Assembly: GCA_013297725.1 (NCBI GenBank)
Contig: JAAFIB010000001.1
Coordinates: 124,001 to 188,000, forward strand
DNA length: 64,000 nt
Reading direction: 5' to 3'
Origin: Sphingomonadales bacterium
Lineage (GTDB): Bacteria > Pseudomonadota > Alphaproteobacteria > Sphingomonadales > Sphingomonadaceae
The notes under the pieces were generated by a model. That model did no database searches, was not told the origin of the DNA, and was given only the letters and a program-made list of their open reading frames with translations. Both the position numbers and the translations under genes were made by a program. Positions 1 to 64,000 of this stretch are shown in pieces (the stretch's first letter is position 1; every line of letters begins with the position of its first letter).

Positions 1-74
1 ACTCGAGAGAGGACGCTGGCGGTCATCCAACCAGCCAAACCGCCTCCGACTATGGCGATACGATCAATTGGCAT
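1..74 (-). CDS. Flavin-dependent (tryptophan) halogenase family protein, N-terminal fragment
   Basis: Only the first ~24 codons are in the window; the gene runs off the left edge. The start reads MPIDRIAIVGGGLAGWMTAS, a Rossmann-type GxGxxG FAD-binding start (GGGLAG) that matches the start of the two complete halogenases in this locus. Its ATG (72-74) lies 11 bp inside the end of the upstream halogenase gene, so the two are probably translated from one leftward mRNA. Family assignment is by resemblance of this short segment only. Confidence 0.7.
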   Translation of the reverse strand, partial: MPIDRIAIVGGGLAGWMTASVLSR

Positions 75-1572
75 TGGCACCAATGTGATTGATATAATCA
101 ATGTGAGTTGGAAGACTATTAGCGGCTGCGTCACACATTGTTTTGATCTGCACTAAATGTCGCGCCAAATCTTCGTCGTTTAAATGGGCGGAACGCGGAT
201 CGTGATTTTGCGGAATAACATTCTGCCCAGCATAAACTGCGATCCAGCTGGCATCCAGAAACATGCCGTCGCGATACTTCGCCACAACGCCGCGCTCACG
301 ATAGCTTTCCATTTTTTCAGTCAGTGAATCAGGGATTGGCATCGTGCGGACATAATTCCAGAATGGCGTGTCGTCGCGCTCTGTCGCGTTATAGTGCAGG
401 ATCAGAAAGTCGCGAACCCTTTCATATTCAAGATCCATCAGCCGGTTGAACTCATGCGAGAACATAGGATCCCAGCTTTGATCCGGCAGAAAGTCTAGAA
501 GGCGGCCAATAGCAAGTTGGATCAGGTGGATGCTTGTGGATTCAAGCGGTTCAAGAAATCCCGCAGACAGGCCAATGGACACAACATTTTTTGACCATTG
601 CTTTCTACGCTTGCCAGTTTTGAAGCGCAGAAATTTGGGATCCACTAATGGTTCTGATTCAAGCTGCTCGACCACCGCTTTGGCGGCATCTTCATCACTG
701 ACGTAGTCGCTGCAATAGACATGGCCGTTGCCAACACGATGCTGCAATGGAATCCGCCAAACCCAGCCGGCATCAAGCGCCGTTGCGCGTGTATAAGGCG
801 TTAGAGGCCCATTAGTTGCACACGGCACTGCAACTGCACGATCACATGGCAGCCAATGCGACCAATCGTCATACCCTGTCTGCAGCGTATCTTCTATCAA
901 CAGCCCGCGAAAGCCAGAGCAATCAATGAAGAGGTCCGCACTAAGCTGTTTTCCGTTATCCAGCGAAATCCCTGTGACAAAACCAGTTTCGGCATTTTGG
1001 GTAACATCGACGACCTTACCTTCATGTCTTACGACACCTCTGCTCTCAGCCAGATCGCGTAAAAATGCCGCGTAAAGGCCAGCATCAAATTGAAACGCGT
1101 AGGAATAGGTCGACAACAGGGATCGCGGGTTTGGATTTGGATGCGCGAAACGGTTTGCACGTGCTGCGGCAACCGGCAGCGAGTAAGCCTCGATCGGTTC
1201 TGCCAGTCCGGCAGCATGCATCCGCGTCCATAAATGATGAAAATCAACGCCATCTGATGGCGCGCCAAAAATGCCAAAAGGGTGGATATAGGAATCGCCT
1301 TTGCGCCCCCAGTTTCTAAACTCTATTCCCAGTTTGAAAGTGGCTTTGGTACGGGCCATGAATTCTGCTTCGTTTATGCCAAGTTTGGCATTGAATAAGC
1401 GGATATGGGGTACGGTTGCCTCGCCAACCCCAACAGTGCCAATCACATCTGATTCGACAAGATGAATTGCGACGTCGGCATCGCCCAAAATTTTTGAGAT
1501 TGCTGCAGCTGTCATCCAGCCCGCAGTGCCGCCTCCGACAATGCATATAGATTCAATGGGTTTAGTTCCCAT
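64..1572 (-). CDS. Flavin-dependent tryptophan halogenase family protein
   Basis: 502 aa, usual length for the family. Seen: FAD-binding GGGTAG at residues 13-18, the conserved catalytic lysine context TFKLGI (K80), and the WxWxIP halogenase signature as WVWRIP at 270-275. Family enzymes use FADH2, O2 and halide to make HOCl/HOBr that is delivered through the lysine. The lysine and signature are intact, so it may be active. Homologues sit beside TonB receptors in sphingomonad, caulobacter and xanthomonad sugar-uptake loci, where their substrate is not established. It is divergent from the TonB receptor gene at 1752 and shares that operator-bearing intergenic region. A second halogenase gene overlaps its 3' end. 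Confidence 0.88.
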   Translation of the reverse strand: MGTKPIESICIVGGGTAGWMTAAAISKILGDADVAIHLVESDVIGTVGVGEATVPHIRLFNAKLGINEAEFMARTKATFKLGIEFRNWGRKGDSYIHPFGIFGAPSDGVDFHHLWTRMHAAGLAEPIEAYSLPVAAARANRFAHPNPNPRSLLSTYSYAFQFDAGLYAAFLRDLAESRGVVRHEGKVVDVTQNAETGFVTGISLDNGKQLSADLFIDCSGFRGLLIEDTLQTGYDDWSHWLPCDRAVAVPCATNGPLTPYTRATALDAGWVWRIPLQHRVGNGHVYCSDYVSDEDAAKAVVEQLESEPLVDPKFLRFKTGKRRKQWSKNVVSIGLSAGFLEPLESTSIHLIQLAIGRLLDFLPDQSWDPMFSHEFNRLMDLEYERVRDFLILHYNATERDDTPFWNYVRTMPIPDSLTEKMESYRERGVVAKYRDGMFLDASWIAVYAGQNVIPQNHDPRSAHLNDEDLARHLVQIKTMCDAAANSLPTHIDYINHIGANAN

Positions 1573-1676
1573 TTTCCGTTGAGTTCCCTGACAAAAATAC
1601 GCTGATGCTAAAATGTCTTTACTGCGGATTTTATTGCTTGCGCAATGAAAATGATTGTCTTATCGATCAGCTGAAA

Positions 1677-1717
1677 TGTTAGCACTATTGCCTTGTTCGG
1701 TAATGTTAGCGCTACCG
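1677..1717. promoter_or_regulatory. Two tandem LacI-type operator-like palindromes
   Basis: TGTTAGCGCTACCG at 1704-1717 is a near-perfect palindrome around AGCGCT. A weaker copy, TGTTAGCACTATTG, lies at 1677-1690, 27 bp away start to start. They sit between the divergent halogenase (start 1572) and TonB receptor (start 1752). The same core recurs before the second receptor (11597-11627) and the GH5/GH3 pair (22298). From memory it resembles the operator of the Caulobacter LacI-family xylose repressor XylR; a shared sugar-responsive repressor is inferred. Confidence 0.6.
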
Positions 1718-1751
1718 TATAAATATTACAACATGCTTAGGGAGGGCATTC

Positions 1752-4700
1752 ATGAAAAAGGCAACCGGAGACAATAGGTCTGCGTCGAATCTACGTAATC
1801 TCCGCCATGGCGCGTCCGTGCTGGCGCTGTGTTCGCTTATAGTGGCGGCGCCTGCGTTGGCTCAGGATGAAAATGCCGCTACCGAAGATTCGACCCAATC
1901 ATCGGAAGAGCAGATTATCGTTACAGGCTTTAAAGGCAGCCTGCAGAGCGCTCAGGCAATTAAGCGTAAATCAGATGTGATCGTCGATTCGGTATCGGCT
2001 GAAGATATCGGTGCATTACCTGATCGTTCCGTCACTGAAACATTGCAGCGTATTCCCGGCGTGTCGATTGACCGTTTTGCGGCGGGGGCGGATCCCGATC
2101 ACTTTTCTGTCGAAGGTAGCGGTGTTACGATTCGCGGCCTTTCCTATGTGCGGTCAGAAATTAACGGCCGCGAAGCATTCACCGTCAATAACGGCCGTGG
2201 GCTAAGTTTTGCTGACGTTCCCGCAGAGCTGTTGTACGGCGTTGATGTTTTCAAAAGCCCGTCATCGGATCGCATCGAGGGCGGTATTTCCGGCGTCGTA
2301 AATCTTCGCACGCGACGTCCATTCGATTCAAGCGGGCTGGTGATCAGCGGATCGCTGGAAAACACCTACAGTGATTTTGCAAAGAAATCGGCACCAACAT
2401 TTTCGGCTTTGATCAGCGACCGTTGGGAAACCGGCATCGGTGACATCGGCATATTGGTAAGTGCCGTCTCATCGCAGCTTCGCAGCCGTGCAGACAAGCT
2501 GCAAGTTGCCGGTTTTCTGCCACGTACGCGCTATGCAAATGGCAACGTGATTTCATCGCCATCGACAGCGGAGGGTGCGCCAGTCAGTGCAGCTGTTGGG
2601 CAAGTTTATTTCCCATCAGGCGGCGGTTTTGGCACGCAGGAATATAACCGCAAGCGTTATGGTTTTTCAGGGGCGCTGCAATGGCGCAGTAACGATGGGG
2701 CGATCGAAGCTATTGTTCAATATCTTCGTTCGGACTCGCGTGAAAACACTCTTGAAAATGCTGTAGACATTGATGCCAATGGCACGAACGATGCTAGTCG
2801 CCCTTGGTGCAATGCTGGGTCGCTGCAAGTTCAGAGTGGCGATGCCGGACCTTGCGTTGCCGGACCTCGGGCTGTTCCTGGCACGACATTATCCTTTGGT
2901 GATGATGGCATTTTTACCAACGGCACAATTACTGCGCCAACGGGATGGCGGTCAGATCAATTTAGCAACGGCTTTGGACCCGGTGGACGCACACCGACCT
3001 TTGGTTTGCAAAGCAATAACATCTCCAGAGCTGAGCGTGATCGCTATATCACAACAGATATTAGCGCCAATGTACGGTGGAATATCTCCGATGCTTTAAG
3101 TGCCAGCTTTGATTATCAGCATGTTACATCATCCGTAGACGCGTTCAGCGCCGGTTTGTGGACCGCAAGCTATCAGGATGCTGTAATCAACATGAATGAT
3201 GGCGGGATTCCAACCGTTTCGTTTATTCAGCCTCAGGCATGTTCGGCAACATTTGCGAGCAATCCCACCGCGTGTAATTCGCCATTTGCAGGCGGTTTTA
3301 TCACGCCGCGACACAGCTATTTTACGACCGGAGAGCAAAGCTATCTCAATCCGGCCAATTCTTATTACTACGCCGCAATGGATCATGCGGAACAAAATGA
3401 TGGTAAGAGTGATACCGGTCGCATAGATTTTTCATATGAATTGCCAGAAAATAATTGGATCAAAGGAATAGAATTCGGCGGGAAATACTCGGAACGTGAC
3501 CAGACAGCTCGTTTTTCGATATACAACTGGGGCGCGCTGAGCCAGCAATGGGGTAACGGTGGGCCTATTTGGCTGGACAACCCGAATATTCAGCATCAGA
3601 TCACTGGCAACACCTTCACGAACTTCTTTGATGGTCAAGCTCAGCAACCATCTCCAGGGCGCCTATTCTATTCCGGAAACGGTGCGAACGATTACGCAGG
3701 GTACACAGCTTTTGCGACATCAGTCGTTAATGCTTGGGTCACACAGGGCGGCGGTACCGCCGGCAGCCAAACAGGTGGTGGTTCTGGATGGGTACCGCTT
3801 GGACGGCGGCCTGATGCTATTGCGGGTAGCTTCTTCGACCCGACAGAAATCAATCCGCTGAACGAAAAAAACAAAGCAGCGTATCTGCTAGCAAAGATCG
3901 ACCATAAATTTGAAAACGGTTGGGCGCTGACAGGTAGCTTTGGTTTACGATATACAAGCACCAATCGTTCTTCTTTTGGTAGCTTCAAAACGCCTTTGGC
4001 TCCGGCAGATTCCTTGGTTGCCGGTCCTCAATCGCCAATTATACCATCAACATATCAGTGTACGCCACGGACCGACATTATTAATGGCGTTCCAACTCCG
4101 GTCATTCCGCCCCCAATCTGCGGTACGACAACGGCTGCGCAAAGAGCGGATGTCAGGCGGTTTTACAACGGTGTAGAGACACAGATCGTGTCAAAACTGA
4201 ACTACGACTACATTCTTCCGTCACTCAACTTGCGGCTTGATACCGGCGATGGTCTGCAATTCCGTGTCGCCTATTCAAAAGGTATCGCACCGCCTGATTT
4301 CGGCTACGTCAGGAACAGCTTCCGTCCGCAAGCCAGAACAACTGCATCATTCCCGGAATTGTTCCCCGGACCTGAACAGCCCATTGTTTATGTTGAGGCG
4401 GGTAACGCGCAGCTGAAACCGGTTACGTCGAACAATTTCGACTTCTCGGCCGAATGGTACTTTAACAACAGCATCGGTCGCTTGACATTTGCTGCATTCT
4501 ATAAAGAAATTAAGGGTGTTAATATCCCGGGCTTTTTCCCGACAACACTTACCAACAACGGGGTTACGCTTCCTGCGGTCCTACGGACAGCAGTTAACTC
4601 GCCATCGACAGGTAAGATTAAGGGCGTAGAGCTGGGTTATGAGCAAACCTATGACTTCCTACCTGGATTTTTGAGCGGTCTCGGCCTGTCTGCAAACCTT

Positions 4701-5156
4701 ACCTTCCTTGATCAAGGTAGCATTGCGCAGGGTTCCCTCTCACAGGCATATCCAAACCTTGCATCCGCAGGCAATTCGGCGAATGCGACAGCTACCGATA
4801 TTTCGAAGCTGCCATTGACCGGCCTGTCAAAATGGAATGTCAACATCGCGCCTTATTATCAAAAAGGTCCGCTGGAGCTTCGTTTGGGCTATAACTGGCG
4901 GTCGAGGTTCCTGCTGACTGTGCAGGATGTGATTTATCCGTATCAACCGACGTATAATAATGCAGCGGGATATCTTGATGGGTCGATCTCGGTTGCTGTT
5001 AACAAAAATCTAAAGCTTGGACTCCAGGCGACCAACATTCTCGATACGATTACCAAAACCTCGGCGGTGATCGATCGGGATGCGACGCTTACGGTTCCGC
5101 GCAGCTACTTCAAAAACGATCGGACATTCAAAATCTTCGCACGTTTGAACTGGTAG
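1752..5156 (+). CDS. TonB-dependent outer-membrane receptor (TIGR01782-like)
   Basis: 1134 aa. The start has a good ribosome-binding site (AGGGAGGG, 1739-1747). Residues 1-38 form a signal peptide ending APALAQ. A TonB box (EQIIVTG) follows, then a plug domain with SVSAEDIGALPDRSVTETLQRIPGV and a long beta-barrel ending in RLNW, with the final aromatic expected for outer-membrane insertion. The family imports oligosaccharides and other large nutrients across the outer membrane using TonB-ExbBD energy. Halogenase, DUF6445 and xylan-degrading neighbours point to plant-polysaccharide oligomers; the actual ligand is unknown. Expression is probably controlled by the two palindromes upstream, and a hairpin terminator follows. 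Confidence 0.9.
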   Translation: MKKATGDNRSASNLRNLRHGASVLALCSLIVAAPALAQDENAATEDSTQSSEEQIIVTGFKGSLQSAQAIKRKSDVIVDSVSAEDIGALPDRSVTETLQRIPGVSIDRFAAGADPDHFSVEGSGVTIRGLSYVRSEINGREAFTVNNGRGLSFADVPAELLYGVDVFKSPSSDRIEGGISGVVNLRTRRPFDSSGLVISGSLENTYSDFAKKSAPTFSALISDRWETGIGDIGILVSAVSSQLRSRADKLQVAGFLPRTRYANGNVISSPSTAEGAPVSAAVGQVYFPSGGGFGTQEYNRKRYGFSGALQWRSNDGAIEAIVQYLRSDSRENTLENAVDIDANGTNDASRPWCNAGSLQVQSGDAGPCVAGPRAVPGTTLSFGDDGIFTNGTITAPTGWRSDQFSNGFGPGGRTPTFGLQSNNISRAERDRYITTDISANVRWNISDALSASFDYQHVTSSVDAFSAGLWTASYQDAVINMNDGGIPTVSFIQPQACSATFASNPTACNSPFAGGFITPRHSYFTTGEQSYLNPANSYYYAAMDHAEQNDGKSDTGRIDFSYELPENNWIKGIEFGGKYSERDQTARFSIYNWGALSQQWGNGGPIWLDNPNIQHQITGNTFTNFFDGQAQQPSPGRLFYSGNGANDYAGYTAFATSVVNAWVTQGGGTAGSQTGGGSGWVPLGRRPDAIAGSFFDPTEINPLNEKNKAAYLLAKIDHKFENGWALTGSFGLRYTSTNRSSFGSFKTPLAPADSLVAGPQSPIIPSTYQCTPRTDIINGVPTPVIPPPICGTTTAAQRADVRRFYNGVETQIVSKLNYDYILPSLNLRLDTGDGLQFRVAYSKGIAPPDFGYVRNSFRPQARTTASFPELFPGPEQPIVYVEAGNAQLKPVTSNNFDFSAEWYFNNSIGRLTFAAFYKEIKGVNIPGFFPTTLTNNGVTLPAVLRTAVNSPSTGKIKGVELGYEQTYDFLPGFLSGLGLSANLTFLDQGSIAQGSLSQAYPNLASAGNSANATATDISKLPLTGLSKWNVNIAPYYQKGPLELRLGYNWRSRFLLTVQDVIYPYQPTYNNAAGYLDGSISVAVNKNLKLGLQATNILDTITKTSAVIDRDATLTVPRSYFKNDRTFKIFARLNW

Positions 5157-5184
5157 TTTCTGAATAAAGTCTTCTACTCCCCTA

Positions 5185-5214
5185 GGGTGCCGAGTAACAC
5201 CGGCACCCTTTTTT
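5185..5214 (+). terminator. Rho-independent terminator of the first TonB receptor gene
   Basis: GGGTGCCG, a loop of about 8 nt, then CGGCACCC followed at once by TTTTTT, 28 bp after the receptor stop codon. Confidence 0.85.
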
Positions 5215-5226
5215 ATTTGGGGTGAA

Positions 5227-5949
5227 TTATTTGCGGGCGTAGGTGACAAAGATGTTCGCGGTCAGCCGGCCCTGCCGCGGGTCGTTATCGAAATCTGTGT
5301 CGGCAGGAATTATCCCGCTATGTAACAGCTGGCTGGGATAGATTAGCAGGCGATCAAAAGCAGCATCAAAAGCTGCTGTTTGCGTATAATCAGGATCACT
5401 GCCTGCAACATAATCCAAGACCCTGTCAGGGCGCTTCAGTGCAGACTGCATTGCTGCGTCAAACGCCTCTATTTTATCTTCGTCAATGCTTTCAAAGCCT
5501 GTACTGTTTTGCCGGAAAAATGCTGTGCCGCCTAATCTACTATCACACAGATAGTGAAGCAGCGCGAATTGAAGGGGATAAGTGGTGTCGATATGGGGCA
5601 CGCATTGTCGCGGGTGAAGCTGGCTGCGCGGTGTTGTGACAATCGAGAAAGAACATTCCGCATTGGCCAGTGCGACGTTGCGCAAGCCAAAGACATCCTG
5701 CATCAAAGGATCAATAGCTGTGACGAGCGCGTGCACATAGTTGAGCGGAGCTGCGGCTCGAATGCCGGGATAGCCACCTGTCCCATCATCCAGCTGGTCA
5801 AACGCGACCTTTTCTGCCGCATAGTCCACCAGCTCAGAAGGGTTCTGTAAAACGCCATCAATGACGATAACGGGGACTTGTTCGTTCCCGACCCGGCGGA
5901 CCACCCAGTCAAGGGAGGGTTGAAGTGCAAACTCATGCCGGTCGGCCAT
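5227..5949 (-). CDS. DUF6445 family, 2-oxoglutarate/Fe(II) oxygenase-like protein
   Basis: 240 aa, no signal peptide, so cytoplasmic. A double-stranded beta-helix iron triad can be read as H119-x-D121 (PHID) and H210 (LLHSG), with R228 (GRLTANIF) in the place of the 2-oxoglutarate-binding arginine. Resemblance is to DUF6445 proteins, which accompany halogenases, SapC and cupin proteins near TonB receptors. No substrate is known. It converges on the TonB receptor across the terminator at 5185. The GH3 gene lies 66 bp downstream on the same strand, separated by a GC-rich hairpin (5970-6013). Confidence 0.72.
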   Translation of the reverse strand: MADRHEFALQPSLDWVVRRVGNEQVPVIVIDGVLQNPSELVDYAAEKVAFDQLDDGTGGYPGIRAAAPLNYVHALVTAIDPLMQDVFGLRNVALANAECSFSIVTTPRSQLHPRQCVPHIDTTYPLQFALLHYLCDSRLGGTAFFRQNSTGFESIDEDKIEAFDAAMQSALKRPDRVLDYVAGSDPDYTQTAAFDAAFDRLLIYPSQLLHSGIIPADTDFDNDPRQGRLTANIFVTYARK

Positions 5950-5969
5950 ATTTTATCCCACCGGTTTGG

Positions 5970-6013
5970 CCAAGGCTGGGGCCGCAGGGCGCGTGGCCAC
6001 TGCGGCCCCTTGG
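5970..6013. repeat. GC-rich hairpin between DUF6445 and GH3 genes
   Basis: Arms GGGGCCGCA (5978-5986) and TGCGGCCCC (6000-6008) pair perfectly, with an outer CCAA/TTGG extension offset by a bulge. It lies directly after the GH3 stop codon in the direction of transcription. No T-tract follows, so it is more likely an mRNA 3'-end stabiliser or attenuator than a classical terminator. Confidence 0.6.
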
Positions 6014-6015
6014 CA

Positions 6016-8430
6016 TCATTCGGATACTGTAAGCGTCACAGTCTTCAAATCTACCGAATTCGGTCCAACCATGATATCGAAATCGCCAGGCTCTACAACA
6101 CGTTGCATTTTGTCATTCCACATCTGGAATGCTTCACGCCCCAAAGTGAATGACAGCGTTTTTTCCTCACCGGCTGCCAGCGTCACCCGCTTGAACGCCT
6201 TTAGGTCAATTACGGACCGCGTGACCGAACTGATCTTGTCACGAATATAGACCTGAACAGTTTCGTCACCTGCCCGTCCGCTGACATTCTTGACCGCCAC
6301 AGACACTGTGACCGAGCCGTCTTTCGCGATTTTCGCAGAGGACAGAGTAGGCGCTGCAATCTCAAATTTAGAATAGCTGAGGCCATAGCCAAAAGGATAA
6401 AGCGGGGTTGCCTCGGTAAACAGATAACCACGCCGCGCCGATGGCTTATGGTTATAAGTGTGCGGCAACTGGCCCACGCTACGCGGGAAGGTGACGGGAA
6501 GTTTTCCGCCCGGATTGATATCGCCAAACAAAACATCAGCGACTGCATTGCCGCCCTGTTCCCCCAGATACCAGCCTTCCAATATGGCGTTGGCTTCCCC
6601 TGCAATCTTGGTGATCGTCGGCGGACGCCCGTTGATCAGCACAACAGTAACTGGCTTGCCAAGCGCCTTTAGTGCGTCGAACAATTCCTGCTGTTCTCCC
6701 ACCAGATCAAGACTGTCGCGGTCTCCCATGTGGCTTTTCGCCCATGCCTCACGACTGGTCTGTTCCGTGTCACCCAGCGTCAGCACGATCTGATCAGCAT
6801 TTCGGGCGATAGCCACAGCTTCAGCAATCCGCTTGCGGTTTTCTGCGGGGTCGGCAAGCGTTACTTTGTCCTCCCACCAGTCATCTCCCTCGGTGATTTT
6901 AACACCTTGGGCAAACAGGATATTGGCTCTGCTGCCGACCTTCGCCTTGATTCCGTCGAGGATCGATATAGTAACAGGTGGCTGACCGTAATAGCCGCCC
7001 AACCGAGCGACTGCGGCGCTGGGGCCGATGACAGCAATCGAAGGTTTTGTACCGCCAGCTTTCGGCATAGCAAGTGGCAAGGTTCCGTCATTTTTCAATA
7101 AGGTTATAGACCGTTGTGCAACCTTTAGCGCGAGTGCACGGGCCTCTGCATTGTTAGTCAAGGCGATGGCACTTTTCGCATCGGCATAGGGATTTTCAAA
7201 CATGCCAGCCCTGAACTTCAGATCGAGCATGCGCCTGACTGCAACATCGACCTGCGCCTCTGAAATCCGTTTTTCGCGGACCAGTTTGATCAGGTTGGCA
7301 TAGTTGGTTCCAGACGGAAGGTCGGAATCAACGCCTGCCTTCATCGCCAGAATTGCGGCGTCATCAAATGTTGCAGCAAGCCCGTGTAGGTTTTTCAAAT
7401 CATCGATTGCGCCATAGTCGCTGACTGCCACGCCATTAAACTTCCATTCACCGCGCAGAACATCGCCAAGCAACCACGTATTGGCATGGCTAGGGCGGCC
7501 ATCAATTTCATTATACGATGGCATAACCGCGCTGATCCCGGTTCGATTGATCACCTGTTCAAACGGTGGGAAGAAATATTCGCGAAGTGCCCGTTCCGAA
7601 ATCGAGGCTGGACCCACATTGGTTCCGCTTTCCGGCTGCCCATGGCCGGTCAGATGCTTTAGCGTCGCAAATACTTTGCCGGGTGCTAGTGTTCGTGCCT
7701 TGCCCGTGCCTTGCAATCCTTCAACTGCAGCTACGCCCATTTCGCCAACCAGATAGGGATCCTCGCCAAAGGTTTCTTCAAACCGTCCCCAACGGGCATC
7801 GCGTGCAACATCGACAACAGGTGTCAGGGCCAATGTTACGCCGCGCGCGCGAATTTCGCGGCCTATGACGACATTTGTTTCACGGATCAGGTCTGGATCC
7901 CATGTCGATGCCATGGCGATTGATTGCGGAAAGCTGGTCGCGCCAATGGCGGCATAGCCATGTAGGCCTTCTTCGTGAAACAATATGGGAATACCCAGGC
8001 GCGTCTTCGTCATTGCATGACGCTGAAGGTCATTCACCAACCTGATAGTCGCAGCGACATCACGGCCTGGCACTTGGCGCGGCGAGCCTTCACCGACACG
8101 GTCGGATGGACGCGCAATCTGGCCGATGCCATTGGGATAGCGCGCGGTGAGCTTTGCCGGATCCAATTCCGATTTCGCGTCAAAAATCTCCTTCTTTTCG
8201 CTCCAGATAGTCTGCAGCTGAGCGACTTTTTCTTCCAGAGTCATCCGGGCAAGCAGATCTTCGACACGGCGTTCGATCGGAGCGGATGCGTCCTTGTACA
8301 AAGGAGTTTGAACCGCGCTTTTTGCTGCTGTGGTTGCTGCAACGGCCTCTGCTGCGGCTTGTGCCGGGCTGACAGACAGGCAAACCAGTGCCGCCGTTGT
8401 CGCCCAATAGGTCCATTTTTGACTCTTCAT
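6016..8430 (-). CDS. Glycoside hydrolase family 3 (beta-xylosidase/beta-glucosidase), secreted
   Basis: 804 aa. Signal peptide at residues 1-26 (ending SPAQAAA). N-terminal GH3 TIM-barrel with MTLEEKVAQL near 63-72, KHLTGHG at 258-264 and nucleophile D338 in VSDYGAI. A GH3 C-terminal alpha/beta domain and a fibronectin-III-like C-terminus (about 690-800, GDETVQVYI) follow. GH3 enzymes of this three-domain, BglX-like layout remove terminal beta-linked glucose or xylose from oligosaccharides. The GH10 xylanase lies 88 bp upstream on the same strand, so beta-xylosidase activity is a reasonable guess, but substrate choice cannot be read from sequence. Confidence 0.88.
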   Translation of the reverse strand: MKSQKWTYWATTAALVCLSVSPAQAAAEAVAATTAAKSAVQTPLYKDASAPIERRVEDLLARMTLEEKVAQLQTIWSEKKEIFDAKSELDPAKLTARYPNGIGQIARPSDRVGEGSPRQVPGRDVAATIRLVNDLQRHAMTKTRLGIPILFHEEGLHGYAAIGATSFPQSIAMASTWDPDLIRETNVVIGREIRARGVTLALTPVVDVARDARWGRFEETFGEDPYLVGEMGVAAVEGLQGTGKARTLAPGKVFATLKHLTGHGQPESGTNVGPASISERALREYFFPPFEQVINRTGISAVMPSYNEIDGRPSHANTWLLGDVLRGEWKFNGVAVSDYGAIDDLKNLHGLAATFDDAAILAMKAGVDSDLPSGTNYANLIKLVREKRISEAQVDVAVRRMLDLKFRAGMFENPYADAKSAIALTNNAEARALALKVAQRSITLLKNDGTLPLAMPKAGGTKPSIAVIGPSAAVARLGGYYGQPPVTISILDGIKAKVGSRANILFAQGVKITEGDDWWEDKVTLADPAENRKRIAEAVAIARNADQIVLTLGDTEQTSREAWAKSHMGDRDSLDLVGEQQELFDALKALGKPVTVVLINGRPPTITKIAGEANAILEGWYLGEQGGNAVADVLFGDINPGGKLPVTFPRSVGQLPHTYNHKPSARRGYLFTEATPLYPFGYGLSYSKFEIAAPTLSSAKIAKDGSVTVSVAVKNVSGRAGDETVQVYIRDKISSVTRSVIDLKAFKRVTLAAGEEKTLSFTLGREAFQMWNDKMQRVVEPGDFDIMVGPNSVDLKTVTLTVSE

Positions 8431-8518
8431 TGCCCACTCCCAAAAAATAAAATGACTGATGTTAAAACATTAAAACTTGACGCTCTTGGGCAATTTATCA
8501 CTGCCCAAACTCCACCGG

Positions 8519-10333
8519 TTAAAACCGGACCTCAACCGTTTGCCCTTCCTTTGGCAAGGCGAATTCAACCGTTTTCACTTTTCCGTCGACCGTAACCACA
8601 GCCTTATAATTGCCTAGAAAACCGCGCAGTTTAGCAATCCCGTTAGCGTCAGAGTTCAATTTGGTGTCGGTCCACCAGTCTGAAAACACCAGCTTGCGCC
8701 ACGCATGATAATTGGGTTTTGGCGACCAGTCCCGGCGCAGCATTGCACCATTGGGTCGCCAATGATCGCCTTCCCACCAACCCCAAACGGTAAACGCCTC
8801 GAAATTTGGGTGGCTGAATGCTGCGGTCAGGATATCGCGCGTATAGTCGGCCTGTGCCTCTTCATCTGTCGTATCAATATCAAACTCGGTAATCTGGATG
8901 GCTTTACCATGCCGTGCGAAGTCGTCAAAAATGGCAAGTACCCGGGCAGGATCAGTCAAAATTGCACCAAAATGTCCTTGCATCCCGATGCCGTCAAACG
9001 GAGTGTCTGCCTTTGCCAGACGATCAAGATAATCGTGGTAGAAAGCGACATTGCGTGTATTCAATCCACCGCCCGAGATGATCCCATAATCGTTCACAAA
9101 TAGGCGGGCGTCAGGGACAGCCTTTCGCGCGATACGAAACGCTTCGGCGATACCATCTATACCAATGCGATCGATTGTGTATTTGTCATCCCGTGGTTCA
9201 TTCAGCACGTCGATAAAGGTCGGCTTGAACGGTGCGACGGCTGCCGACACATCAGTCACATGGTCCAACACGAACTTCCGATATTCCGTTGGCTTGCCAG
9301 CTAAGGCTTTCAACTTGGTAGGGACATAAGCTTCCGCTGCCCAAACAAACGGATGTCCCCGCCAAGGTATTTTGTTGTCGGCCAGATATTTTATGCTCGC
9401 CATGTAACGCGTGCGCATTTCAGGAGATTGCCAACCCCAATCCTGCCAATAAAGCGGGGAGGTTGCTGTGTTGAACATCAGTGGAAATGTCTCACGCAGT
9501 TTCTGCGAGTCCGCATCGTTTTTGGTGATGTCGTGGCCAACAAAGGATCCAAAGTGAAAGGCATGGCGCGTCATTGCGACATGAACATCGGCATTGGGTA
9601 TCGCCGCCCCATTCGCGTCCAGGACGCGGATTGCGATATCACCTTTTCGGATGGCCTCTATGCGGGCCTGCGCCGGCGCCCGCCACGCTGCGTCTGCCTC
9701 GCGTCCAGAATATGTAACCCTTAACCTTGGTAGAGTTGACTGATCAGCATTGGGACCAAGGTTAAACGCGTATGCGTTCCCGATCTCTATCGTCTGCCGG
9801 GCAGCAGCCAAATGTACCGTTATATGAGTCTGCCCACGCGCATAATCTTTGCTGACTACGCCCACCGAATAAAGTGTGGTCCATTTATCGGAGACCTGAG
9901 CGGATGTGTCAGCAAGAGCAGTAAATGCACCTCCGTTTTCTTCAATTTTGCTGGCTGCAATAACACCCGACTGCGCTTCATTGTCGGCGGCGCTGGCTCG
10001 GATCTGAACTGCAAGAAAAAGTGTGTCGCCAGCAGAAATGCCTTCGGTTATCGGCGCTGTAAGGGAAATGTCCCAAGGGTTGGCTTTGGCCTGCGCCACA
10101 GTGATGGAAATTGCTTTACCACCGCTGATGTTGTCAGCAGCCACCATCTGTGTCTGTGGACTGCCATTGATGCTCCAGTTCGCCAGCCCGGGATCATTGA
10201 TCAGCCGGGCATCCGATGGAAGTTTTGACCGCAGCTCTGTCAAAGCAGACTTATAAGGGACCGTTTCTGTATTGGCCAAAACGGGCTGTGCGATAAGCGC
10301 CACCAGCAACAGCCCAATTCTTGAAATGCGCAT
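8519..10333 (-). CDS. GH10 endo-1,4-beta-xylanase with N-terminal carbohydrate-binding-like module
   Basis: 604 aa. Signal peptide at 1-20 (VLA|NTE). Residues ~44-194 form a beta-sandwich module resembling CBM4/9 and related to the two modules of the neighbouring 375-aa protein. The GH10 catalytic domain covers about 225-530, with substrate-site WRGHPFVW (324-331), acid/base E379 in VLNEP and nucleophile E483 in ITEFDID. It hydrolyses internal beta-1,4-xylosidic bonds in xylan outside the inner membrane. A short C-terminal beta-rich tail follows. It lies 11 bp after the upstream CBM-like gene and 88 bp before GH3, all on one strand, suggesting one xylan operon. Confidence 0.93.
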   Translation of the reverse strand: MRISRIGLLLVALIAQPVLANTETVPYKSALTELRSKLPSDARLINDPGLANWSINGSPQTQMVAADNISGGKAISITVAQAKANPWDISLTAPITEGISAGDTLFLAVQIRASAADNEAQSGVIAASKIEENGGAFTALADTSAQVSDKWTTLYSVGVVSKDYARGQTHITVHLAAARQTIEIGNAYAFNLGPNADQSTLPRLRVTYSGREADAAWRAPAQARIEAIRKGDIAIRVLDANGAAIPNADVHVAMTRHAFHFGSFVGHDITKNDADSQKLRETFPLMFNTATSPLYWQDWGWQSPEMRTRYMASIKYLADNKIPWRGHPFVWAAEAYVPTKLKALAGKPTEYRKFVLDHVTDVSAAVAPFKPTFIDVLNEPRDDKYTIDRIGIDGIAEAFRIARKAVPDARLFVNDYGIISGGGLNTRNVAFYHDYLDRLAKADTPFDGIGMQGHFGAILTDPARVLAIFDDFARHGKAIQITEFDIDTTDEEAQADYTRDILTAAFSHPNFEAFTVWGWWEGDHWRPNGAMLRRDWSPKPNYHAWRKLVFSDWWTDTKLNSDANGIAKLRGFLGNYKAVVTVDGKVKTVEFALPKEGQTVEVRF

Positions 10334-10344
10334 TATCTATGCCC

Positions 10345-11472
10345 TTATTCTTGCGGGGCAGGTGGGCCTGCGTTCAGCACATAGACCGGTCCGATTTCCA
10401 ACGATTGCTGGGCAGCGGCTACCTGTAACGCAACTGCTCCTTCGCCAGCGGCAATGTCGATTTTCGCCTGAGTTCGCAATTGATAGGCTTTCCAATTCGG
10501 TCCGATGGAAAGGGTGTTGTCGCCAAATCCGGGATATGGCGCTACATTCCGTTGCACACGCAAAGCAACCTTCCCAGCGCCCGTATCGGTTTCTGCCGAA
10601 AGCGTTCGGGCGACAAAGGCGATGGTCAGAACATCGCCCTCAGTTACGGCTTCGGAAAAGGGTACAATGACGCCGGCATCATAAACATTCGCGCCAGCCT
10701 TGCCGACATTGATCGCCATAGCACTGCCGCCGGGAATATTTTTGACAGCAACCGAACTGTGCGTCATTCCTGCCCCGTAATATTGCCATGCCTGCAAATT
10801 TTCCGGGCTGTTGATAGCCTTGCCCTTGCCGTCGAGGTTTGGCATCAGACTTGTGGATGCAGCTGCGACAGGGCTCTTGGTTGAAACGGTCCTGATGCTA
10901 TCTGCACCTTCGACGATGATGGTCTGTCCGATTTGGATGGTTTGTTTGGCGCCAGAGAATTGGAAATTGACAACGGCCAGCCCCTTATCAATTGCGATGT
11001 CTGACGTAGCGCGCACTTCATAGAGCTGCCAGTCAGTGCCGATATCGAGAACTTTGTCACCAAATCCGGGATAGGGTGTAGCATTTTGTTGTATCCGCAG
11101 ACCCAGCTTGCCTTTGCCGTCAGCCGTGTCCGCTTTCACCGTGCGCGCGTAAAAGGCGACGACAATTTTCTGCCCCGGTTGAATAGACGCTGTGATCGGC
11201 GCATTGGCTCCGATATCATAAATATGCGCCGCAACCGTTGGGCTTGTGATCTGCAATGCGCCGCCACCGCCTGGTATTTCCGGGTCTTTAATGGCTTTGC
11301 TGACGACGCCCGGGCCAAAAATCGGCCAGTCCAATTTGGACGGGTCATTGATCAGAACACCGGGCAAAGCATCATCGAGCGCCTGCAGCTGTTCATTCGG
11401 TTGTTTGGCCATCAATGCTGAATTCAGCCCGACGGCCATTAATAAGGCGATTGCCAGTTTTTGTCGGCACAT
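10345..11472 (-). CDS. Secreted protein made of two tandem CBM4/9-like modules, no catalytic domain
   Basis: 375 aa from ATG 11472, chosen because GGAGAGAG lies 8 nt upstream and a signal peptide (MCRQKLAIALLMAVGLNSALMA) starts there; an ATG 27 bp earlier has no such support. Module A spans ~39-189 and module B ~217-369. Both have a WPIFGP/WQYYGAG-like start, an APYPGFGD/TPYPGFGD loop (residues 132-139 and 311-318) and end in QTIQIG/QSLEIG. The N-terminal module of the adjacent xylanase has the same LINDP...QTIEIG frame. Likely role: binding xylan or its oligomers in the periplasm or at the surface. No named family is certain. Confidence 0.65.
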   Translation of the reverse strand: MCRQKLAIALLMAVGLNSALMAKQPNEQLQALDDALPGVLINDPSKLDWPIFGPGVVSKAIKDPEIPGGGGALQITSPTVAAHIYDIGANAPITASIQPGQKIVVAFYARTVKADTADGKGKLGLRIQQNATPYPGFGDKVLDIGTDWQLYEVRATSDIAIDKGLAVVNFQFSGAKQTIQIGQTIIVEGADSIRTVSTKSPVAAASTSLMPNLDGKGKAINSPENLQAWQYYGAGMTHSSVAVKNIPGGSAMAINVGKAGANVYDAGVIVPFSEAVTEGDVLTIAFVARTLSAETDTGAGKVALRVQRNVAPYPGFGDNTLSIGPNWKAYQLRTQAKIDIAAGEGAVALQVAAAQQSLEIGPVYVLNAGPPAPQE

Positions 11473-11497
11473 GTTTCTCTCTCCACTCCTTGCAAAC

Positions 11498-11508
11498 ATG
11501 TTAGTAAC
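11498..11508. promoter_or_regulatory. Odd palindrome upstream of the CBM-like gene
   Basis: ATGTTAGTAAC (11498-11508) is followed by A, giving the perfect odd palindrome TGTTA-G-TAACA at 11499-11509. It lies 27 bp before the chosen start and upstream of its ribosome-binding site. A near copy (TGTTAGTAACC) occurs at 21099-21109 ahead of the lactonase-like gene, so it could be an operator for a second regulator. Confidence 0.35.
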
Positions 11509-11596
11509 ACAAGATAAAAAATCAATTCAACGTCTTTTCATGGATTATGTCGGTATACCGGCTTCAGAATATATGAATTGACATTTTTCCTTGATC

Positions 11597-11627
11597 TGAT
11601 AGCGCTATCAAAATGGTAGCGCTATCA
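11597..11627. promoter_or_regulatory. Two tandem operators before the second TonB receptor
   Basis: TGATAGCGCTATCA (11597-11610) is a perfect 14-bp palindrome. TGGTAGCGCTATCA (11614-11627) is one change from perfect. Start-to-start spacing is 17 bp. They share the AGCGCT core with the sites at 1704 and 22298 and lie 80-110 bp upstream of the receptor start, between divergent genes. Binding by a LacI-family repressor is inferred. Confidence 0.7.
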
Positions 11628-11706
11628 CGTTGAGAAAAGCAAGAAAAATCTCGCTTCTCTTCTATTGGGCGCTGCCAAAGGAAACCCATGAGGGAGGATT
11701 AATGGC

Positions 11707-14700
11707 ATGAAAAATCTGGCAATCTCGTCGTCTGTCGCACGCTCTGCATCAGCGCTGGCTGTGGCAATCTGTTTGCTGAACTGTACGGCGGCAAACGCAC
11801 AAGAAGAAAGCGGCGATACTGCCGATGAAGAAATCGTTGTCACCGGTGTGCGCGCGTCTCTTGACCGGGCGCTAGATTTGAAGCGCAATACAAACGGCGT
11901 TGTTGATGCAATTTCGGCCGAAGATATCGGTAAGTTTCCGGACACCAATCTTGCCGAATCGTTACAGCGTGTTCCGGGTATCTCGATCAGCCGCGTGAAC
12001 GGCGAGGGGTCGCAGGTGACGGCGCGTGGCTTTGGCCCTGGTTATAATCTCGTCACGCTCAATGGCCGTCAGATGCCGACTGCATCAATCCTGACAATCG
12101 GCGGCGACCAAAACTCTGATTACGCCTCTGGTGTTGGCCGTGCCTTTGATTTCGGCAACTTAGCCTCTGAGGGCGTCAGCTTGCTGGAGGTATACAAAAC
12201 CGGTCGCGCTGCAAATCCTTCGGGTGGTATCGGCGCATTGATCAACGTCGTGACCCGGCGTCCTTTGGATGCATCCGAATCGGGGATCAATGGCAGTATT
12301 GGTGCCAAGGCTGTATATGATTCAAGTGCAAGCCTGTCGGACGTTACACCGGAATTTTCTGGCCTTGTCGGCTGGAAAAACGATGATGAGAACATTGGTC
12401 TGTCGATCTATGGCAGCTATCAAAAGCGCAACGGTACATCGGTTAGCGCAACATCAAACAACTGGAACGTTATCACACGCGATCAATTTCTGGCGCGGGA
12501 TGCAAACGGCAATGGCCCTTACACAACCAATGCAACAACGATAACCGGCCTTCCATCGACCAATCAGTTGATCGCATTTCCCAACGACAGTCGCTATCAC
12601 TATTCAGAATACTCACGGGAACGCATTAACGCGCAGGCAGTTTTGCAGCTGAAACCGACCGAGAGCATGACGATAACGGCAGATGTTCTGTTTGCCCGCA
12701 ACGCAGGCGTGGAGCAGCGCGCGGATCAGGCAAACTGGTTCAACCGTCCGTTCAGAACGGTACGCTTTGATGCCGACCCGGTCGTTGCAACAACGGTTTT
12801 CCTTGAAGATACAGTCAGCGGCACAAAGGATGCGGGTTTTGAGCAGCAATACCGCTCCTCAAAGGGACTGCTTGAATCTTACGGGCTGAATATCGAGCAG
12901 GAGCTGACAGATAAGCTTACGCTGCGAATTGATGGGCATACATCAAAAGCTAGCAGCAAGCCGAACTCGCCAAGCGGCGCAAGTTCGACAATCGTCGGCA
13001 TAGGTACGCCAACAACAGCTGGCCACACCGTCGACTATAGCGGCCGCATTCCGGTGCAGACCATCAGGTTTGTCGACACAGCGCCAAGAGGCAATGGCAA
13101 TGGACGGCCGGATGTAGGCGATCTTGGCAGCCAGGTGGCACGTACGTTTACCGCCAGCCAGGTTCAAAGTGTAAAAGAGGTACGCGCCGATCTTGAATGG
13201 GATTTCGGCGGCGGCGTGAAGTTCGACTTTGGTGGTGAATACATCGACTCCAAAAACCGAAGCAAGGATTCCTACGCGCAGCAAACTCTGGGCAACTGGG
13301 GTATAGACAGGCCAGGTGATGTAGAGGCTTTGGCCCCCGGGATTATGGAGGCTTATTGTTTGGCGTGCGAGTTTGATCGCAACCCTGGTCTGACTGGTGC
13401 ATCGCTGGTGGCGTTCCGCGGTAATGCCGTTGATTTGTTCAACGCGCTTTCGCCTGTTTATGCAGCGCAAGGCAATCCTCTGCAAAAATTCAGCGACAAT
13501 GACAATCGCGTCCGTGAAAAGACATGGGCCGTTTTCGGTCAGGCGTCGTGGAAAGGTGATCTGGGCACAATGCCGGCTAATGCGGTCGCAGGTGTTCGGT
13601 ATGAACGAACCGATGTGACATCTACGTCGCTTATCGCGGTGCCGCAGTCAATCAACTGGGTTGCCGATAACGACTTTAGCACAATATTGTCAGCTACAGT
13701 TCTGCCCGTGACAGAAACTGGGAAATACAGTCTCTTTCTGCCGTCGCTGGACTTATCGATTGAGCCGATGGAAAATCTGATTGTTCGTACATCGGTAAGT
13801 AGGACAGCCGCGCGGACTGGTTTTTCGGATCTATTCGCCAATACCAGCGTCAATGTGCCATCAGGGCCGACAGCCAATGGCGGCGTTGCAAGCGGCAGTC
13901 AGGGTAATCCAGGTCTGAAACCGTTGCTTTCGAGAAACATAGACGTCTCGGTCGAATGGTATTTCGCCAAGTCTAGCTACATAGCGCTGGGTTTTTTCGA
14001 CAAACGGGTTAAGAATTTTGTTGGGTCTGGTCAGTTCACCCGTAATCTCTTCGGCTTGCGGGATGCATCGTCCGGTGCCGCAGGAACAAGATCTGGTGTT
14101 GCAAGAAATGCGCTGATTGCGATTGGCCAAGGCACGAACGACGTTAATCTGTTCACGATGACCGCGCTGATACAGCAATTTGGTTCTGTTGCAGCCGCAA
14201 CTGCCCAGTATCAGGCCAATCTGGTGGGCGGCGTCTTGTCCCAGACTTTTGTTGATACTGTTCTAAGTGCAAACGATATCGTACCAAATGCTACTGATCC
14301 GTTGCTTAACTTTGGCGTGATCCAGCCGATCAATAACAGAAGCGAGCACATCTATGGCTTTGAGCTTTCCGGGCAGTATTTCCTTGGGGACACAGGCCTT
14401 GGCATTGCAGGCTCTTACACCAAAGTGAAGAGCAGTGCGGAGGTCGACAACGGATCTTTGCCAACCGCGAACCAGTTCGCGTTGCTTGGTTTGAGCGACA
14501 CATACAACGCGACGCTGATCTACGATAAATACGGCATCTCGGGCCGGCTTGCCTATACATGGCGCGGCAAAACCATTGCGGAAATCAACCGCGGACCAGG
14601 ACGTAGCCCTTCCTATGTCGAGCCATTCGGCACGCTGGATGTCAATATCAGCTATGATATTTCCGACAATCTTGCGGTTTCGTTCGAGGGGATCAATCTG

Positions 14701-14802
14701 TTGGGTGAAGATGTCCGGACCTATGGTCGCAGCGTCCGCCAGTTGAATTTTTATCAGCAGCTTCAACCACGCTATCTGCTTGGCGCGCGCTATAAATTCT
14801 GA
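11707..14802 (+). CDS. TonB-dependent outer-membrane receptor (TIGR01782-like)
   Basis: 1031 aa. Start chosen after GGGAGGA (11692-11698); an ATG 5 bp upstream hits a stop after two codons. Signal peptide at 1-31 (ANAQ), TonB box EEIVVTG, plug with AISAEDIGKFPDTNLAESLQRVPGI, long barrel, and terminal residues YKF. First gene of a rightward operon with SapC, cupin-like protein, halogenase and esterase genes after a terminator. This layout is the commonest form of the sphingomonad/caulobacter polysaccharide uptake locus. The substrate is inferred as a xylan or glucan oligosaccharide from the neighbouring enzymes. Confidence 0.92.
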   Translation: MKNLAISSSVARSASALAVAICLLNCTAANAQEESGDTADEEIVVTGVRASLDRALDLKRNTNGVVDAISAEDIGKFPDTNLAESLQRVPGISISRVNGEGSQVTARGFGPGYNLVTLNGRQMPTASILTIGGDQNSDYASGVGRAFDFGNLASEGVSLLEVYKTGRAANPSGGIGALINVVTRRPLDASESGINGSIGAKAVYDSSASLSDVTPEFSGLVGWKNDDENIGLSIYGSYQKRNGTSVSATSNNWNVITRDQFLARDANGNGPYTTNATTITGLPSTNQLIAFPNDSRYHYSEYSRERINAQAVLQLKPTESMTITADVLFARNAGVEQRADQANWFNRPFRTVRFDADPVVATTVFLEDTVSGTKDAGFEQQYRSSKGLLESYGLNIEQELTDKLTLRIDGHTSKASSKPNSPSGASSTIVGIGTPTTAGHTVDYSGRIPVQTIRFVDTAPRGNGNGRPDVGDLGSQVARTFTASQVQSVKEVRADLEWDFGGGVKFDFGGEYIDSKNRSKDSYAQQTLGNWGIDRPGDVEALAPGIMEAYCLACEFDRNPGLTGASLVAFRGNAVDLFNALSPVYAAQGNPLQKFSDNDNRVREKTWAVFGQASWKGDLGTMPANAVAGVRYERTDVTSTSLIAVPQSINWVADNDFSTILSATVLPVTETGKYSLFLPSLDLSIEPMENLIVRTSVSRTAARTGFSDLFANTSVNVPSGPTANGGVASGSQGNPGLKPLLSRNIDVSVEWYFAKSSYIALGFFDKRVKNFVGSGQFTRNLFGLRDASSGAAGTRSGVARNALIAIGQGTNDVNLFTMTALIQQFGSVAAATAQYQANLVGGVLSQTFVDTVLSANDIVPNATDPLLNFGVIQPINNRSEHIYGFELSGQYFLGDTGLGIAGSYTKVKSSAEVDNGSLPTANQFALLGLSDTYNATLIYDKYGISGRLAYTWRGKTIAEINRGPGRSPSYVEPFGTLDVNISYDISDNLAVSFEGINLLGEDVRTYGRSVRQLNFYQQLQPRYLLGARYKF

Positions 14803-14827
14803 CTTCCGGTCAGAAGGAACAGGGGAA

Positions 14828-14858
14828 GGGCGCCGCATTTTTGCTGGCGCCCTTTTTT
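14828..14858 (+). terminator. Rho-independent terminator after the second TonB receptor
   Basis: GGGCGCC (14828-14834), an 11-nt loop, GGCGCCC (14846-14852), then TTTTTT. It lies 26 bp after the receptor stop and 69 bp before sapC, so it may lower expression of the accessory genes relative to the receptor. Confidence 0.85.
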
Positions 14859-14926
14859 CTTTACTTGTTCAGCGCGCGTGCGGGCGTAAGTAATTTATTG
14901 GCGACAAGATACTATGGGGGTTTGCG

Positions 14927-15655
14927 GTGGCGAACGTGCAGTTGTTAAACAATGTCGATCATGCGACCTTGGCACTCGATACTGGCTATGCCGCCGAATT
15001 TGGCGATAGCGTAAACCAGTGTTTGGTGTTCCCGACCGAATTCGGTTTGCTCCAACGCGAATATGTCATTCTGATCCAGAAAAATCCTAACGGACAGTTT
15101 CAACCAATTATTTTGCTGGGTCTGGACAGAAACGAAAATCTCTTTCTGGATGATCGCCGTTGGAATGCCCGTTATGTGCCTGCAATGCATCAGCGCGGCC
15201 CGTTTATGATCGGTTTGCGCGAAACAGAAATCGGCGGGAAAATTGAACGCGAGCCTATGATCCATATCGATGTCGATCACCCGCGCGTTACCAGTGATGG
15301 TGGTGTTCCCATTTTCCTGCCGCATGGCGGAAATTCCGCCTATCTCGAACATTCAATGGCAGTGTTGCAGATAATCCACGAAGGGTCGGAGATGCTCGCC
15401 CCAATGTTCAGCGTGCTTCAAGCACTCGACCTACTTGAACAGACAGCAATTCGGCTTAGCCTCAGTGAAACAGAGCATTATGAACTCGCAGATTACTACA
15501 CGATCAATCAGCAGCGTTTTGCGCAGTTGGATGGAGACGCGCTGGCTCAGCTGCACCATAGTGGCTTCTTGGGTGCTGTCTTTTCGATCATCTCCTCTCT
15601 ATCAAATGCGGCATGGTTGGTGGAGATGAAGATCAGCCGGCAAGCGGGCGTATAA
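14927..15655 (+). CDS. SapC family protein
   Basis: 242 aa, no signal peptide or membrane helix. Resemblance is to the SapC family (PF07277), named after a Campylobacter S-layer-associated gene. It has the conserved core around QREYVILIQKN (residues 43-53) and a MIGL...DVDHPRV stretch in the middle. The biochemical role is unknown. In sphingomonads and caulobacters sapC almost always sits between a TonB receptor and a cupin-like/halogenase pair, exactly as here. It begins an operon with the cupin-like gene 4 bp downstream. Confidence 0.85.
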   Translation: MANVQLLNNVDHATLALDTGYAAEFGDSVNQCLVFPTEFGLLQREYVILIQKNPNGQFQPIILLGLDRNENLFLDDRRWNARYVPAMHQRGPFMIGLRETEIGGKIEREPMIHIDVDHPRVTSDGGVPIFLPHGGNSAYLEHSMAVLQIIHEGSEMLAPMFSVLQALDLLEQTAIRLSLSETEHYELADYYTINQQRFAQLDGDALAQLHHSGFLGAVFSIISSLSNAAWLVEMKISRQAGV

Positions 15656-15659
15656 GCAA

Positions 15660-16694
15660 GTGTCGATGCCAACGCCGCAGAAAGCAAAAAGCATATCGGG
15701 CATGGATATTCAGTCAGTCGATTTCGCTGCGTTGCTGGCGGAAAACCGGCCGATTGTCTTAAAGGGGTTGGCGCGGGACTGGCCGTTGGTTCAACATGGT
15801 TTGACCTCAACACAGGCGGCGATAACCTATTTGAAATCATTCGATAGCGGTCAGCCCATCGTCCGTTTTACAGGCGCACCAGAGATTGCTGGCCGGTTCT
15901 TCTATAACGCAGAAATGACGGGGCTGAACTTTGAAGCAGGCCGTGTTTTCTTTTCGTCGTTTATCGGCGATGTAGAGGCAAGTTTGACCAAAGACGCGCC
16001 CTATTCGCATTATATCGGCTCAACAGATATTGATGTGCATTTTCCGGGTCTGGGTGAAGCAAACTGCCTTCCGCTCGATGAACCAATGTTTCAGGTCAAC
16101 GCACCGCTTGCCAGCATCTGGATCGGCAATAGCACCACTGCATCTGCGCATTATGACATGTCGAACAATATCGCGTGTTGCGCGGTTGGTCGGCGGCGCT
16201 TCACTTTGTTCCCACCCGATCAGATTGTGAACCTGTATCCCGGCCCGCTGGAACCGACGCCGGGGGGACAGGTTGTCAGCATGGTTGATGTCAGCACGCC
16301 TGATCTTGATCGATACCCGCTTTATGCCAATGCAGTGGCGGCGGCGCAGGTGGCGGAACTGGATGCTGGCGATGTGCTGATTTATCCGGCTTTGTGGTGG
16401 CATCATGTAGAGGCGCTGAATGCGTTTAATGTGCTGATAAACTATTGGTGGAACACATCCCCCAGTTTTGTTGATTCCCCGCAAACGACTTTGCTGCATG
16501 CCATGCTGAGCCTGCGTGACCGGCCCGATCACGAAAAACAGGCGTGGCGGGCTTTGTTCGACTATTACATATTCGGTGATGCAGCCACACCAGCGGCGCA
16601 TCTGCCACAGCATATTCAAGGGTTGCTGGCTCCACTGGACGATTTGTCTGCACGGCGGTTGCGGGCAATGCTGATCAGCAAGCTCAACCGGTGA
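15660..16694 (+). CDS. Cupin-like (JmjC-type) domain protein
   Basis: 344 aa from GTG 15660; an in-frame ATG two codons later (15666) is an alternative. A JmjC/cupin_8 fold is suggested by RPIVLKGLARDWP near residue 30, the iron-binding pair in SAHYD (H, D), GRRRFTLFPP, and the distal histidine in LIYPALWWHHVEAL. Family members are Fe(II)/2-oxoglutarate hydroxylases acting on proteins or small molecules. The target here is unknown. It is tightly linked to sapC (4 bp) and halogenase (19 bp), so the three products probably act together in the cytoplasm. Confidence 0.83.
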   Translation: MSMPTPQKAKSISGMDIQSVDFAALLAENRPIVLKGLARDWPLVQHGLTSTQAAITYLKSFDSGQPIVRFTGAPEIAGRFFYNAEMTGLNFEAGRVFFSSFIGDVEASLTKDAPYSHYIGSTDIDVHFPGLGEANCLPLDEPMFQVNAPLASIWIGNSTTASAHYDMSNNIACCAVGRRRFTLFPPDQIVNLYPGPLEPTPGGQVVSMVDVSTPDLDRYPLYANAVAAAQVAELDAGDVLIYPALWWHHVEALNAFNVLINYWWNTSPSFVDSPQTTLLHAMLSLRDRPDHEKQAWRALFDYYIFGDAATPAAHLPQHIQGLLAPLDDLSARRLRAMLISKLNR

Positions 16695-16713
16695 TGCCAC
16701 AAGGAGGTTCACA

Positions 16714-18204
16714 GTGAACGCGCAGAAGCGTAAAAAGGTGGTGATCGCAGGCGGCGGAACTGCGGGCTGGATTGCAGCAGTCGCGCTGTCACGTCAGTTG
16801 GGGCCTTTGCTTGACATCATCCTTGTGGAGTCCGACGAAATCGGAACTGTCGGTGTTGGTGAAGCGACAATCCCGACGGCCAAAACCTTTCATCGGTTGA
16901 TGGATATCAATGAACGCGAATTTATGCGTGCGACGAATGCTAGCTTCAAACTGGGCATTGCCTTTGAAAACTGGGGGCAGGTGGGCGATCGCTACATCCA
17001 CTCCTTTGGCCAGATTGGCAAAGGCGTATGGATGGGCGATTTCCATCATTTTTGGATGGAAGCGCGCGCGAAAGGGCTGGCTGGCGATATCGGCGACTAT
17101 TGCTTGGAATTGCAAGCGGCCGAGGCTCAGCGATTTGTGGCTGACGAGAAAAGCACGCTAAGCTATGCCTATCATCTCGATGCCACTGCTTACGCACGGT
17201 ACCTACGTACGATCAGCGAGCAACGCGGCGTGCAGCGGATTGAGGGAAAAATTGCGCAGGTCAACCAAGATAGTGAAACCGGCGACATCACTGCTTTGGT
17301 GCTGGTGTCAGGCGAGCAGATAACAGGCGACCTGTTCATTGACTGCACCGGATTTCGCGGGCTGTTGATCGAAGAGACGCTTAAGACCGGCTATGACGAT
17401 TGGAGTGAGTGGCTGCCTACCAATAGCGCGCTGGCCGTACAGACAGAAGCAGTTGGCCCAGCCATTCCCTATACACGTGCCGTTGCGCACGATGCCGGAT
17501 GGCGGTGGCAGATCCCGTTGCAGCACCGGATCGGCAACGGCCTTGTTTACTGCGATGCCTTTATGTCTGACGATAAAGCGCGATCGACGCTGCTGGGCCA
17601 AATCGAAGGTAAGCCGCTGACAGAGCCGCGCAAGATCAGCTATGTAACGGGCAAACGCCACAAGGCCTGGAACAAAAACTGCATCGCGCTTGGTCTGTCC
17701 AGCGGATTTGTCGAACCGCTGGAATCGACCAGTATTCACCTAATCATGATCGGCGTTACCCGGCTGTTGCAGCTGTTTCCCTTTGGCGATGATGTGACCG
17801 CCCTTAGGGACCGATTTAACGCAATGTCAGCGGTTGAGCTAGAAAAGATCCGTGATTTCATCATCCTGCATTATCATCAAACAGAACGCGACGACACGCC
17901 GTTCTGGAAGCGATGCCGGACCATGGATGTGCCCGATAGCCTGAAAGCGCGGATCGAACTATTCCGCGAAAATGCCCATGCCTATCAGGATGGGGATGAT
18001 CTATTCCGCGTCGACAGCTGGGTTCAGGTGCTGTTGGGACAGAGGCTTCAGCCTGGAGCCTATCATCATCTTGCTCAGCTTATGCCTGCTGCACAGCTTG
18101 AGAAAGCGATGTCCGATTTGAAAAATGGTATCGACGCGGCTGTCAGTAAAATGCCGGCGCATCATGCTTTTCTCAATAGCTACTGTCTGGAAAACGCCGC
18201 GTGA
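16714..18204 (+). CDS. Flavin-dependent tryptophan halogenase family protein
   Basis: 496 aa from GTG 16714, which follows a strong AAGGAGG (16700-16706). FAD-binding GGGTAG at 13-18, catalytic-lysine context SFKLGI (K79) and WRWQIP at 263-268 are all present, so the halogenation machinery looks intact. It is closely related to the halogenase at 64-1572: both have the ESD(V/E)IGTVGVGEAT, FRGLLIE and SxGFxEPLESTSIHLI blocks. Third gene of the sapC operon. The halogenated substrate is unknown; a modified peptide, protein or aromatic released from plant cell walls are all possible. Confidence 0.9.
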   Translation: MNAQKRKKVVIAGGGTAGWIAAVALSRQLGPLLDIILVESDEIGTVGVGEATIPTAKTFHRLMDINEREFMRATNASFKLGIAFENWGQVGDRYIHSFGQIGKGVWMGDFHHFWMEARAKGLAGDIGDYCLELQAAEAQRFVADEKSTLSYAYHLDATAYARYLRTISEQRGVQRIEGKIAQVNQDSETGDITALVLVSGEQITGDLFIDCTGFRGLLIEETLKTGYDDWSEWLPTNSALAVQTEAVGPAIPYTRAVAHDAGWRWQIPLQHRIGNGLVYCDAFMSDDKARSTLLGQIEGKPLTEPRKISYVTGKRHKAWNKNCIALGLSSGFVEPLESTSIHLIMIGVTRLLQLFPFGDDVTALRDRFNAMSAVELEKIRDFIILHYHQTERDDTPFWKRCRTMDVPDSLKARIELFRENAHAYQDGDDLFRVDSWVQVLLGQRLQPGAYHHLAQLMPAAQLEKAMSDLKNGIDAAVSKMPAHHAFLNSYCLENAA

Positions 18205-18217
18205 AAGGAAATGCAGA

Positions 18218-18931
18218 ATGAGGAAATATACTGCGGTGCTAATGTTGCTGTTTGCCTTGTTTGCAGGACAAACCATTGCGCTGGCCAAGGTTCAAGCCGG
18301 GCAGGTAGCAATTGAGGCAACCCCGGGCGAATATAGCTATCAGCTTTTTCTTCCGCATGATTATGTCACAGCAGAAAAAGAAAATTGGCCGCTTATTATT
18401 TTCCTTCATGGCTCCGGTGAAAGGGGTACTGACCTTGCCAAGGTAAAGGTGCATGGCCCGCCAAAGATTGTTGACGGAAACCCCAATTTTCCTTTCATTT
18501 TGGTATCACCACAGGGCTATGAGGATGAAGATTGGAACATTGACAGGCTGGATCGCCTGCTTGCCAAAATCCGCAAAGAGTATCGCATAGATAACCGCCG
18601 CATTTACCTGACAGGCCTTAGCTTGGGCGGGTTTGCGACATGGGATTGGGCAATAGCCCGCCCCGGCATCTTTGCAGCCATCGCGCCAATTTGCGGACGA
18701 AGTGACGCAAGCAAAGCAGCCCGCTTGTCAAAAACGCCCATTTGGGCATTTCATGGTGATAGCGATTCTGTGGTCGACCCGATGGGGAGCATCGAAATGG
18801 TGCGGGCTGTGCAGGCTGCGGGCGGGAATGCAAAGCTAACCCTCTATCCCGGTACGGATCATGATTCCTGGACGCAGACCTATGATAATCCCGCGCTTTA
18901 TTACTGGCTGCTTCAGAACAGATTGCCTTAA
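18218..18931 (+). CDS. Secreted alpha/beta-hydrolase, CE1-like carboxylesterase
   Basis: 237 aa from ATG 18218, where an AAAGGA site and a signal peptide (residues 1-23, ending IALA) coincide; longer in-frame readings run back into the halogenase. Oxyanion-hole motif HGSGERG (64-70), nucleophile S135 in GLSLGG, acid D183 in HGDSDSVV and H215 in GTDHDSW form a catalytic triad. Close in layout to CE1/polyhydroxybutyrate-depolymerase-type esterases. Beside xylan enzymes, a feruloyl or acetyl-xylan esterase role is the natural inference. It starts 13 bp after the halogenase and ends the rightward operon. Confidence 0.8.
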   Translation: MRKYTAVLMLLFALFAGQTIALAKVQAGQVAIEATPGEYSYQLFLPHDYVTAEKENWPLIIFLHGSGERGTDLAKVKVHGPPKIVDGNPNFPFILVSPQGYEDEDWNIDRLDRLLAKIRKEYRIDNRRIYLTGLSLGGFATWDWAIARPGIFAAIAPICGRSDASKAARLSKTPIWAFHGDSDSVVDPMGSIEMVRAVQAAGGNAKLTLYPGTDHDSWTQTYDNPALYYWLLQNRLP

Positions 18932-18965
18932 AGCCATAAAGCGCCCGCTGATTTTTGACCTGCGC

Positions 18966-20123
18966 CTATACCAATCCCCGCGCCGCCAGTGACTTCATCA
19001 ACTGCCTGATCCCATAGGTCCATTCCGGCGCCTTGTCAGACGTTGTCACCTCGTTGCGCAATGTCCCGAGTTTGGGTGACGATATCGACACCACATCACC
19101 GATTTTATGCGTGAACCCTTTCCCTGGCGCATCGCGATCCTGCGTCGGCGCGAACAGCGTGCCCAGGTACAACATAAAGCCATCGGGATATTGATGTTCG
19201 GCACAATATGTTTGCGCTGCAAGATCTGCGGGGTCGCGGCTGATCCGCTTCATTGAACTGCTACCAGTCATCACAAACTGATCGGTGCCGGTCACTTTCA
19301 GGGTCAGTTCCGCAGCTCGGACGTCATCGAGCGTGAAACTGTTATCAAACAGGCGGATGAACGGACCGATCGCGCAAGACGCATTATTGTCCTTGGCTTT
19401 GGAAAGAAGCAAAGCGCTGCGCCCTTCAAAGTCGCGTAAATTGACATCATTGCCGAGCGTTGCACCTTTGATTTCGCCTCTCGAATTGACAGCTAAGACA
19501 ATCTCGGGCTCAGGATTATTCCACGATGATTTGGGATGGATCCCGATCAGCGCGCCTGTACCAACTGCTGACAGAACCTGCGCCTTTGTGAAAATTTCCG
19601 CATCGGGTCCAAGCCCGACTTCAAGATATTGCGACCATAACCCTTCCATTGAAAGTCGGGCTTTTGCAGTCGCAGCCTCCTCGCTGCCGGGCTTTATGCT
19701 CGCCAGATCAAGCTTGAGCTCGGTTTGCAAGTCTTGGCGAATTTCGGCTGCGCGGTCGGCATCGCCCTTGGCCCGTTCCTCAATAACCCGTTCCAGCATG
19801 GAATCGGCAAAGGTCACGCCCGCCGCCTTGATCGCCTGCAGATCATTGGGCGCAAGAAAAGAATTGGTGCCGCCCGGGTGATTAAATGTTGCGGAAAGAG
19901 CCGTATCCAGCGAGCAGAGTAAAGTGCCGTTATGCGTTTTTACAGCGGCGGCTGGATCAGACAAATCGAGTAAATCGGACATAGTCGGCGCTAGTCCCGA
20001 CAGGTCATAAACGCCGTCAGCGCGCAGCACACAGACATAAGGCGCATCAATCCATATTCGCCCGACAAGGCAGCCGGCAAGGCCATCCGCTGGAAGAATG
20101 TCGTCAAATCCCTGCATTATCAT
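18966..20123 (-). CDS. Fumarylacetoacetase-fold dehydratase, XylX-like (2-keto-3-deoxy-pentonate dehydratase)
   Basis: 385 aa. A C-terminal FAH fold is seen, with EPEIVLAVNSRGEIKGATLGNDVNLRDFEG in the middle and a GSSSMKRISRDPADLAAQT stretch. The long N-terminal domain and overall length fit the XylX type (2-keto-3-deoxy-D-xylonate dehydratase of the Weimberg pathway) better than the ~285-aa FAH hydrolases. XylX makes alpha-ketoglutarate semialdehyde from a keto-deoxy pentonate. Its start overlaps the stop of the lactonase-like gene (ATGA), so the two are translationally coupled. Which pentose (D-xylose or L-arabinose) is used cannot be told. Confidence 0.68.
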   Translation of the reverse strand: MIMQGFDDILPADGLAGCLVGRIWIDAPYVCVLRADGVYDLSGLAPTMSDLLDLSDPAAAVKTHNGTLLCSLDTALSATFNHPGGTNSFLAPNDLQAIKAAGVTFADSMLERVIEERAKGDADRAAEIRQDLQTELKLDLASIKPGSEEAATAKARLSMEGLWSQYLEVGLGPDAEIFTKAQVLSAVGTGALIGIHPKSSWNNPEPEIVLAVNSRGEIKGATLGNDVNLRDFEGRSALLLSKAKDNNASCAIGPFIRLFDNSFTLDDVRAAELTLKVTGTDQFVMTGSSSMKRISRDPADLAAQTYCAEHQYPDGFMLYLGTLFAPTQDRDAPGKGFTHKIGDVVSISSPKLGTLRNEVTTSDKAPEWTYGIRQLMKSLAARGLV

Positions 20124-20944
20124 ATCCCATAAAAGCGGGCGGCGTTGCCACCCATGATGTTTGCGCGTTGCTCTGGTAAGAAATCGCCCAGCATGTCCAA
20201 CGTCAGACTGTGCCAGCTTGAATAGTCACTCGCCAAATTGAGGACAGGCCAGTCGCTTCCCCACATCAGACGATCAGGGCCAAAGGCATCGATTAGGACC
20301 GCGACATAAGGCCGCAGATCATTGGCCTGCCAATCCGGACCGGCCTCGGTTACTAAGCCAGAAAGCTTGCAACAGACATTGGTTTTGCTCGCCAAGCTAA
20401 AGATATCATCCGCCCAAGGCTGCAATGCACCATGTGCAATGTCGGGCTTTGCACCATGGTCGATCACAACCTTCAGCTCCGGATATTGAGCCATAAATTG
20501 TTGCATCCGCGGCAAATGCCGCGGCTGGATAAGCGCATCGAAACAAAGTCCATTCGCTACCATCGCATCGATTGCAGGCTGAAGAGCAGGCCGCAAGAGC
20601 CAATCAGTATCGGCAATGTCCTGCACCATTGGGCGCAGGCCAACCACTTTTTGCGCTGCCATATAGGCAACACGCTCAGCTGCATTAGATGCTTCCAGAT
20701 TAACCCAACCCACTACGCCCGCGACCAGACTGTTATGTTTGGCAACGTCGAGGAGATACGCGGTTTCCGCCTCACTCGGCGCAGCTTGAACTAGAATTGT
20801 GCGGGCAACCCCGGTTTCGGTCAGCAGCGGCGCTAGGTCCGACGGCAAAAAATCCCGGTATATCGCGCCCAGTTCGGGTAACAGCCAACCATAGTCCGTC
20901 CGGCTTATGCTCCAGAAATGCTGATGTGCGTCTATCTTATCCAT
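20120..20944 (-). CDS. Amidohydrolase family protein, sugar-lactonase-like (COG3618)
   Basis: 274 aa, cytoplasmic. It starts with the metal-binding DAHQHFW (residues 5-11) typical of the amidohydrolase-2/L-fuconolactonase group. VIDHGAKP near 155-165 and MWGSDWPVLNLA near 225-240 complete the TIM-barrel metal/acid set. Relatives open aldonolactones such as L-fucono- or L-rhamnono-lactone. Next to an XylX-like dehydratase (4-bp overlap) it could hydrolyse the lactone formed by a sugar dehydrogenase encoded elsewhere. An imperfect TGTTAGTAACC palindrome lies 155 bp upstream. Confidence 0.75.
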   Translation of the reverse strand: MDKIDAHQHFWSISRTDYGWLLPELGAIYRDFLPSDLAPLLTETGVARTILVQAAPSEAETAYLLDVAKHNSLVAGVVGWVNLEASNAAERVAYMAAQKVVGLRPMVQDIADTDWLLRPALQPAIDAMVANGLCFDALIQPRHLPRMQQFMAQYPELKVVIDHGAKPDIAHGALQPWADDIFSLASKTNVCCKLSGLVTEAGPDWQANDLRPYVAVLIDAFGPDRLMWGSDWPVLNLASDYSSWHSLTLDMLGDFLPEQRANIMGGNAARFYGI

Positions 20945-21223
20945 TACAATCTTGTCACATCCTTACGTGCTGACAATTTCGGTCACTAACCTTTTTGCTA
21001 CAGGCAGAGTGCCATCAAGACATGCCTTTAGTGCCGAATTTTAGCCCCTAAACAAAAAAGAACACTCTACTGAGCACACCCATGTGTCAATCATTGAAAT
21101 GTTAGTAACCGATATAACGCTAATTTTTGACGTGCTGTTTGTGGTCGAACGTATCGAGTGTGATGGGTTTCGAGCAAATTCGCGACCGCGGCTCGCCCAG
21201 CTGATGTATTGGGGAAATGGAAC
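20945..21223. other. Intergenic stretch between lactonase-like and GH5 genes
   Basis: 279 bp, AT-richer than its neighbours, with no convincing gene. It holds the promoter region of the leftward lactonase-like gene and the odd palindrome copy TGTTAGTAACC (21099-21109). No terminator hairpin with a T-tract was found for the GH5 gene that ends at 21224. Confidence 0.5.
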
Positions 21224-22234
21224 TTACTCGCGCAGACCCATAGCGTCGAGCATGCCGGGCACCCATTTGCGGCTTTGCTGATCCCATAACGGAAAAGTAT
21301 TGGTGTAGCCCCATGCGCACATTCCGATACCAACGGCATCAAAGGCAACACGGACCTCCTTTTGATATTTCACGCGGTCGTTGAGTGGAATCGGACCGTT
21401 TGCGCCAAACTCTCCCATGAAGGGCGTTTTGCCTGTGCGTTTTATATAGTCACGAACCTTTTGCACGTCTTCGCGCAGCAATTTTTCGTCCGCTGCTGTG
21501 CCGTAAGCTCTTCCCATTTTGGGTGGATTATCGACCCATGTGGCACCTTGATGCGTGAAATCGAACGGGTCATAGTAATGAAAAGTTGGGATGATGTTCG
21601 GATCGTCGGGCAGCTTCAGAGTTTTGAGTGAATTGATTCCACTCCAGAATTCTCCGCCAATGATAACTGGGCGGCTTGGATTGGTTTTGCGGATTTCGTC
21701 CAATGCAGGATTCAAAACTGTTAGCAGGTTGCCGTCGTTAAACTTTTCATGCGGTTCATTTTCGATTTCGAACCACAGGTTTGCATCTGGTTCCTGCGCG
21801 AATTCAGCTGCGATCTGTTTCCACATGCCTGCTAGCCGCGCTATATTCGCATCACTTGGATCTTTATGCAGTTCTTCGAAATGGTGGCTGTTAAGAATGA
21901 CGTTCAGGCCAACTTTGCGTGCATCAGCAACTATCGTTTTCACGCGTTTCATAAAGGCCGCATCAATCGCATAGGGGGCCGCCCACCCAGCGCGAGATGA
22001 CCAGCGCACAGGCAAGCGGATGGTCTGGAAACCTGCCTTAGCGATGCGATCAAAGTCGGCAGCGTCAATTTTCTTTCCGCCCCACTCGCCTTCGGTCGGT
22101 GCTTCTAAATGATTACCCATATTAACACAGCGACCAACCGGCAGGCTGTCAGTTTTCGCAGCAGCCGGGGCTGGCAAAGCCGCTGCAGCAGCCAAGACTA
22201 TGGTTGCTGCAACCCATGCGGAACGACCCATCAT
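21224..22234 (-). CDS. GH5 endoglucanase (cellulase family), secreted
   Basis: 336 aa from ATG 22234, preceded by GAGGGGAAG; a longer in-frame reading to 22498 runs through the divergent promoter and into the opposing gene, so it is rejected. Signal peptide at 2-25. GH5 signatures: RLPVRW near 73-78, acid/base E160 in FEIENEP, HYYDPFDFTHQG near 219-230 and nucleophile E275 in MGEFG. It cleaves internal beta-1,4-glucan bonds (cellulose or mixed-linkage glucan). Divergent from the GH3 gene at 22332 with a shared operator between them. Confidence 0.9.
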   Translation of the reverse strand: MMGRSAWVAATIVLAAAAALPAPAAAKTDSLPVGRCVNMGNHLEAPTEGEWGGKKIDAADFDRIAKAGFQTIRLPVRWSSRAGWAAPYAIDAAFMKRVKTIVADARKVGLNVILNSHHFEELHKDPSDANIARLAGMWKQIAAEFAQEPDANLWFEIENEPHEKFNDGNLLTVLNPALDEIRKTNPSRPVIIGGEFWSGINSLKTLKLPDDPNIIPTFHYYDPFDFTHQGATWVDNPPKMGRAYGTAADEKLLREDVQKVRDYIKRTGKTPFMGEFGANGPIPLNDRVKYQKEVRVAFDAVGIGMCAWGYTNTFPLWDQQSRKWVPGMLDAMGLRE

Positions 22235-22297
22235 ACTCTTCCCCTCAAACAGGCTACGTGTAAGCTTATCCTTGCCACTTGACCTCGCCACTAATTT

Positions 22298-22311
22298 TGG
22301 TAGCGCTATCA
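22298..22311. promoter_or_regulatory. Shared operator between GH5 and GH3 genes
   Basis: TGGTAGCGCTATCA, identical to the site at 11614-11627. It lies 63 bp upstream of the GH5 start and 20 bp upstream of the GH3 start, so one bound repressor could control both divergent genes. Confidence 0.7.
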
Positions 22312-22331
22312 CAAAATTACGGAGGGGTTCA

Positions 22332-24818
22332 ATGCGAAAAATTCTGGCTTTGGCATTACTGGGGAGCGCAGTCGCGGCAGTTGCACAGTCTGTTCCAGAC
22401 AAAGGCATTGCAACGCCGGCGTTGTGGCCAGCCGTAAAAAATCCGGTTGCTGTTGACCCTGCGATTGAAGCACGAATCAAAGACTTGCTGTCGCGCATGT
22501 CACTTGAACAAAAAGTCGGGCAGGTGATCCAGGCAGACCTTGGCAGCGTGACCCCCGAGGATGTTTATACCTATCATTTGGGGTCGGTCCTTAACGGCGG
22601 CAATAGTGCTCCGGGCGGAAAGCAATGGGCTCCCCCGGCTGAATGGCTGGCCGAAGCGGATAAATTTTATAATGCCTCTATTCGCCCCAATGGCAATCTG
22701 CCGATCATTCCAATCACATGGGGCAGCGATGCTGTACACGGCCATAATAACGTGACTGGGGCAACACTGTTTCCGCATAATATCGGCCTTGGTGCGATGC
22801 GCAATCCAGAAATGATGCGCAAAATCGGCGCGGCGACAGCTATCGAAATGCGCGCGACAGGCCTCGATTGGACCTTCGCACCTACACTTGCCGTTGTACG
22901 CGATGATCGCTGGGGACGCACATACGAAAGCTATTCTGAAAATCCCAGCATTGTGGCTAGCTACGCTCGTCCATTGGTTGAAGGGTTGCAGGGCAAAGTT
23001 GGATCAAAGGATTGGCTAAAGGGTTCGCATATTGTCGCAACCGCGAAGCACTTTGTTGGCGATGGCGGAACCAACGGCGGCAAGGATCAAGGCGATAATA
23101 TTTCGTCTGAAACCGAGTTGCGCGACATTCAAGCAGCTGGGTACAAGCCAGCAATTGAGGCCGGTATTCAGTCGATCATGGCGAGCTATAACAGCTGGCA
23201 TGGCGAAAAAATGCACGGTAACAAATCGCTTCTGACCGATGTGCTGCGCGGGCGGATGAATTTTGGCGGATTCACAGTCGGCGACTGGAATGGCCACGGG
23301 CAGGTTGCGGGTTGCAAGCCAACTAGCTGCGCTGCTTCTTTCAACGCAGGCCTCGATATGTTCATGGCACCTGACAGCTGGAAAGAGCTATATGTAAACA
23401 CTTTGGCGCAAGCCAAAGACGGCACCATTTCGATGGCACGTTTAGACGAGGGCGTGTCGCGGATATTGCGCGTCAAACTGCGCGCCGGATTGTTTGAAGC
23501 AGGACGCCCATCGTCGCGCCTTTTGGCAGGTGAATTCGGGAAAATCGGTTCGCTGGAACATCGCGCAATTGCTCGGCAAGCTGTCCGCGAATCCCTTGTA
23601 TTATTGAAAAATGAAAAGGCGGCATTGCCGCTAAAGGCGGGTCAGCGCCTGCTGATTGCTGGCGATGGCGCGACAAGCTATATGAAACAATCGGGCGGCT
23701 GGACCCTATCGTGGCAGGGCACGGGTTTGCCGGATAGCGAATTCTCGGGGGCCACGACTATTGGTAAAGCCTTGGTCGATGCCAGTGGTGGTAACGCTGT
23801 GATCAGTAAAGATGGCAGCTACAAAACCAAGCCCGATGTTGCTGTCGTAGTGTTTGGCGAAGACCCCTATGCCGAATTTCAAGGCGATGTCGCGGACCTG
23901 ATGTTTCACGATAAGTCAGACAATCTAGAGCTGCTAAAAAAATATAAGGCTGAAGGCATCAAAACCGTCTCGGTTTTCCTATCGGGCAGACCAATGTGGG
24001 TGAACAATCATCTTAACGCATCAGACGCTTTTGTCGCAGCTTGGCTGCCGGGGTCAGAGGGCGGCGGCGTTGCCGATGTCCTATTTGGCAAATCCGATTT
24101 CAAAGGTAAGCTGCCGTTCAGCTGGCCAAAGCTCGCAACCCAATATGTGCTCAACGTAGGCGATAAGACCTATGATCCGCTCTTTGCCTATGGCTACGGC
24201 CTTAGCTATGCTAAGCCCGTTAAGGTTGGTGTTTTCAGCGACGTCAGCGGACTTGCCCCAGGGGCGGATCTGCCGGTCGGCACATGGTTTGAACGCGGCA
24301 AGACAGCGTCCAATCTTGATTTCTTTATGAATGTGGGTCCATCTGCGTTCAAGCTTCAGCCGGGTGTCGGTACCAATTCTGACTCGCTGCGGACATTCGC
24401 GGTTGACCGCAACCGGCAGGAAGATTCACGCCGCTTTGTCTGGTCGGGCAACAGCGAAGGTTTGCTGGCGCTCACATTTGGTGCGCCGCTAGATCTTGCC
24501 CGCGAAACTAATGGAGCGGTTGCCATAGAGGTCGATTACAAGGTTGATGCACTAACCGGCGGTCCAATCCGTTTGCTTGCCTTTGGTACGGATCTGAAAC
24601 AATCGGGTGAAGGCATCAATATCGAGGCGCAGCTAAAATCGGCAAAGGGAAATGGCTGGCAAACCATGTCGATCCCATTGTCTTGTTTTGCTAAATCGGG
24701 GCTGGATATGAGCAAGCTGCAAGCGCCGCTTTCCATTAAAACGGCGTCGATGCTGGACATGACCATTTCACGGATTGCGTTAGGAACATCGGCGCAAGGG
24801 ATGGTTAGCTGCCCCTAA
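22332..24818 (+). CDS. Glycoside hydrolase family 3 exo-1,3/1,4-beta-glucosidase, secreted
   Basis: 828 aa from ATG 22332 (GGAGGGG 5 nt upstream; the operator lies just before it). Signal peptide at 1-19 (VAAVAQ). GH3 N-terminal domain with MSLEQKVGQVIQADL (56-70), WGSDAVHGHNN (130-140), AKHFVGDGGT (238-247) and nucleophile D318 in VGDWNG. A C-terminal alpha/beta domain and an extra beta-sandwich of about 130 residues follow, as in ExoP-type glucan glucohydrolases. It would trim glucose from cello-oligosaccharides or mixed beta-glucan released by the GH5 enzyme. It differs clearly from the GH3 at 6016. Confidence 0.9.
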   Translation: MRKILALALLGSAVAAVAQSVPDKGIATPALWPAVKNPVAVDPAIEARIKDLLSRMSLEQKVGQVIQADLGSVTPEDVYTYHLGSVLNGGNSAPGGKQWAPPAEWLAEADKFYNASIRPNGNLPIIPITWGSDAVHGHNNVTGATLFPHNIGLGAMRNPEMMRKIGAATAIEMRATGLDWTFAPTLAVVRDDRWGRTYESYSENPSIVASYARPLVEGLQGKVGSKDWLKGSHIVATAKHFVGDGGTNGGKDQGDNISSETELRDIQAAGYKPAIEAGIQSIMASYNSWHGEKMHGNKSLLTDVLRGRMNFGGFTVGDWNGHGQVAGCKPTSCAASFNAGLDMFMAPDSWKELYVNTLAQAKDGTISMARLDEGVSRILRVKLRAGLFEAGRPSSRLLAGEFGKIGSLEHRAIARQAVRESLVLLKNEKAALPLKAGQRLLIAGDGATSYMKQSGGWTLSWQGTGLPDSEFSGATTIGKALVDASGGNAVISKDGSYKTKPDVAVVVFGEDPYAEFQGDVADLMFHDKSDNLELLKKYKAEGIKTVSVFLSGRPMWVNNHLNASDAFVAAWLPGSEGGGVADVLFGKSDFKGKLPFSWPKLATQYVLNVGDKTYDPLFAYGYGLSYAKPVKVGVFSDVSGLAPGADLPVGTWFERGKTASNLDFFMNVGPSAFKLQPGVGTNSDSLRTFAVDRNRQEDSRRFVWSGNSEGLLALTFGAPLDLARETNGAVAIEVDYKVDALTGGPIRLLAFGTDLKQSGEGINIEAQLKSAKGNGWQTMSIPLSCFAKSGLDMSKLQAPLSIKTASMLDMTISRIALGTSAQGMVSCP

Positions 24819-24822
24819 CCTA

Positions 24823-26634
24823 TCACTCAGCAGCAACGCTTTCGTCTTCTTTTTCGGACTGTTGGCGCGCCCACATTTCGGCATAGAGGCCTCGCTGATC
24901 CAGCAGTGCCGCGTGGTTGCCGCGTTCTGCAACGCGTCCCATATCGAGCACAACGATTTCATCAGCATCGACAATTGTTGAAAGCCGGTGCGCGATGACG
25001 ATGGTGGTGCGTTTCTTGGCAACCTCGTCCAGCGTTGCAACAATCTCTGCCTCGGTGCGGCTGTCGAGTGCGCTGGTCGCTTCATCAAGGATCAGGATCG
25101 GCGGATTTTTAAGTAATGTGCGCGCAATTGCCACGCGTTGTTTTTCGCCGCCCGATAACTTTAACCCGCGCTCACCAACGGGCGTTTCATATTGCTGCGT
25201 TTGTGCGGCGATAAAGGTGTGGATTTGTGCGCCTTTTGCCGCACGTTCGATCTCTTCTTGCGCAGCACCTTCGCGGCCATAACCGATGTTATAACCGATG
25301 CTGTCGTTGAATAGCACCGTGTCTTGGGGAACGATGCCGATTACAGCGCGAAGCGAGCTTTGCGTCACATCGCGCACATCCTGTCCGTCGATGAGAATCC
25401 GCCCGCCCGTTACATCGTAAAAACGATAGATCAGCCGCGCGATTGTCGATTTACCCGCACCCGATGGCCCAACCACCGCAAGCGTTTTGCCGGGCGCGAT
25501 ATCAAAGCTGACGCCGTTCAAAATCTGCCTGTCGGCTTCATAGCCAAAGGTCACATCTTCAAACACTAAAGCACCGCCGCTGACGGTCAATGAAACAGCG
25601 CCCGGCTTATCGACAATCTCTGGTGTCGCATCGATCAGGTCAAACATCGCCGCCATGTCTGTGATGCCTTGACGAATAGTGCGGTACACCATGCCGAGCA
25701 TGTCGAGCGGGCGGAACAGCTGCATCAGCATAGTGTTCACGGTCACGACATCGCCGGTGGTGAACTGCCCTTTTGACCATCCCCACACAACATAGCCCAT
25801 TGCGCCTGCCAGCATCAGATTGGTAATAAGCGACTGCCCGATGTTAAGCACCGCCAACGAGTTTTCGGATTTTACCGCAGCATCCGCCCATTGGCTGACG
25901 ACCTTATTATAGCGTGCGGACTCGCGTTTTTCGGCGTTGAAGTATTTGACGGTTTCATAGTTGAGCAGGCTATCGACCGACTTGGCAACAGTTTGCGTAT
26001 CCAGCTCATTCATCTCTTCGCGCAGCGCATTGCGCCAGTTGGTAATGATGGTTGTGAACGCGATATAAGCGACAACCATCGTCCATGTCGCAGCGACTAA
26101 CCCCCAGCCAAATTGGAGCTGAAAATAGGTGGAATACAGCAACAGGTCGAATATCGTGGGTGCGATGTTAAACAGCAGAAAATACAGCATCACATCGATG
26201 CTTTTCGTGCCGCGTTCGATGACTTTGGTGACAGCTCCCGTCCGCCTGTTCATATGGAACCGCATCGACAGATTGTGCAGATGGCCGAAGACATTTTCCG
26301 CCAGTCGCCGTGTTGCGTCCTGCCCGACCCGTTCGAAAACGACGTTGCGGACGTTATCGAACAATACTCCGCCAAATCTCGCGCCGGCATAGATGGCGAC
26401 TAAAGCAATGGCGACGTTAACGCTGGCTTCGTTTCCCGGAGCCATCTGGTCAATCACTTGGCCGAGCAGCAAGCCCATGTAGAATATGACCAGTTTTGAA
26501 ATCACAACCAGTATCAGCGCAATGGCGATCCGGACGCGAAGTCCCAAATTATCCTTCGGCCACAAATACGGCAGGAACCTTGCCATAACGGCAAAGTCAG
26601 GTTTGGTTTTGGTTGATGGGTCTAAAGGGGGCAC
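24823..26634 (-). CDS. ABC exporter, Atm1/HMT type (fused permease-ATPase)
   Basis: 603 aa. Six transmembrane helices lie between about residues 30 and 315, with the Atm1-family stretch RTGAVTKVIERGTKSID (near 128-144). The ATPase domain carries Walker A GPSGAGKST, signature LSGGEKQR, Walker B ILILDEATS and H-loop IAHRLSTI. The alphaproteobacterial Atm1 (for example from Novosphingobium) exports glutathione-linked metals or sulfur species from the cytoplasm. It ends 4 bp from the convergent GH3 gene, at the right border of the polysaccharide locus, and is probably a housekeeping gene unrelated to it. Confidence 0.88.
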   Translation of the reverse strand: MPPLDPSTKTKPDFAVMARFLPYLWPKDNLGLRVRIAIALILVVISKLVIFYMGLLLGQVIDQMAPGNEASVNVAIALVAIYAGARFGGVLFDNVRNVVFERVGQDATRRLAENVFGHLHNLSMRFHMNRRTGAVTKVIERGTKSIDVMLYFLLFNIAPTIFDLLLYSTYFQLQFGWGLVAATWTMVVAYIAFTTIITNWRNALREEMNELDTQTVAKSVDSLLNYETVKYFNAEKRESARYNKVVSQWADAAVKSENSLAVLNIGQSLITNLMLAGAMGYVVWGWSKGQFTTGDVVTVNTMLMQLFRPLDMLGMVYRTIRQGITDMAAMFDLIDATPEIVDKPGAVSLTVSGGALVFEDVTFGYEADRQILNGVSFDIAPGKTLAVVGPSGAGKSTIARLIYRFYDVTGGRILIDGQDVRDVTQSSLRAVIGIVPQDTVLFNDSIGYNIGYGREGAAQEEIERAAKGAQIHTFIAAQTQQYETPVGERGLKLSGGEKQRVAIARTLLKNPPILILDEATSALDSRTEAEIVATLDEVAKKRTTIVIAHRLSTIVDADEIVVLDMGRVAERGNHAALLDQRGLYAEMWARQQSEKEDESVAAE

Positions 26635-26682
26635 ATCTGCGCTATAGGCGACCGGCGCAGGGACTCAAGATTTAAGCGCGAT

Positions 26683-28788
26683 TTAGAAAGTCCCACTCAC
26701 CGACAAACGCAAAAATCTTCCATATCGGAAATCGGAGCTGCGGGTGAAATCAACCGGTCCGTTGCGCCGGTTAACGTAATAAATTTCGCTCGATGCTTCG
26801 CGCTGACCAATCAGGTTCAGCACAGTTGCGCGCACCTTTAGACCCAACACATTTTTGTGCTCGATAAAGGCAAGGGTGAATGGACCAGTGCGGAAATCGC
26901 GGCCAAAATAGTCGAGCCGGTAAAAGCCATTGTCGCGGCTGTCCTCGGCATACAGTCCCCATGCCCATTGTGTATTCGGGATATCGTGGCGGAAATCGAG
27001 GCTCCAATAGGTGCGCCCGCGATTGCTTAGGGGGCGATTTCTTAGAAGCAACGGATCGCGCACGCTGGTCGTTTGCAATGCCAGCACCGCGTCAAGCTTT
27101 ACGCCTTTGAATCCAATTGCATCCAGAACAAAGCTGCCATTGATCTCACCGCGCAGGCGCTTGGCGCTGCCGGGCAAATTGCCGACTGCTTCTTCGGTTG
27201 CGCTAATCGGGATCTGGTCGACCAGGTCGCTGATGATTTCACCATCCAGCTTGAATTTGATCGACCCTGCCTTACCCAAAGACCAATTGGCCTCATTCTC
27301 CCAAAGCCAGCTTTGCGTTGGAACCAGCTCGGGATTGTTGCTGTTATTATTCCCGTTCTGAACATCGACAGAGGCTAAGAAATCGAAAAAGCTCAGCTGC
27401 CCAACTTTGCGCTGAAATTTGCTTGAAACGGTCAGCTTTGGAGATGCTTTCCACGTCAGCGCAACTGATCCTTTGGGCCGAATAAAGCTGCGCGTCAGGC
27501 CATTGGCCCCAGTCTGGCTCAGCTTGCTATATTCGCCGCCAAGGCTAGTTTGTAGCGAAAGCTTGTCCGACAATGGGCGGCCATAGGTAATGATGCTTTG
27601 CGCGCGCTTTTCCTCTACACGCGAAGTCGCGCCGGGAATTGGCACTGGCTGATAACTGCCGCCTGAAAGCGTAAACAGTTCGGATTCAGCATCCAGATAG
27701 TTCATCGCACCTTCAAGCGAGATCTGCCAATCGTTCTTCCCCGCCTTCCAGCGATATTCGCTGCGCAGCACAGTTTCACCTTCATCGATCACCCGGTCAA
27801 AACGCTGGCCGGCTGGAGGATCGCCATTTGTGAAATCACTGCGGAACTCATTGCCAAAGTCGCTGTTTTCAAACCGTTTGAAAGCAATCAGTTTTAGCCG
27901 GCCCTTGCCAAGGCCAACTTCATAGTCGCCGCCCAGTTCATAATTCCATTCATCCTCACGGCCACGCGAAAGCTCGAAAATGTCGGCGGTTCCGGGTGCA
28001 AAACGGTCTAGCTCGCTTTTCCGGCGGAAACGGAAATATTCCAGCGCGCCATTGATATTGAAGATGTTGCCGTTGTCAGCTTTCAGATTGTAACTGCCCG
28101 CGATCCTTGGCCGGTCGCCGCTATTACGCGCCGTAATCTCGCGTGTGTAGAGCAGCGCGCCATTGGCGTTGCGGGTGAATTCCAGACCGTTCCCGCCACC
28201 CTTGAACGAACCATTATTGTTGATGCCTAGGGTAAAGTTGCCCTTACCGAGCTTGCCCGAAAGATTGACCTCGGCCTGACGCGGGTTGGTGCCGGTTATC
28301 TCGCGAGCTTCGACCCGATAAGTGAAGTTGCCTTTTAGTCCGCCCTCTTTGGCGATGATGTTGACGACTTGGCCGTTAATGCCGGAGATATTGAACGCCG
28401 CTGCATCGGCAACTTCCAGACGGATAACTGACGATACCGGAATCCGTGATAATGCTGTCTGTGCATCATTGCTTTTGCCAGTAACGCGCTGGCCATTGAT
28501 CAGGACATTCTGGCTATCTTCGCCAAGGCCGCGGTCGCCGCTTACCTGCGTGATTGAAAAACCTGGAATTTGGCTAACCATGTCCAGCGCGGTTTGCGGG
28601 GCAAAGCGGGCGAATTGGTTAGCTTCGTAAATCTGCCGACCATTTTCGGCGCGTGGTTGCAGATCGGTTGTGCTGGCTTCGGTGGTATTTTCTTGGGCAA
28701 AAACCGGCGTGGTCATAGCCAGTAACGCTAAAATACTGGAGGACTGGGCGATAAGCCTGACAGTTTTTGCCATTGCTTGTTGGGTCAC
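26683..28788 (-). CDS. TonB-dependent receptor, short form
   Basis: 701 aa from GTG 28788, chosen because GGAGGAAT sits 3 nt upstream; an ATG five codons later (28773) is the alternative and a reading to 28857 has no support. Signal peptide ends PVFAQ. The plug covers about residues 55-150 (NGRQIYEANQFARFAPQTAL, VLINGQRVTGK). The barrel ends in SVSGTF. Shorter than the ~1000-aa polysaccharide receptors and of a different subfamily; the substrate is unknown. It lies 103 bp downstream of a small membrane-protein gene and 48 bp before the ABC exporter on the same strand. Confidence 0.82.
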   Translation of the reverse strand: MTQQAMAKTVRLIAQSSSILALLAMTTPVFAQENTTEASTTDLQPRAENGRQIYEANQFARFAPQTALDMVSQIPGFSITQVSGDRGLGEDSQNVLINGQRVTGKSNDAQTALSRIPVSSVIRLEVADAAAFNISGINGQVVNIIAKEGGLKGNFTYRVEAREITGTNPRQAEVNLSGKLGKGNFTLGINNNGSFKGGGNGLEFTRNANGALLYTREITARNSGDRPRIAGSYNLKADNGNIFNINGALEYFRFRRKSELDRFAPGTADIFELSRGREDEWNYELGGDYEVGLGKGRLKLIAFKRFENSDFGNEFRSDFTNGDPPAGQRFDRVIDEGETVLRSEYRWKAGKNDWQISLEGAMNYLDAESELFTLSGGSYQPVPIPGATSRVEEKRAQSIITYGRPLSDKLSLQTSLGGEYSKLSQTGANGLTRSFIRPKGSVALTWKASPKLTVSSKFQRKVGQLSFFDFLASVDVQNGNNNSNNPELVPTQSWLWENEANWSLGKAGSIKFKLDGEIISDLVDQIPISATEEAVGNLPGSAKRLRGEINGSFVLDAIGFKGVKLDAVLALQTTSVRDPLLLRNRPLSNRGRTYWSLDFRHDIPNTQWAWGLYAEDSRDNGFYRLDYFGRDFRTGPFTLAFIEHKNVLGLKVRATVLNLIGQREASSEIYYVNRRNGPVDFTRSSDFRYGRFLRLSVSGTF

Positions 28789-28891
28789 TTTATTCCTCCA
28801 ATTTGATGGAGGCCGCGCTACGACTACAGTTGTCACCTTTATATCTGCTTTCGACAAAAGGCGTTGCCAGTTGGATCAATGACGCTGACTG

Positions 28892-29161
28892 TCAGAATTT
28901 TCCAGACAGCAATAGCCAAGCGGATAATGCATTAAAGCTAGTGTACAAAGTATAGCCCGCCACGATCCAGCCTGATCCACCAAAGGCCATCAGCATGCAA
29001 CCGGTCAGGATCACAAACTCCACCGCATAGCTGCCATTGCTGCCGAAATAGCGGCCGAAATAACGCTTTGTGTCCTCGACAAACGGATGCCCTGATTCAA
29101 CCACCGCTTTATGCATCGCGAAATTGCAAATACCCAAAAAGAAGCACGCGATCAGGAACAT
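28892..29161 (-). CDS. Small membrane protein of unknown function
   Basis: 89 aa with two or three hydrophobic segments (about 1-15, 45-65 and 68-86). Its ATG lies 2 bp after the lepB stop, so it is the last gene of the pyrE-pdxJ-acpS-lepB operon. No motif beyond the membrane segments is recognised. Sphingomonads usually have rnc and era after lepB, so this gene occupies an unusual position. Confidence 0.6.
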   Translation of the reverse strand: MFLIACFFLGICNFAMHKAVVESGHPFVEDTKRYFGRYFGSNGSYAVEFVILTGCMLMAFGGSGWIVAGYTLYTSFNALSAWLLLSGKF

Positions 29162-29163
29162 CT

Positions 29164-30144
29164 CTATGGCGTGGGCTTAGCGGCGGGGCCGGGGATGCGC
29201 TTTGGACGCAGGCTGTTGCCCGCGCGATCCCCGCGCAGCGAACTAAACCACGTCATCGGATTCCAACCTGTAGTGCCATCGACTGAGAAGGTGATTATTT
29301 CCGCACGTCCGCCTAGGCGATCCCACGAAACAGGGCCGTCCAGCCCGTCACGTTCTGCTGGCACGCGGCTGTCTGAACTGTTGTCGCGGTTATCGCCGAG
29401 CAGATAGACATGGTCAGCCGGAATTTTCACAGGCGCGATATTATCCACTTCGCTGCGCCGCGCATCAATCACATCATAGCTGACACCGTTGGGCAAAGTT
29501 TCGCGGACGATTTGCAAATAACAATGCATCTTTCCATCGCGGTCAGGGGCGAGCGCGCCGGGGAAATCCATTTCCGAACACGGATTGTTCGGATCAACGG
29601 CCAGATCAAGCGCAGGCTGCGCTTCTTGCCGCACGGGCTTTCCGTTCAACCAGACCTGACCATCACGCATTTCAAATGTGTCGCCGGGCAGGCCGATGAC
29701 GCGTTTGATGTAGTCCTGCGCTTTGCCTTTAGGGGTCAGGATAACGATATCCCCGCGCTCCGGCATTTTGCCCCATATGCGGCCTTTGCTTTCGGGCAGC
29801 ATGAAGGCGTAGGAATCGACCTCTTCGCGCAGCACAAATCCTTTAAAGATCGCAATAGGGTTGGGGATTGTTGGCGAAACATGGCTCCAGCCATAGGCAT
29901 ATTTTGAAACAAACAGCCGGTCGCCCACCAACAACGTCGGCATCATAGAGATGGACGGAATGTAGAATGGCTTTGCGATAAAGCTGTGAAACCCGAGTAC
30001 GGCGAGCAGCAACCAGAACAGGCCTTTAAGTTCTGCCCATAGGCTTGCCGCCCAACCGGGTTTTGCAGCCTGTGGTGCGGCGGCTGCGCTGGATGCGGCT
30101 TGCGTTTCGGTTTCGCTGTTTAGGTCGGTGCTCAAACTCGTCAT
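29164..30144 (-). CDS. lepB: Signal peptidase I
   Basis: 326 aa from ATG 30144, which overlaps the acpS stop (ATGA); a longer reading to 30192 lacks support. A cytoplasmic N-terminus of ~45 residues (rich in A and Q) is followed by a membrane segment ([18 protein letters not shown]). The catalytic serine is in SISMMPTL and the lysine in [11 protein letters not shown], with the later [11 protein letters not shown] box. It cleaves signal peptides at the outer face of the inner membrane. Confidence 0.95.
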
Positions 30145-30551
30145 GCTTTCAACAGGGGTAATGCTTCGATAATCACAAAGGCCTGTGCCCATGGGTGATC
30201 GTCGGTGAGCGTTAGATGAATGTGCGCCTCATAGCCATTTGGTATCATCGCGTCGAGCCGTGCTTTTGCGCCGCCGGTTAAGGCTAGGGTTGGCGCGCCA
30301 GACGCTGCGTTGACGACGCCGATGTCGCGCATAAACACGCCGCGTTTAAAGCCTGTGCCGACAGCTTTGCTAAACGCTTCTTTCGCGGCAAAGCGTTTGG
30401 CATAGGTTCCTGCTGCAGTAAACGGGCGGCGCGAGGCCTTGGCATTTTCGACATCAGTAAACACGCGGTGCTTAAACCGGTCGCCAAAACGGTCGAGCGA
30501 TTTCTGAATCCGCTCAATGTTGCAAAGGTCAGAGCCAAGGCCGATGATCAC
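30141..30551 (-). CDS. acpS: Holo-[acyl-carrier-protein] synthase
   Basis: 136 aa, the normal length. Metal-binding [10 protein letters not shown] at 6-15 and [14 protein letters not shown] near 54-67 are the two AcpS signatures. It transfers 4'-phosphopantetheine from CoA to acyl carrier protein. It overlaps pdxJ by 4 bp upstream and lepB by 4 bp downstream. Confidence 0.95.
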
Positions 30552-31288
30552 CGTGCGGCATCCATCAATGTCCGCATCTTTCGCACGCTTTCGTCCAGCC
30601 CGATGAAGATTGCTTCACCGACGAGATAATGACCGATGTTCAGTTCGGCCAGTTGCGGGATCGCCGCGATGGGCTGCACGTTTTCAAAGGTCAGGCCGTG
30701 GCCAGCATGCGGCTCTATGCCGTTCTTTGCACAAAGCGCCGCGGCATCGGCAACGCGTTTTAGCTCGGCCTCTACGCCTGCGTTATCGCCATCCAGAAAC
30801 AGATGTGCATAACGGCCGGTGTGAAACTCAACGACAGGCGCGCGCAGATGCATTGATGCCTCGATCTGGCGCGCATCGGGTTCGATGAACAGGCTGACAC
30901 GGATGCCCGCATCCAGCAAGCGTCCGATGATCGGGGCCAAGTGGTTGTGCTGCCCAGCCGCATCCAGCCCGCCCTCTGTCGTGCGCTCCTTCCGCTTTTC
31001 CGGCACGATGCAAGCGGCATGCGGTTTGTGGCGTAGCGCGATTTTCAGCATTTCCTCGGTCGCGGCCATTTCAAGATTTATCGGCAGATGCGCGCCCGCC
31101 ATAATAGTATCTAGGTCGCTGTCGCGGATGTGACGGCGGTCCTCGCGAAGATGCACCGTAATGCCATCGCCGCCCGCCGCCTCAACGATCCGCACAGCGC
31201 GCATCGGATCGGGATGATCGCCGCCGCGCGCATTGCGGATGGTCGCAACATGGTCGATGTTGACGCCGAGACGTAATAACGACGTCAT
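30548..31288 (-). CDS. pdxJ: Pyridoxine 5'-phosphate synthase
   Basis: 246 aa. It begins [20 protein letters not shown], the PdxJ N-terminus with the catalytic histidine and phosphate-binding region. [10 protein letters not shown] near 45-54 and a C-terminal [10 protein letters not shown] follow. It condenses 1-deoxyxylulose 5-phosphate with 3-amino-2-oxopropyl phosphate to pyridoxine 5'-phosphate. Four-base overlaps with pyrE and acpS show tight operon coupling. Confidence 0.96.
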
Positions 31289-31869
31289 GCTTCCTTCCGG
31301 CTTCCGGGCTTCGTCACGGGCGTCGCTGCGAGCTCCTCTGGAACCTCGTCCGGCGCATAAGTAGGGAAGTTCAGTTCGATCAGCGGGAAGAACGGCACGC
31401 CAAGGTCCGCGTCGCCGCCGCTGCGATCGACAACCGATGCCGCTGCGATAACTTCGCCGCCCTCGGCAGCAATGGCTTTGATCGCCTCACGCGACGACAG
31501 GCCAGTCGTTACCACATCCTCAACGAGCAATATCTTAGTACCAGCCTCAATCTCGAAACCCCGGCGTAATCCAAATACACCCTCAGGCCGTTCCACGAAC
31601 ATCGCGTCAACGCCGAGCGCGCGGCCCATCTCATGCCCGATGATCAGGCCGCCCATCGCAGGAGAAATAACCGCGCCGATTTGTGCCTTTATTTCGCGCG
31701 GGATTTTTTGCGCAATCGCCATGGCGATCCGTCCTGCGCGTTCGGGGTTCATCAACACGCGAGCACATTGCAGATAGAACGCGCTGTGGCGTCCGGAGGA
31801 GAGCAAAAAATGCCCTTCTAGCAAAGCATTTGCAGTCCGGAATTCAGCGAGAATGTCGTCTTCGGTCAT
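31285..31869 (-). CDS. pyrE: Orotate phosphoribosyltransferase
   Basis: 194 aa. The PRPP-binding motif ILLVEDVVTTGLSS (near 114-127) and HFLLSSGRHS at the N-terminus fit the alphaproteobacterial PyrE form. It makes orotidine 5'-monophosphate in pyrimidine synthesis. First gene of the pyrE-pdxJ-acpS-lepB operon, divergent from coxB across 216 bp. Confidence 0.95.
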   Translation of the reverse strand: MTEDDILAEFRTANALLEGHFLLSSGRHSAFYLQCARVLMNPERAGRIAMAIAQKIPREIKAQIGAVISPAMGGLIIGHEMGRALGVDAMFVERPEGVFGLRRGFEIEAGTKILLVEDVVTTGLSSREAIKAIAAEGGEVIAAASVVDRSGGDADLGVPFFPLIELNFPTYAPDEVPEELAATPVTKPGSRKEA

Positions 31870-31976
31870 GGGAAAGGAATTGTCCTGTTATCATTTGCAA
31901 TCAAGGTTGCGTTCTTTGCAACACAGATAGGTGGAAATTACACACAAATAAATCCATAAAATCTGCTGGTCAGTGC

Positions 31977-32005
31977 TTGAGGCTTATGCGAAGCGGGCTT
32001 ATAGG
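31977..32005 (+). promoter_or_regulatory. Candidate sigma70-type promoter for the cytochrome oxidase operon
   Basis: TTGAGG (31977-31982), a 17-bp spacer and TATAGG (32000-32005) match 4/6 each to the -35 and -10 consensus. They lie about 80 bp before the coxB start. An inverted repeat ATGCTG-N6-CAGCAT (32015-32032) sits in the would-be leader. Confidence 0.4.
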
Positions 32006-32085
32006 ACACGCGAAATGCTGTATATGCAGCATGTTGGTGGGCATCTATAGGGGTGTCCTGAAAGCAAAATTACGGGGTTAACGTA

Positions 32086-34870
<2,785 letters not shown>

Positions 34871-34936
34871 CCAGCGGCGCGTGACGGGGCCGGTCAAAAA
34901 CAGACCGGCCTATCGTCCAACTGGACCGAATTGGAT

Positions 34937-35842
34937 ATGGCAAGCGTGACGCAGGATATCACCCTTCCTGCCGATTGGCGGGATTTCTGGGCGCTGACAA
35001 AGCCCCGGGTAATGTCGCTTGTCGTGTTTACAGCGCTCTGCGGATTGCTTGCTGCGCCTGGCGATATTCACCCGGTCATCGGTTTTACTGCGATCCTGTG
35101 CATTGCGCTTGGCGCTGGCGCATCGGGTGCGCTGAACCAATGGTACGAGGCTGATCTTGATGCCAAGATGAAGCGCACGCAGGGCCGTCCGCTGCCCGAT
35201 GGCCGGATGGAGCGCCCCGCGGCATTCCAATTTGGCATCGTCTTGGCGGCGTTTTCTGTTGGCATTATGGGCGTGGCCGTGAACTGGCTGTCAGCAATCA
35301 TTCTTGCTTTCTCGATCTTTTTCTACGCCGTTGTGTATACCATTTGGCTAAAGCCTAATACGCCGCAAAACATCGTCATCGGCGGTGCGGCAGGGGCTTT
35401 CCCGCCGGTGATCGGCTGGGCAGCGGTAACGGGCGATATTACCGCTTTGCCGATCCTGATGTTTGCGATCATCTTCCTTTGGACGCCGCCGCATTTTTGG
35501 GCACTCGCTTTGTTTATGAAGTCTGATTACGGCGCGGCTGGCATTCCAATGCTGCCCAATGTTGCCGGACAAAAAGCTACACGGAACCAGATATTCGGCT
35601 ACACTTGGCTGATGGCGGCTGCGGCACTTGCGCCATGGGCATTGGGTTTAACCGGCGTTCTTTATGGCTATCCGGCATTGGCGCTGACGATGGCCTTTAT
35701 GGCTCTCGCCTTTGCTGTGTGGCGCAATGTGGATATTGATTCAGAGGCAATGAAGCCGGAAAAACGGTTGTTCGGGTTTTCGATCCTTTACCTATTCCTG
35801 CTGTTTGCGCTTTTGGCATTTGACCGGATTGTATCTGTATGA
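34937..35842 (+). CDS. ctaB: Protoheme IX farnesyltransferase (heme O synthase)
   Basis: 301 aa from ATG 34937 (a TTG two codons earlier is possible). UbiA-type prenyltransferase with the Asp-rich motif [21 protein letters not shown] near 75-95 and a second acidic stretch after [15 protein letters not shown]. About eight to nine membrane helices. It makes heme O, the precursor of heme A for the oxidase. Its stop overlaps the next gene (ATGA). Confidence 0.94.
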
Positions 35843-36060
35843 CCGAAGACTCGATTATCCACGCAACGCCGATGTCGGAAAAGGGCTTACCCACCCCCGT
35901 TGATATGGGACCACGCAAAGTTGGCGAGCTTGATCTGGAACAAAGCCAGCTGATCCGTGCCCGTCAACAATCGCGTGCGCGTGTCATGGGGCTGTTCCTT
36001 ATCGGTCTTTGCGTGCTTTTCTTTGCCATTACCGTAGTCAGGATTGGGGTATGGTCATGA
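35839..36060 (+). CDS. Small single-span membrane protein of the oxidase operon (CoxF-like)
   Basis: 73 aa. A charged N-terminal half ([11 protein letters not shown]) is followed by one membrane helix ([17 protein letters not shown], 50-66). Small proteins of this form lie between ctaB and ctaG in alphaproteobacteria and are loosely called CoxF; the function is not established. It overlaps ctaB by 4 bp at its start and ctaG by 4 bp at its end, so it is under the same translational coupling as the assembly genes. Confidence 0.75.
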
Positions 36061-36635
36061 CCAGTTTGGCCGCAGAGCGCAGAAACGCACGCACCGGCTT
36101 TATGGCCGCCGCGATAGCAATTTCTATGGTTGGCTTAGGCTTTGCTGCTGTGCCGCTCTACCGGATATTCTGCCAAGCCACAGGTTTTGGCGGAACCACT
36201 ATGCGCGTCAGCGAAGCGCAAGCTGCGACTATCGAGACTACAAGCAAAACCGTCGTTATCCGTTTTGACGCTAATCAGCGCGGCTTGCCATGGGAGTTTA
36301 AACCCGAACGGCCGACCGATACTGTCACTATCGGCGCGCGCGATATGTCGATTTTCATCGCGAAGAACACATCATCTCAGCCGATGGTTGGAACCGCGAC
36401 ATTCAATGTTACGCCATCACTGGCGGGCAAGTATTTTAACAAAATCCAGTGTTTCTGCTTCACCGAACAAAGGTTGGAGCCGGGGCAGGAAATCCGGATG
36501 CCGGTGCTGTATTATGTCGATCCAAAGATCATGACCGACCCGGAAACAAAAGATATCGAAGAAATTACCCTTAGCTACACTTTCTTCCCGGTGGAGACGC
36601 CAAACACGGTGGACCCGCAGGGAAAGGGAAGCTAA
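36057..36635 (+). CDS. ctaG: Cytochrome c oxidase assembly protein CtaG/Cox11
   Basis: 192 aa from ATG 36057 (ATGA overlap, GGGG 8 nt upstream); ATG 36051 is an alternative. One N-terminal membrane helix (about 15-35), then a periplasmic domain with the copper-binding CFCF motif (IQCFCFTEQRL) and PVLYYVDP. It delivers copper to CuB of subunit I. Confidence 0.95.
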   Translation: MTSLAAERRNARTGFMAAAIAISMVGLGFAAVPLYRIFCQATGFGGTTMRVSEAQAATIETTSKTVVIRFDANQRGLPWEFKPERPTDTVTIGARDMSIFIAKNTSSQPMVGTATFNVTPSLAGKYFNKIQCFCFTEQRLEPGQEIRMPVLYYVDPKIMTDPETKDIEEITLSYTFFPVETPNTVDPQGKGS

Positions 36636-36676
36636 GGGCTGAATCATAACCGATTAGGTAATAGGGAAGTTACGCC

Positions 36677-37567
36677 ATGGCCGGTGCCAAGAACCACGAT
36701 TATCATATTCTGCCACCCAGCATCACGCCGCTGCTTGGTTCGGTAACAGCGTTCATCATGTTCTTTGGGCTGGTGATGATGTTCCAGCCAAAGGTATTTG
36801 GAACCTATGGCAGTCTGGTATTCGGCGCAGGCCTGATCGGTGTGCTGTACACTTTCTGGACTTGGTGGTCTGATGTGATCAACGAGGCGCATGCAGGCGA
36901 TCATACGCCGGTTGTGCAGCTGCATCTGCGTTACGGCATGATCATGTTCATCGCATCAGAGGTGATGTTCTTCGTTGGCTGGTTCTGGGCTTGGTTTGAT
37001 TATTCGCTGTTCCCTGTGCCGCTCGAAGTCGCCTATGATGAAGTTAAACACACATTCGACATCACCAACCTGTTTGGACAGGAAGGCGCCGCCGCCGCTT
37101 CGCAATTTCCGGCCAAAGGCTTGGAAGTATTCGATGCATTCTCATTGCCGCTGCTCAACACGCTGATCCTGCTTTGCTCGGGAACAACAGTGACATGGGC
37201 GCATCACGCATTGCTGCATGGCGATCGTAAAGGCCTGATCAACGGCCTTTGGGTGACGATTATCCTTGGTGCAATCTTCTCCTGCGTTCAGGCCTATGAA
37301 TACAGCATCGCACCATTTCCTTTTGCAGGGCTGAACTATGGCACTGCATTCTTTATGGCGACCGGCTTCCACGGCTTTCACGTTATCGTCGGGACGATCT
37401 TCCTCGCTGTGTGCCTTGGCCGCGCCTATAAAGGCCACTTTACCCCGCAACAGCATTTCGGTTTCGAGGCTGCGGCTTGGTATTGGCACTTCGTCGATGT
37501 CGTGTGGTTGTTCCTCTTTGTCGTCGTGTACGTATGGGGCGGCTGGGGTGCTCCCGTCCACTCATAG
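36677..37567 (+). CDS. coxC: Cytochrome c oxidase subunit III
   Basis: 296 aa with seven expected membrane helices. Recognised by NHDYHILPPSITPLLGS at the start, EVMFFVGWFWAWF in the middle and TGFHGFHVIVGTIFLAV plus AAWYWHFVDVVWLFLF near the end. It stabilises subunit I and helps proton uptake. 41 bp after ctaG in the same operon. Confidence 0.96.
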   Translation: MAGAKNHDYHILPPSITPLLGSVTAFIMFFGLVMMFQPKVFGTYGSLVFGAGLIGVLYTFWTWWSDVINEAHAGDHTPVVQLHLRYGMIMFIASEVMFFVGWFWAWFDYSLFPVPLEVAYDEVKHTFDITNLFGQEGAAAASQFPAKGLEVFDAFSLPLLNTLILLCSGTTVTWAHHALLHGDRKGLINGLWVTIILGAIFSCVQAYEYSIAPFPFAGLNYGTAFFMATGFHGFHVIVGTIFLAVCLGRAYKGHFTPQQHFGFEAAAWYWHFVDVVWLFLFVVVYVWGGWGAPVHS

Positions 37568-37579
37568 GTTTTCGGTCGT

Positions 37580-37978
37580 ATGACCAAAACTGAACTTTCT
37601 GACAAAGGGCAGCCCGGCTTGGTTCGTGCTGCCCTTTTCGGTCTTTGCCCTGATTGCGGAGCCAAAACGCTGTTTGCCGAGCCGATAGGTTTTGCGGACC
37701 AATGCGATGACTGCGGCCTCGACTATTCCGCCTTTAACGTCGGGGACGGACCCGCCGCGTTGCTGACGATGGCGATAGGTGCGCTGATCATTACAGCGGC
37801 AATCAATCTGGACATAGCATTACGGCCACCATTTTGGGTTCATGTTGTAATCTGGGTTCCACTGACTGCCATTCTGGTTTTCCTCTCGCTGCGTTTTGCC
37901 AAGGGCGCGCTGTTGATTGCCGAACATCGCAATAAAGCCAAGGAAGGCCAGCTGGCCGATAAGGACAATGACGCATGA
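37580..37978 (+). CDS. DUF983 family membrane protein
   Basis: 132 aa. Two CxxC pairs (CPDCG and CDDCG, about residues 23-46) form a zinc-ribbon-like start. Two membrane helices follow (about 60-78 and 85-105). DUF983 genes habitually sit between coxC and surf1 in alphaproteobacteria, so an assembly role is inferred. Its stop overlaps the surf1 start (ATGA). Confidence 0.88.
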   Translation: MTKTELSDKGQPGLVRAALFGLCPDCGAKTLFAEPIGFADQCDDCGLDYSAFNVGDGPAALLTMAIGALIITAAINLDIALRPPFWVHVVIWVPLTAILVFLSLRFAKGALLIAEHRNKAKEGQLADKDNDA

Positions 37979-38604
37979 GTAAGCGCTTTCCCGTTGTGGC
38001 CACGATCATAGTCGTATGCGCCGTTGCGACAATGATCGGCCTTGGCATTTGGCAGCTGCAGCGCAAAACCGAAAAAGAGGCGTTGATTGGTCTTTACGCT
38101 ACCAATCGCGAAAAGCCGGCGATCGCCTATCCGCCACTAGGACCAGTGGCTGACACTGATCTGTTCCGGGCATCCTCTGTGAATTGTATGGAAGTTGTGA
38201 ATTGGAAGTCGGGCGCGGGTAAGGACAGCACGGGACGCAGCGGTATTCGCTATGTGGCCGAATGCAAAACGAGCGGCGGGGAAGGGCCGGGGGTGATTTT
38301 GCTCGCGGGTGTTGCGGATCGACCAGACCTGAAACTGGATTGGAAGGGCGGCACAATCAAAGGGCTGATTGTCACCGAACCCGACACGCGTAACTTGCTG
38401 CAAAAGCTCTTTGGCAAAGCCCTGGTACTGCGCCCCATGCTGATCGCTAGCGAACCGATAGCCGGGCTGCGGTTGCCAGCCCAGCCTAGCCCTAAAGACG
38501 TTACGAACAATCATTTCGCCTATGCGATCCAATGGTTCCTTTTCGCCCTGGCAGCGGCGGTGATTTACCTGTTGGCGTTACGCAAACGACTGGCTGAAGG
38601 CTAA
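37975..38604 (+). CDS. SURF1 family oxidase assembly protein
   Basis: 209 aa. Membrane helices at both ends (about 5-25 and 183-203) bracket a periplasmic domain, the standard SURF1 layout. LGIWQLQRKTEKEALI follows the first helix, and NNHFAYAIQWFLFALAA leads into the last. SURF1 proteins help heme A insertion into subunit I. Last gene of the cox operon; it converges on rlpA with 12 bp between stops. Confidence 0.9.
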   Translation: MSKRFPVVATIIVVCAVATMIGLGIWQLQRKTEKEALIGLYATNREKPAIAYPPLGPVADTDLFRASSVNCMEVVNWKSGAGKDSTGRSGIRYVAECKTSGGEGPGVILLAGVADRPDLKLDWKGGTIKGLIVTEPDTRNLLQKLFGKALVLRPMLIASEPIAGLRLPAQPSPKDVTNNHFAYAIQWFLFALAAAVIYLLALRKRLAEG

Positions 38605-38616
38605 TGGCTTAGCGGC

Positions 38617-38982
38617 TTATTTGGAAACTAACTCCAGCCGGACCTTGGCTGTGCCGCTGTGGTGCATGCCGATCTGTTTGGCTGCGGCATAGGATATATC
38701 GATGATCCGGCCTTTTTTCCAAGGGCCGCGATCATTGATGCGGACGACCACGTCGTTGCCATTCGACAGGTTAGTCACGCGAACTTTGCTGCCAAAGGCC
38801 ACGGTGCGGTGTGCGGCGGTTAAGCCGTTTGGATCAAATCGCTCACCGCTCGCTGTACGACTTCCCTTGAATTCACGGCCATAATAGCTTGCGGTACCCG
38901 TGCCGAGATGCGTGCTGCTGGCATTCGCCAAAAAGGGCAGGCCAAGGACCAATGCCAACGCGGCTGTGTGCTGATATCGCAT
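38617..38982 (-). CDS. rlpA: RlpA-like septal ring protein (double-psi beta-barrel)
   Basis: 121 aa. Signal peptide at 1-21 (FLANAS). The double-psi beta-barrel shows GTASYYGREFKGSRTASGERFD (near 28-49), LTAAHRTVAFGSKVRVTNL and VRINDRGPW. No SPOR domain is present, so this is a short form. RlpA proteins cut or bind denuded glycan strands in peptidoglycan. Its ribosome-binding site lies in one arm of the hairpin 38990-39023, downstream of gyrB on the same strand. Confidence 0.85.
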   Translation of the reverse strand: MRYQHTAALALVLGLPFLANASSTHLGTGTASYYGREFKGSRTASGERFDPNGLTAAHRTVAFGSKVRVTNLSNGNDVVVRINDRGPWKKGRIIDISYAAAKQIGMHHSGTAKVRLELVSK

Positions 38983-38989
38983 TTCGCGT

Positions 38990-39023
38990 CTCCCCTCGCG
39001 TATGAATCATAACGTGAGGGGAG
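38990..39023 (-). promoter_or_regulatory. Hairpin covering the rlpA ribosome-binding site
   Basis: On the minus strand CTCCCCTC (39023-39016) pairs perfectly with GAGGGGAG (38997-38990), with three further pairs inside one mismatch and an AT-rich loop. The second arm contains the rlpA Shine-Dalgarno GGGGAG, 7 nt before ATG 38982. No T-tract follows, so it is not a classical terminator for gyrB. Confidence 0.6.
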
Positions 39024-39071
39024 CTTAAAGGTATCGCAATTGCTGTGCGGCGCTGTGGCCGGGAAATGCGT

Positions 39072-41689
<2,618 letters not shown>

Positions 41690-41718
41690 TTGAGGCGTTT
41701 GGTGAGCCTAATTCGTTA

Positions 41719-41761
41719 TGCCATATTTTGGTTTGTAAGAAAAAAGACAAATAAGAAAAAA
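41719..41761 (+). repeat. Left inverted repeat of the GxxExxY cassette
   Basis: 43 bp, starting TGCCATATTTTGGTTTG and continuing as an A-rich tract. It pairs with 42176-42218 with five mismatches. It ends 10 bp before the GxxExxY start codon, so it would also form the 5' leader of that mRNA. Confidence 0.8.
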
Positions 41762-41771
41762 GGTAGGAAAT

Positions 41772-42170
41772 ATGGTTCATTCTGAACACGAGCGGTTGTT
41801 CAAAGTCGTTTTCGCCATGGGGCTTCAATTGCATAAAGAGCTTGGGCCTGGCTTGATGGAGTCAGTGTATGAGACTGTTCTGGCAAGCCGACTGGAGCGG
41901 GCTGGTTATAAAATTGACCGGCAAATGCCGGTCAGTATTGTCATCGATGGAATATCATTTCCCGACGCGTATCGCGTTGATCTGTTCGTCAATAAATTAC
42001 TGGCGGTCGAACTAAAGTCCTTGGACAAGCTGACAAGCCTGCATCACCGCCAAGCACTAACCTATGTTCGGTTGCTCAACCAACCTCCCGGTATCCTGAT
42101 GAACTTCGGTGGCGAAATGCTAAGCGAAGGAACGAGAAGGGTCATGAACAACGAATACGGGAAACACTAA
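41772..42170 (+). CDS. GxxExxY family protein (PD-(D/E)xK nuclease-like)
   Basis: 132 aa, normal for the family. The naming motif is seen as GLMESVY (GxxExxY) within LGPGLMESVYETVL near 24-37. A PD-(D/E)xK-type core follows: RVDLFVNKLLAVELK, with D, E and K in the expected order. The residues for metal-dependent DNA or RNA cleavage look intact, but no activity is known for the family. Ribosome-binding site AGGTAGGAA precedes the ATG. Neighbours are gyrB (divergent) and an acyl-CoA ligase. AT-rich flanks and inverted repeats mark it as acquired. Confidence 0.88.
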   Translation: MVHSEHERLFKVVFAMGLQLHKELGPGLMESVYETVLASRLERAGYKIDRQMPVSIVIDGISFPDAYRVDLFVNKLLAVELKSLDKLTSLHHRQALTYVRLLNQPPGILMNFGGEMLSEGTRRVMNNEYGKH

Positions 42171-42175
42171 TCAAC

Positions 42176-42218
42176 TTATTTCTTATTTCCCTTTTTTCTT
42201 TCAAACCAAAATCTGGCA
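42176..42218 (-). repeat. Right inverted repeat of the GxxExxY cassette
   Basis: 43 bp. Its reverse complement starts TGCCAGATTTTGGTTTG and matches the left repeat at 38 of 43 positions. It begins 5 bp after the GxxExxY stop codon and, with the left copy, could also fold the transcript into a long stem. Confidence 0.8.
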
Positions 42219-42253
42219 CGACGTTACCAAACAATCTGATCAAGAGTGATGCT

Positions 42254-43822
42254 ATGTCCATCGATCCAAACACTGAACTCGAACAACCCTATGGCGACTA
42301 TACCGCCTTGATCGCGGCATGGGGCCACGAACGGCCTGATCGGGTGGCATTGGACGACGGAGTTGAAAGCCTGAACTGGGCGCAGGTTGCGGCGCTTGTG
42401 GAGCGCATTGCCGCACAGTTGCAGCGCGATGGCCTTAAAAAAGGGCAGGCGGTGGCGATCCTTGGGACGAGCAGCGTCCGTTATGCGCTCGCCTATCTGG
42501 GTGCGATCCGCGCGGGCGGCTGTGCGGCTCCGCTGACGACCTCGGCGACCCCTGCGCAATTGGAGGCGATGCTACACGACTCAGGGGCAATGCATTTGTT
42601 TATTGATGCGGCAAAGCTGGCGGACCTTTCTGGCCGCGACTTGCCCATAACCAAAACGATCATGCTTGATACGCCGCTTAGTGAAAATCCCGATATGGCG
42701 AGTTGGATGGCGGGGGAGGGTGCTGTTGCCGCACCGCATAATTGCGGTCCCGATGACCCGTTCAACATCATCTACTCTAGCGGCACTACCGGCACACCGA
42801 AAGGGATCATTCATTCGCGGCAGATGCGCTGGCGACATGCCACGGTCGGTGCAAACACCGGTTACGGCGCGCCGCAAGCCGCATCGCTTGCCTCAACGCC
42901 GCTTTATTCCAACACGACGCTTGCTCTGGTTATCCCAACGCTTGCTTATGGTGGCACATTGCATCTGATGCCCAAATTTGAAGCTGCTGGTTATCTCGAC
43001 CGCGCGCAAAAACACCGGATCACGCACACGATGCTGGTGCCGGTGCAATATAAACGCTTGATGGAATATGAAAAATTCGGTGAGTATGACTTGTCGAGTT
43101 TTTGGCTGAAATACTGCACCAGCGCGCCTTTTGCGCCTGCACTAAAGGCTGATGTGCTGAAACGCTGGCCCGGCGGTCTGGTCGAAATCTATTCGATGAC
43201 CGAGGGCGGCGTAGTGTGTTTGCTGCAAGCGCATGAACATCCCGACAAGCTGCATACCGTTGGCATTCCGTGGAAGGGCAGCGAGGTGTTCACTATCGAC
43301 GAGGCAGGCAACCGCTTGGCGGCGGGCGAAGTAGGCGAGCTGGTTGGCCGCTCTGCAACGATGATGTCGGGCTATCAGAACCAGCCTGATAAAACGCGCG
43401 AGGGTTATTGGTTCGATACCGATGGCAGCGTGTGGCAACGCATGGGCGACATCGGCCGTGTGGACGCCGATGGATTTGTCGAATTGCTGGGCCGGTCAAA
43501 AGACATGATCATCTCTGGCGGGTTCAACATTTATCCGGTTGATCTAGAAAGCATATTGCTCGGTTTAGCCGGAGTGGAGGAAGCTGCCGTCATCGGTATG
43601 CCATCAGATAAATGGGGCGAAACGCCGGTTGGCTTTGTTAGTGGTGCAAAGGGCGCGGTGCTGGACACCGAAGCATTGCTGGCAGCCGCCAATGCGCAGC
43701 TTGGCAAAACGCAGCGTCTGTCCGCGCTCTATGCGATTGACGAAATGCCGCGCAGCCATATCGGGAAGTTGCTGAAAACGGAGTTGCGCAATATGGCGGC
43801 TGCTTTGGAGAATGTTTCTTGA
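42254..43822 (+). CDS. AMP-dependent acyl-CoA synthetase/ligase
   Basis: 522 aa. ATP-binding loop IIYSSGTTGTPKG near 176-188, the IYSMTEGG motif near 314-321 and the YWFDTDGSVWQRMGDIG hinge motif are typical of the acyl/aryl-CoA ligase superfamily, with NIYPVDLESIL near the C-terminal hinge and a catalytic lysine in SHIGKLLK. It activates a carboxylic acid through an acyl-adenylate to the CoA thioester. The chain type (fatty or aromatic acid) is not clear. It overlaps the DUF2721 gene by 4 bp. Confidence 0.85.
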   Translation: MSIDPNTELEQPYGDYTALIAAWGHERPDRVALDDGVESLNWAQVAALVERIAAQLQRDGLKKGQAVAILGTSSVRYALAYLGAIRAGGCAAPLTTSATPAQLEAMLHDSGAMHLFIDAAKLADLSGRDLPITKTIMLDTPLSENPDMASWMAGEGAVAAPHNCGPDDPFNIIYSSGTTGTPKGIIHSRQMRWRHATVGANTGYGAPQAASLASTPLYSNTTLALVIPTLAYGGTLHLMPKFEAAGYLDRAQKHRITHTMLVPVQYKRLMEYEKFGEYDLSSFWLKYCTSAPFAPALKADVLKRWPGGLVEIYSMTEGGVVCLLQAHEHPDKLHTVGIPWKGSEVFTIDEAGNRLAAGEVGELVGRSATMMSGYQNQPDKTREGYWFDTDGSVWQRMGDIGRVDADGFVELLGRSKDMIISGGFNIYPVDLESILLGLAGVEEAAVIGMPSDKWGETPVGFVSGAKGAVLDTEALLAAANAQLGKTQRLSALYAIDEMPRSHIGKLLKTELRNMAAALENVS

Positions 43823-44277
43823 CCGAAATTCATGTCGACGATCTCGCGACGGTTACGTCGATTTTGCAAACTGCGCTGACGCCCGCCTTTTTGCTGGTCG
43901 CAATAGGCACATTGCTGAACATCTTCGTGATCCGCCTTTCGCGGATCGTCGATCGTTCGCGCGAGCTTCAGGCGATGCATCCGAAAACTTCGGGTGCAGA
44001 GCATGATCTGGTGATTGACGAGTTGCGCATGGTCAAAAAGCGAATGGCGACGGTCAATATGTCGATATTGCTCAGCGTGCTGTCGACGATTGCAGTCTGT
44101 GTCATCATCGGCATGCTGTTCCTGATGGGGCTTGCTGGCCTGGCGATGGCCGATGCCATTGTCGCAACCTTTATGATCGCTTTGCTGTTGATGGCGGCGT
44201 CGCTGCTTTACTTTGTACGCGAGGTTCACTTGGCAAACCGCAACATCCGCGTGCGTGACGAATTTTTGGGTAAGTGA
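43819..44277 (+). CDS. DUF2721 family membrane protein
   Basis: 152 aa from TTG 43819, the only in-frame start that keeps the conserved N-terminus; TTGA overlaps the ligase stop. Three membrane segments (about 18-38, 80-105 and 108-132) flank a basic central loop with RLSRIVDRSRELQ, the DUF2721 signature. Function unknown. It ends back to back with coaD (stops adjacent). Confidence 0.8.
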   Translation: MTEIHVDDLATVTSILQTALTPAFLLVAIGTLLNIFVIRLSRIVDRSRELQAMHPKTSGAEHDLVIDELRMVKKRMATVNMSILLSVLSTIAVCVIIGMLFLMGLAGLAMADAIVATFMIALLLMAASLLYFVREVHLANRNIRVRDEFLGK

Positions 44278-44787
44278 TTAGTCGCTGGCTTTTTTAAGCT
44301 TTGCGACCCGCGCCACCACCTCATCACGCACAGTCGGCGTAACAAACTTCGCGATATCGCCGCCATAAAGCGCGATTTCTTTCACCAGTTTGCTGGCGAT
44401 GGGTTGCAGTGACACATCCGCCATCAGGAACACCGTCTCGACCCGGTCATTCAACTGCCGGTTCATGCCGGTCAGCTGATACTCATATTCAAAATCGGTC
44501 ACGCCGCGAATGCCGCGGATCACCGTTGCTGCACTTTGTGCCTCGGCAAAATCCATCAGCAGCGAGTTAAAGCCGACGACGCGGATATTCGCATTGCCGA
44601 TGGTTGCAACTTCGCGCTTTACCATCGCGATCCGTTCGTCATCATTAAACATTGGCGATTTGGCGATGTTGGTGGTCACGCCTATGATCAGCTCGTCCAC
44701 CAGCTTTGCCCCGCGCTTGATAATATCCATATGACCAAGCGTGATGGGGTCAAATGTCCCCGGATATACGCCGATACGTTTGCTCAT
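44278..44787 (-). CDS. coaD: Phosphopantetheine adenylyltransferase
   Basis: 169 aa. Nucleotidyltransferase motif GVYPGTFDPITLGHMDII at 6-23, RGIRGVTDFEYEYQLTGMNR near 92-111, and ASKLVKEIA in place of the more common SSxxVKEIA. It makes dephospho-CoA from 4'-phosphopantetheine. It stands 28 bp after the ispA stop on the same strand. Confidence 0.95.
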   Translation of the reverse strand: MSKRIGVYPGTFDPITLGHMDIIKRGAKLVDELIIGVTTNIAKSPMFNDDERIAMVKREVATIGNANIRVVGFNSLLMDFAEAQSAATVIRGIRGVTDFEYEYQLTGMNRQLNDRVETVFLMADVSLQPIASKLVKEIALYGGDIAKFVTPTVRDEVVARVAKLKKASD

Positions 44788-44815
44788 CGCGCTTCCCCAA
44801 CAATTTCAAAACCGT

Positions 44816-45703
44816 TTAACGGTCGCGTTCTAATACAAACTGCGCAATTGCACGCAGCAAATCTGCTTCACTGCCATAGCCTGCGAGATGCGACAGCGAT
44901 TGATCGACCAGCATCGCCGCCTGTTGCTTGGCGCGGTCCAGACCCATCAGCGAAACAAACGTTTCTTTGCCCGCCTCTGCGTCCTTGTTCAGCGCTTTAC
45001 CGGCCAGTGCCTCGTCGCCCTCTACGTCCATAATGTCATCGACAATCTGGAACGCGAGGCCAACGTCGCGGGCATAGCCGCGCAAATGGGTGCGGCCTTC
45101 GATTGGCACATGTCCAAGGATCGCGCCCATCTCTACGCTGGCGGCAATCAATGCGCCGGTCTTTAGCGCCTGCAGCCGCGTGATCGTGGGCAGATCAAAA
45201 GTTGTCTTTTCCGCCTCTAAATCCATCATCTGCCCGCCAGCCATACCGTCAGGGCCGCTGGCTATCGCAAGGGTCGCAATCAATTCGCTGCGCACAAACG
45301 GATCGGCATGTGTGCCGGGACTGGCAAGGATTTCAAATGCCAGCGCATGCAACGAATCCCCCGCAAGCACTGCGGTCGCATCGCCAAAGGCCTTGTGCGT
45401 CGTCGGCTTGCCGCGCCGCATATCGTCATCATCCATGCACGGCAGGTCATCATGGACCAGCGAATAGACATGGATCGCCTCTACAGCGGCTGCAACGCGG
45501 ATTGCTGTATCCCGGTCGACATGGAAAATACCAGCCGTTGCAATAAGCAACAACGGCCGCAGCCGTTTGCCGCCGCCGATCGCTGCATAGCGCATAGCCT
45601 GAAACAATGGCGCACGCGCGTCATCTGGCACTGGCAGCAATCGGTCAAACTCGGCATCGATCTCTGCCGCGACCTGCTCAATAGCGGCCTCTAGCGAGAT
45701 CAT
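44816..45703 (-). CDS. ispA: Polyprenyl (farnesyl) diphosphate synthase
   Basis: 295 aa from ATG 45703, which gives the usual family length and N-terminus (SLEAAIEQVAAEID). ATG 45739, overlapping xseB by 11 bp, is the alternative. First Asp-rich motif DDLPCMDDDDMRRG with GKRLRPLL before it, and second motif DDIMDVEGD. It condenses IPP with DMAPP/GPP to farnesyl diphosphate. It is coupled to xseB, as in many proteobacteria. Confidence 0.92.
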   Translation of the reverse strand: MISLEAAIEQVAAEIDAEFDRLLPVPDDARAPLFQAMRYAAIGGGKRLRPLLLIATAGIFHVDRDTAIRVAAAVEAIHVYSLVHDDLPCMDDDDMRRGKPTTHKAFGDATAVLAGDSLHALAFEILASPGTHADPFVRSELIATLAIASGPDGMAGGQMMDLEAEKTTFDLPTITRLQALKTGALIAASVEMGAILGHVPIEGRTHLRGYARDVGLAFQIVDDIMDVEGDEALAGKALNKDAEAGKETFVSLMGLDRAKQQAAMLVDQSLSHLAGYGSEADLLRAIAQFVLERDR

Positions 45704-45728
45704 ATCGGTTTGCCCGTCGGTCAACGCA

Positions 45729-45971
45729 TCACTCCGCATCGAAGGGGCGCGTGCCTTGCGGCGAACCATCGGGGCCAAGGATGATTGCCTCGATCCGTGC
45801 CTGCGCTGCGTCCAGCCGTGTCTGGCAAATGGCGCGCAATTCTTGGCCGCGTTCGTATAATGCAATTGATTCGTCGAGCGGGGCGTCGCCGCTTTCCAGT
45901 TTATGCACGACCTCTTCCAAGGCTTTCAGGGCTTCTTCGAAACTGGGCTGTTGTTTTGGTGCGTCTGTCAT
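45729..45971 (-). CDS. xseB: Exodeoxyribonuclease VII small subunit
   Basis: 80 aa. SFEEALKALEEVVHKLESGDAPLDESIALYERGQEL covers the whole conserved helical hairpin. It forms the multisubunit nuclease with XseA, which is not in the window. Located directly upstream of ispA. Confidence 0.94.
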   Translation of the reverse strand: MTDAPKQQPSFEEALKALEEVVHKLESGDAPLDESIALYERGQELRAICQTRLDAAQARIEAIILGPDGSPQGTRPFDAE

Positions 45972-46122
45972 AATTTCAAGCTTTGCCGCTGTAGCGTTGG
46001 CCGGTCAAGCATTTCACTATCAGCTGTTGGAAAGCACATTGTTCGGCTCGTCACCCCAAGTGTCTCTATCCAACGCAATTTTACTTTGCGACGCGATAAA
46101 GCTGCTGCATGGTTGTCAGACT

Positions 46123-46533
46123 ATGAAAAAAACACTTCTCCTGGTCGCCCCGTTGTCCATGCTAGCGTTAGCAGCATGCAACCAGTCCGAAACCCCCGCT
46201 GCTGATGCAGACGCTGTGCCTGTGCCTGAGGCTACAAACACAGAGCCTGTCGTCATGCCGCCTTCGATCACTGCATCGAACACCTATCGTTGTGCCGATA
46301 GCACGATATTATACGTGGATTATCTTGGCAAAAATGAAGCAGCCGACATTCGCGTTGGCACAAAAACTGCGTCTCCTGTCCGCGTGAATGCGCCGAAAGT
46401 AGAGGCTGGAGCCACCGAACCGCCTAAAGGTCCGATGAAGTCGGAAGATGGCAAAACCTCGCTTACGGGCAGTGGTGCCCAGATCAATGTGCAACTAGCC
46501 GACAAGGGCGCACAAACTTGTAAAGGTAACTAA
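46123..46533 (+). CDS. Predicted lipoprotein, possibly MliC-like
   Basis: 136 aa from ATG 46123. Lipobox ALAAC with the modified cysteine at about residue 19. An Ala/Pro/Glu-rich linker (21-45) leads to a small beta-rich domain with two cysteines (YRC and TCKGN). The pattern YRCADSTILYVDYLG...LTGSGAQINVQ loosely recalls MliC, inhibitors of c-type lysozyme, but the match is weak. Longer in-frame readings upstream overlap xseB in antisense and are rejected. Confidence 0.6.
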   Translation: MKKTLLLVAPLSMLALAACNQSETPAADADAVPVPEATNTEPVVMPPSITASNTYRCADSTILYVDYLGKNEAADIRVGTKTASPVRVNAPKVEAGATEPPKGPMKSEDGKTSLTGSGAQINVQLADKGAQTCKGN

Positions 46534-46540
46534 AGCTTAT

Positions 46541-47017
46541 ATGGGGCTCCTTGCGAAATGGTTGGCCGCTTTTGCGGGTGTTATGATTTTCGCAGGGAGC
46601 TCATCCGCTGCTGAAACGTCTTCTCCGCCGCTTGATCCCACAAAGATTGAGGATTGGGAGGCGTTTGATCGCATCGTCAACAATCGCGGTATCACGGTGC
46701 AATGGCTCGATTTCGACGCAACACCGCGCGGAACGGTGAATGCCGTGTTCGAAAACCGCACCCTGTCTTTGCAAGGCGAGCAACGCTCAAAGGACGGCAA
46801 AGCGCGGGTGACATTAAGCGGTGCCATTGTCCGCGTTAGCGCCAACGAGTTCATCTTTCGCGGAAACATTATCATCGCCGATACGCCAGATGAAGGGCGC
46901 TGGTGCAGCCAATCAAAAGACTGGCGGTTTGCGATCACGCAAAACCGGAAATATTGGCGATTACGCGAGTTTGAATGGTGCGATGGCCTGACCGATTATA
47001 TCGACATTTACTTTTAG
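46541..47017 (+). CDS. Secreted protein of unknown function
   Basis: 158 aa. Signal peptide at 1-23 (SSSAAE). The mature part is a single beta-rich domain (VNAVFENRTLSLQGEQRS, VRVSANEFIFRGNIII) with two cysteines (RWCSQ, EWCDG) that could form a disulfide. The 3' end is rich in aromatic residues. It starts 7 bp after the lipoprotein gene, so both may be envelope proteins from one mRNA. Not recognised. Confidence 0.6.
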   Translation: MGLLAKWLAAFAGVMIFAGSSSAAETSSPPLDPTKIEDWEAFDRIVNNRGITVQWLDFDATPRGTVNAVFENRTLSLQGEQRSKDGKARVTLSGAIVRVSANEFIFRGNIIIADTPDEGRWCSQSKDWRFAITQNRKYWRLREFEWCDGLTDYIDIYF

Positions 47018-47060
47018 GCGCACCGCGCTAGCCTGCCCCATCTAATGGGGAGGCATTTTC

Positions 47061-47717
47061 ATGTTCATCGGTCATTTCGCACCTGCTTTAATTGCAGCAA
47101 CACATAAAGACGCGCCGAAATTGCCGGTGCTGTTTATTGGTGCACAATTGGTGGATTGGGCGTTTTTCGGGTTGTTGCTGACCGGTGCCGAAAAGATGCG
47201 GTTCCGCGAGGGCACTTCGGTAATGAACCCGATGGACCTCTATCACATGCCCTATACGCATAGTCTGGCAGGGTCTGCGGTGTGGGCGCTTGGATTTGGG
47301 CTGCTGGTTTGGCTCATCACGAAAAACCGGATGGGCGCAGTTCTGGCGGCGATGGTGGTAATGTCGCACTGGTTCCTCGACTGGCTGGTGCATGTCCCCG
47401 ACCTGACCATAGCTGGCCAACCGCCAAAGCTGGGCCTTGGCCTGTGGAACTATCCTGCGATTGAAATGCCGTTGGAACTTGCGCTGATCTTTGGATCATT
47501 ATGGTTTTACGCTCGCAGAACCGGGGCCAAGGGCGCACCGCTTTGGACTATCGCGGGCCTGTTTGCGGCATTGCAATTGTTCAACTGGTTTGGGCCTGTC
47601 GAACAGGACGTAACAACGGGCACAAGCCTGATGGCATTTGTAGCATTTGGCCTGATGACACTCGCTGCGTGGTGGCTCGAACGATCGGGGCTAGCGGGAA
47701 AGCCCGCAGGCCGCTAA
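47061..47717 (+). CDS. Membrane protein, YdjM/metal-dependent-hydrolase-like
   Basis: 218 aa with about six membrane helices and a strong ribosome-binding site (GGGGAGG). GHFAPALIA at the start, [14 protein letters not shown] near 64-77 and [10 protein letters not shown] near 100-110 put His and Asp residues as in the membrane-bound hydrolase family PF04307 (YdjM-like). Activity of that family is unproven. It ends 10 bp before purL. Confidence 0.6.
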
Positions 47718-47727
47718 AGCGCCGCGC

Positions 47728-49965
47728 ATGACTGAAACTGCCACGCAAATCACCCCGCAAATTGTCGCCGATCATGGCCTTTCTCCTGAAGAATATCAGC
47801 GCGTATTGGACGCGATGGGGCGCGAACCGAATATGGTTGAACTCGGCATATTTTCGGTGATGTGGTCCGAACATTGTTCGTATAAATCCAGCCGCATCCA
47901 TTTGAAAAAACTGCCGACGACGGCACCTTGGGTGATCTGTGGTCCGGGCGAGAACGCGGGCGTGATCGACATTGGCGAAGGCCCGAACGGCACAAAGCTG
48001 GCGGCGATCTTCAAAATGGAATCGCACAATCACCCCAGCTATATTGAACCCTATCAAGGTGCAGCTACCGGCGTCGGCGGCATATTGCGCGATGTGTTCA
48101 CCATGGGCGCGCGGCCGGTTGCGAATATGAATGCGCTGCGTTTTGGCAATCCTGACCATCCAAAGATGAAGCATCTGGTGCAGGGCGTGGTCGCGGGCAT
48201 TGGCGGTTATGGCAATTGCGTGGGCGTGCCGACCGTAGGCGGCGAAACCAATTTCCACCCGGCCTATGACGGCAATATCCTGGTCAACGCAATGACTGTG
48301 GGCATCGCTGATCAGGACAAGATTTTCTATTCCGCCGCAACGGGCGTTGGCAACCCTATCGTCTATGTCGGGTCAAAAACAGGCCGCGACGGCATCCACG
48401 GTGCGACCATGGCATCGGCGGATTTCGGTGCGGATATTGAGGAAAAACGACCGACAGTTCAGGTCGGCGATCCCTTCACCGAAAAGCTGCTGATCGAGGC
48501 GTGCCTTGAGCTGATGGCGTCGGATGCGATTGTTGCGATTCAGGATATGGGCGCTGCGGGGCTGACCAGCTCCAGTGTCGAAATGGCAACCAATGGCAAG
48601 GCTGGCATCATCCTGAATATGGACATGGTGCCGTGCCGCGAGGAAGGCATGACGCCTTATGAGATGATGCTGAGCGAGTCTCAGGAACGCATGTTGATGG
48701 TGTTGAAGCCCGGGCGCGAAGACTTTGCCAAAGCGATTTTCGACAAATGGGAACTCGACTTTGCGGTGATCGGTGAAGTGACTGACACTGGCCATATGGT
48801 GCTGACTTTTGGCGGCGAGGTCGTGTGCGACATTCCGCTTGGGCCACTTGCCGAGGACGCGCCTTTGTATGATCGGCCCGCCGCATCGAAAGAAGAATAT
48901 AAGGCTTGGGCCAATGTTGCGCCCTTGGGCGACATTCCCGAAAGCACCGACATCGGCGCGGACTTGCTAAAGCTGATGGCCAGCCCCGACATCGCGTCGC
49001 GGGCGTGGATCTGGCAGCAATATGACAGCCAGGTTGGCGGCGACACCGCACAGCTTTCTGGCGGCGACGCAGCTGTCGTCCGCATCCACGGCACCAACCG
49101 CGCGCTGGCGATGAGCACAGATTGCACCCCGCGTTATTGCTATGCCGACCCCTATGAAGGCGGCAAACAGGCAGTGGCCGAAACTTATCGCAACATCTGC
49201 GCGGTCGGCGCAAAGCCGCTGGCGATTACCAACTGCCTCAACTTTGCCAACCCGCAGCGGCCCGAAATCATGGCGCAAATCGTAGGCTGTTTAGAGGGCA
49301 TGGGCGACGCTTGCCGCGCGCTCGATTACCCGATCGTGTCGGGCAATGTCTCGCTGTATAACGAAAGCAAAGCCACCGGCGGCGGCAGTGCGATCTTGCC
49401 AACCCCCGCGATAGGCGGCGTCGGTGTGCTCGAGGACGTCAGCAAGATGGCGACGATTGTGTTGCAACCCGGGGTGCATATTTGGCTGATTGGTGCGACA
49501 CCAATAGCCGATGCACGCGAGACACTTGGACAGTCGCTTTGGCTGCGCGAGATTGGTGGTCGTGAGGATGGCCTGCCACCTTCTGTGAACCTTGATGTTG
49601 AGCGTGATAATGGTGAATTAGTGCGAAGATTGATACTGTCGGACAAAGTTGTAGCAGTTCATGACGTGAGTGATGGCGGCCTGCTTGTGGCGCTTGTCGA
49701 AATGGCGCTTGCTGGAAATGTTGGCATTCGATTGAACCCACAACTTGTGGAAAATGCAGCAAACCTGTTTGGAGAGGGCCAGGGGCGGTACCTAGTCGCA
49801 ACGAACCATGATGGCTCAGACTATCATCAACGCTTTTTTCCTGAGAATACGAAAGAAATCGGTTTAGCGGAGGGAGACAGCATTGCAGGACTCAGCTTCT
49901 CGATCCCGCTCACCGACCTCCGCGCCGCGCATGAAAGTTTCTTCAAAAACTGGATGGAAAGCTGA
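47728..49965 (+). CDS. purL: Phosphoribosylformylglycinamidine synthase subunit II
   Basis: 745 aa, the normal length of the small PurL that works with PurS and Pur[18 protein letters not shown] near 39-55, [25 protein letters not shown] near 97-121 and [15 protein letters not shown] are the ATP/FGAR-binding motifs. It makes FGAM in purine synthesis. From about 49560 to 49880 the codon choice changes (TTA, CGA, AGA, ATA, GTA) compared with the rest of the gene, although the reading frame is unbroken. Confidence 0.96.
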
Positions 49966-49992
49966 GGGCAGCTGAGGGGGCTATTCAATACA

Positions 49993-50104
49993 CCGTTAGT
50001 GCTGAGCCTGTCGAGCCGAAGACCACTGTAGGTGCACCACGCGCCTAAATCATAAGCGACAGTTGAAACCTAGAAACATGCTTCGACAGGCTCAGCACTA
50101 ACGG
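49993..50104. repeat. Inverted repeat of the CTTCGACAGGCTCAGCAC type
   Basis: CCGTTAGTGCTGAGCCTGTCGA at 49993-50014, given here as arms CCGTTAGTGC and TGAGCCTGTCGA, recurs inverted at 50083-50104 without mismatch over 22 bp. The outer arms differ by a 5-bp insertion. About 60 bp lie between. This is the dispersed REP-like palindrome common between proteobacterial genes. It separates convergent purL and the Coq4-like gene and may end both transcripts. Confidence 0.8.
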
Positions 50105-50123
50105 TATTCAAAAGTTGTGGAGC

Positions 50124-50909
50124 TTAAGCCGCAACCGGTGCTAGCAAATCATACGGATCAACACCCGCATTCCGCATTTCTTCATGTGCGCGGCGGTACA
50201 TCACCGGCTCGCTAATCCCCATCCGCTTGCGCGCGTCGGCCAATGGCTCGCGCAATAATGCGACGATATCTTCGTGCACAATGTTTTTTGCCGCCTTGCC
50301 AATGCGATGTCCTTCACGAACCGCAGACATGATCGCTGCCTTTGGTGCAACGCGGCGCTTTAATTCAAAGCCGCCAGCATAGGCGATAAAGCCAACGCCC
50401 AGATTACGGCTTTGCGCATAGGTAAACGCCAGCACGCATTGTTCGCCCAGCGCATCGCGGCCATAGCCGGTCAAGATATGGTGCAGGTCATGCGTGTCGC
50501 GCAGCCGGTCTCCATAACGGTCAATACCATCGTTGAAGCGTTTGCCGCTGCTTTCAAACCGCGCATATTCGGACTCAAGCCCCGCAGCGGACAGCCCTTC
50601 ACGCTCCATGAAATCAACATAGGCGCGGCCTACTGTACCAGCTGGCAGTTTTTTCAGCGTGTCATGATCGTCCAGAATGTCGATCAATCGCTGATTGGTT
50701 CCCAAAATCTTTTGGCCCTTGTCGCTGAACCAGAATTTCTTGGCAACTTTGCGAAACTGTTTGCCGCGCAACGCCGCGATGATGTGGAACACCTGCTCGG
50801 TATCTTCTTTATCCGCGATCAGCTTGCGAAAATGATGCCATGCTTTCAGCGGCCGAAATTCGCTACTCGGGCGTTCGGGGTGATGAAAGGGGATTGTCGT
50901 TACCGTCAT
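50124..50909 (-). CDS. Coq4 family protein (ubiquinone biosynthesis-related)
   Basis: 261 aa from ATG 50909 (AAGG 8 nt upstream); a reading to 50990 is longer but unsupported. The Coq4 metal motif HDLHHILTGYGRDALGE (HDxxH-x11-E) lies near residues 141-157. Coq4 organises or acts in ubiquinone synthesis in eukaryotes, and bacterial homologues occur in alphaproteobacteria. Not in an operon here. Confidence 0.82.
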   Translation of the reverse strand: MTVTTIPFHHPERPSSEFRPLKAWHHFRKLIADKEDTEQVFHIIAALRGKQFRKVAKKFWFSDKGQKILGTNQRLIDILDDHDTLKKLPAGTVGRAYVDFMEREGLSAAGLESEYARFESSGKRFNDGIDRYGDRLRDTHDLHHILTGYGRDALGEQCVLAFTYAQSRNLGVGFIAYAGGFELKRRVAPKAAIMSAVREGHRIGKAAKNIVHEDIVALLREPLADARKRMGISEPVMYRRAHEEMRNAGVDPYDLLAPVAA

Positions 50910-51019
50910 GGGAGAAGCCTTTAGTGATGGATAGCTTTCGCTTTCCTTACCTACATTGATGTTAATAACCGGTTGATGGCACGCTTTCAATATCTTTTTT
51001 GCGCAGCTATCGTTGCCCG

Positions 51020-51694
51020 ATGCAAAACCACCCTTCGATCCCGTACACTGCGTTGCCTGTCTATGACGATGCAGCGCAAGTTGCTCGTTCAGAACGTTTT
51101 TATACTGAACTGAAAACGCGGCGGACTTGCCGCCATTTCAGTGATCGGCCTGTACCAAAAGCTGTGATTGAACACGCTTTGCTCGCGGCGGGAACAGCAC
51201 CTAGCGGCGCGAATCATCAACCTTGGCACTTCGCCGTCATCGGTTCGGCAGAAAAGAAACAGGCGCTGCGCCAGGCCGCCGAGGCAGAGGAAGCTGCGTT
51301 CTATGATGGGAAAGCCAGTCAGGAATGGCTCGACGCGTTGGCCCCGCTCGGCACCGATGCTAGCAAGCCCTACCTGGAGACCGCCCCTTGGCTGATCGTC
51401 ATTTTCGGCCAGCGACGCGGCGGCATGAACCCCGGCGAGGATAAGCAAAACTATTATGTGAACGAAAGCGTAGGCATCGCCACCGGTTTTTTAATTGCGG
51501 CGCTGCATGATGCGGCCCTTGCGACGTTGACGCACACCCCCAATCCGATGAAGTTCCTGAATCAGCTGTGTGATCGCCCCGCGAATGAAAAACCGATGAT
51601 GGTTTTGGTCGTCGGCCATCCTGCGCCCGATGCCACTGTCCCTGTTCATGCCACGGTAAAGAAGTCGCTGGACCAGATCAGCAGCTGGCTGTAG
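51020..51694 (+). CDS. Nitroreductase family flavoprotein
   Basis: 224 aa from ATG 51020. FMN-binding pattern: [15 protein letters not shown] near 33-47, [17 protein letters not shown] near 59-75 and the C-terminal [19 protein letters not shown]. The layout resembles the iodotyrosine-deiodinase/BluB branch of the family. The substrate is unknown. It is divergent from the Coq4 gene and 26 bp before the DUF418 gene. Confidence 0.85.
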
Positions 51695-51720
51695 TATCTG
51701 TATAACACAGGGAGAGAACT

Positions 51721-52956
51721 ATGACTGAAGCGAGCGGCTTGACGCGCCATATCAGCCTTGATGCGATGCGCGGCTTTGCTGTCATGGGTATCCTTGCGAT
51801 GAATATCATCGGATTTTCCATGCCCGAATGGGCTTATGTCTCGCCGGGAGTTTATGGCGGGGAAACATTGGCTGACCAGATCAGCTGGTTTTTCTCTTTC
51901 GTTTTCATCGATGGAAAAATGCGCGGGCTGTTCTCGTTGCTGTTCGGCGCGAGTATGATGCTGATTATCGAACGCGCAGAGGCGAAGCAGCAAAGCGCCG
52001 CGCGCACGCATTATGCCCGTATGGTGTGGCTGGCACTCTTTGGTCTCGCGCATTTTTTCTTTCTCTGGTTCGGTGATATCCTTTTCACCTATGCGATCAT
52101 TGGCTGCATCGTCTTCCTGATGCATCATTGGGAGCCAAAGCGGCTGATCAAATGGGCGCTGATTGTTTACGGATTGGGTGTCTTGGTTTGGGGCGCACAG
52201 TTTGGCGGAATGCAATTTTTGCAATGGGCGGCCGCGCAGCCCGGGGCTGATCCTGATGTCGTACGCACTTTTCGCGACATGATGGCAAGCGGTGAATTCG
52301 ACACCGACGTCACAAAAGAACTGGCGCTGCACCGGGGCGATTGGGCCGGTATTTTTGCTGACAAGGCCGCTGACTGGTGGGCGCCGCTGGCGGCGGTATT
52401 GCAAGCGATCACTGAAACTTTGCCGCTGATGCTATTTGGTATGGCGATGAAAAAGAACGGCTTCTTGACGGGTGAATGGGCGGATGGCGACTATCGCCGC
52501 TGGATATACCGCTTGCTGCCTGCCGGGCTTTTGATTTCAGCCGTGCTGGCGGCTTTTTCCTGGTCCAGCAATTTCAACCTCATCCATACGCTTGCCAACT
52601 TTATGGCGTGGAGCGCAATCCCCCGGTTGATGCTGACGATTGGCTATGCCGCACTGCTTATCCTGTGGATCAAAAAACTGTCGGGCAGTAAATTTTTAGA
52701 CCGCGTTGCTGCCACCGGACGCGCCGCCTTTACCAATTATCTGGGCACCACCATTGTTATGACCACAATCTTCTACGGCTATGGCCTTGGTCTCTATGGC
52801 TATATCAGCCGCCCTGCATTGTGGCTGTTCGTGTTGGGTGCTTGGGCCGTGATGCTGTTATGGTCAAAGCCTTGGCTTGAGCGGTTCCAGTTTGGTCCCC
52901 TTGAATGGCTATGGCGCAGTCTGGCGCGGATGGAATTGCAACCGATGCGGCGGTGA
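51721..52956 (+). CDS. DUF418 family membrane protein (YeiB-like)
   Basis: 411 aa, strong ribosome-binding site GGGAGAG. About ten membrane helices. The start SLDAMRGFAVMGILAMNIIGF and C-terminal GRAAFTNYLGTTIVMTTIFYGYGLGLYG are the hallmarks of YeiB/DUF418. Function unknown; a transport or acyl-transfer role has been suggested for the fold. Confidence 0.88.
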   Translation: MTEASGLTRHISLDAMRGFAVMGILAMNIIGFSMPEWAYVSPGVYGGETLADQISWFFSFVFIDGKMRGLFSLLFGASMMLIIERAEAKQQSAARTHYARMVWLALFGLAHFFFLWFGDILFTYAIIGCIVFLMHHWEPKRLIKWALIVYGLGVLVWGAQFGGMQFLQWAAAQPGADPDVVRTFRDMMASGEFDTDVTKELALHRGDWAGIFADKAADWWAPLAAVLQAITETLPLMLFGMAMKKNGFLTGEWADGDYRRWIYRLLPAGLLISAVLAAFSWSSNFNLIHTLANFMAWSAIPRLMLTIGYAALLILWIKKLSGSKFLDRVAATGRAAFTNYLGTTIVMTTIFYGYGLGLYGYISRPALWLFVLGAWAVMLLWSKPWLERFQFGPLEWLWRSLARMELQPMRR

Positions 52957-52964
52957 TCGCAGCT

Positions 52965-53282
52965 TTAGGTTGCGCGCGAACCCAGCACCGCTGCCATCGG
53001 CAGTGGCCCGTAGATATGCGGAAATAATGCGCCGCCACGTGATACTTCCCATTTCACGCTATCGCTAAGCACGGCCAAATCAACCTCGGCAATCACTAAG
53101 CCACTTTGCCCGGCAAAATGCTTCGCCAGTGTTTCCGCCAGCTGATCGGTGGAGGACAGATGGATATAGCCATCGGCAATATCCACGGGCGCTCCATGGA
53201 ATACCTCATCGGCCTGAAACTGTGCCCATTGGTCAGTGGTCAGGATTTTATAAGCGGTGGTGGGATTTGCTCTCTCGATCAT
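52965..53282 (-). CDS. DUF952 family protein
   Basis: 105 aa from ATG 53282 (GGAG 6 nt upstream); ATG 53294 is less well supported. AYKILTTDQW at the start, DGYIHLSSTDQL near 37-48 and the FPHIYGPLPMAAV end are the DUF952 signature. Function unknown. It converges on DUF418 with 8 bp between stops. Confidence 0.88.
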   Translation of the reverse strand: MIERANPTTAYKILTTDQWAQFQADEVFHGAPVDIADGYIHLSSTDQLAETLAKHFAGQSGLVIAEVDLAVLSDSVKWEVSRGGALFPHIYGPLPMAAVLGSRAT

Positions 53283-53393
53283 GCTGTGCTCCATGCGTTA
53301 ACTGCGCTTGGCCGGCAAGGGGGAGAGTTTGCGCTTTGCCGCAATTTGATCTTGATCAATGCAGCGCGCCTGAATTCTGCTAAAGCTTTAGCG

Positions 53394-53798
53394 ATGAAAC
53401 ATGCACCATCCAAAGCGCTTCTTGCTGGAACGCTGTATTTCGCGCTGATCTTTGCGCTTGGTTTTGTGCTGGGTACGCTGCGCGTATTGTGGCTGATGCC
53501 GCTGGTCGGGCAGACGCTGGCGGTGCTGGCGGAACAGCCCGTCATGTTGACGGCCAGCTGGTTTGCCGCACGCTGGCTATTGCGGCGTTATGGTTTCCAA
53601 AGCGTCAGGGACCGGGCGGTAATGGGCGGGATTGCCCTTGTGTTGCTATTCATTGCCGAAATCGCGCTTGGATTTACCCTGTTCAATCAAAGCCTGACCC
53701 GTTCGTTAACCGAGGCGCTGGTGTTACCCGGGCTAATCGGCCTGATCGGGCAGATTATCTTTGGGCTGATGCCGCTGCTGGTGCGGGCAACGCGTTGA
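53394..53798 (+). CDS. Four-helix membrane protein of unknown function
   Basis: 134 aa from ATG 53394; the longer reading upstream runs antisense through the DUF952 gene. Four membrane helices (about 8-30, 33-52, 68-92 and 105-130), with a basic loop RWLLRRYGFQSVRDR. No Shine-Dalgarno is visible. Not recognised. Confidence 0.6.
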   Translation: MKHAPSKALLAGTLYFALIFALGFVLGTLRVLWLMPLVGQTLAVLAEQPVMLTASWFAARWLLRRYGFQSVRDRAVMGGIALVLLFIAEIALGFTLFNQSLTRSLTEALVLPGLIGLIGQIIFGLMPLLVRATR

Positions 53799-53831
53799 GC
53801 CGCCGCCCATAACGCAATCCTATGCGCGGAA

Positions 53832-54407
53832 TCAGGTGATCCCGATACCCGGTTCAGGCAGCTTTTTGCGGTCCATCAACTTGAATTCAAGCGGCGTTGA
53901 TTTGGTGAACAGCTTCACTTCGCCAACCTTAAAATCCACCGCGATCTTACACGATCCGCCACCGATTTCGGTCAGGTGCGCGTCCATGATTGTAACCTCT
54001 ACGGAATCAAATTCGGCCTTTAGCGCGATTGTCATCCCGATGGGCGGGCTGGACATGCCTGCTGCTGAAAGCGACAGTTCGGGGTTATAGGTCAGTTCTT
54101 GTTTGAAACTGCCCAACTTGACGATCTCTGGCTTGCCCGGCGCATGTTTGCTTTGATCTTTATACGCTTTGAACGCTGGCGATTTCGCCCAGCCTTCCAT
54201 GAACGCCGCCAGCAAATCTTTGGATTTCAACTGTTCAGAGATTGCGCTCGCAATTTTTGCACCGCCCAATGCGGACAAAGCCTTGGCCCATTTTGCATTG
54301 CCCTTGTCACCAGACCCTTCGATCTGCGCGCGCGCCGCAACGGCGGCTTCGTCAAAACTTTCAGGCGGGATCAGTTGTTCGATATCAAGTTCGATACGGT
54401 CATTCAT
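53832..54407 (-). CDS. Cytoplasmic protein of unknown function, partner of upstream membrane protein
   Basis: 191 aa, no signal peptide. N-terminal helical half (about 1-90, Ala-rich) and a beta-rich C-terminal half (about 100-185) with alternating strands (SVEVTIMDAHLTEIGGGSCKIAVDF). It starts 11 bp after the stop of the 267-aa membrane-protein gene on the same strand, so the two are an operon. Not recognised. Confidence 0.6.
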   Translation of the reverse strand: MNDRIELDIEQLIPPESFDEAAVAARAQIEGSGDKGNAKWAKALSALGGAKIASAISEQLKSKDLLAAFMEGWAKSPAFKAYKDQSKHAPGKPEIVKLGSFKQELTYNPELSLSAAGMSSPPIGMTIALKAEFDSVEVTIMDAHLTEIGGGSCKIAVDFKVGEVKLFTKSTPLEFKLMDRKKLPEPGIGIT

Positions 54408-54418
54408 GCGAAAAATTC

Positions 54419-55222
54419 CTAAGCGACGATTGCAAAATTATCTGGGGTGGACGCCGAAAACCCAGCGATGGCGACGTTGAAACTAACCTCTGGCTTAGTC
54501 AGTGACGGATCGCTGATCATCCGCGAAGACCCATCAGCAATGTTGCAATCCATGGTGACTTTGGGCGTGAACAACACTTTTGCGGCGGCCCCTGCACCGG
54601 CCAGTGCAGCAACACCGGCGGCGATCATCCAATACAGGCTGTTGTCCGGTTTCGGGGCATCCTCAACCGGCGCAATTGTGGCAGTCTTGGCAACGGGAGC
54701 CGATGGCTGAACGACCTCTGCAACCGGTACTGGTTCTGGAGCAACTGGTTCCGCCGCGACCTCGGGTTCGAACATCGGTTCGGCCACGACAGCTGCGGCG
54801 GCGACAGGGGCGATGACTTTGCGTGCGACTGGTTTGCTGACCACAGGCTGTGGTTTAGCCCGCGTGACTATTGCTGTTTTGACCGGCGCTTTGCGGACTG
54901 TAGTCGGCAATTTCTGGATAACAGGATCCGACTTTACAAAAACAACCTCTTGCTTGGGTTGTTCAACCGGCGTCGTTGCGACTTCGGTTGGCTGGACAAC
55001 GGGCTTTTTCTTCTTTTTCTTGAACAGCCCGCCAATCGCTTTGGCCGCATCGCCAACATCAACCTTAACGCCGACACCGCCGCCACTGCCACCTCCGCCG
55101 CTAGGCTGTGGTGACTGACACGCAGGATTGGTCGGTGAACACTGCGCCTGCGCGCCGCTGCTTTGCATGCCGAATGCTGCGAGCAGCAATGCTGCTGCAA
55201 GTGTCTTGCCCATTGGTTTCAT
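54419..55222 (-). CDS. Exported protein with poly-lysine block, Pro/Val/Ala-rich linker and one C-terminal membrane span
   Basis: 267 aa from ATG 55222 (GGGGGC upstream; ATG 55213 possible). Signal peptide at 1-27 (SSGAQAQ), glycine-rich stretch (SGGGGSGGG), six lysines (FKKKKKK), then a long linker of PV, AP and VA repeats (about 75-185). A membrane helix (SLYWMIAAGVAALAGAGAAAKV) and a short C-terminal domain with one cysteine (MDCNIADGS) follow. The linker looks able to span the periplasm. Not recognised; co-transcribed with the 191-aa gene. Confidence 0.6.
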   Translation of the reverse strand: MKPMGKTLAAALLLAAFGMQSSGAQAQCSPTNPACQSPQPSGGGGSGGGVGVKVDVGDAAKAIGGLFKKKKKKPVVQPTEVATTPVEQPKQEVVFVKSDPVIQKLPTTVRKAPVKTAIVTRAKPQPVVSKPVARKVIAPVAAAAVVAEPMFEPEVAAEPVAPEPVPVAEVVQPSAPVAKTATIAPVEDAPKPDNSLYWMIAAGVAALAGAGAAAKVLFTPKVTMDCNIADGSSRMISDPSLTKPEVSFNVAIAGFSASTPDNFAIVA

Positions 55223-55332
55223 GTTTTCGCCCCCAAAAGCCCCATTTGCTTTCAGTCGCATTAAACAGCCAATAGGTTCATCGGGCAAGATAATTTATTT
55301 TCTTACTGCCGGTGGAGCAGCGCAAGGCGGTA

Positions 55333-55506
55333 TTAATCGGGCTTCTTCGCCGCGCCCTTTGCCTTTGCTTTATGCGCCGCAATGTCAGCATCAATCGTTG
55401 CGATCCGAATGCGCTCCGGCGAATCCTTGGGCAATCCTTTTAGCCGCGCAGAGGCCCATAGGCTGCGGCGTTCAGATTCGAGTGCTTTGAGATAGAGATC
55501 AGCCAT
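55333..55506 (-). CDS. Small conserved-looking helical protein
   Basis: 57 aa from ATG 55506. It is highly charged: LKALESERRSLWASARLKGL, then a basic Ala/Lys-rich tail (AAHKAKAKGAAKKPD). Probably soluble and helical. Function unknown. No clear Shine-Dalgarno. Confidence 0.45.
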   Translation of the reverse strand: MADLYLKALESERRSLWASARLKGLPKDSPERIRIATIDADIAAHKAKAKGAAKKPD

Positions 55507-55646
55507 AGGGCGTGTGTAGCGTGATAGCATCATAGGGGATAGGGGCTAGCTAAGCTCTGCCATAATTATCGCACATTATTACTGCCGCCATTTGCAATAT
55601 CGCAACATTTGGCCGCTATCGCGGGTGCTATGATGGGGTTGACAGC

Positions 55647-55868
55647 ATGAGCATGGAACATTGGAATAAAAAGGGCGCGGTCCAAACGGCTACCGGCGTT
55701 GCCGACGCACAAGACGTTGCCGCATCTCTGCTGCTGCGCCGTGTCGAGGCAATGCTGCGCGAGGGCCAGCCGCGCCAAGCGATTGCCCATATCTGCGACA
55801 TGACTGGCGTGGATCGCGCAGAGGCAGAAGCCTTTGTCGCTGATTTAAAGGGCAGAGTATTCGCTTAA
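55647..55868 (+). CDS. Small protein of unknown function
   Basis: 73 aa, acidic and helical. VAASLLLRRVEAMLREGQPRQAIAHICDMTGVDRAEAEAFVADL reads as a compact three-helix domain, perhaps a UBA- or HTH-like fold. No domain was recognised. Stands alone between small genes. Confidence 0.5.
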   Translation: MSMEHWNKKGAVQTATGVADAQDVAASLLLRRVEAMLREGQPRQAIAHICDMTGVDRAEAEAFVADLKGRVFA

Positions 55869-55928
55869 GAGGTGATGGCTTAGTGTTGGTGTAATCGACA
55901 ACGCCACAACTTCTCAATTCCATAGCGC

Positions 55929-56225
55929 CTAAGCCAGAAACCAACCTCCGGCTATTGCGCTTGCAATGCCTTGCACGATCGCGATTTGGTGCAAGTTACT
56001 GGAAAAGGGCTGCTTTCGGGTCTTGTGCCGGAATATCGCGCGACCAGCATAAGCGCCCATTGATCCGCCGATGAACGACCACATCAGCAAAGTCGCCTCG
56101 GCAACACGCCATGACCCTTCCTCTGCACGGATTCTATCGAGCCCAAAAAGCATGAACGTCCAAACATTCACCGCAGCAAACGCCGCCACGATATTGGGCA
56201 GAGTCAAACAGGCGATGAGTTCCAT
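55929..56225 (-). CDS. DUF1294 family membrane protein
   Basis: 98 aa from ATG 56225. Three short membrane segments with the DUF1294 signature: FMLFGLDRIRA near 25-35, then FIGGSMGAYAGRAIFRHKTRKQPF near 52-75. Function unknown, though some family members carry an extra cold-shock domain that is absent here. Confidence 0.85.
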   Translation of the reverse strand: MELIACLTLPNIVAAFAAVNVWTFMLFGLDRIRAEEGSWRVAEATLLMWSFIGGSMGAYAGRAIFRHKTRKQPFSSNLHQIAIVQGIASAIAGGWFLA

Positions 56226-56400
56226 GGGCTGCAATTCCGATTTCGAATTTGAATTCTGTAACCACGGTCTGGTTAACGCACTATCGCCGTAATTGAAATC
56301 AGCCAGCCCGTGCCTAGGTGCGGATCAGGCGTTATGCGCCGCCTCGCCTTTTATGTGCCATCGCGAATAGGGTTACGGCGGGGGCTGGAGGAGTTGGATC

Positions 56401-56697
56401 ATGAAACAGATTTTGGTCGCATTTGCCCCCTTAACCATTACCCTGTCGATTATCGCCCCTGTCTTGGCTGCGCCTGTGGCGCTCGCCAGTGATAATAGCG
56501 ATTATGCCGGCGAATTTAAGATTCGCACCGAAACCAAACTCTATCCCAAACCGCGCATGGACGTGGCCCCGATTGCCACTTTGGCCGCTGGCGAAAAAGT
56601 GACGCTGTCTGGAAAACAGGAAAGCGTCCTTGCCGAAGCAGTCGACAGCAAAGGCCGCAAAGGCTGGGTATCGATACAGGATATCGCTTGGCGTTAG
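56401..56697 (+). CDS. Secreted bacterial SH3-like domain protein
   Basis: 98 aa with a strong ribosome-binding site (GGAGGAG). Signal peptide at 1-29. The mature part (about 36-98) is one SH3b-like domain: ETKLYPKPRMDVAPIATLAAGEKVTLSG and a closing GRKGWVSIQDI. Such domains bind peptidoglycan or other envelope partners. Specific role unknown. Confidence 0.7.
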   Translation: MKQILVAFAPLTITLSIIAPVLAAPVALASDNSDYAGEFKIRTETKLYPKPRMDVAPIATLAAGEKVTLSGKQESVLAEAVDSKGRKGWVSIQDIAWR

Positions 56698-56713
56698 CGT
56701 TGCGGGCGGCGCA

Positions 56714-56899
56714 TCACCATTTGCCGCCAATATCCTTTATCGCTTTCAGCAAAGCCTTTTTGCTTTCCGTCCGGCGCGTGCCGTCGTTGCGGGGCAGATC
56801 GGTGATGCCCGTTTCTTGACGGCGGCGTTCGATGCGCGCGGCAAATTCGGCGGCGGGGATGGCACGCTTTGTTTTAGTCTTTAAGGTCTGCGACGCCAT
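56714..56899 (-). CDS. Small basic protein of unknown function
   Basis: 61 aa from ATG 56899, chosen because GGAGG lies 7 nt upstream. Rich in Lys and Arg (TLKTKTKRAIPAAEF, IERRRQETGI, TESKKALLKAIKDIGGKW). It could bind nucleic acid or protein. It lies 69 bp after the restriction-enzyme gene on the same strand, but co-function with it is not shown. Confidence 0.5.
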   Translation of the reverse strand: MASQTLKTKTKRAIPAAEFAARIERRRQETGITDLPRNDGTRRTESKKALLKAIKDIGGKW

Positions 56900-56968
56900 A
56901 ATCGCCTCCGCTTTCATATCGTATGCGTTTATCCATAAAGACTAGATCGGCGTCGGGACATAGGTTGC

Positions 56969-57862
56969 TCAATCAATATGACCTGCTTCGCGCAATAGTT
57001 TCGCGTCCGCTTGATTATCCGCTTTGAACGACACAAATTCCCGATATCCAAAGGATAGGCCAAGGCGGTGCATCAGGTCTCGGTCTATCTCGGAATAGAG
57101 AATTGCTATGCCTTGGGGGCGGAGCAGATCGCGCGCGCCTTGGTTGGACCGGATGCGCTTCATGAAATCATCTTGCGCGGCAACCGCCTGAATCTGCACA
57201 CGGGACAACGGCACGCCTTGATAGCGTTCGAATAGCATTGCCAGTCTTTTGCTACCGCCTCTCACGGCCATGATCTCTTGGCGATCGGCTGTGCTCACAA
57301 TCGTCCAGAAATTGGGCGTGTAGGCAAAGTCCTGCGCCATCCACCAGATATTGCGGGTGCCTTCCGCAGAAAAGCTTGTCTTTTTGTCCCTGTTTTCGCC
57401 GGATCGTAGATATTGCTGCCTTGCCCTAACAATGCCCACAGCACAGGTCGATGCTTCTTCGTTCACGCGTAACAGGATGAGCAATTCGCCAATGGCCTCT
57501 AGCGGGATCATCCATCCGGATTTGCCGCCTGTGGTCGATTTCACATCAACTTCTTGACCGCCGATTAGCAAGTCCATCCTTACGCCTCGGGGAACTTGCA
57601 ACCAATCACGCAGTAAGATTTCGAACTTGGTCCCAAGATAGGTTTTCTCGGTTTTCTCAAGGTCGGACAGGAAATAGCGACCCGTTCGTGCAGTGTCGAT
57701 CACTTCGTCGATGGCGGAACGAAAGAAGGATCGGAGTTTTTCCTCGAACAATTCCTTGCCTTTGACCGCCGCAAGCAGATCGCGTTCAAGGCCCGAAAGA
57801 TCGGAATAGTCGATATGGGTTACGGACAGTGGCTGATAACCGCTATCGTCAAACAGGCTCAC
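56969..57862 (-). CDS. Type II restriction endonuclease, NaeI family
   Basis: 297 aa from GTG 57862, which overlaps the methyltransferase stop (GTGA). From recall of NaeI, the active site aligns with the same spacing: E81, D97, D106 and K108 correspond to E70, D86, D95 and K97. KTEKTYLGTKFE and the C-terminal AQDDFMKRIRSNQGARDLLRPQGI also match closely. The position of NaeI L43, where a lysine turns the enzyme into a topoisomerase, is V54 here. NaeI needs two copies of GCCGGC; the recognition site of this enzyme is inferred only. Confidence 0.85.
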   Translation of the reverse strand: MSLFDDSGYQPLSVTHIDYSDLSGLERDLLAAVKGKELFEEKLRSFFRSAIDEVIDTARTGRYFLSDLEKTEKTYLGTKFEILLRDWLQVPRGVRMDLLIGGQEVDVKSTTGGKSGWMIPLEAIGELLILLRVNEEASTCAVGIVRARQQYLRSGENRDKKTSFSAEGTRNIWWMAQDFAYTPNFWTIVSTADRQEIMAVRGGSKRLAMLFERYQGVPLSRVQIQAVAAQDDFMKRIRSNQGARDLLRPQGIAILYSEIDRDLMHRLGLSFGYREFVSFKADNQADAKLLREAGHID

Positions 57863-58812
57863 GCAGCGCGCACCAGAAAATGCTTTTGCACCGAAAGAGC
57901 AATCCTGATCCTGTTGGCAACAGCTTTCGCAACCGGTGGCGGAAAGGCGTTACCCACCTGACGATAGCTTGTGGTTTTACCGCCGTGGAATTGCCAGCTA
58001 TCGGGGAAGCCCTGCAATCGTGCAACCATGCGTACGGTCAAGCGAGGCGCGCCGACAAAATCGGAGCCGGGAGCTTCGTTGAACAGGCTTTTGCCCTCTA
58101 CGCCCAACGTTGCCCATGCCGCGCGGGCACGTGTCGGGCCAAGGTCGGGTCCGCCGTGTTTCTTACTGCCGCCAACGATGGTGGGGGCGATTTCATTGGC
58201 GCGTTCAGCCCAGCGCGCAGCCCCAGCCCAGCCGTTCGCAGCCATTAAGTCTTTTAATGTCTCGCCGACGGTTGGAGGGTTGTGAGGCAAAACTTCCGGC
58301 CAGTCGAAAGCATCGGCGATATCTTTACGCATGGCAACGATCACAACGCGTGGTCGCAGTTGTGGAACACCGAAATCGGATGCATTCAGCAAACGCCAGC
58401 CGACCTGATAACCCAGCTTTTCCAATTGGCTTTTCAATCCGTTGCGATAATCCTCAAACACCGCTGACATAAAGCCGCGGACATTTTCGATCATAATCGC
58501 CTTGGGACGCATTTCGTCGATCAGGCGGATGGCGGCAGGGAAAAGGTTGCGCTCGTCCCGCTCGCCCAATTGTTTACCAGCCATCGAAAAAGGAGGGCAG
58601 GGTAGACCACCGGCGAACATATCGATCCCCGCAAACAGTCGCCCGTCAAAGCCGTTCATATCCTCGCAACGCACATCCCATTTGGGGCGGTTAAGGCGCA
58701 GGGTGGCGGCATAATCGGGCTCGATCTCGACGAGCGCGGAATGCCGAAAACCGGCCTGTTCAAGACCTAAGGCTTGCCCACCTGCACCTGCACAAAATTC
58801 TATTGAGTTCAT
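57859..58812 (-). CDS. DNA (cytosine-5) methyltransferase of the NaeI-type system
   Basis: 317 aa from ATG 58812, which a leaderless-type promoter supports; a TTG 36 bp earlier has no ribosome-binding site. Motif I FCAGAGGQALGLEQAGF (6-22), catalytic motif IV GGLPCPPFS with C72, motif VI ENVRGF, motif VIII RPRVVIVAM and motif X QVGNAFPPPVAKAVA are all present, so it is probably active. It protects DNA from the partner nuclease, whose start lies in its stop codon. Being first in the operon, it would be made before the nuclease. Confidence 0.9.
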   Translation of the reverse strand: MNSIEFCAGAGGQALGLEQAGFRHSALVEIEPDYAATLRLNRPKWDVRCEDMNGFDGRLFAGIDMFAGGLPCPPFSMAGKQLGERDERNLFPAAIRLIDEMRPKAIMIENVRGFMSAVFEDYRNGLKSQLEKLGYQVGWRLLNASDFGVPQLRPRVVIVAMRKDIADAFDWPEVLPHNPPTVGETLKDLMAANGWAGAARWAERANEIAPTIVGGSKKHGGPDLGPTRARAAWATLGVEGKSLFNEAPGSDFVGAPRLTVRMVARLQGFPDSWQFHGGKTTSYRQVGNAFPPPVAKAVANRIRIALSVQKHFLVRAA

Positions 58813-58819
58813 GAGTGCA

Positions 58820-58848
58820 AGTCTATGTTCTATTGATGTTCCAGTCAA
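58820..58848 (-). promoter_or_regulatory. Candidate promoter giving a leaderless methyltransferase mRNA
   Basis: On the minus strand TTGACT (58848-58843), a 17-bp spacer and TAGACT (58825-58820) form a sigma70-like promoter. Only 7 nt separate the -10 from ATG 58812, so transcription would begin at or next to the start codon. No Shine-Dalgarno is present. Confidence 0.5.
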
Positions 58849-58860
58849 GCGGAGATGAGG

Positions 58861-59355
58861 TTATGACTTCGGGGGCTCACCGCTTGCAGCGTTCATTCTG
58901 ATTCGAATGTAATTATCTTCTTTTTGGAATGCGAACAGGAATATCACCATTGCCAAGGCAATGACAGGAATGAATACTATGCGCCCCTCAATCCCGACCG
59001 CCGCTAGAACCCAATTAGTAGCTAATAGTATAAGATAAACTAAACCGGCTGTTACAAAAGTGCGGTATAGACCAGAATTAGCAACGAGAGTTTCAAGCTT
59101 AGCGTCTTCCTTCTCCGAGCCTAAAAATGCCTGATAATCTTTTTTGTGTAAGAAACCGACGCGTCTCAATATTGGATCCAGAACTAATGAGCCTAGGCGG
59201 TTAGTTGCCACTCCGACTACAAATGCCGTTAACAGAAACGCACCAATTTTCTCAGGATCGGGCGCGGGGAACCCAGAAAAATGAAGAGCATAAACTAGAG
59301 CAGCGCCTGGCACTAAGTTGGCGATCAAATTGTACGCATCAAGCTTATCAAACAT
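58861..59355 (-). CDS. Membrane protein of unknown function in the restriction island
   Basis: 164 aa. Four membrane helices (about 8-25, 37-58, 100-120 and 125-145). It starts MFDKLDAYNLIANLVPGAAL, a form seen in many membrane proteins near defence genes, with a charged cytoplasmic loop (KKDYQAFLGSEKEDAKLE) between helices 2 and 3. It begins 14 nt after the stop of the displaced nrdB tail and ends 48 bp before the methyltransferase start. The DNA is AT-rich relative to neighbours, suggesting transfer. Function not known. Confidence 0.6.
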   Translation of the reverse strand: MFDKLDAYNLIANLVPGAALVYALHFSGFPAPDPEKIGAFLLTAFVVGVATNRLGSLVLDPILRRVGFLHKKDYQAFLGSEKEDAKLETLVANSGLYRTFVTAGLVYLILLATNWVLAAVGIEGRIVFIPVIALAMVIFLFAFQKEDNYIRIRMNAASGEPPKS

Positions 59356-59369
59356 TTAGATCGCATCCC

Positions 59370-59489
59370 CTACGCCGCCGCTACCCCAGCCTGTTCAAAC
59401 ATATCTACGCCGCCATTCTCCGCCGCTGGCTCAATGCCGATGATCTTTTTCTTCTTGCGGTCAAAGCTATCCCAGGCTTCGCCCCAATT
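59370..59489 (-). pseudogene. Displaced copy of the nrdB 3' end
   Basis: About 119 bp match the last 119 bp of intact nrdB (60222-60340) at roughly 90%. The copy reads in frame from NWGEAWDSFDRKKKKIIGIE to a stop as ...EQAGVAAA. Most of the 12 differences are synonymous third-base changes (K, D, E, Q, V, A codons). It has no start and no upstream nrdB body, so it is a remnant. Similarity begins abruptly at 59489. Confidence 0.88.
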
Positions 59490-59497
59490 ACACAACA

Positions 59498-59752
59498 TCA
59501 AGCCGCCGCTTTCCGCGCAACAGTCTGATCCCCGCGCCCCGCTAGCAAGCCAGCAATTGAAATATCTTCATCCAGTTCATCCCAGTGAAGCCCGTCGCGG
59601 CTGAGCTCTACCTTTTCCCGCAGTTCTGGCTTTCCGTGCAGCAGGCGCGGGAACCAGACAAGCGGGACTCCCAAGGTGCGGCCATCATCAAGATCGACCC
59701 AGAAACTGTCCTCATCAAAGCTGACCGCCATTGGCTCAGGAGAAAAAGTCAT
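59498..59752 (-). CDS. DUF2442 family protein
   Basis: 84 aa. MAVSFDEDSFWVDLDDGRTLGVPLVWFPRLL (8-38) followed by HWDELDEDISIAGLLAG (56-72) is the DUF2442 signature. The family is often the partner of DUF4160 in toxin-antitoxin-like pairs; no DUF4160 gene is here. It starts 4 bp after brnA, so it may be a third member of the brnT-brnA operon, and ends 8 bp from the displaced nrdB tail. Confidence 0.85.
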   Translation of the reverse strand: MTFSPEPMAVSFDEDSFWVDLDDGRTLGVPLVWFPRLLHGKPELREKVELSRDGLHWDELDEDISIAGLLAGRGDQTVARKAAA

Positions 59753-59756
59753 ACGG

Positions 59757-59981
59757 TCAAGCCGCCTTTTTGTTCTTCAACGGGATCACCAGCCGAGCAT
59801 TTTCAAACCACTCATCATCCAACTCTGGCGCAGCGTCGGGATTATCGGCGATCTGTTTTGCGATGTCTTCGTCGGTCAAGGCGTCGAACCAAGCCAAATT
59901 CTCGGGAGTGGCCCAAGCCTTAGCCGCAGCGTCAGCTTCTTCCCGAGAGATTTGCCTGATATTTTCTGACTTCTTTGTCAT
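59757..59981 (-). CDS. brnA: BrnA family antitoxin
   Basis: 74 aa from ATG 59981 (GGAAAG upstream). Helical N-terminus (SREEADAAAKAWATPENLAWFDALTDEDIAKQIADN) and the typical end DAAPELDDEWFENARLVIPLKNK. BrnA neutralises BrnT and represses their promoter as a dimer. Its start is 50 bp inside brnT, so it depends on the same mRNA. Confidence 0.85.
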   Translation of the reverse strand: MTKKSENIRQISREEADAAAKAWATPENLAWFDALTDEDIAKQIADNPDAAPELDDEWFENARLVIPLKNKKAA

Positions 59982-60225
59982 TGGCTTTCCTGAAACTGAT
60001 GATCCGGCGAACCGGACCGCGCCACGTATATACAGCAACACATATACGATTGGCAAATCGGGTTACTGGACCTGTGGCGACAAAACGCGTTTCGCCGTAA
60101 TCTGTTCGTTTATCCTCCTCTTCGATGAACGGGCCATCGAAGACAAATATAGCGGCACTGAGCGGTAAACGGTGCTTTTCCCAGTTAATCATGGCTTTTG
60201 CATCATCTACCTCGAATAGGCTCAC
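59932..60225 (-). CDS. brnT: BrnT family ribonuclease toxin
   Basis: 97 aa from GTG 60225. Pattern FEVDDAKAMINWEKHRLPLSAAIFVFDGP matches the BrnT N-terminus (FEWDxxKAxxNxxKHGVSF) and RRIISFRKANDKEVRKY the conserved end with the catalytic His/Lys/Arg set. BrnT is a RelE-like mRNA/RNA nuclease. The start codon overlaps the nrdB stop (GTGA), so this toxin is wired directly behind nrdB. Confidence 0.87.
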   Translation of the reverse strand: MSLFEVDDAKAMINWEKHRLPLSAAIFVFDGPFIEEEDKRTDYGETRFVATGPVTRFANRICVAVYTWRGPVRRIISFRKANDKEVRKYQANLSGRS

Positions 60226-61274
60226 TCCGCCGCAACCCCAGCTTGTTCAAACATATCCACGCCGTCATTTTCCGCTGCTGGCTCAATGCCGATGATCTTT
60301 TTCTTTTTGCGGTCAAAGCTGTCCCAGACTTCGCCCCAATTGCCGCGGGTGGTGGCCTTGGAATATTCCGTTGCGCGGGTTTCAAAGAAGTTGGCGTGTT
60401 CCACACCGTTCAGCAACGGCGCGAGCCATGGTAGGGGGTGGTCCTCGACCATGTAAATCGCGGGCAGGCCCAGCTGGCCCAAGCGCCAATCGGCGATGTA
60501 GCGGATATAGCGTTTGATTTCTTTGGCGGTCATGCCGGGCACAGGGCCCATTTCGAACGCCAGATCGATGAACGCATCCTCCAACCGCACGACTTTTTGG
60601 CAGCAATCGATGATGTCTTCTTTGACTGACTTGGTCAGGCAACCGCGTTCGGTGGTGAACGCGTGGAACAGTTTTGTGATGCCTTCGCAGTGCAGGCTTT
60701 CATCGCGCACAGACCAGCTGACGATTTGGCCCATGCCCTTCATCTTGTTAAAGCGGGGGAAGTTCATCAGCATCGCGAAGCTGGCGAACAGTTGCAGTCC
60801 CTCGGTAAAGCCGCCGAACATGGCGAGCGTGCGCGCGATGTCTTCGTCGCTATCCACGCCGAACTGGTGGATATAATCGACCTTTGCGGCCATTTCTTCA
60901 TACTCAAGGAACGCTGAATATTCGCTTTCGGGCATGCCGATGGTGTCCAGCAAGTGGCTGTAGGCGGCAACGTGCACCGTTTCCATATTGGAAAACGCGG
61001 TCAGCATCATTTTGATTTCGGTCGGTTTGAACACGCGGCCATAATGTTCGTGATAGCAATTCTGCACCTCGATATCGGCCTGTGTGAAAAAGCGGAAGAT
61101 CTGCGTCAGCAGGTTACGCTCATGCTCCGAAATCTTTTGCGCCCAATCGCGGCAATCCTCACCCAAAGGAACTTCCTCGGGCAGCCAATGGATCTGTTGC
61201 TGGCGTTTCCAGAAATCATACGCCCATGGATATTCAAAAGGCTTGTAGCTGTTACGGGCTTCTAACAATGGCAT
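60222..61274 (-). CDS. nrdB: Ribonucleoside-diphosphate reductase beta subunit (class Ia)
   Basis: 350 aa. Metal/radical site ExxH-xxx-Y is seen as METVHVAAYSHLLDT (E98, H101, Y105), so a tyrosyl-radical enzyme. It pairs with NrdA to make deoxyribonucleotides. The C-terminus EPAAENDGVDMFEQAGVAAE is the NrdA-docking tail. Its last 119 bp are duplicated at 59370-59489. It is separated from nrdA by 194 bp of palindromic repeats. Confidence 0.96.
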   Translation of the reverse strand: MPLLEARNSYKPFEYPWAYDFWKRQQQIHWLPEEVPLGEDCRDWAQKISEHERNLLTQIFRFFTQADIEVQNCYHEHYGRVFKPTEIKMMLTAFSNMETVHVAAYSHLLDTIGMPESEYSAFLEYEEMAAKVDYIHQFGVDSDEDIARTLAMFGGFTEGLQLFASFAMLMNFPRFNKMKGMGQIVSWSVRDESLHCEGITKLFHAFTTERGCLTKSVKEDIIDCCQKVVRLEDAFIDLAFEMGPVPGMTAKEIKRYIRYIADWRLGQLGLPAIYMVEDHPLPWLAPLLNGVEHANFFETRATEYSKATTRGNWGEVWDSFDRKKKKIIGIEPAAENDGVDMFEQAGVAAE

Positions 61275-61298
61275 CTTCGGTTCCTCGGTTCAAACTTC

Positions 61299-61461
61299 AA
61301 CCCCTCTCCCCTTGCGGGAGAGGGCAACAAGACTTGGCAGCTCGCTGCCTAGTCGCAGTGGGAGAGGGGGTGTGGATTGGCGCAACCGCGCAACCCCTTT
61401 CCAACTTCGCCTAAGCCGCTGCGCGACCAAGGCTTCGTATCCTCTCCCGCAAGGGGAGAGG
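61299..61461. repeat. Nested palindromic repeats between nrdA and nrdB
   Basis: CCTCTCCCCTTGCGGGAGAGG-type units at 61303-61323 and, inverted, 61441-61461 match perfectly over 21 bp, and each is itself nearly palindromic. A further CAACCCCTCTCCC/GGGAGAGGGGGTG pair spans 61299-61372. This looks like a dispersed MITE/REP element common in proteobacteria. It would form strong stems in the nrdA-nrdB mRNA. Confidence 0.75.
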
Positions 61462-61468
61462 AGGGAAT

Positions 61469-63466
61469 TTACTGACAGGCCAGACATTCATCATAGTCAG
61501 TTTCTGCGGCCGCCAATTCCATCACCGGTGCATCCGCAGTGTTATCCGCCTCTACCCCGCCGGCAAAGCCCGCGCGCTGGATGGATTTGCTGCGCAGATA
61601 ATAGAGCGACTTGATGCCCAGTTCCCATGCGCGGAAGTGGAGCATGAGGAGATCCCATTTTTCCACATCGGCGGGGATGAACAGGTTCAGCGATTGCGCC
61701 TGGTCGATATGCGGTGCGCGGTCGCCGGCGAGTTCCAGCAACCAGCGCTGGTCAATCTCGAAGCTCGTCTTGAACGTGTCCTTTTCCTCCGGCGTCAGGA
61801 AGTCGAGATGTTGCACCGACCCGCCTTTTTCCAGGATGGAGTTCCAGACGTTGTTGCTGTCCTTTGCCTTTTCAAGCAGCAGTTTTTCCAGATACGGGTT
61901 CTTTACAATAAAGCTGCCCGACAAAGTTTTGTGCGTATAAATGTTGGCCGGGATCGGCTCGATGCACGCGCTGGTTCCGCCGCAGATGATCGAAATCGAC
62001 GCGGTGGGGGCGATCGCCATCTTGCAGCTAAACCGCTCCATCACGCCGCGATCTTCGGCATCGGGGCACGCGCCGCGTTCCGTCGCCAGCATCATCGATG
62101 CCTGATCGGCCTGCGCGCGGATGTGTTTAAAGAACTTCATGTTCCACGATTTTGCCATCGCGGATTCAAAGCCCAGCCCGCGCGATTGCAGAAAGCTGTG
62201 ATAGCCCATGACGCCAAGGCCAACGCTGCGTTCGCGGCCCGCGCTGTATTTCGCCCGCGCCATTTCATCAGGCGCGCGTTCGATAAAGTCGGTCAGCACA
62301 TTGTCGAGCATGCGCATCACGTCTTCGATAAACAGCTTGTCACCGCTCCACTGATCCCATGTTTCAAGGTTCAGCGAGCTTAGGCAGCATACCGCTGTGC
62401 GATCATTGCCCAGATGGTCAAAGCCGGTTGGCAATGTGATTTCGGCACACAGGTTGGATGTGGAAACTTTCAGCCCCAGTTCCTGATGATGCTTTGGCAT
62501 CGACCGGTTCACGGTGTCGCTGAAGATGATGTACGGCTCGCCAGTGGCAAGGCGCGTTTCAACGAGTTTCTGGAACAACGAGCGCGCATCAACGGTGCCG
62601 CGGATGCTGTTATCCTTTGGCGAGCGCAGGTTGAACTCTTCGCCGCTGCGCACCGCTTCCATAAACTCGTCAGACAGCAACACGCCGTGGTGCAGGTTCA
62701 AAGCCTTACGGTTGAAATCGCCCGATGGCTTGCGGATTTCAAGGAATTCCTCGATCTCTGGATGGTTGATATCGAGATAGCAGGCGGCGGACCCGCGACG
62801 CAGCGATCCTTGCGAAATCGCCAGCGTCAGCGAGTCCATCACCCGGACGAAAGGAATAATGCCGCTGGTTTTACCGTTCAGGCCAACCGGTTCGCCAATG
62901 CCGCGCACGCTACCCCAATAGGTGCCGATGCCACCACCGCGTGATGCCAGCCAGACATTCTCGTTCCATGTGTTGACGATGCCTTCAAGGCTGTCATCCA
63001 CAGAGTTCAGGTAGCACGAAATCGGCAGGCCGCGTCCGGTGCCGCCATTGGACAGCACAGGCGTTGCGGGCATGAACCACAATTGGCTCATCGCATCATA
63101 CAGCCGCTGGGCATGGGGTTGATCGTCCGCATAGGCCGAGGCGACACGCGCAAACAGATCCTGATAGTTTTCGCCGGGCAACAAATACCGGTCGCGCAAC
63201 GTCTCTTTGCCAAACTCGGTCAGCAACGCATCACGCGATGTATCGGTGACAACATCAAAGCGCCGCACATCGACAGACTTGCTATCGGTTTCAGCTTTCA
63301 ATTCGGTTTTTGCTTGGTCAGCTTTCAACTCAGCTTTCGCGTCGCTCTTTTTCCGTGCGACGTCCACATCCTTTGCCGTCTCTTTTGCTATTTCCAGCAC
63401 ATCCATCATTTCACCCAATACTGCGTCAGTTGATCCGGCCTCACCGCCAGTGTCACGAAAATCCAT
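61469..63466 (-). CDS. nrdA: Ribonucleoside-diphosphate reductase alpha subunit
   Basis: 665 aa. Active-site regions are present: SCYLNSVDDSLEGIVNTWNENVWLASRGGGIGTYWG (first cysteine), NLCAEI, and CCLSSLNLETW. The C-terminal redox pair is CLAC in DECLACQ. The N-terminus (about 1-70) is a charged, Lys/Asp/Glu-rich segment; no classical ATP-cone is evident. Shine-Dalgarno GGGAG lies 10 nt before ATG 63466. It reduces NDPs with NrdB. Confidence 0.95.
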   Translation of the reverse strand: MDFRDTGGEAGSTDAVLGEMMDVLEIAKETAKDVDVARKKSDAKAELKADQAKTELKAETDSKSVDVRRFDVVTDTSRDALLTEFGKETLRDRYLLPGENYQDLFARVASAYADDQPHAQRLYDAMSQLWFMPATPVLSNGGTGRGLPISCYLNSVDDSLEGIVNTWNENVWLASRGGGIGTYWGSVRGIGEPVGLNGKTSGIIPFVRVMDSLTLAISQGSLRRGSAACYLDINHPEIEEFLEIRKPSGDFNRKALNLHHGVLLSDEFMEAVRSGEEFNLRSPKDNSIRGTVDARSLFQKLVETRLATGEPYIIFSDTVNRSMPKHHQELGLKVSTSNLCAEITLPTGFDHLGNDRTAVCCLSSLNLETWDQWSGDKLFIEDVMRMLDNVLTDFIERAPDEMARAKYSAGRERSVGLGVMGYHSFLQSRGLGFESAMAKSWNMKFFKHIRAQADQASMMLATERGACPDAEDRGVMERFSCKMAIAPTASISIICGGTSACIEPIPANIYTHKTLSGSFIVKNPYLEKLLLEKAKDSNNVWNSILEKGGSVQHLDFLTPEEKDTFKTSFEIDQRWLLELAGDRAPHIDQAQSLNLFIPADVEKWDLLMLHFRAWELGIKSLYYLRSKSIQRAGFAGGVEADNTADAPVMELAAAETDYDECLACQ

Positions 63467-64000
63467 GTTATCTCAGCTCCCAATCCGGACGGTTTTGGCC
63501 ACCCCGCTGACCGCAACCGCTACCCCATAATGTGCAAGAAGTTTGTTCGCTTCTTGTTCGACTCGGGAGGCAAGCCCCCCTCATAGCATTTTTGACTCTT
63601 TAGGGAGCATTATTTTCGCCGATCACTCGTGTAGTTTCAGCGCAATTTACCCTGACTACGGGATAGTTCCCGTAGAACGAGACACAAATTGTAGTTATGC
63701 CCCCTGTGGCCAACCGCTACCTATAGTGCCTCAACCAGTTTCAGACGCAAGAGGGTAAATGGTTAATTAACGACTCGGTTCGTCGCACATCCGATTCATT
63801 TCGTCGCAGCGAAATTTGCTATGGTCGCAGCGACGCGTGGAGTCTCTAGGCACTGCATAGCGCGCAAGATATTTTGCGGCGAAATGTGAAGTTTTTTTAT
63901 CCACGATAAAAAATGCATGGGGATAAAGCGGCGCGCCTGTTGACATGGCGGAACTGCGTCGCGGGATGGTTAAGGGGGGCGGTTGTTGATCGTTGCGACG
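63467..64000. promoter_or_regulatory. Regulatory region upstream of nrdA (534 bp without a gene)
   Basis: No convincing coding sequence. It contains five GANTC sites (63560, 63594, 63772, 63793, 63840), two ATGGTTAA CtrA-half-site-like motifs (63759-63766 and 63966-63973), the paired NrdR-like boxes, a 7-bp inverted repeat CTACGGG/CCCGTAG (63656-63675) and a DnaA-like TTATCCACG (63897-63905). This suggests control by dNTP level and cell cycle. Confidence 0.55.
63682..63729. promoter_or_regulatory. Paired NrdR-box-like sites
   Basis: ACACAAATTGTAGTTA (63682-63697) and a second 16-mer ending TATAGTGC (63714-63729) each match about 11 of 16 positions of the recalled NrdR consensus (aCaCwAtATaTwGtGt). 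Their starts are 32 bp apart, about three helical turns, as in known NrdR-regulated reductase promoters. They lie ~215-265 bp before nrdA. Confidence 0.5.

Follow-up and report, generated by a model that had tools for sequence, protein, structure and literature searches.

Inverted-repeat arms accompany GxxExxY nuclease-like genes and suggest a REPIN-like repeat system in Sphingorhabdus and other bacteria

The window (the whole 64,000-nucleotide stretch of Sphingomonadales DNA analysed here) contains a short element at positions 41714-42223, in which two 49-nt arms, 86% complementary to each other, enclose a single open-reading frame at 41772-42170. The left arm ends at 41762, just ahead of the ATG at 41772, and the right arm starts at 42175, just after the stop codon that ends at 42170. 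The features of the locus are:

39072..41633, minus strand: left neighbour, a gyrB-like open-reading frame; host gene outside the element, anchor for site comparison
41714..41762, plus strand: left inverted-repeat arm, type I, purine-rich, with AAGAAAAAAG-like units; its arm family recurs as gene-less pairs elsewhere in the genome
41772..42170, plus strand: GxxExxY / PDDEXK_3 gene, 132 aa, predicted Cas4/RecB-like PD-(D/E)XK nuclease
42175..42223, minus strand: right inverted-repeat arm, 86% complementary to the left arm over 49 nt
42254..43822, plus strand: right neighbour, an AMP-dependent ligase-like open-reading frame; host gene outside the element, anchor for site comparison

The names of the two neighbours come from an earlier, sequence-only reading of this DNA and from general knowledge, and are presumptive. 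That reading had described repeats of 43 nt (38/43 identical) hugging a GxxExxY gene that keeps its motif residues; the repeats are real and extend to 49 nt, and the GxxExxY and nuclease residues are conserved among relatives. The inverted-repeat score of the arms is 35, reached by none of 5000 dinucleotide shuffles (mean 10.7, maximum 21), and is the highest among the 43 non-overlapping open-reading frames of the window, the runner-up scoring 18. Folded as single-stranded DNA, the element has a z-score of -4.6, and 0 of 100 shuffles fold equally well; the window has no Rfam match at the gathering score. Its arms are a purine-rich variant of a common type of arm built from CRCRnMG units. A CGTTA repeat at the two ends, previously proposed as a decayed target duplication, is unsupported and at chance level: the left copy falls within the longer arm, and direct repeats are common in shuffled flank pairs (33% have one of 5 nt or longer, 8% one of 6 nt or longer). 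Nine elements were entered into a search for target site duplications, two of them without a usable pair, and in the remaining seven the best direct repeats were 4-6 nt, with a mean of 4.57 nt against 3.91 in shuffles.

The encoded protein is a member of its family by both curated cut-offs (102.6 bits against 35 and 22), matching PF13366 at E 2.2e-29 and TIGR04256 at E 1.7e-29; these family models cover the protein alone, without inverted repeats. Residues G25, G27, E30, Y33, D70, E80, K82 and Q94 are invariant both in 14 and in 51 aligned sequences, and H21, H91 and Y98 are invariant in the 14 and conserved in at least 90% of the 51. An AlphaFold2 model of the protein (mean pLDDT 91.9) was compared with the PDB using Foldseek, which ranked the Cas4 structures 4ic1 (SSO0001) and 4r5q (Pcal_0546) highest (probability 0.99-1.00, best E 1.6e-3), followed at lower rank by AdnAB, alkaline exonuclease and lambda exonuclease; no PDB match to the model fell below E 0.001, and no PDB sequence homologue was found at E 1. 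Among predicted viral protein structures the best match was G8DDC4 (4.2e-9), then R4TGU4 (3.1e-7), the PD-(D/E)XK nuclease of Halogranum tailed virus 1. The model therefore predicts a Cas4/RecB-like PD-(D/E)XK fold, and GxxExxY proteins presumably act as nucleases. The protein resembles Cas4/RecB-type exonucleases (4ic1, 4r5q, AdnAB, lambda exonuclease) in its predicted fold and in its D, ExK and Q(x3)Y residues, which we take to be the RecB/Cas4 motifs, but differs from them in being a single 132-aa domain with no iron-sulphur cluster and no helicase or cas gene within the unit. Its translation contains no cysteine, and a Cas4-type iron-sulphur cluster is therefore absent.

We took the genus of the source to be Sphingorhabdus and compared 41 genomes of it. 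The source genome carries four GxxExxY genes, and a match was present in 16 of the 61 genomes searched, the source included. From 36 genus matches listed, four fragments were set aside and the 32 full-length copies were tested for arms, which at a score of at least 18 flank 29 of them (27 of 30, plus two of two further copies). The three copies that lack arms by this test, L002, L013 and L017, score 12, 13 and 8; at L013 a match lies further downstream in a wider window (score 28). Within a copy the two arms match, and from copy to copy the arms differ.

The same arms also occur without the gene. BLAST and pattern searches of the source genome recovered facing pairs of the window arm family that enclose no gene and whose cores lie ~120 nt apart. 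At least five matches to the type I pattern are found in six of the 41 genus genomes (G000, G002, G016, G019, G022 and G032), all of them among the seven that have the gene or clear arms at the gyrB-ligase site; the seventh, G026, has the gene there and two pattern matches. The commonest type I core is GGTT in G000, CGTT in G002 and CGTC in G022, G032 and G016. A second arm type, made of CRCRnMG units, is present in 40 of the 41 genomes with 1 to 70 matches each (0 to 6 for the reversed control), occurs also as tandem arrays, and at one locus (L113) is nested inside a type I pair. Genus genomes thus contain dispersed inverted doublets with conserved ends and a variable spacer, and by our reading the hairpins at two corresponding sites (L268 and L285) have similar arms and diverged loops. 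When 20 gene-less loci were searched against Rfam, tmRNA alone passed the gathering score, and the rest were sub-threshold microRNA-like hairpins. The earlier proposal that the repeats belong with the gene is thereby borne out, with the same arm family standing free of it in its own and in related genomes; GxxExxY genes elsewhere also carry inverted repeats, and the outcome which that reading had named as counting against it did not occur.

Loci beyond the genus were collected by scanning contigs with a GxxExxY alignment, and the best 80 of 566 confirmed loci were used. By record title these come from sphingomonads, Verrucomicrobiota, Desulfobacterota, Chloroflexota, Bacteroidota, Planctomycetota, a cyanobacterium and others; L185, titled Arthrobacter, is counted with the sphingomonads, and at least four loci (L192, L194, L226, L228) are counted in the genus set too. 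Arms scoring at least 18 flank 64 of these best 80 loci and 13 of 194 control open-reading frames, and arms scoring at least 22 flank 57 of the 80 and three of the 194, the controls being mechanical open-reading frames of the same loci rather than annotated genes. For these counts the right-hand search window began where the conserved domain ends, a shift made after the data had shown right arms running into the 3' coding end; the earlier setting gave 58/80 (best 80 of 566) and 19/189. In a proteobacterial family, f35, arms reach 18 in 20 of 30 loci and 22 in 17 of 30, against 0 of 18 controls (an earlier, cruder arm test gave 13/28, two loci being untestable). Arms are missing by the test in 16 of the best 80 loci, in 10 of the 30 in f35 and in three of the 32 genus copies. 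CRCRnMG units, mostly 8-9 nt apart, are found in the arms of 60 of the 64 arm-bearing loci among the best 80, with upstream spacings of 8 nt in 76 instances and 9 nt in 12, compared with 14 and 0 in reversed sequence; the units have the same orientation to the gene in 54 of the 64 loci, the opposite in six, and are undecided in four. Two open-reading frames near a GxxExxY gene, which we take to be HsdS-like, are flanked by the same CRCRnMG units (L201:1283-2639 and L213:645-1801), and both were kept within the 13 control positives.

The matching of arms within a copy could be measured at a location shared by many loci. In 17 of 28 sphingomonad-labelled loci (L185-L205 region) the GxxExxY gene lies between fabD and fabG, names which follow the annotation of one plasmid record, and this location is probably old. 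All 17 have arms (scores 21 to 31), and taken together the arms match their own partners better than swapped ones (26.65 against 19.40, 0 of 20000 permutations as high); across the best 80 of 566 loci the values are 22.69 and 12.53 (0/20000). With the earlier search window, which truncated the right arm, the fabD-fabG site gave no significant effect (16 loci, 1264/20000). Between L014 and L022 the difference is a single 8-nt unit, confined to one of the arms, which shows that arm change can proceed by whole units; this pair had been considered as a recent jump and was rejected, both being one fabD...fabG region. In a search of plasmids seven records had a GxxExxY match, and the one inspected carries the fabD-fabG arrangement on an 880-kb replicon, with rpsF on the same replicon. 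Carriage by phages was rejected, with matches in 0 of 50,697 phage records. Transition mismatches between paired arms are divided almost equally between wobble-compatible and incompatible ones, with 142 against 147 in the 64 arm-bearing loci (of the best 80 of 566) and 32 against 38 in the genus. This absence of a wobble bias argues against selection on an RNA stem in the sense transcript and leaves recognition at the DNA level or templated correction; arm pairing thus looks, from these alignments, to be at the DNA level, and RNA-level pairing was rejected as the main force. Generic palindrome correction during replication could also match arms.

We compared individual sites to determine whether gene or arms move. 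At the gyrB-ligase site, where 11 sequences were aligned and the site is incomplete in G021 and G030, the gene is present in at least four of the 41 genus genomes (G000, G002, G022 and G026), whereas G016, G019 and G032 have arms without the gene (inverted-repeat scores 53, 23 and 56), the inverted repeat of G031 is borderline (18 against a shuffle maximum of 16), and G033, G009 and G008 (locus L045) have none above shuffles. The comparison of sister strains proposed earlier therefore yielded arm-only and repeat-less versions of the site, but the exact ends of the insertion are obscured because the flanks are too diverged. Another site, which we take to be proS-rnr-like, is cleaner: in G014 and G024 the gene and its arms occupy the space from a stop codon to the following ATG, and G008 and G063, whose flanks are 91-94% identical to those of G014, have 3 nt there. 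A tree of flanks from 26 genomes places four gene-bearing tips in three places, together with two arms-only tips, two with other inserts and 18 without the element; support is weak at some of the nodes close to the tips with the gene. At a site presumed to be ruvC-ruvA-like, a gene-less pair is found in filled, collapsed and empty versions, with the direction of change not given. None of the sites compared captured a recent jump with exact ends.

Gene identity between genomes is close to flank identity, at 0.945 and 0.932 respectively for G014 and G024, and 0.784 and 0.774 for G014 and G032; the gene of G027 is more diverged than its flanks (0.702 against 0.793, to G014). Because gene and flanks have diverged alike where this could be tested, the gene looks like a long-lived resident that is mostly vertically inherited. 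Non-synonymous divergence is far below synonymous divergence (dN 0.033 against dS 0.146, and 0.101 against 1.297), and the gene looks to be under purifying selection. The pattern fits an old resident gene which has been repeatedly and cleanly lost, though repeated gain at one site might produce it as well. The sequence-only reading had the 500-bp unit itself as mobile, and for this we found no evidence, given the shared gyrB-side site in at least four of 41 genomes and the similar divergence of gene and flanks; it is the arm pair that appears to spread. The protein may cut or protect the repeats, as that reading also suggested.

Arm and gene counts were made in 299 genomes, of which the 74 in f35 were used for correlation, because elsewhere the reversed control pattern was often as frequent. 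In the 45 gene-bearing f35 genomes (G285 and G339 counted from fragments) there are 510 arm matches (control 11), and in the 29 without the gene 52 (control 3), medians of 6 and 0 (p 1.6e-5); with two arms discounted for every gene, they become 3 and 0 (p 0.0099). Arm matches rise with the number of GxxExxY genes (rho 0.54, p 7e-7) and are uncorrelated with Y1_Tnp count (rho 0.07, p 0.58), none of these p-values being corrected for phylogeny. The difference is weaker in the genus, where the medians are 10.5 and 3 (p 0.028, likewise uncorrected) in the 37 of 41 genomes searched for both gene and arms. Some genomes have many arms and no GxxExxY match: G007 (39), G021 (23), G035 (21), G028 (18) and G033 (17) in the genus, G172 in f35 (14), and outside f35 G101, with 34 matches to a three-unit arm pattern against 0 for the control and no GxxExxY at E 1e-10. 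PF01797 (Y1_Tnp) has no match at E 1e-5 in any of six arm-bearing genus genomes with 21 to 70 arm matches, and a RAYT was accordingly rejected as the mover in the genus.

The closest parallel is with REPINs and RAYTs (the REPtron, with TnpA-REP, an HUH Y1 transposase). As the consulted portion of PMC3116915 describes them, these too are scattered inverted doublets, conserved in their arms and variable in their spacers, served by a dedicated enzyme gene that is flanked by the same repeats and is largely congruent with the species tree. Here, in contrast, the enzyme is predicted to be PD-(D/E)XK and Cas4/RecB-like (PF13366) rather than HUH, the arms are longer and consist of 8-9 nt units in tandem, and Y1_Tnp was not found in the six genus genomes. 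Since architecture and evolution match REPIN/RAYT, and the HUH enzyme is missing in the genus as tested, our best reading is a two-part system of that kind in which a PD-(D/E)XK nuclease replaces the HUH enzyme, to which we give a probability of roughly 0.55. One part would be a hairpin-forming arm pair of short purine-rich units (mostly CRCRnMG every 8-9 nt, AAGAAAAAAG-like in the window), the other the small Cas4/RecB-like nuclease GxxExxY, encoded between one such pair. The arms may form hairpins or cruciforms in DNA, which the nuclease would recognise and process; repair or template switching would then keep the arms matched, and the same repair would occasionally copy an arm pair to a new intergenic site, whilst the gene copy itself would be long-lived and rarely mobile. 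Comparison across genomes shows the association of gene and arms in many phyla, the apparent pairing of the arms at the DNA level and their dispersal; we infer that the nuclease recognises, cuts and copies the arms and that arm pairs transpose. The wider formulation, a bacteria-wide class of repeat dissemination in which a Cas4/RecB-type nuclease recognises hairpins of 8-9 nt units, arms are matched by cutting and templated repair, and gene-less hairpins are seeded in trans, is tentative, and we think it rather more doubtful than sound.

Several other explanations fit part of these data. The arms could be ordinary REP-like repeats moved by a RAYT/HUH enzyme or an insertion sequence, with the GxxExxY genes as passengers, an architecture shared by the REPINs and RAYTs treated in the consulted portions of PMC3116915 and PMC8266576, and arms do persist in genomes without GxxExxY; we consider this unlikely, since the six genus genomes have no Y1_Tnp at E 1e-5, arm matches in f35 do not track the counts of Y1_Tnp, the sole transposase family searched, and one unit grammar is common to GxxExxY genes across phyla. 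Quite unlikely is an RNA element, an autoregulatory or intervening-sequence-like stem formed by the arms in the transcript and acted on by the protein or a host RNase. The arms abut the start and stop codons, which would close the mRNA into a loop, and 23S rRNA intervening sequences with an S23 open-reading frame likewise hold a small open-reading frame in an element in a stem, according to the part of PMC4990558 consulted; against this, the present elements lie outside rRNA, encode a different protein family, show no G-U-compatible excess (142 vs 147 in 64 loci, 32 vs 38 in the genus), and have no Rfam gathering-score match in the window and only tmRNA among the 20 gene-less loci.

Inverted ends hugging a single nuclease gene, together with presence/absence polymorphism and clean empty sites, would also suit a classical small transposon with terminal inverted repeats, cut and pasted by its own nuclease, and MITEs and terminal-inverted-repeat transposons share with the present elements the gene-less short versions with matching inverted ends and the clean empty site (here the proS-rnr-like one). 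This is nonetheless improbable: there is no target duplication, interiors are often unrelated, arms vary between copies rather than being uniform, 17 loci are resident at a common fabD-fabG site, and gene divergence tracks flank divergence in most pairs. Very improbable, finally, is that the arm pair is retained to serve the host (as a terminator or in chromosome organisation) or as a protective or addictive nuclease target, its mobility being incidental. Orthologous hairpins that keep their arms whilst the loop diverges (our reading of L268/L285), the housekeeping genes beside several sites and the purifying selection on the gene all speak for such a role, but presence is patchy within one genus at each site examined, and nested and tandem copies occur.

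The REPIN/RAYT-like reading would, if true, mean that HUH enzymes are not the only class around which REPIN-like repeat systems have arisen. Both CRCRnMG hairpin repeats and the GxxExxY family occur widely in the genomes examined, an explanation of neither was found in the literature searched, and linking them names a candidate enzyme for the repeats and a candidate substrate for the enzyme. A literature search, with most subscription journals outside it, found no paper linking the GxxExxY/PDDEXK_3 family to repeats; in the portions consulted, PMC8934634 has GxxExxY only as a neighbouring domain, PMC12085832 and PMC9756366 contain 'GxxExxY' or PF13366, PMC3116915 and PMC8266576 concern REPINs and RAYTs, PMC3733652 GTAG and CGTC repeats, and PMC4666352 triplex repeats. 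The genome comparisons suggest a little-noticed, self-spreading repeat system.

Arm pairs are also found in a variety of settings and larger arrangements. A gene-less pair lies ~70-85 nt downstream of the tmRNA gene at L107:1-540 (G000:C92). L071 and L106 (G000:C83 and C68) are arm pairs in opposite orientation whose flanks resemble each other on either side and include a GAATTCTGGGG-type repeat, which suggests a duplicated composite repeat. At L114-L120 and L104 (G022 and G032) a larger dispersed repeat, with similar outer sequence on both sides, has the type I arm pair at its core. Directly after the GxxExxY gene of L301 (G027:C13:20049-20806) stand three more arm pairs in a tandem array with a 246-bp period, and the same genome has other tandem arrays at C1 ~149923-150604 (218 bp) and C24 ~4470-5189 (175 bp). 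Inside-out palindromes, in which the units point apart across 7-9 nt, are present at G063:C17:25682-25730, G006:C19:35886-35932 and G008:C1:456449-456497.
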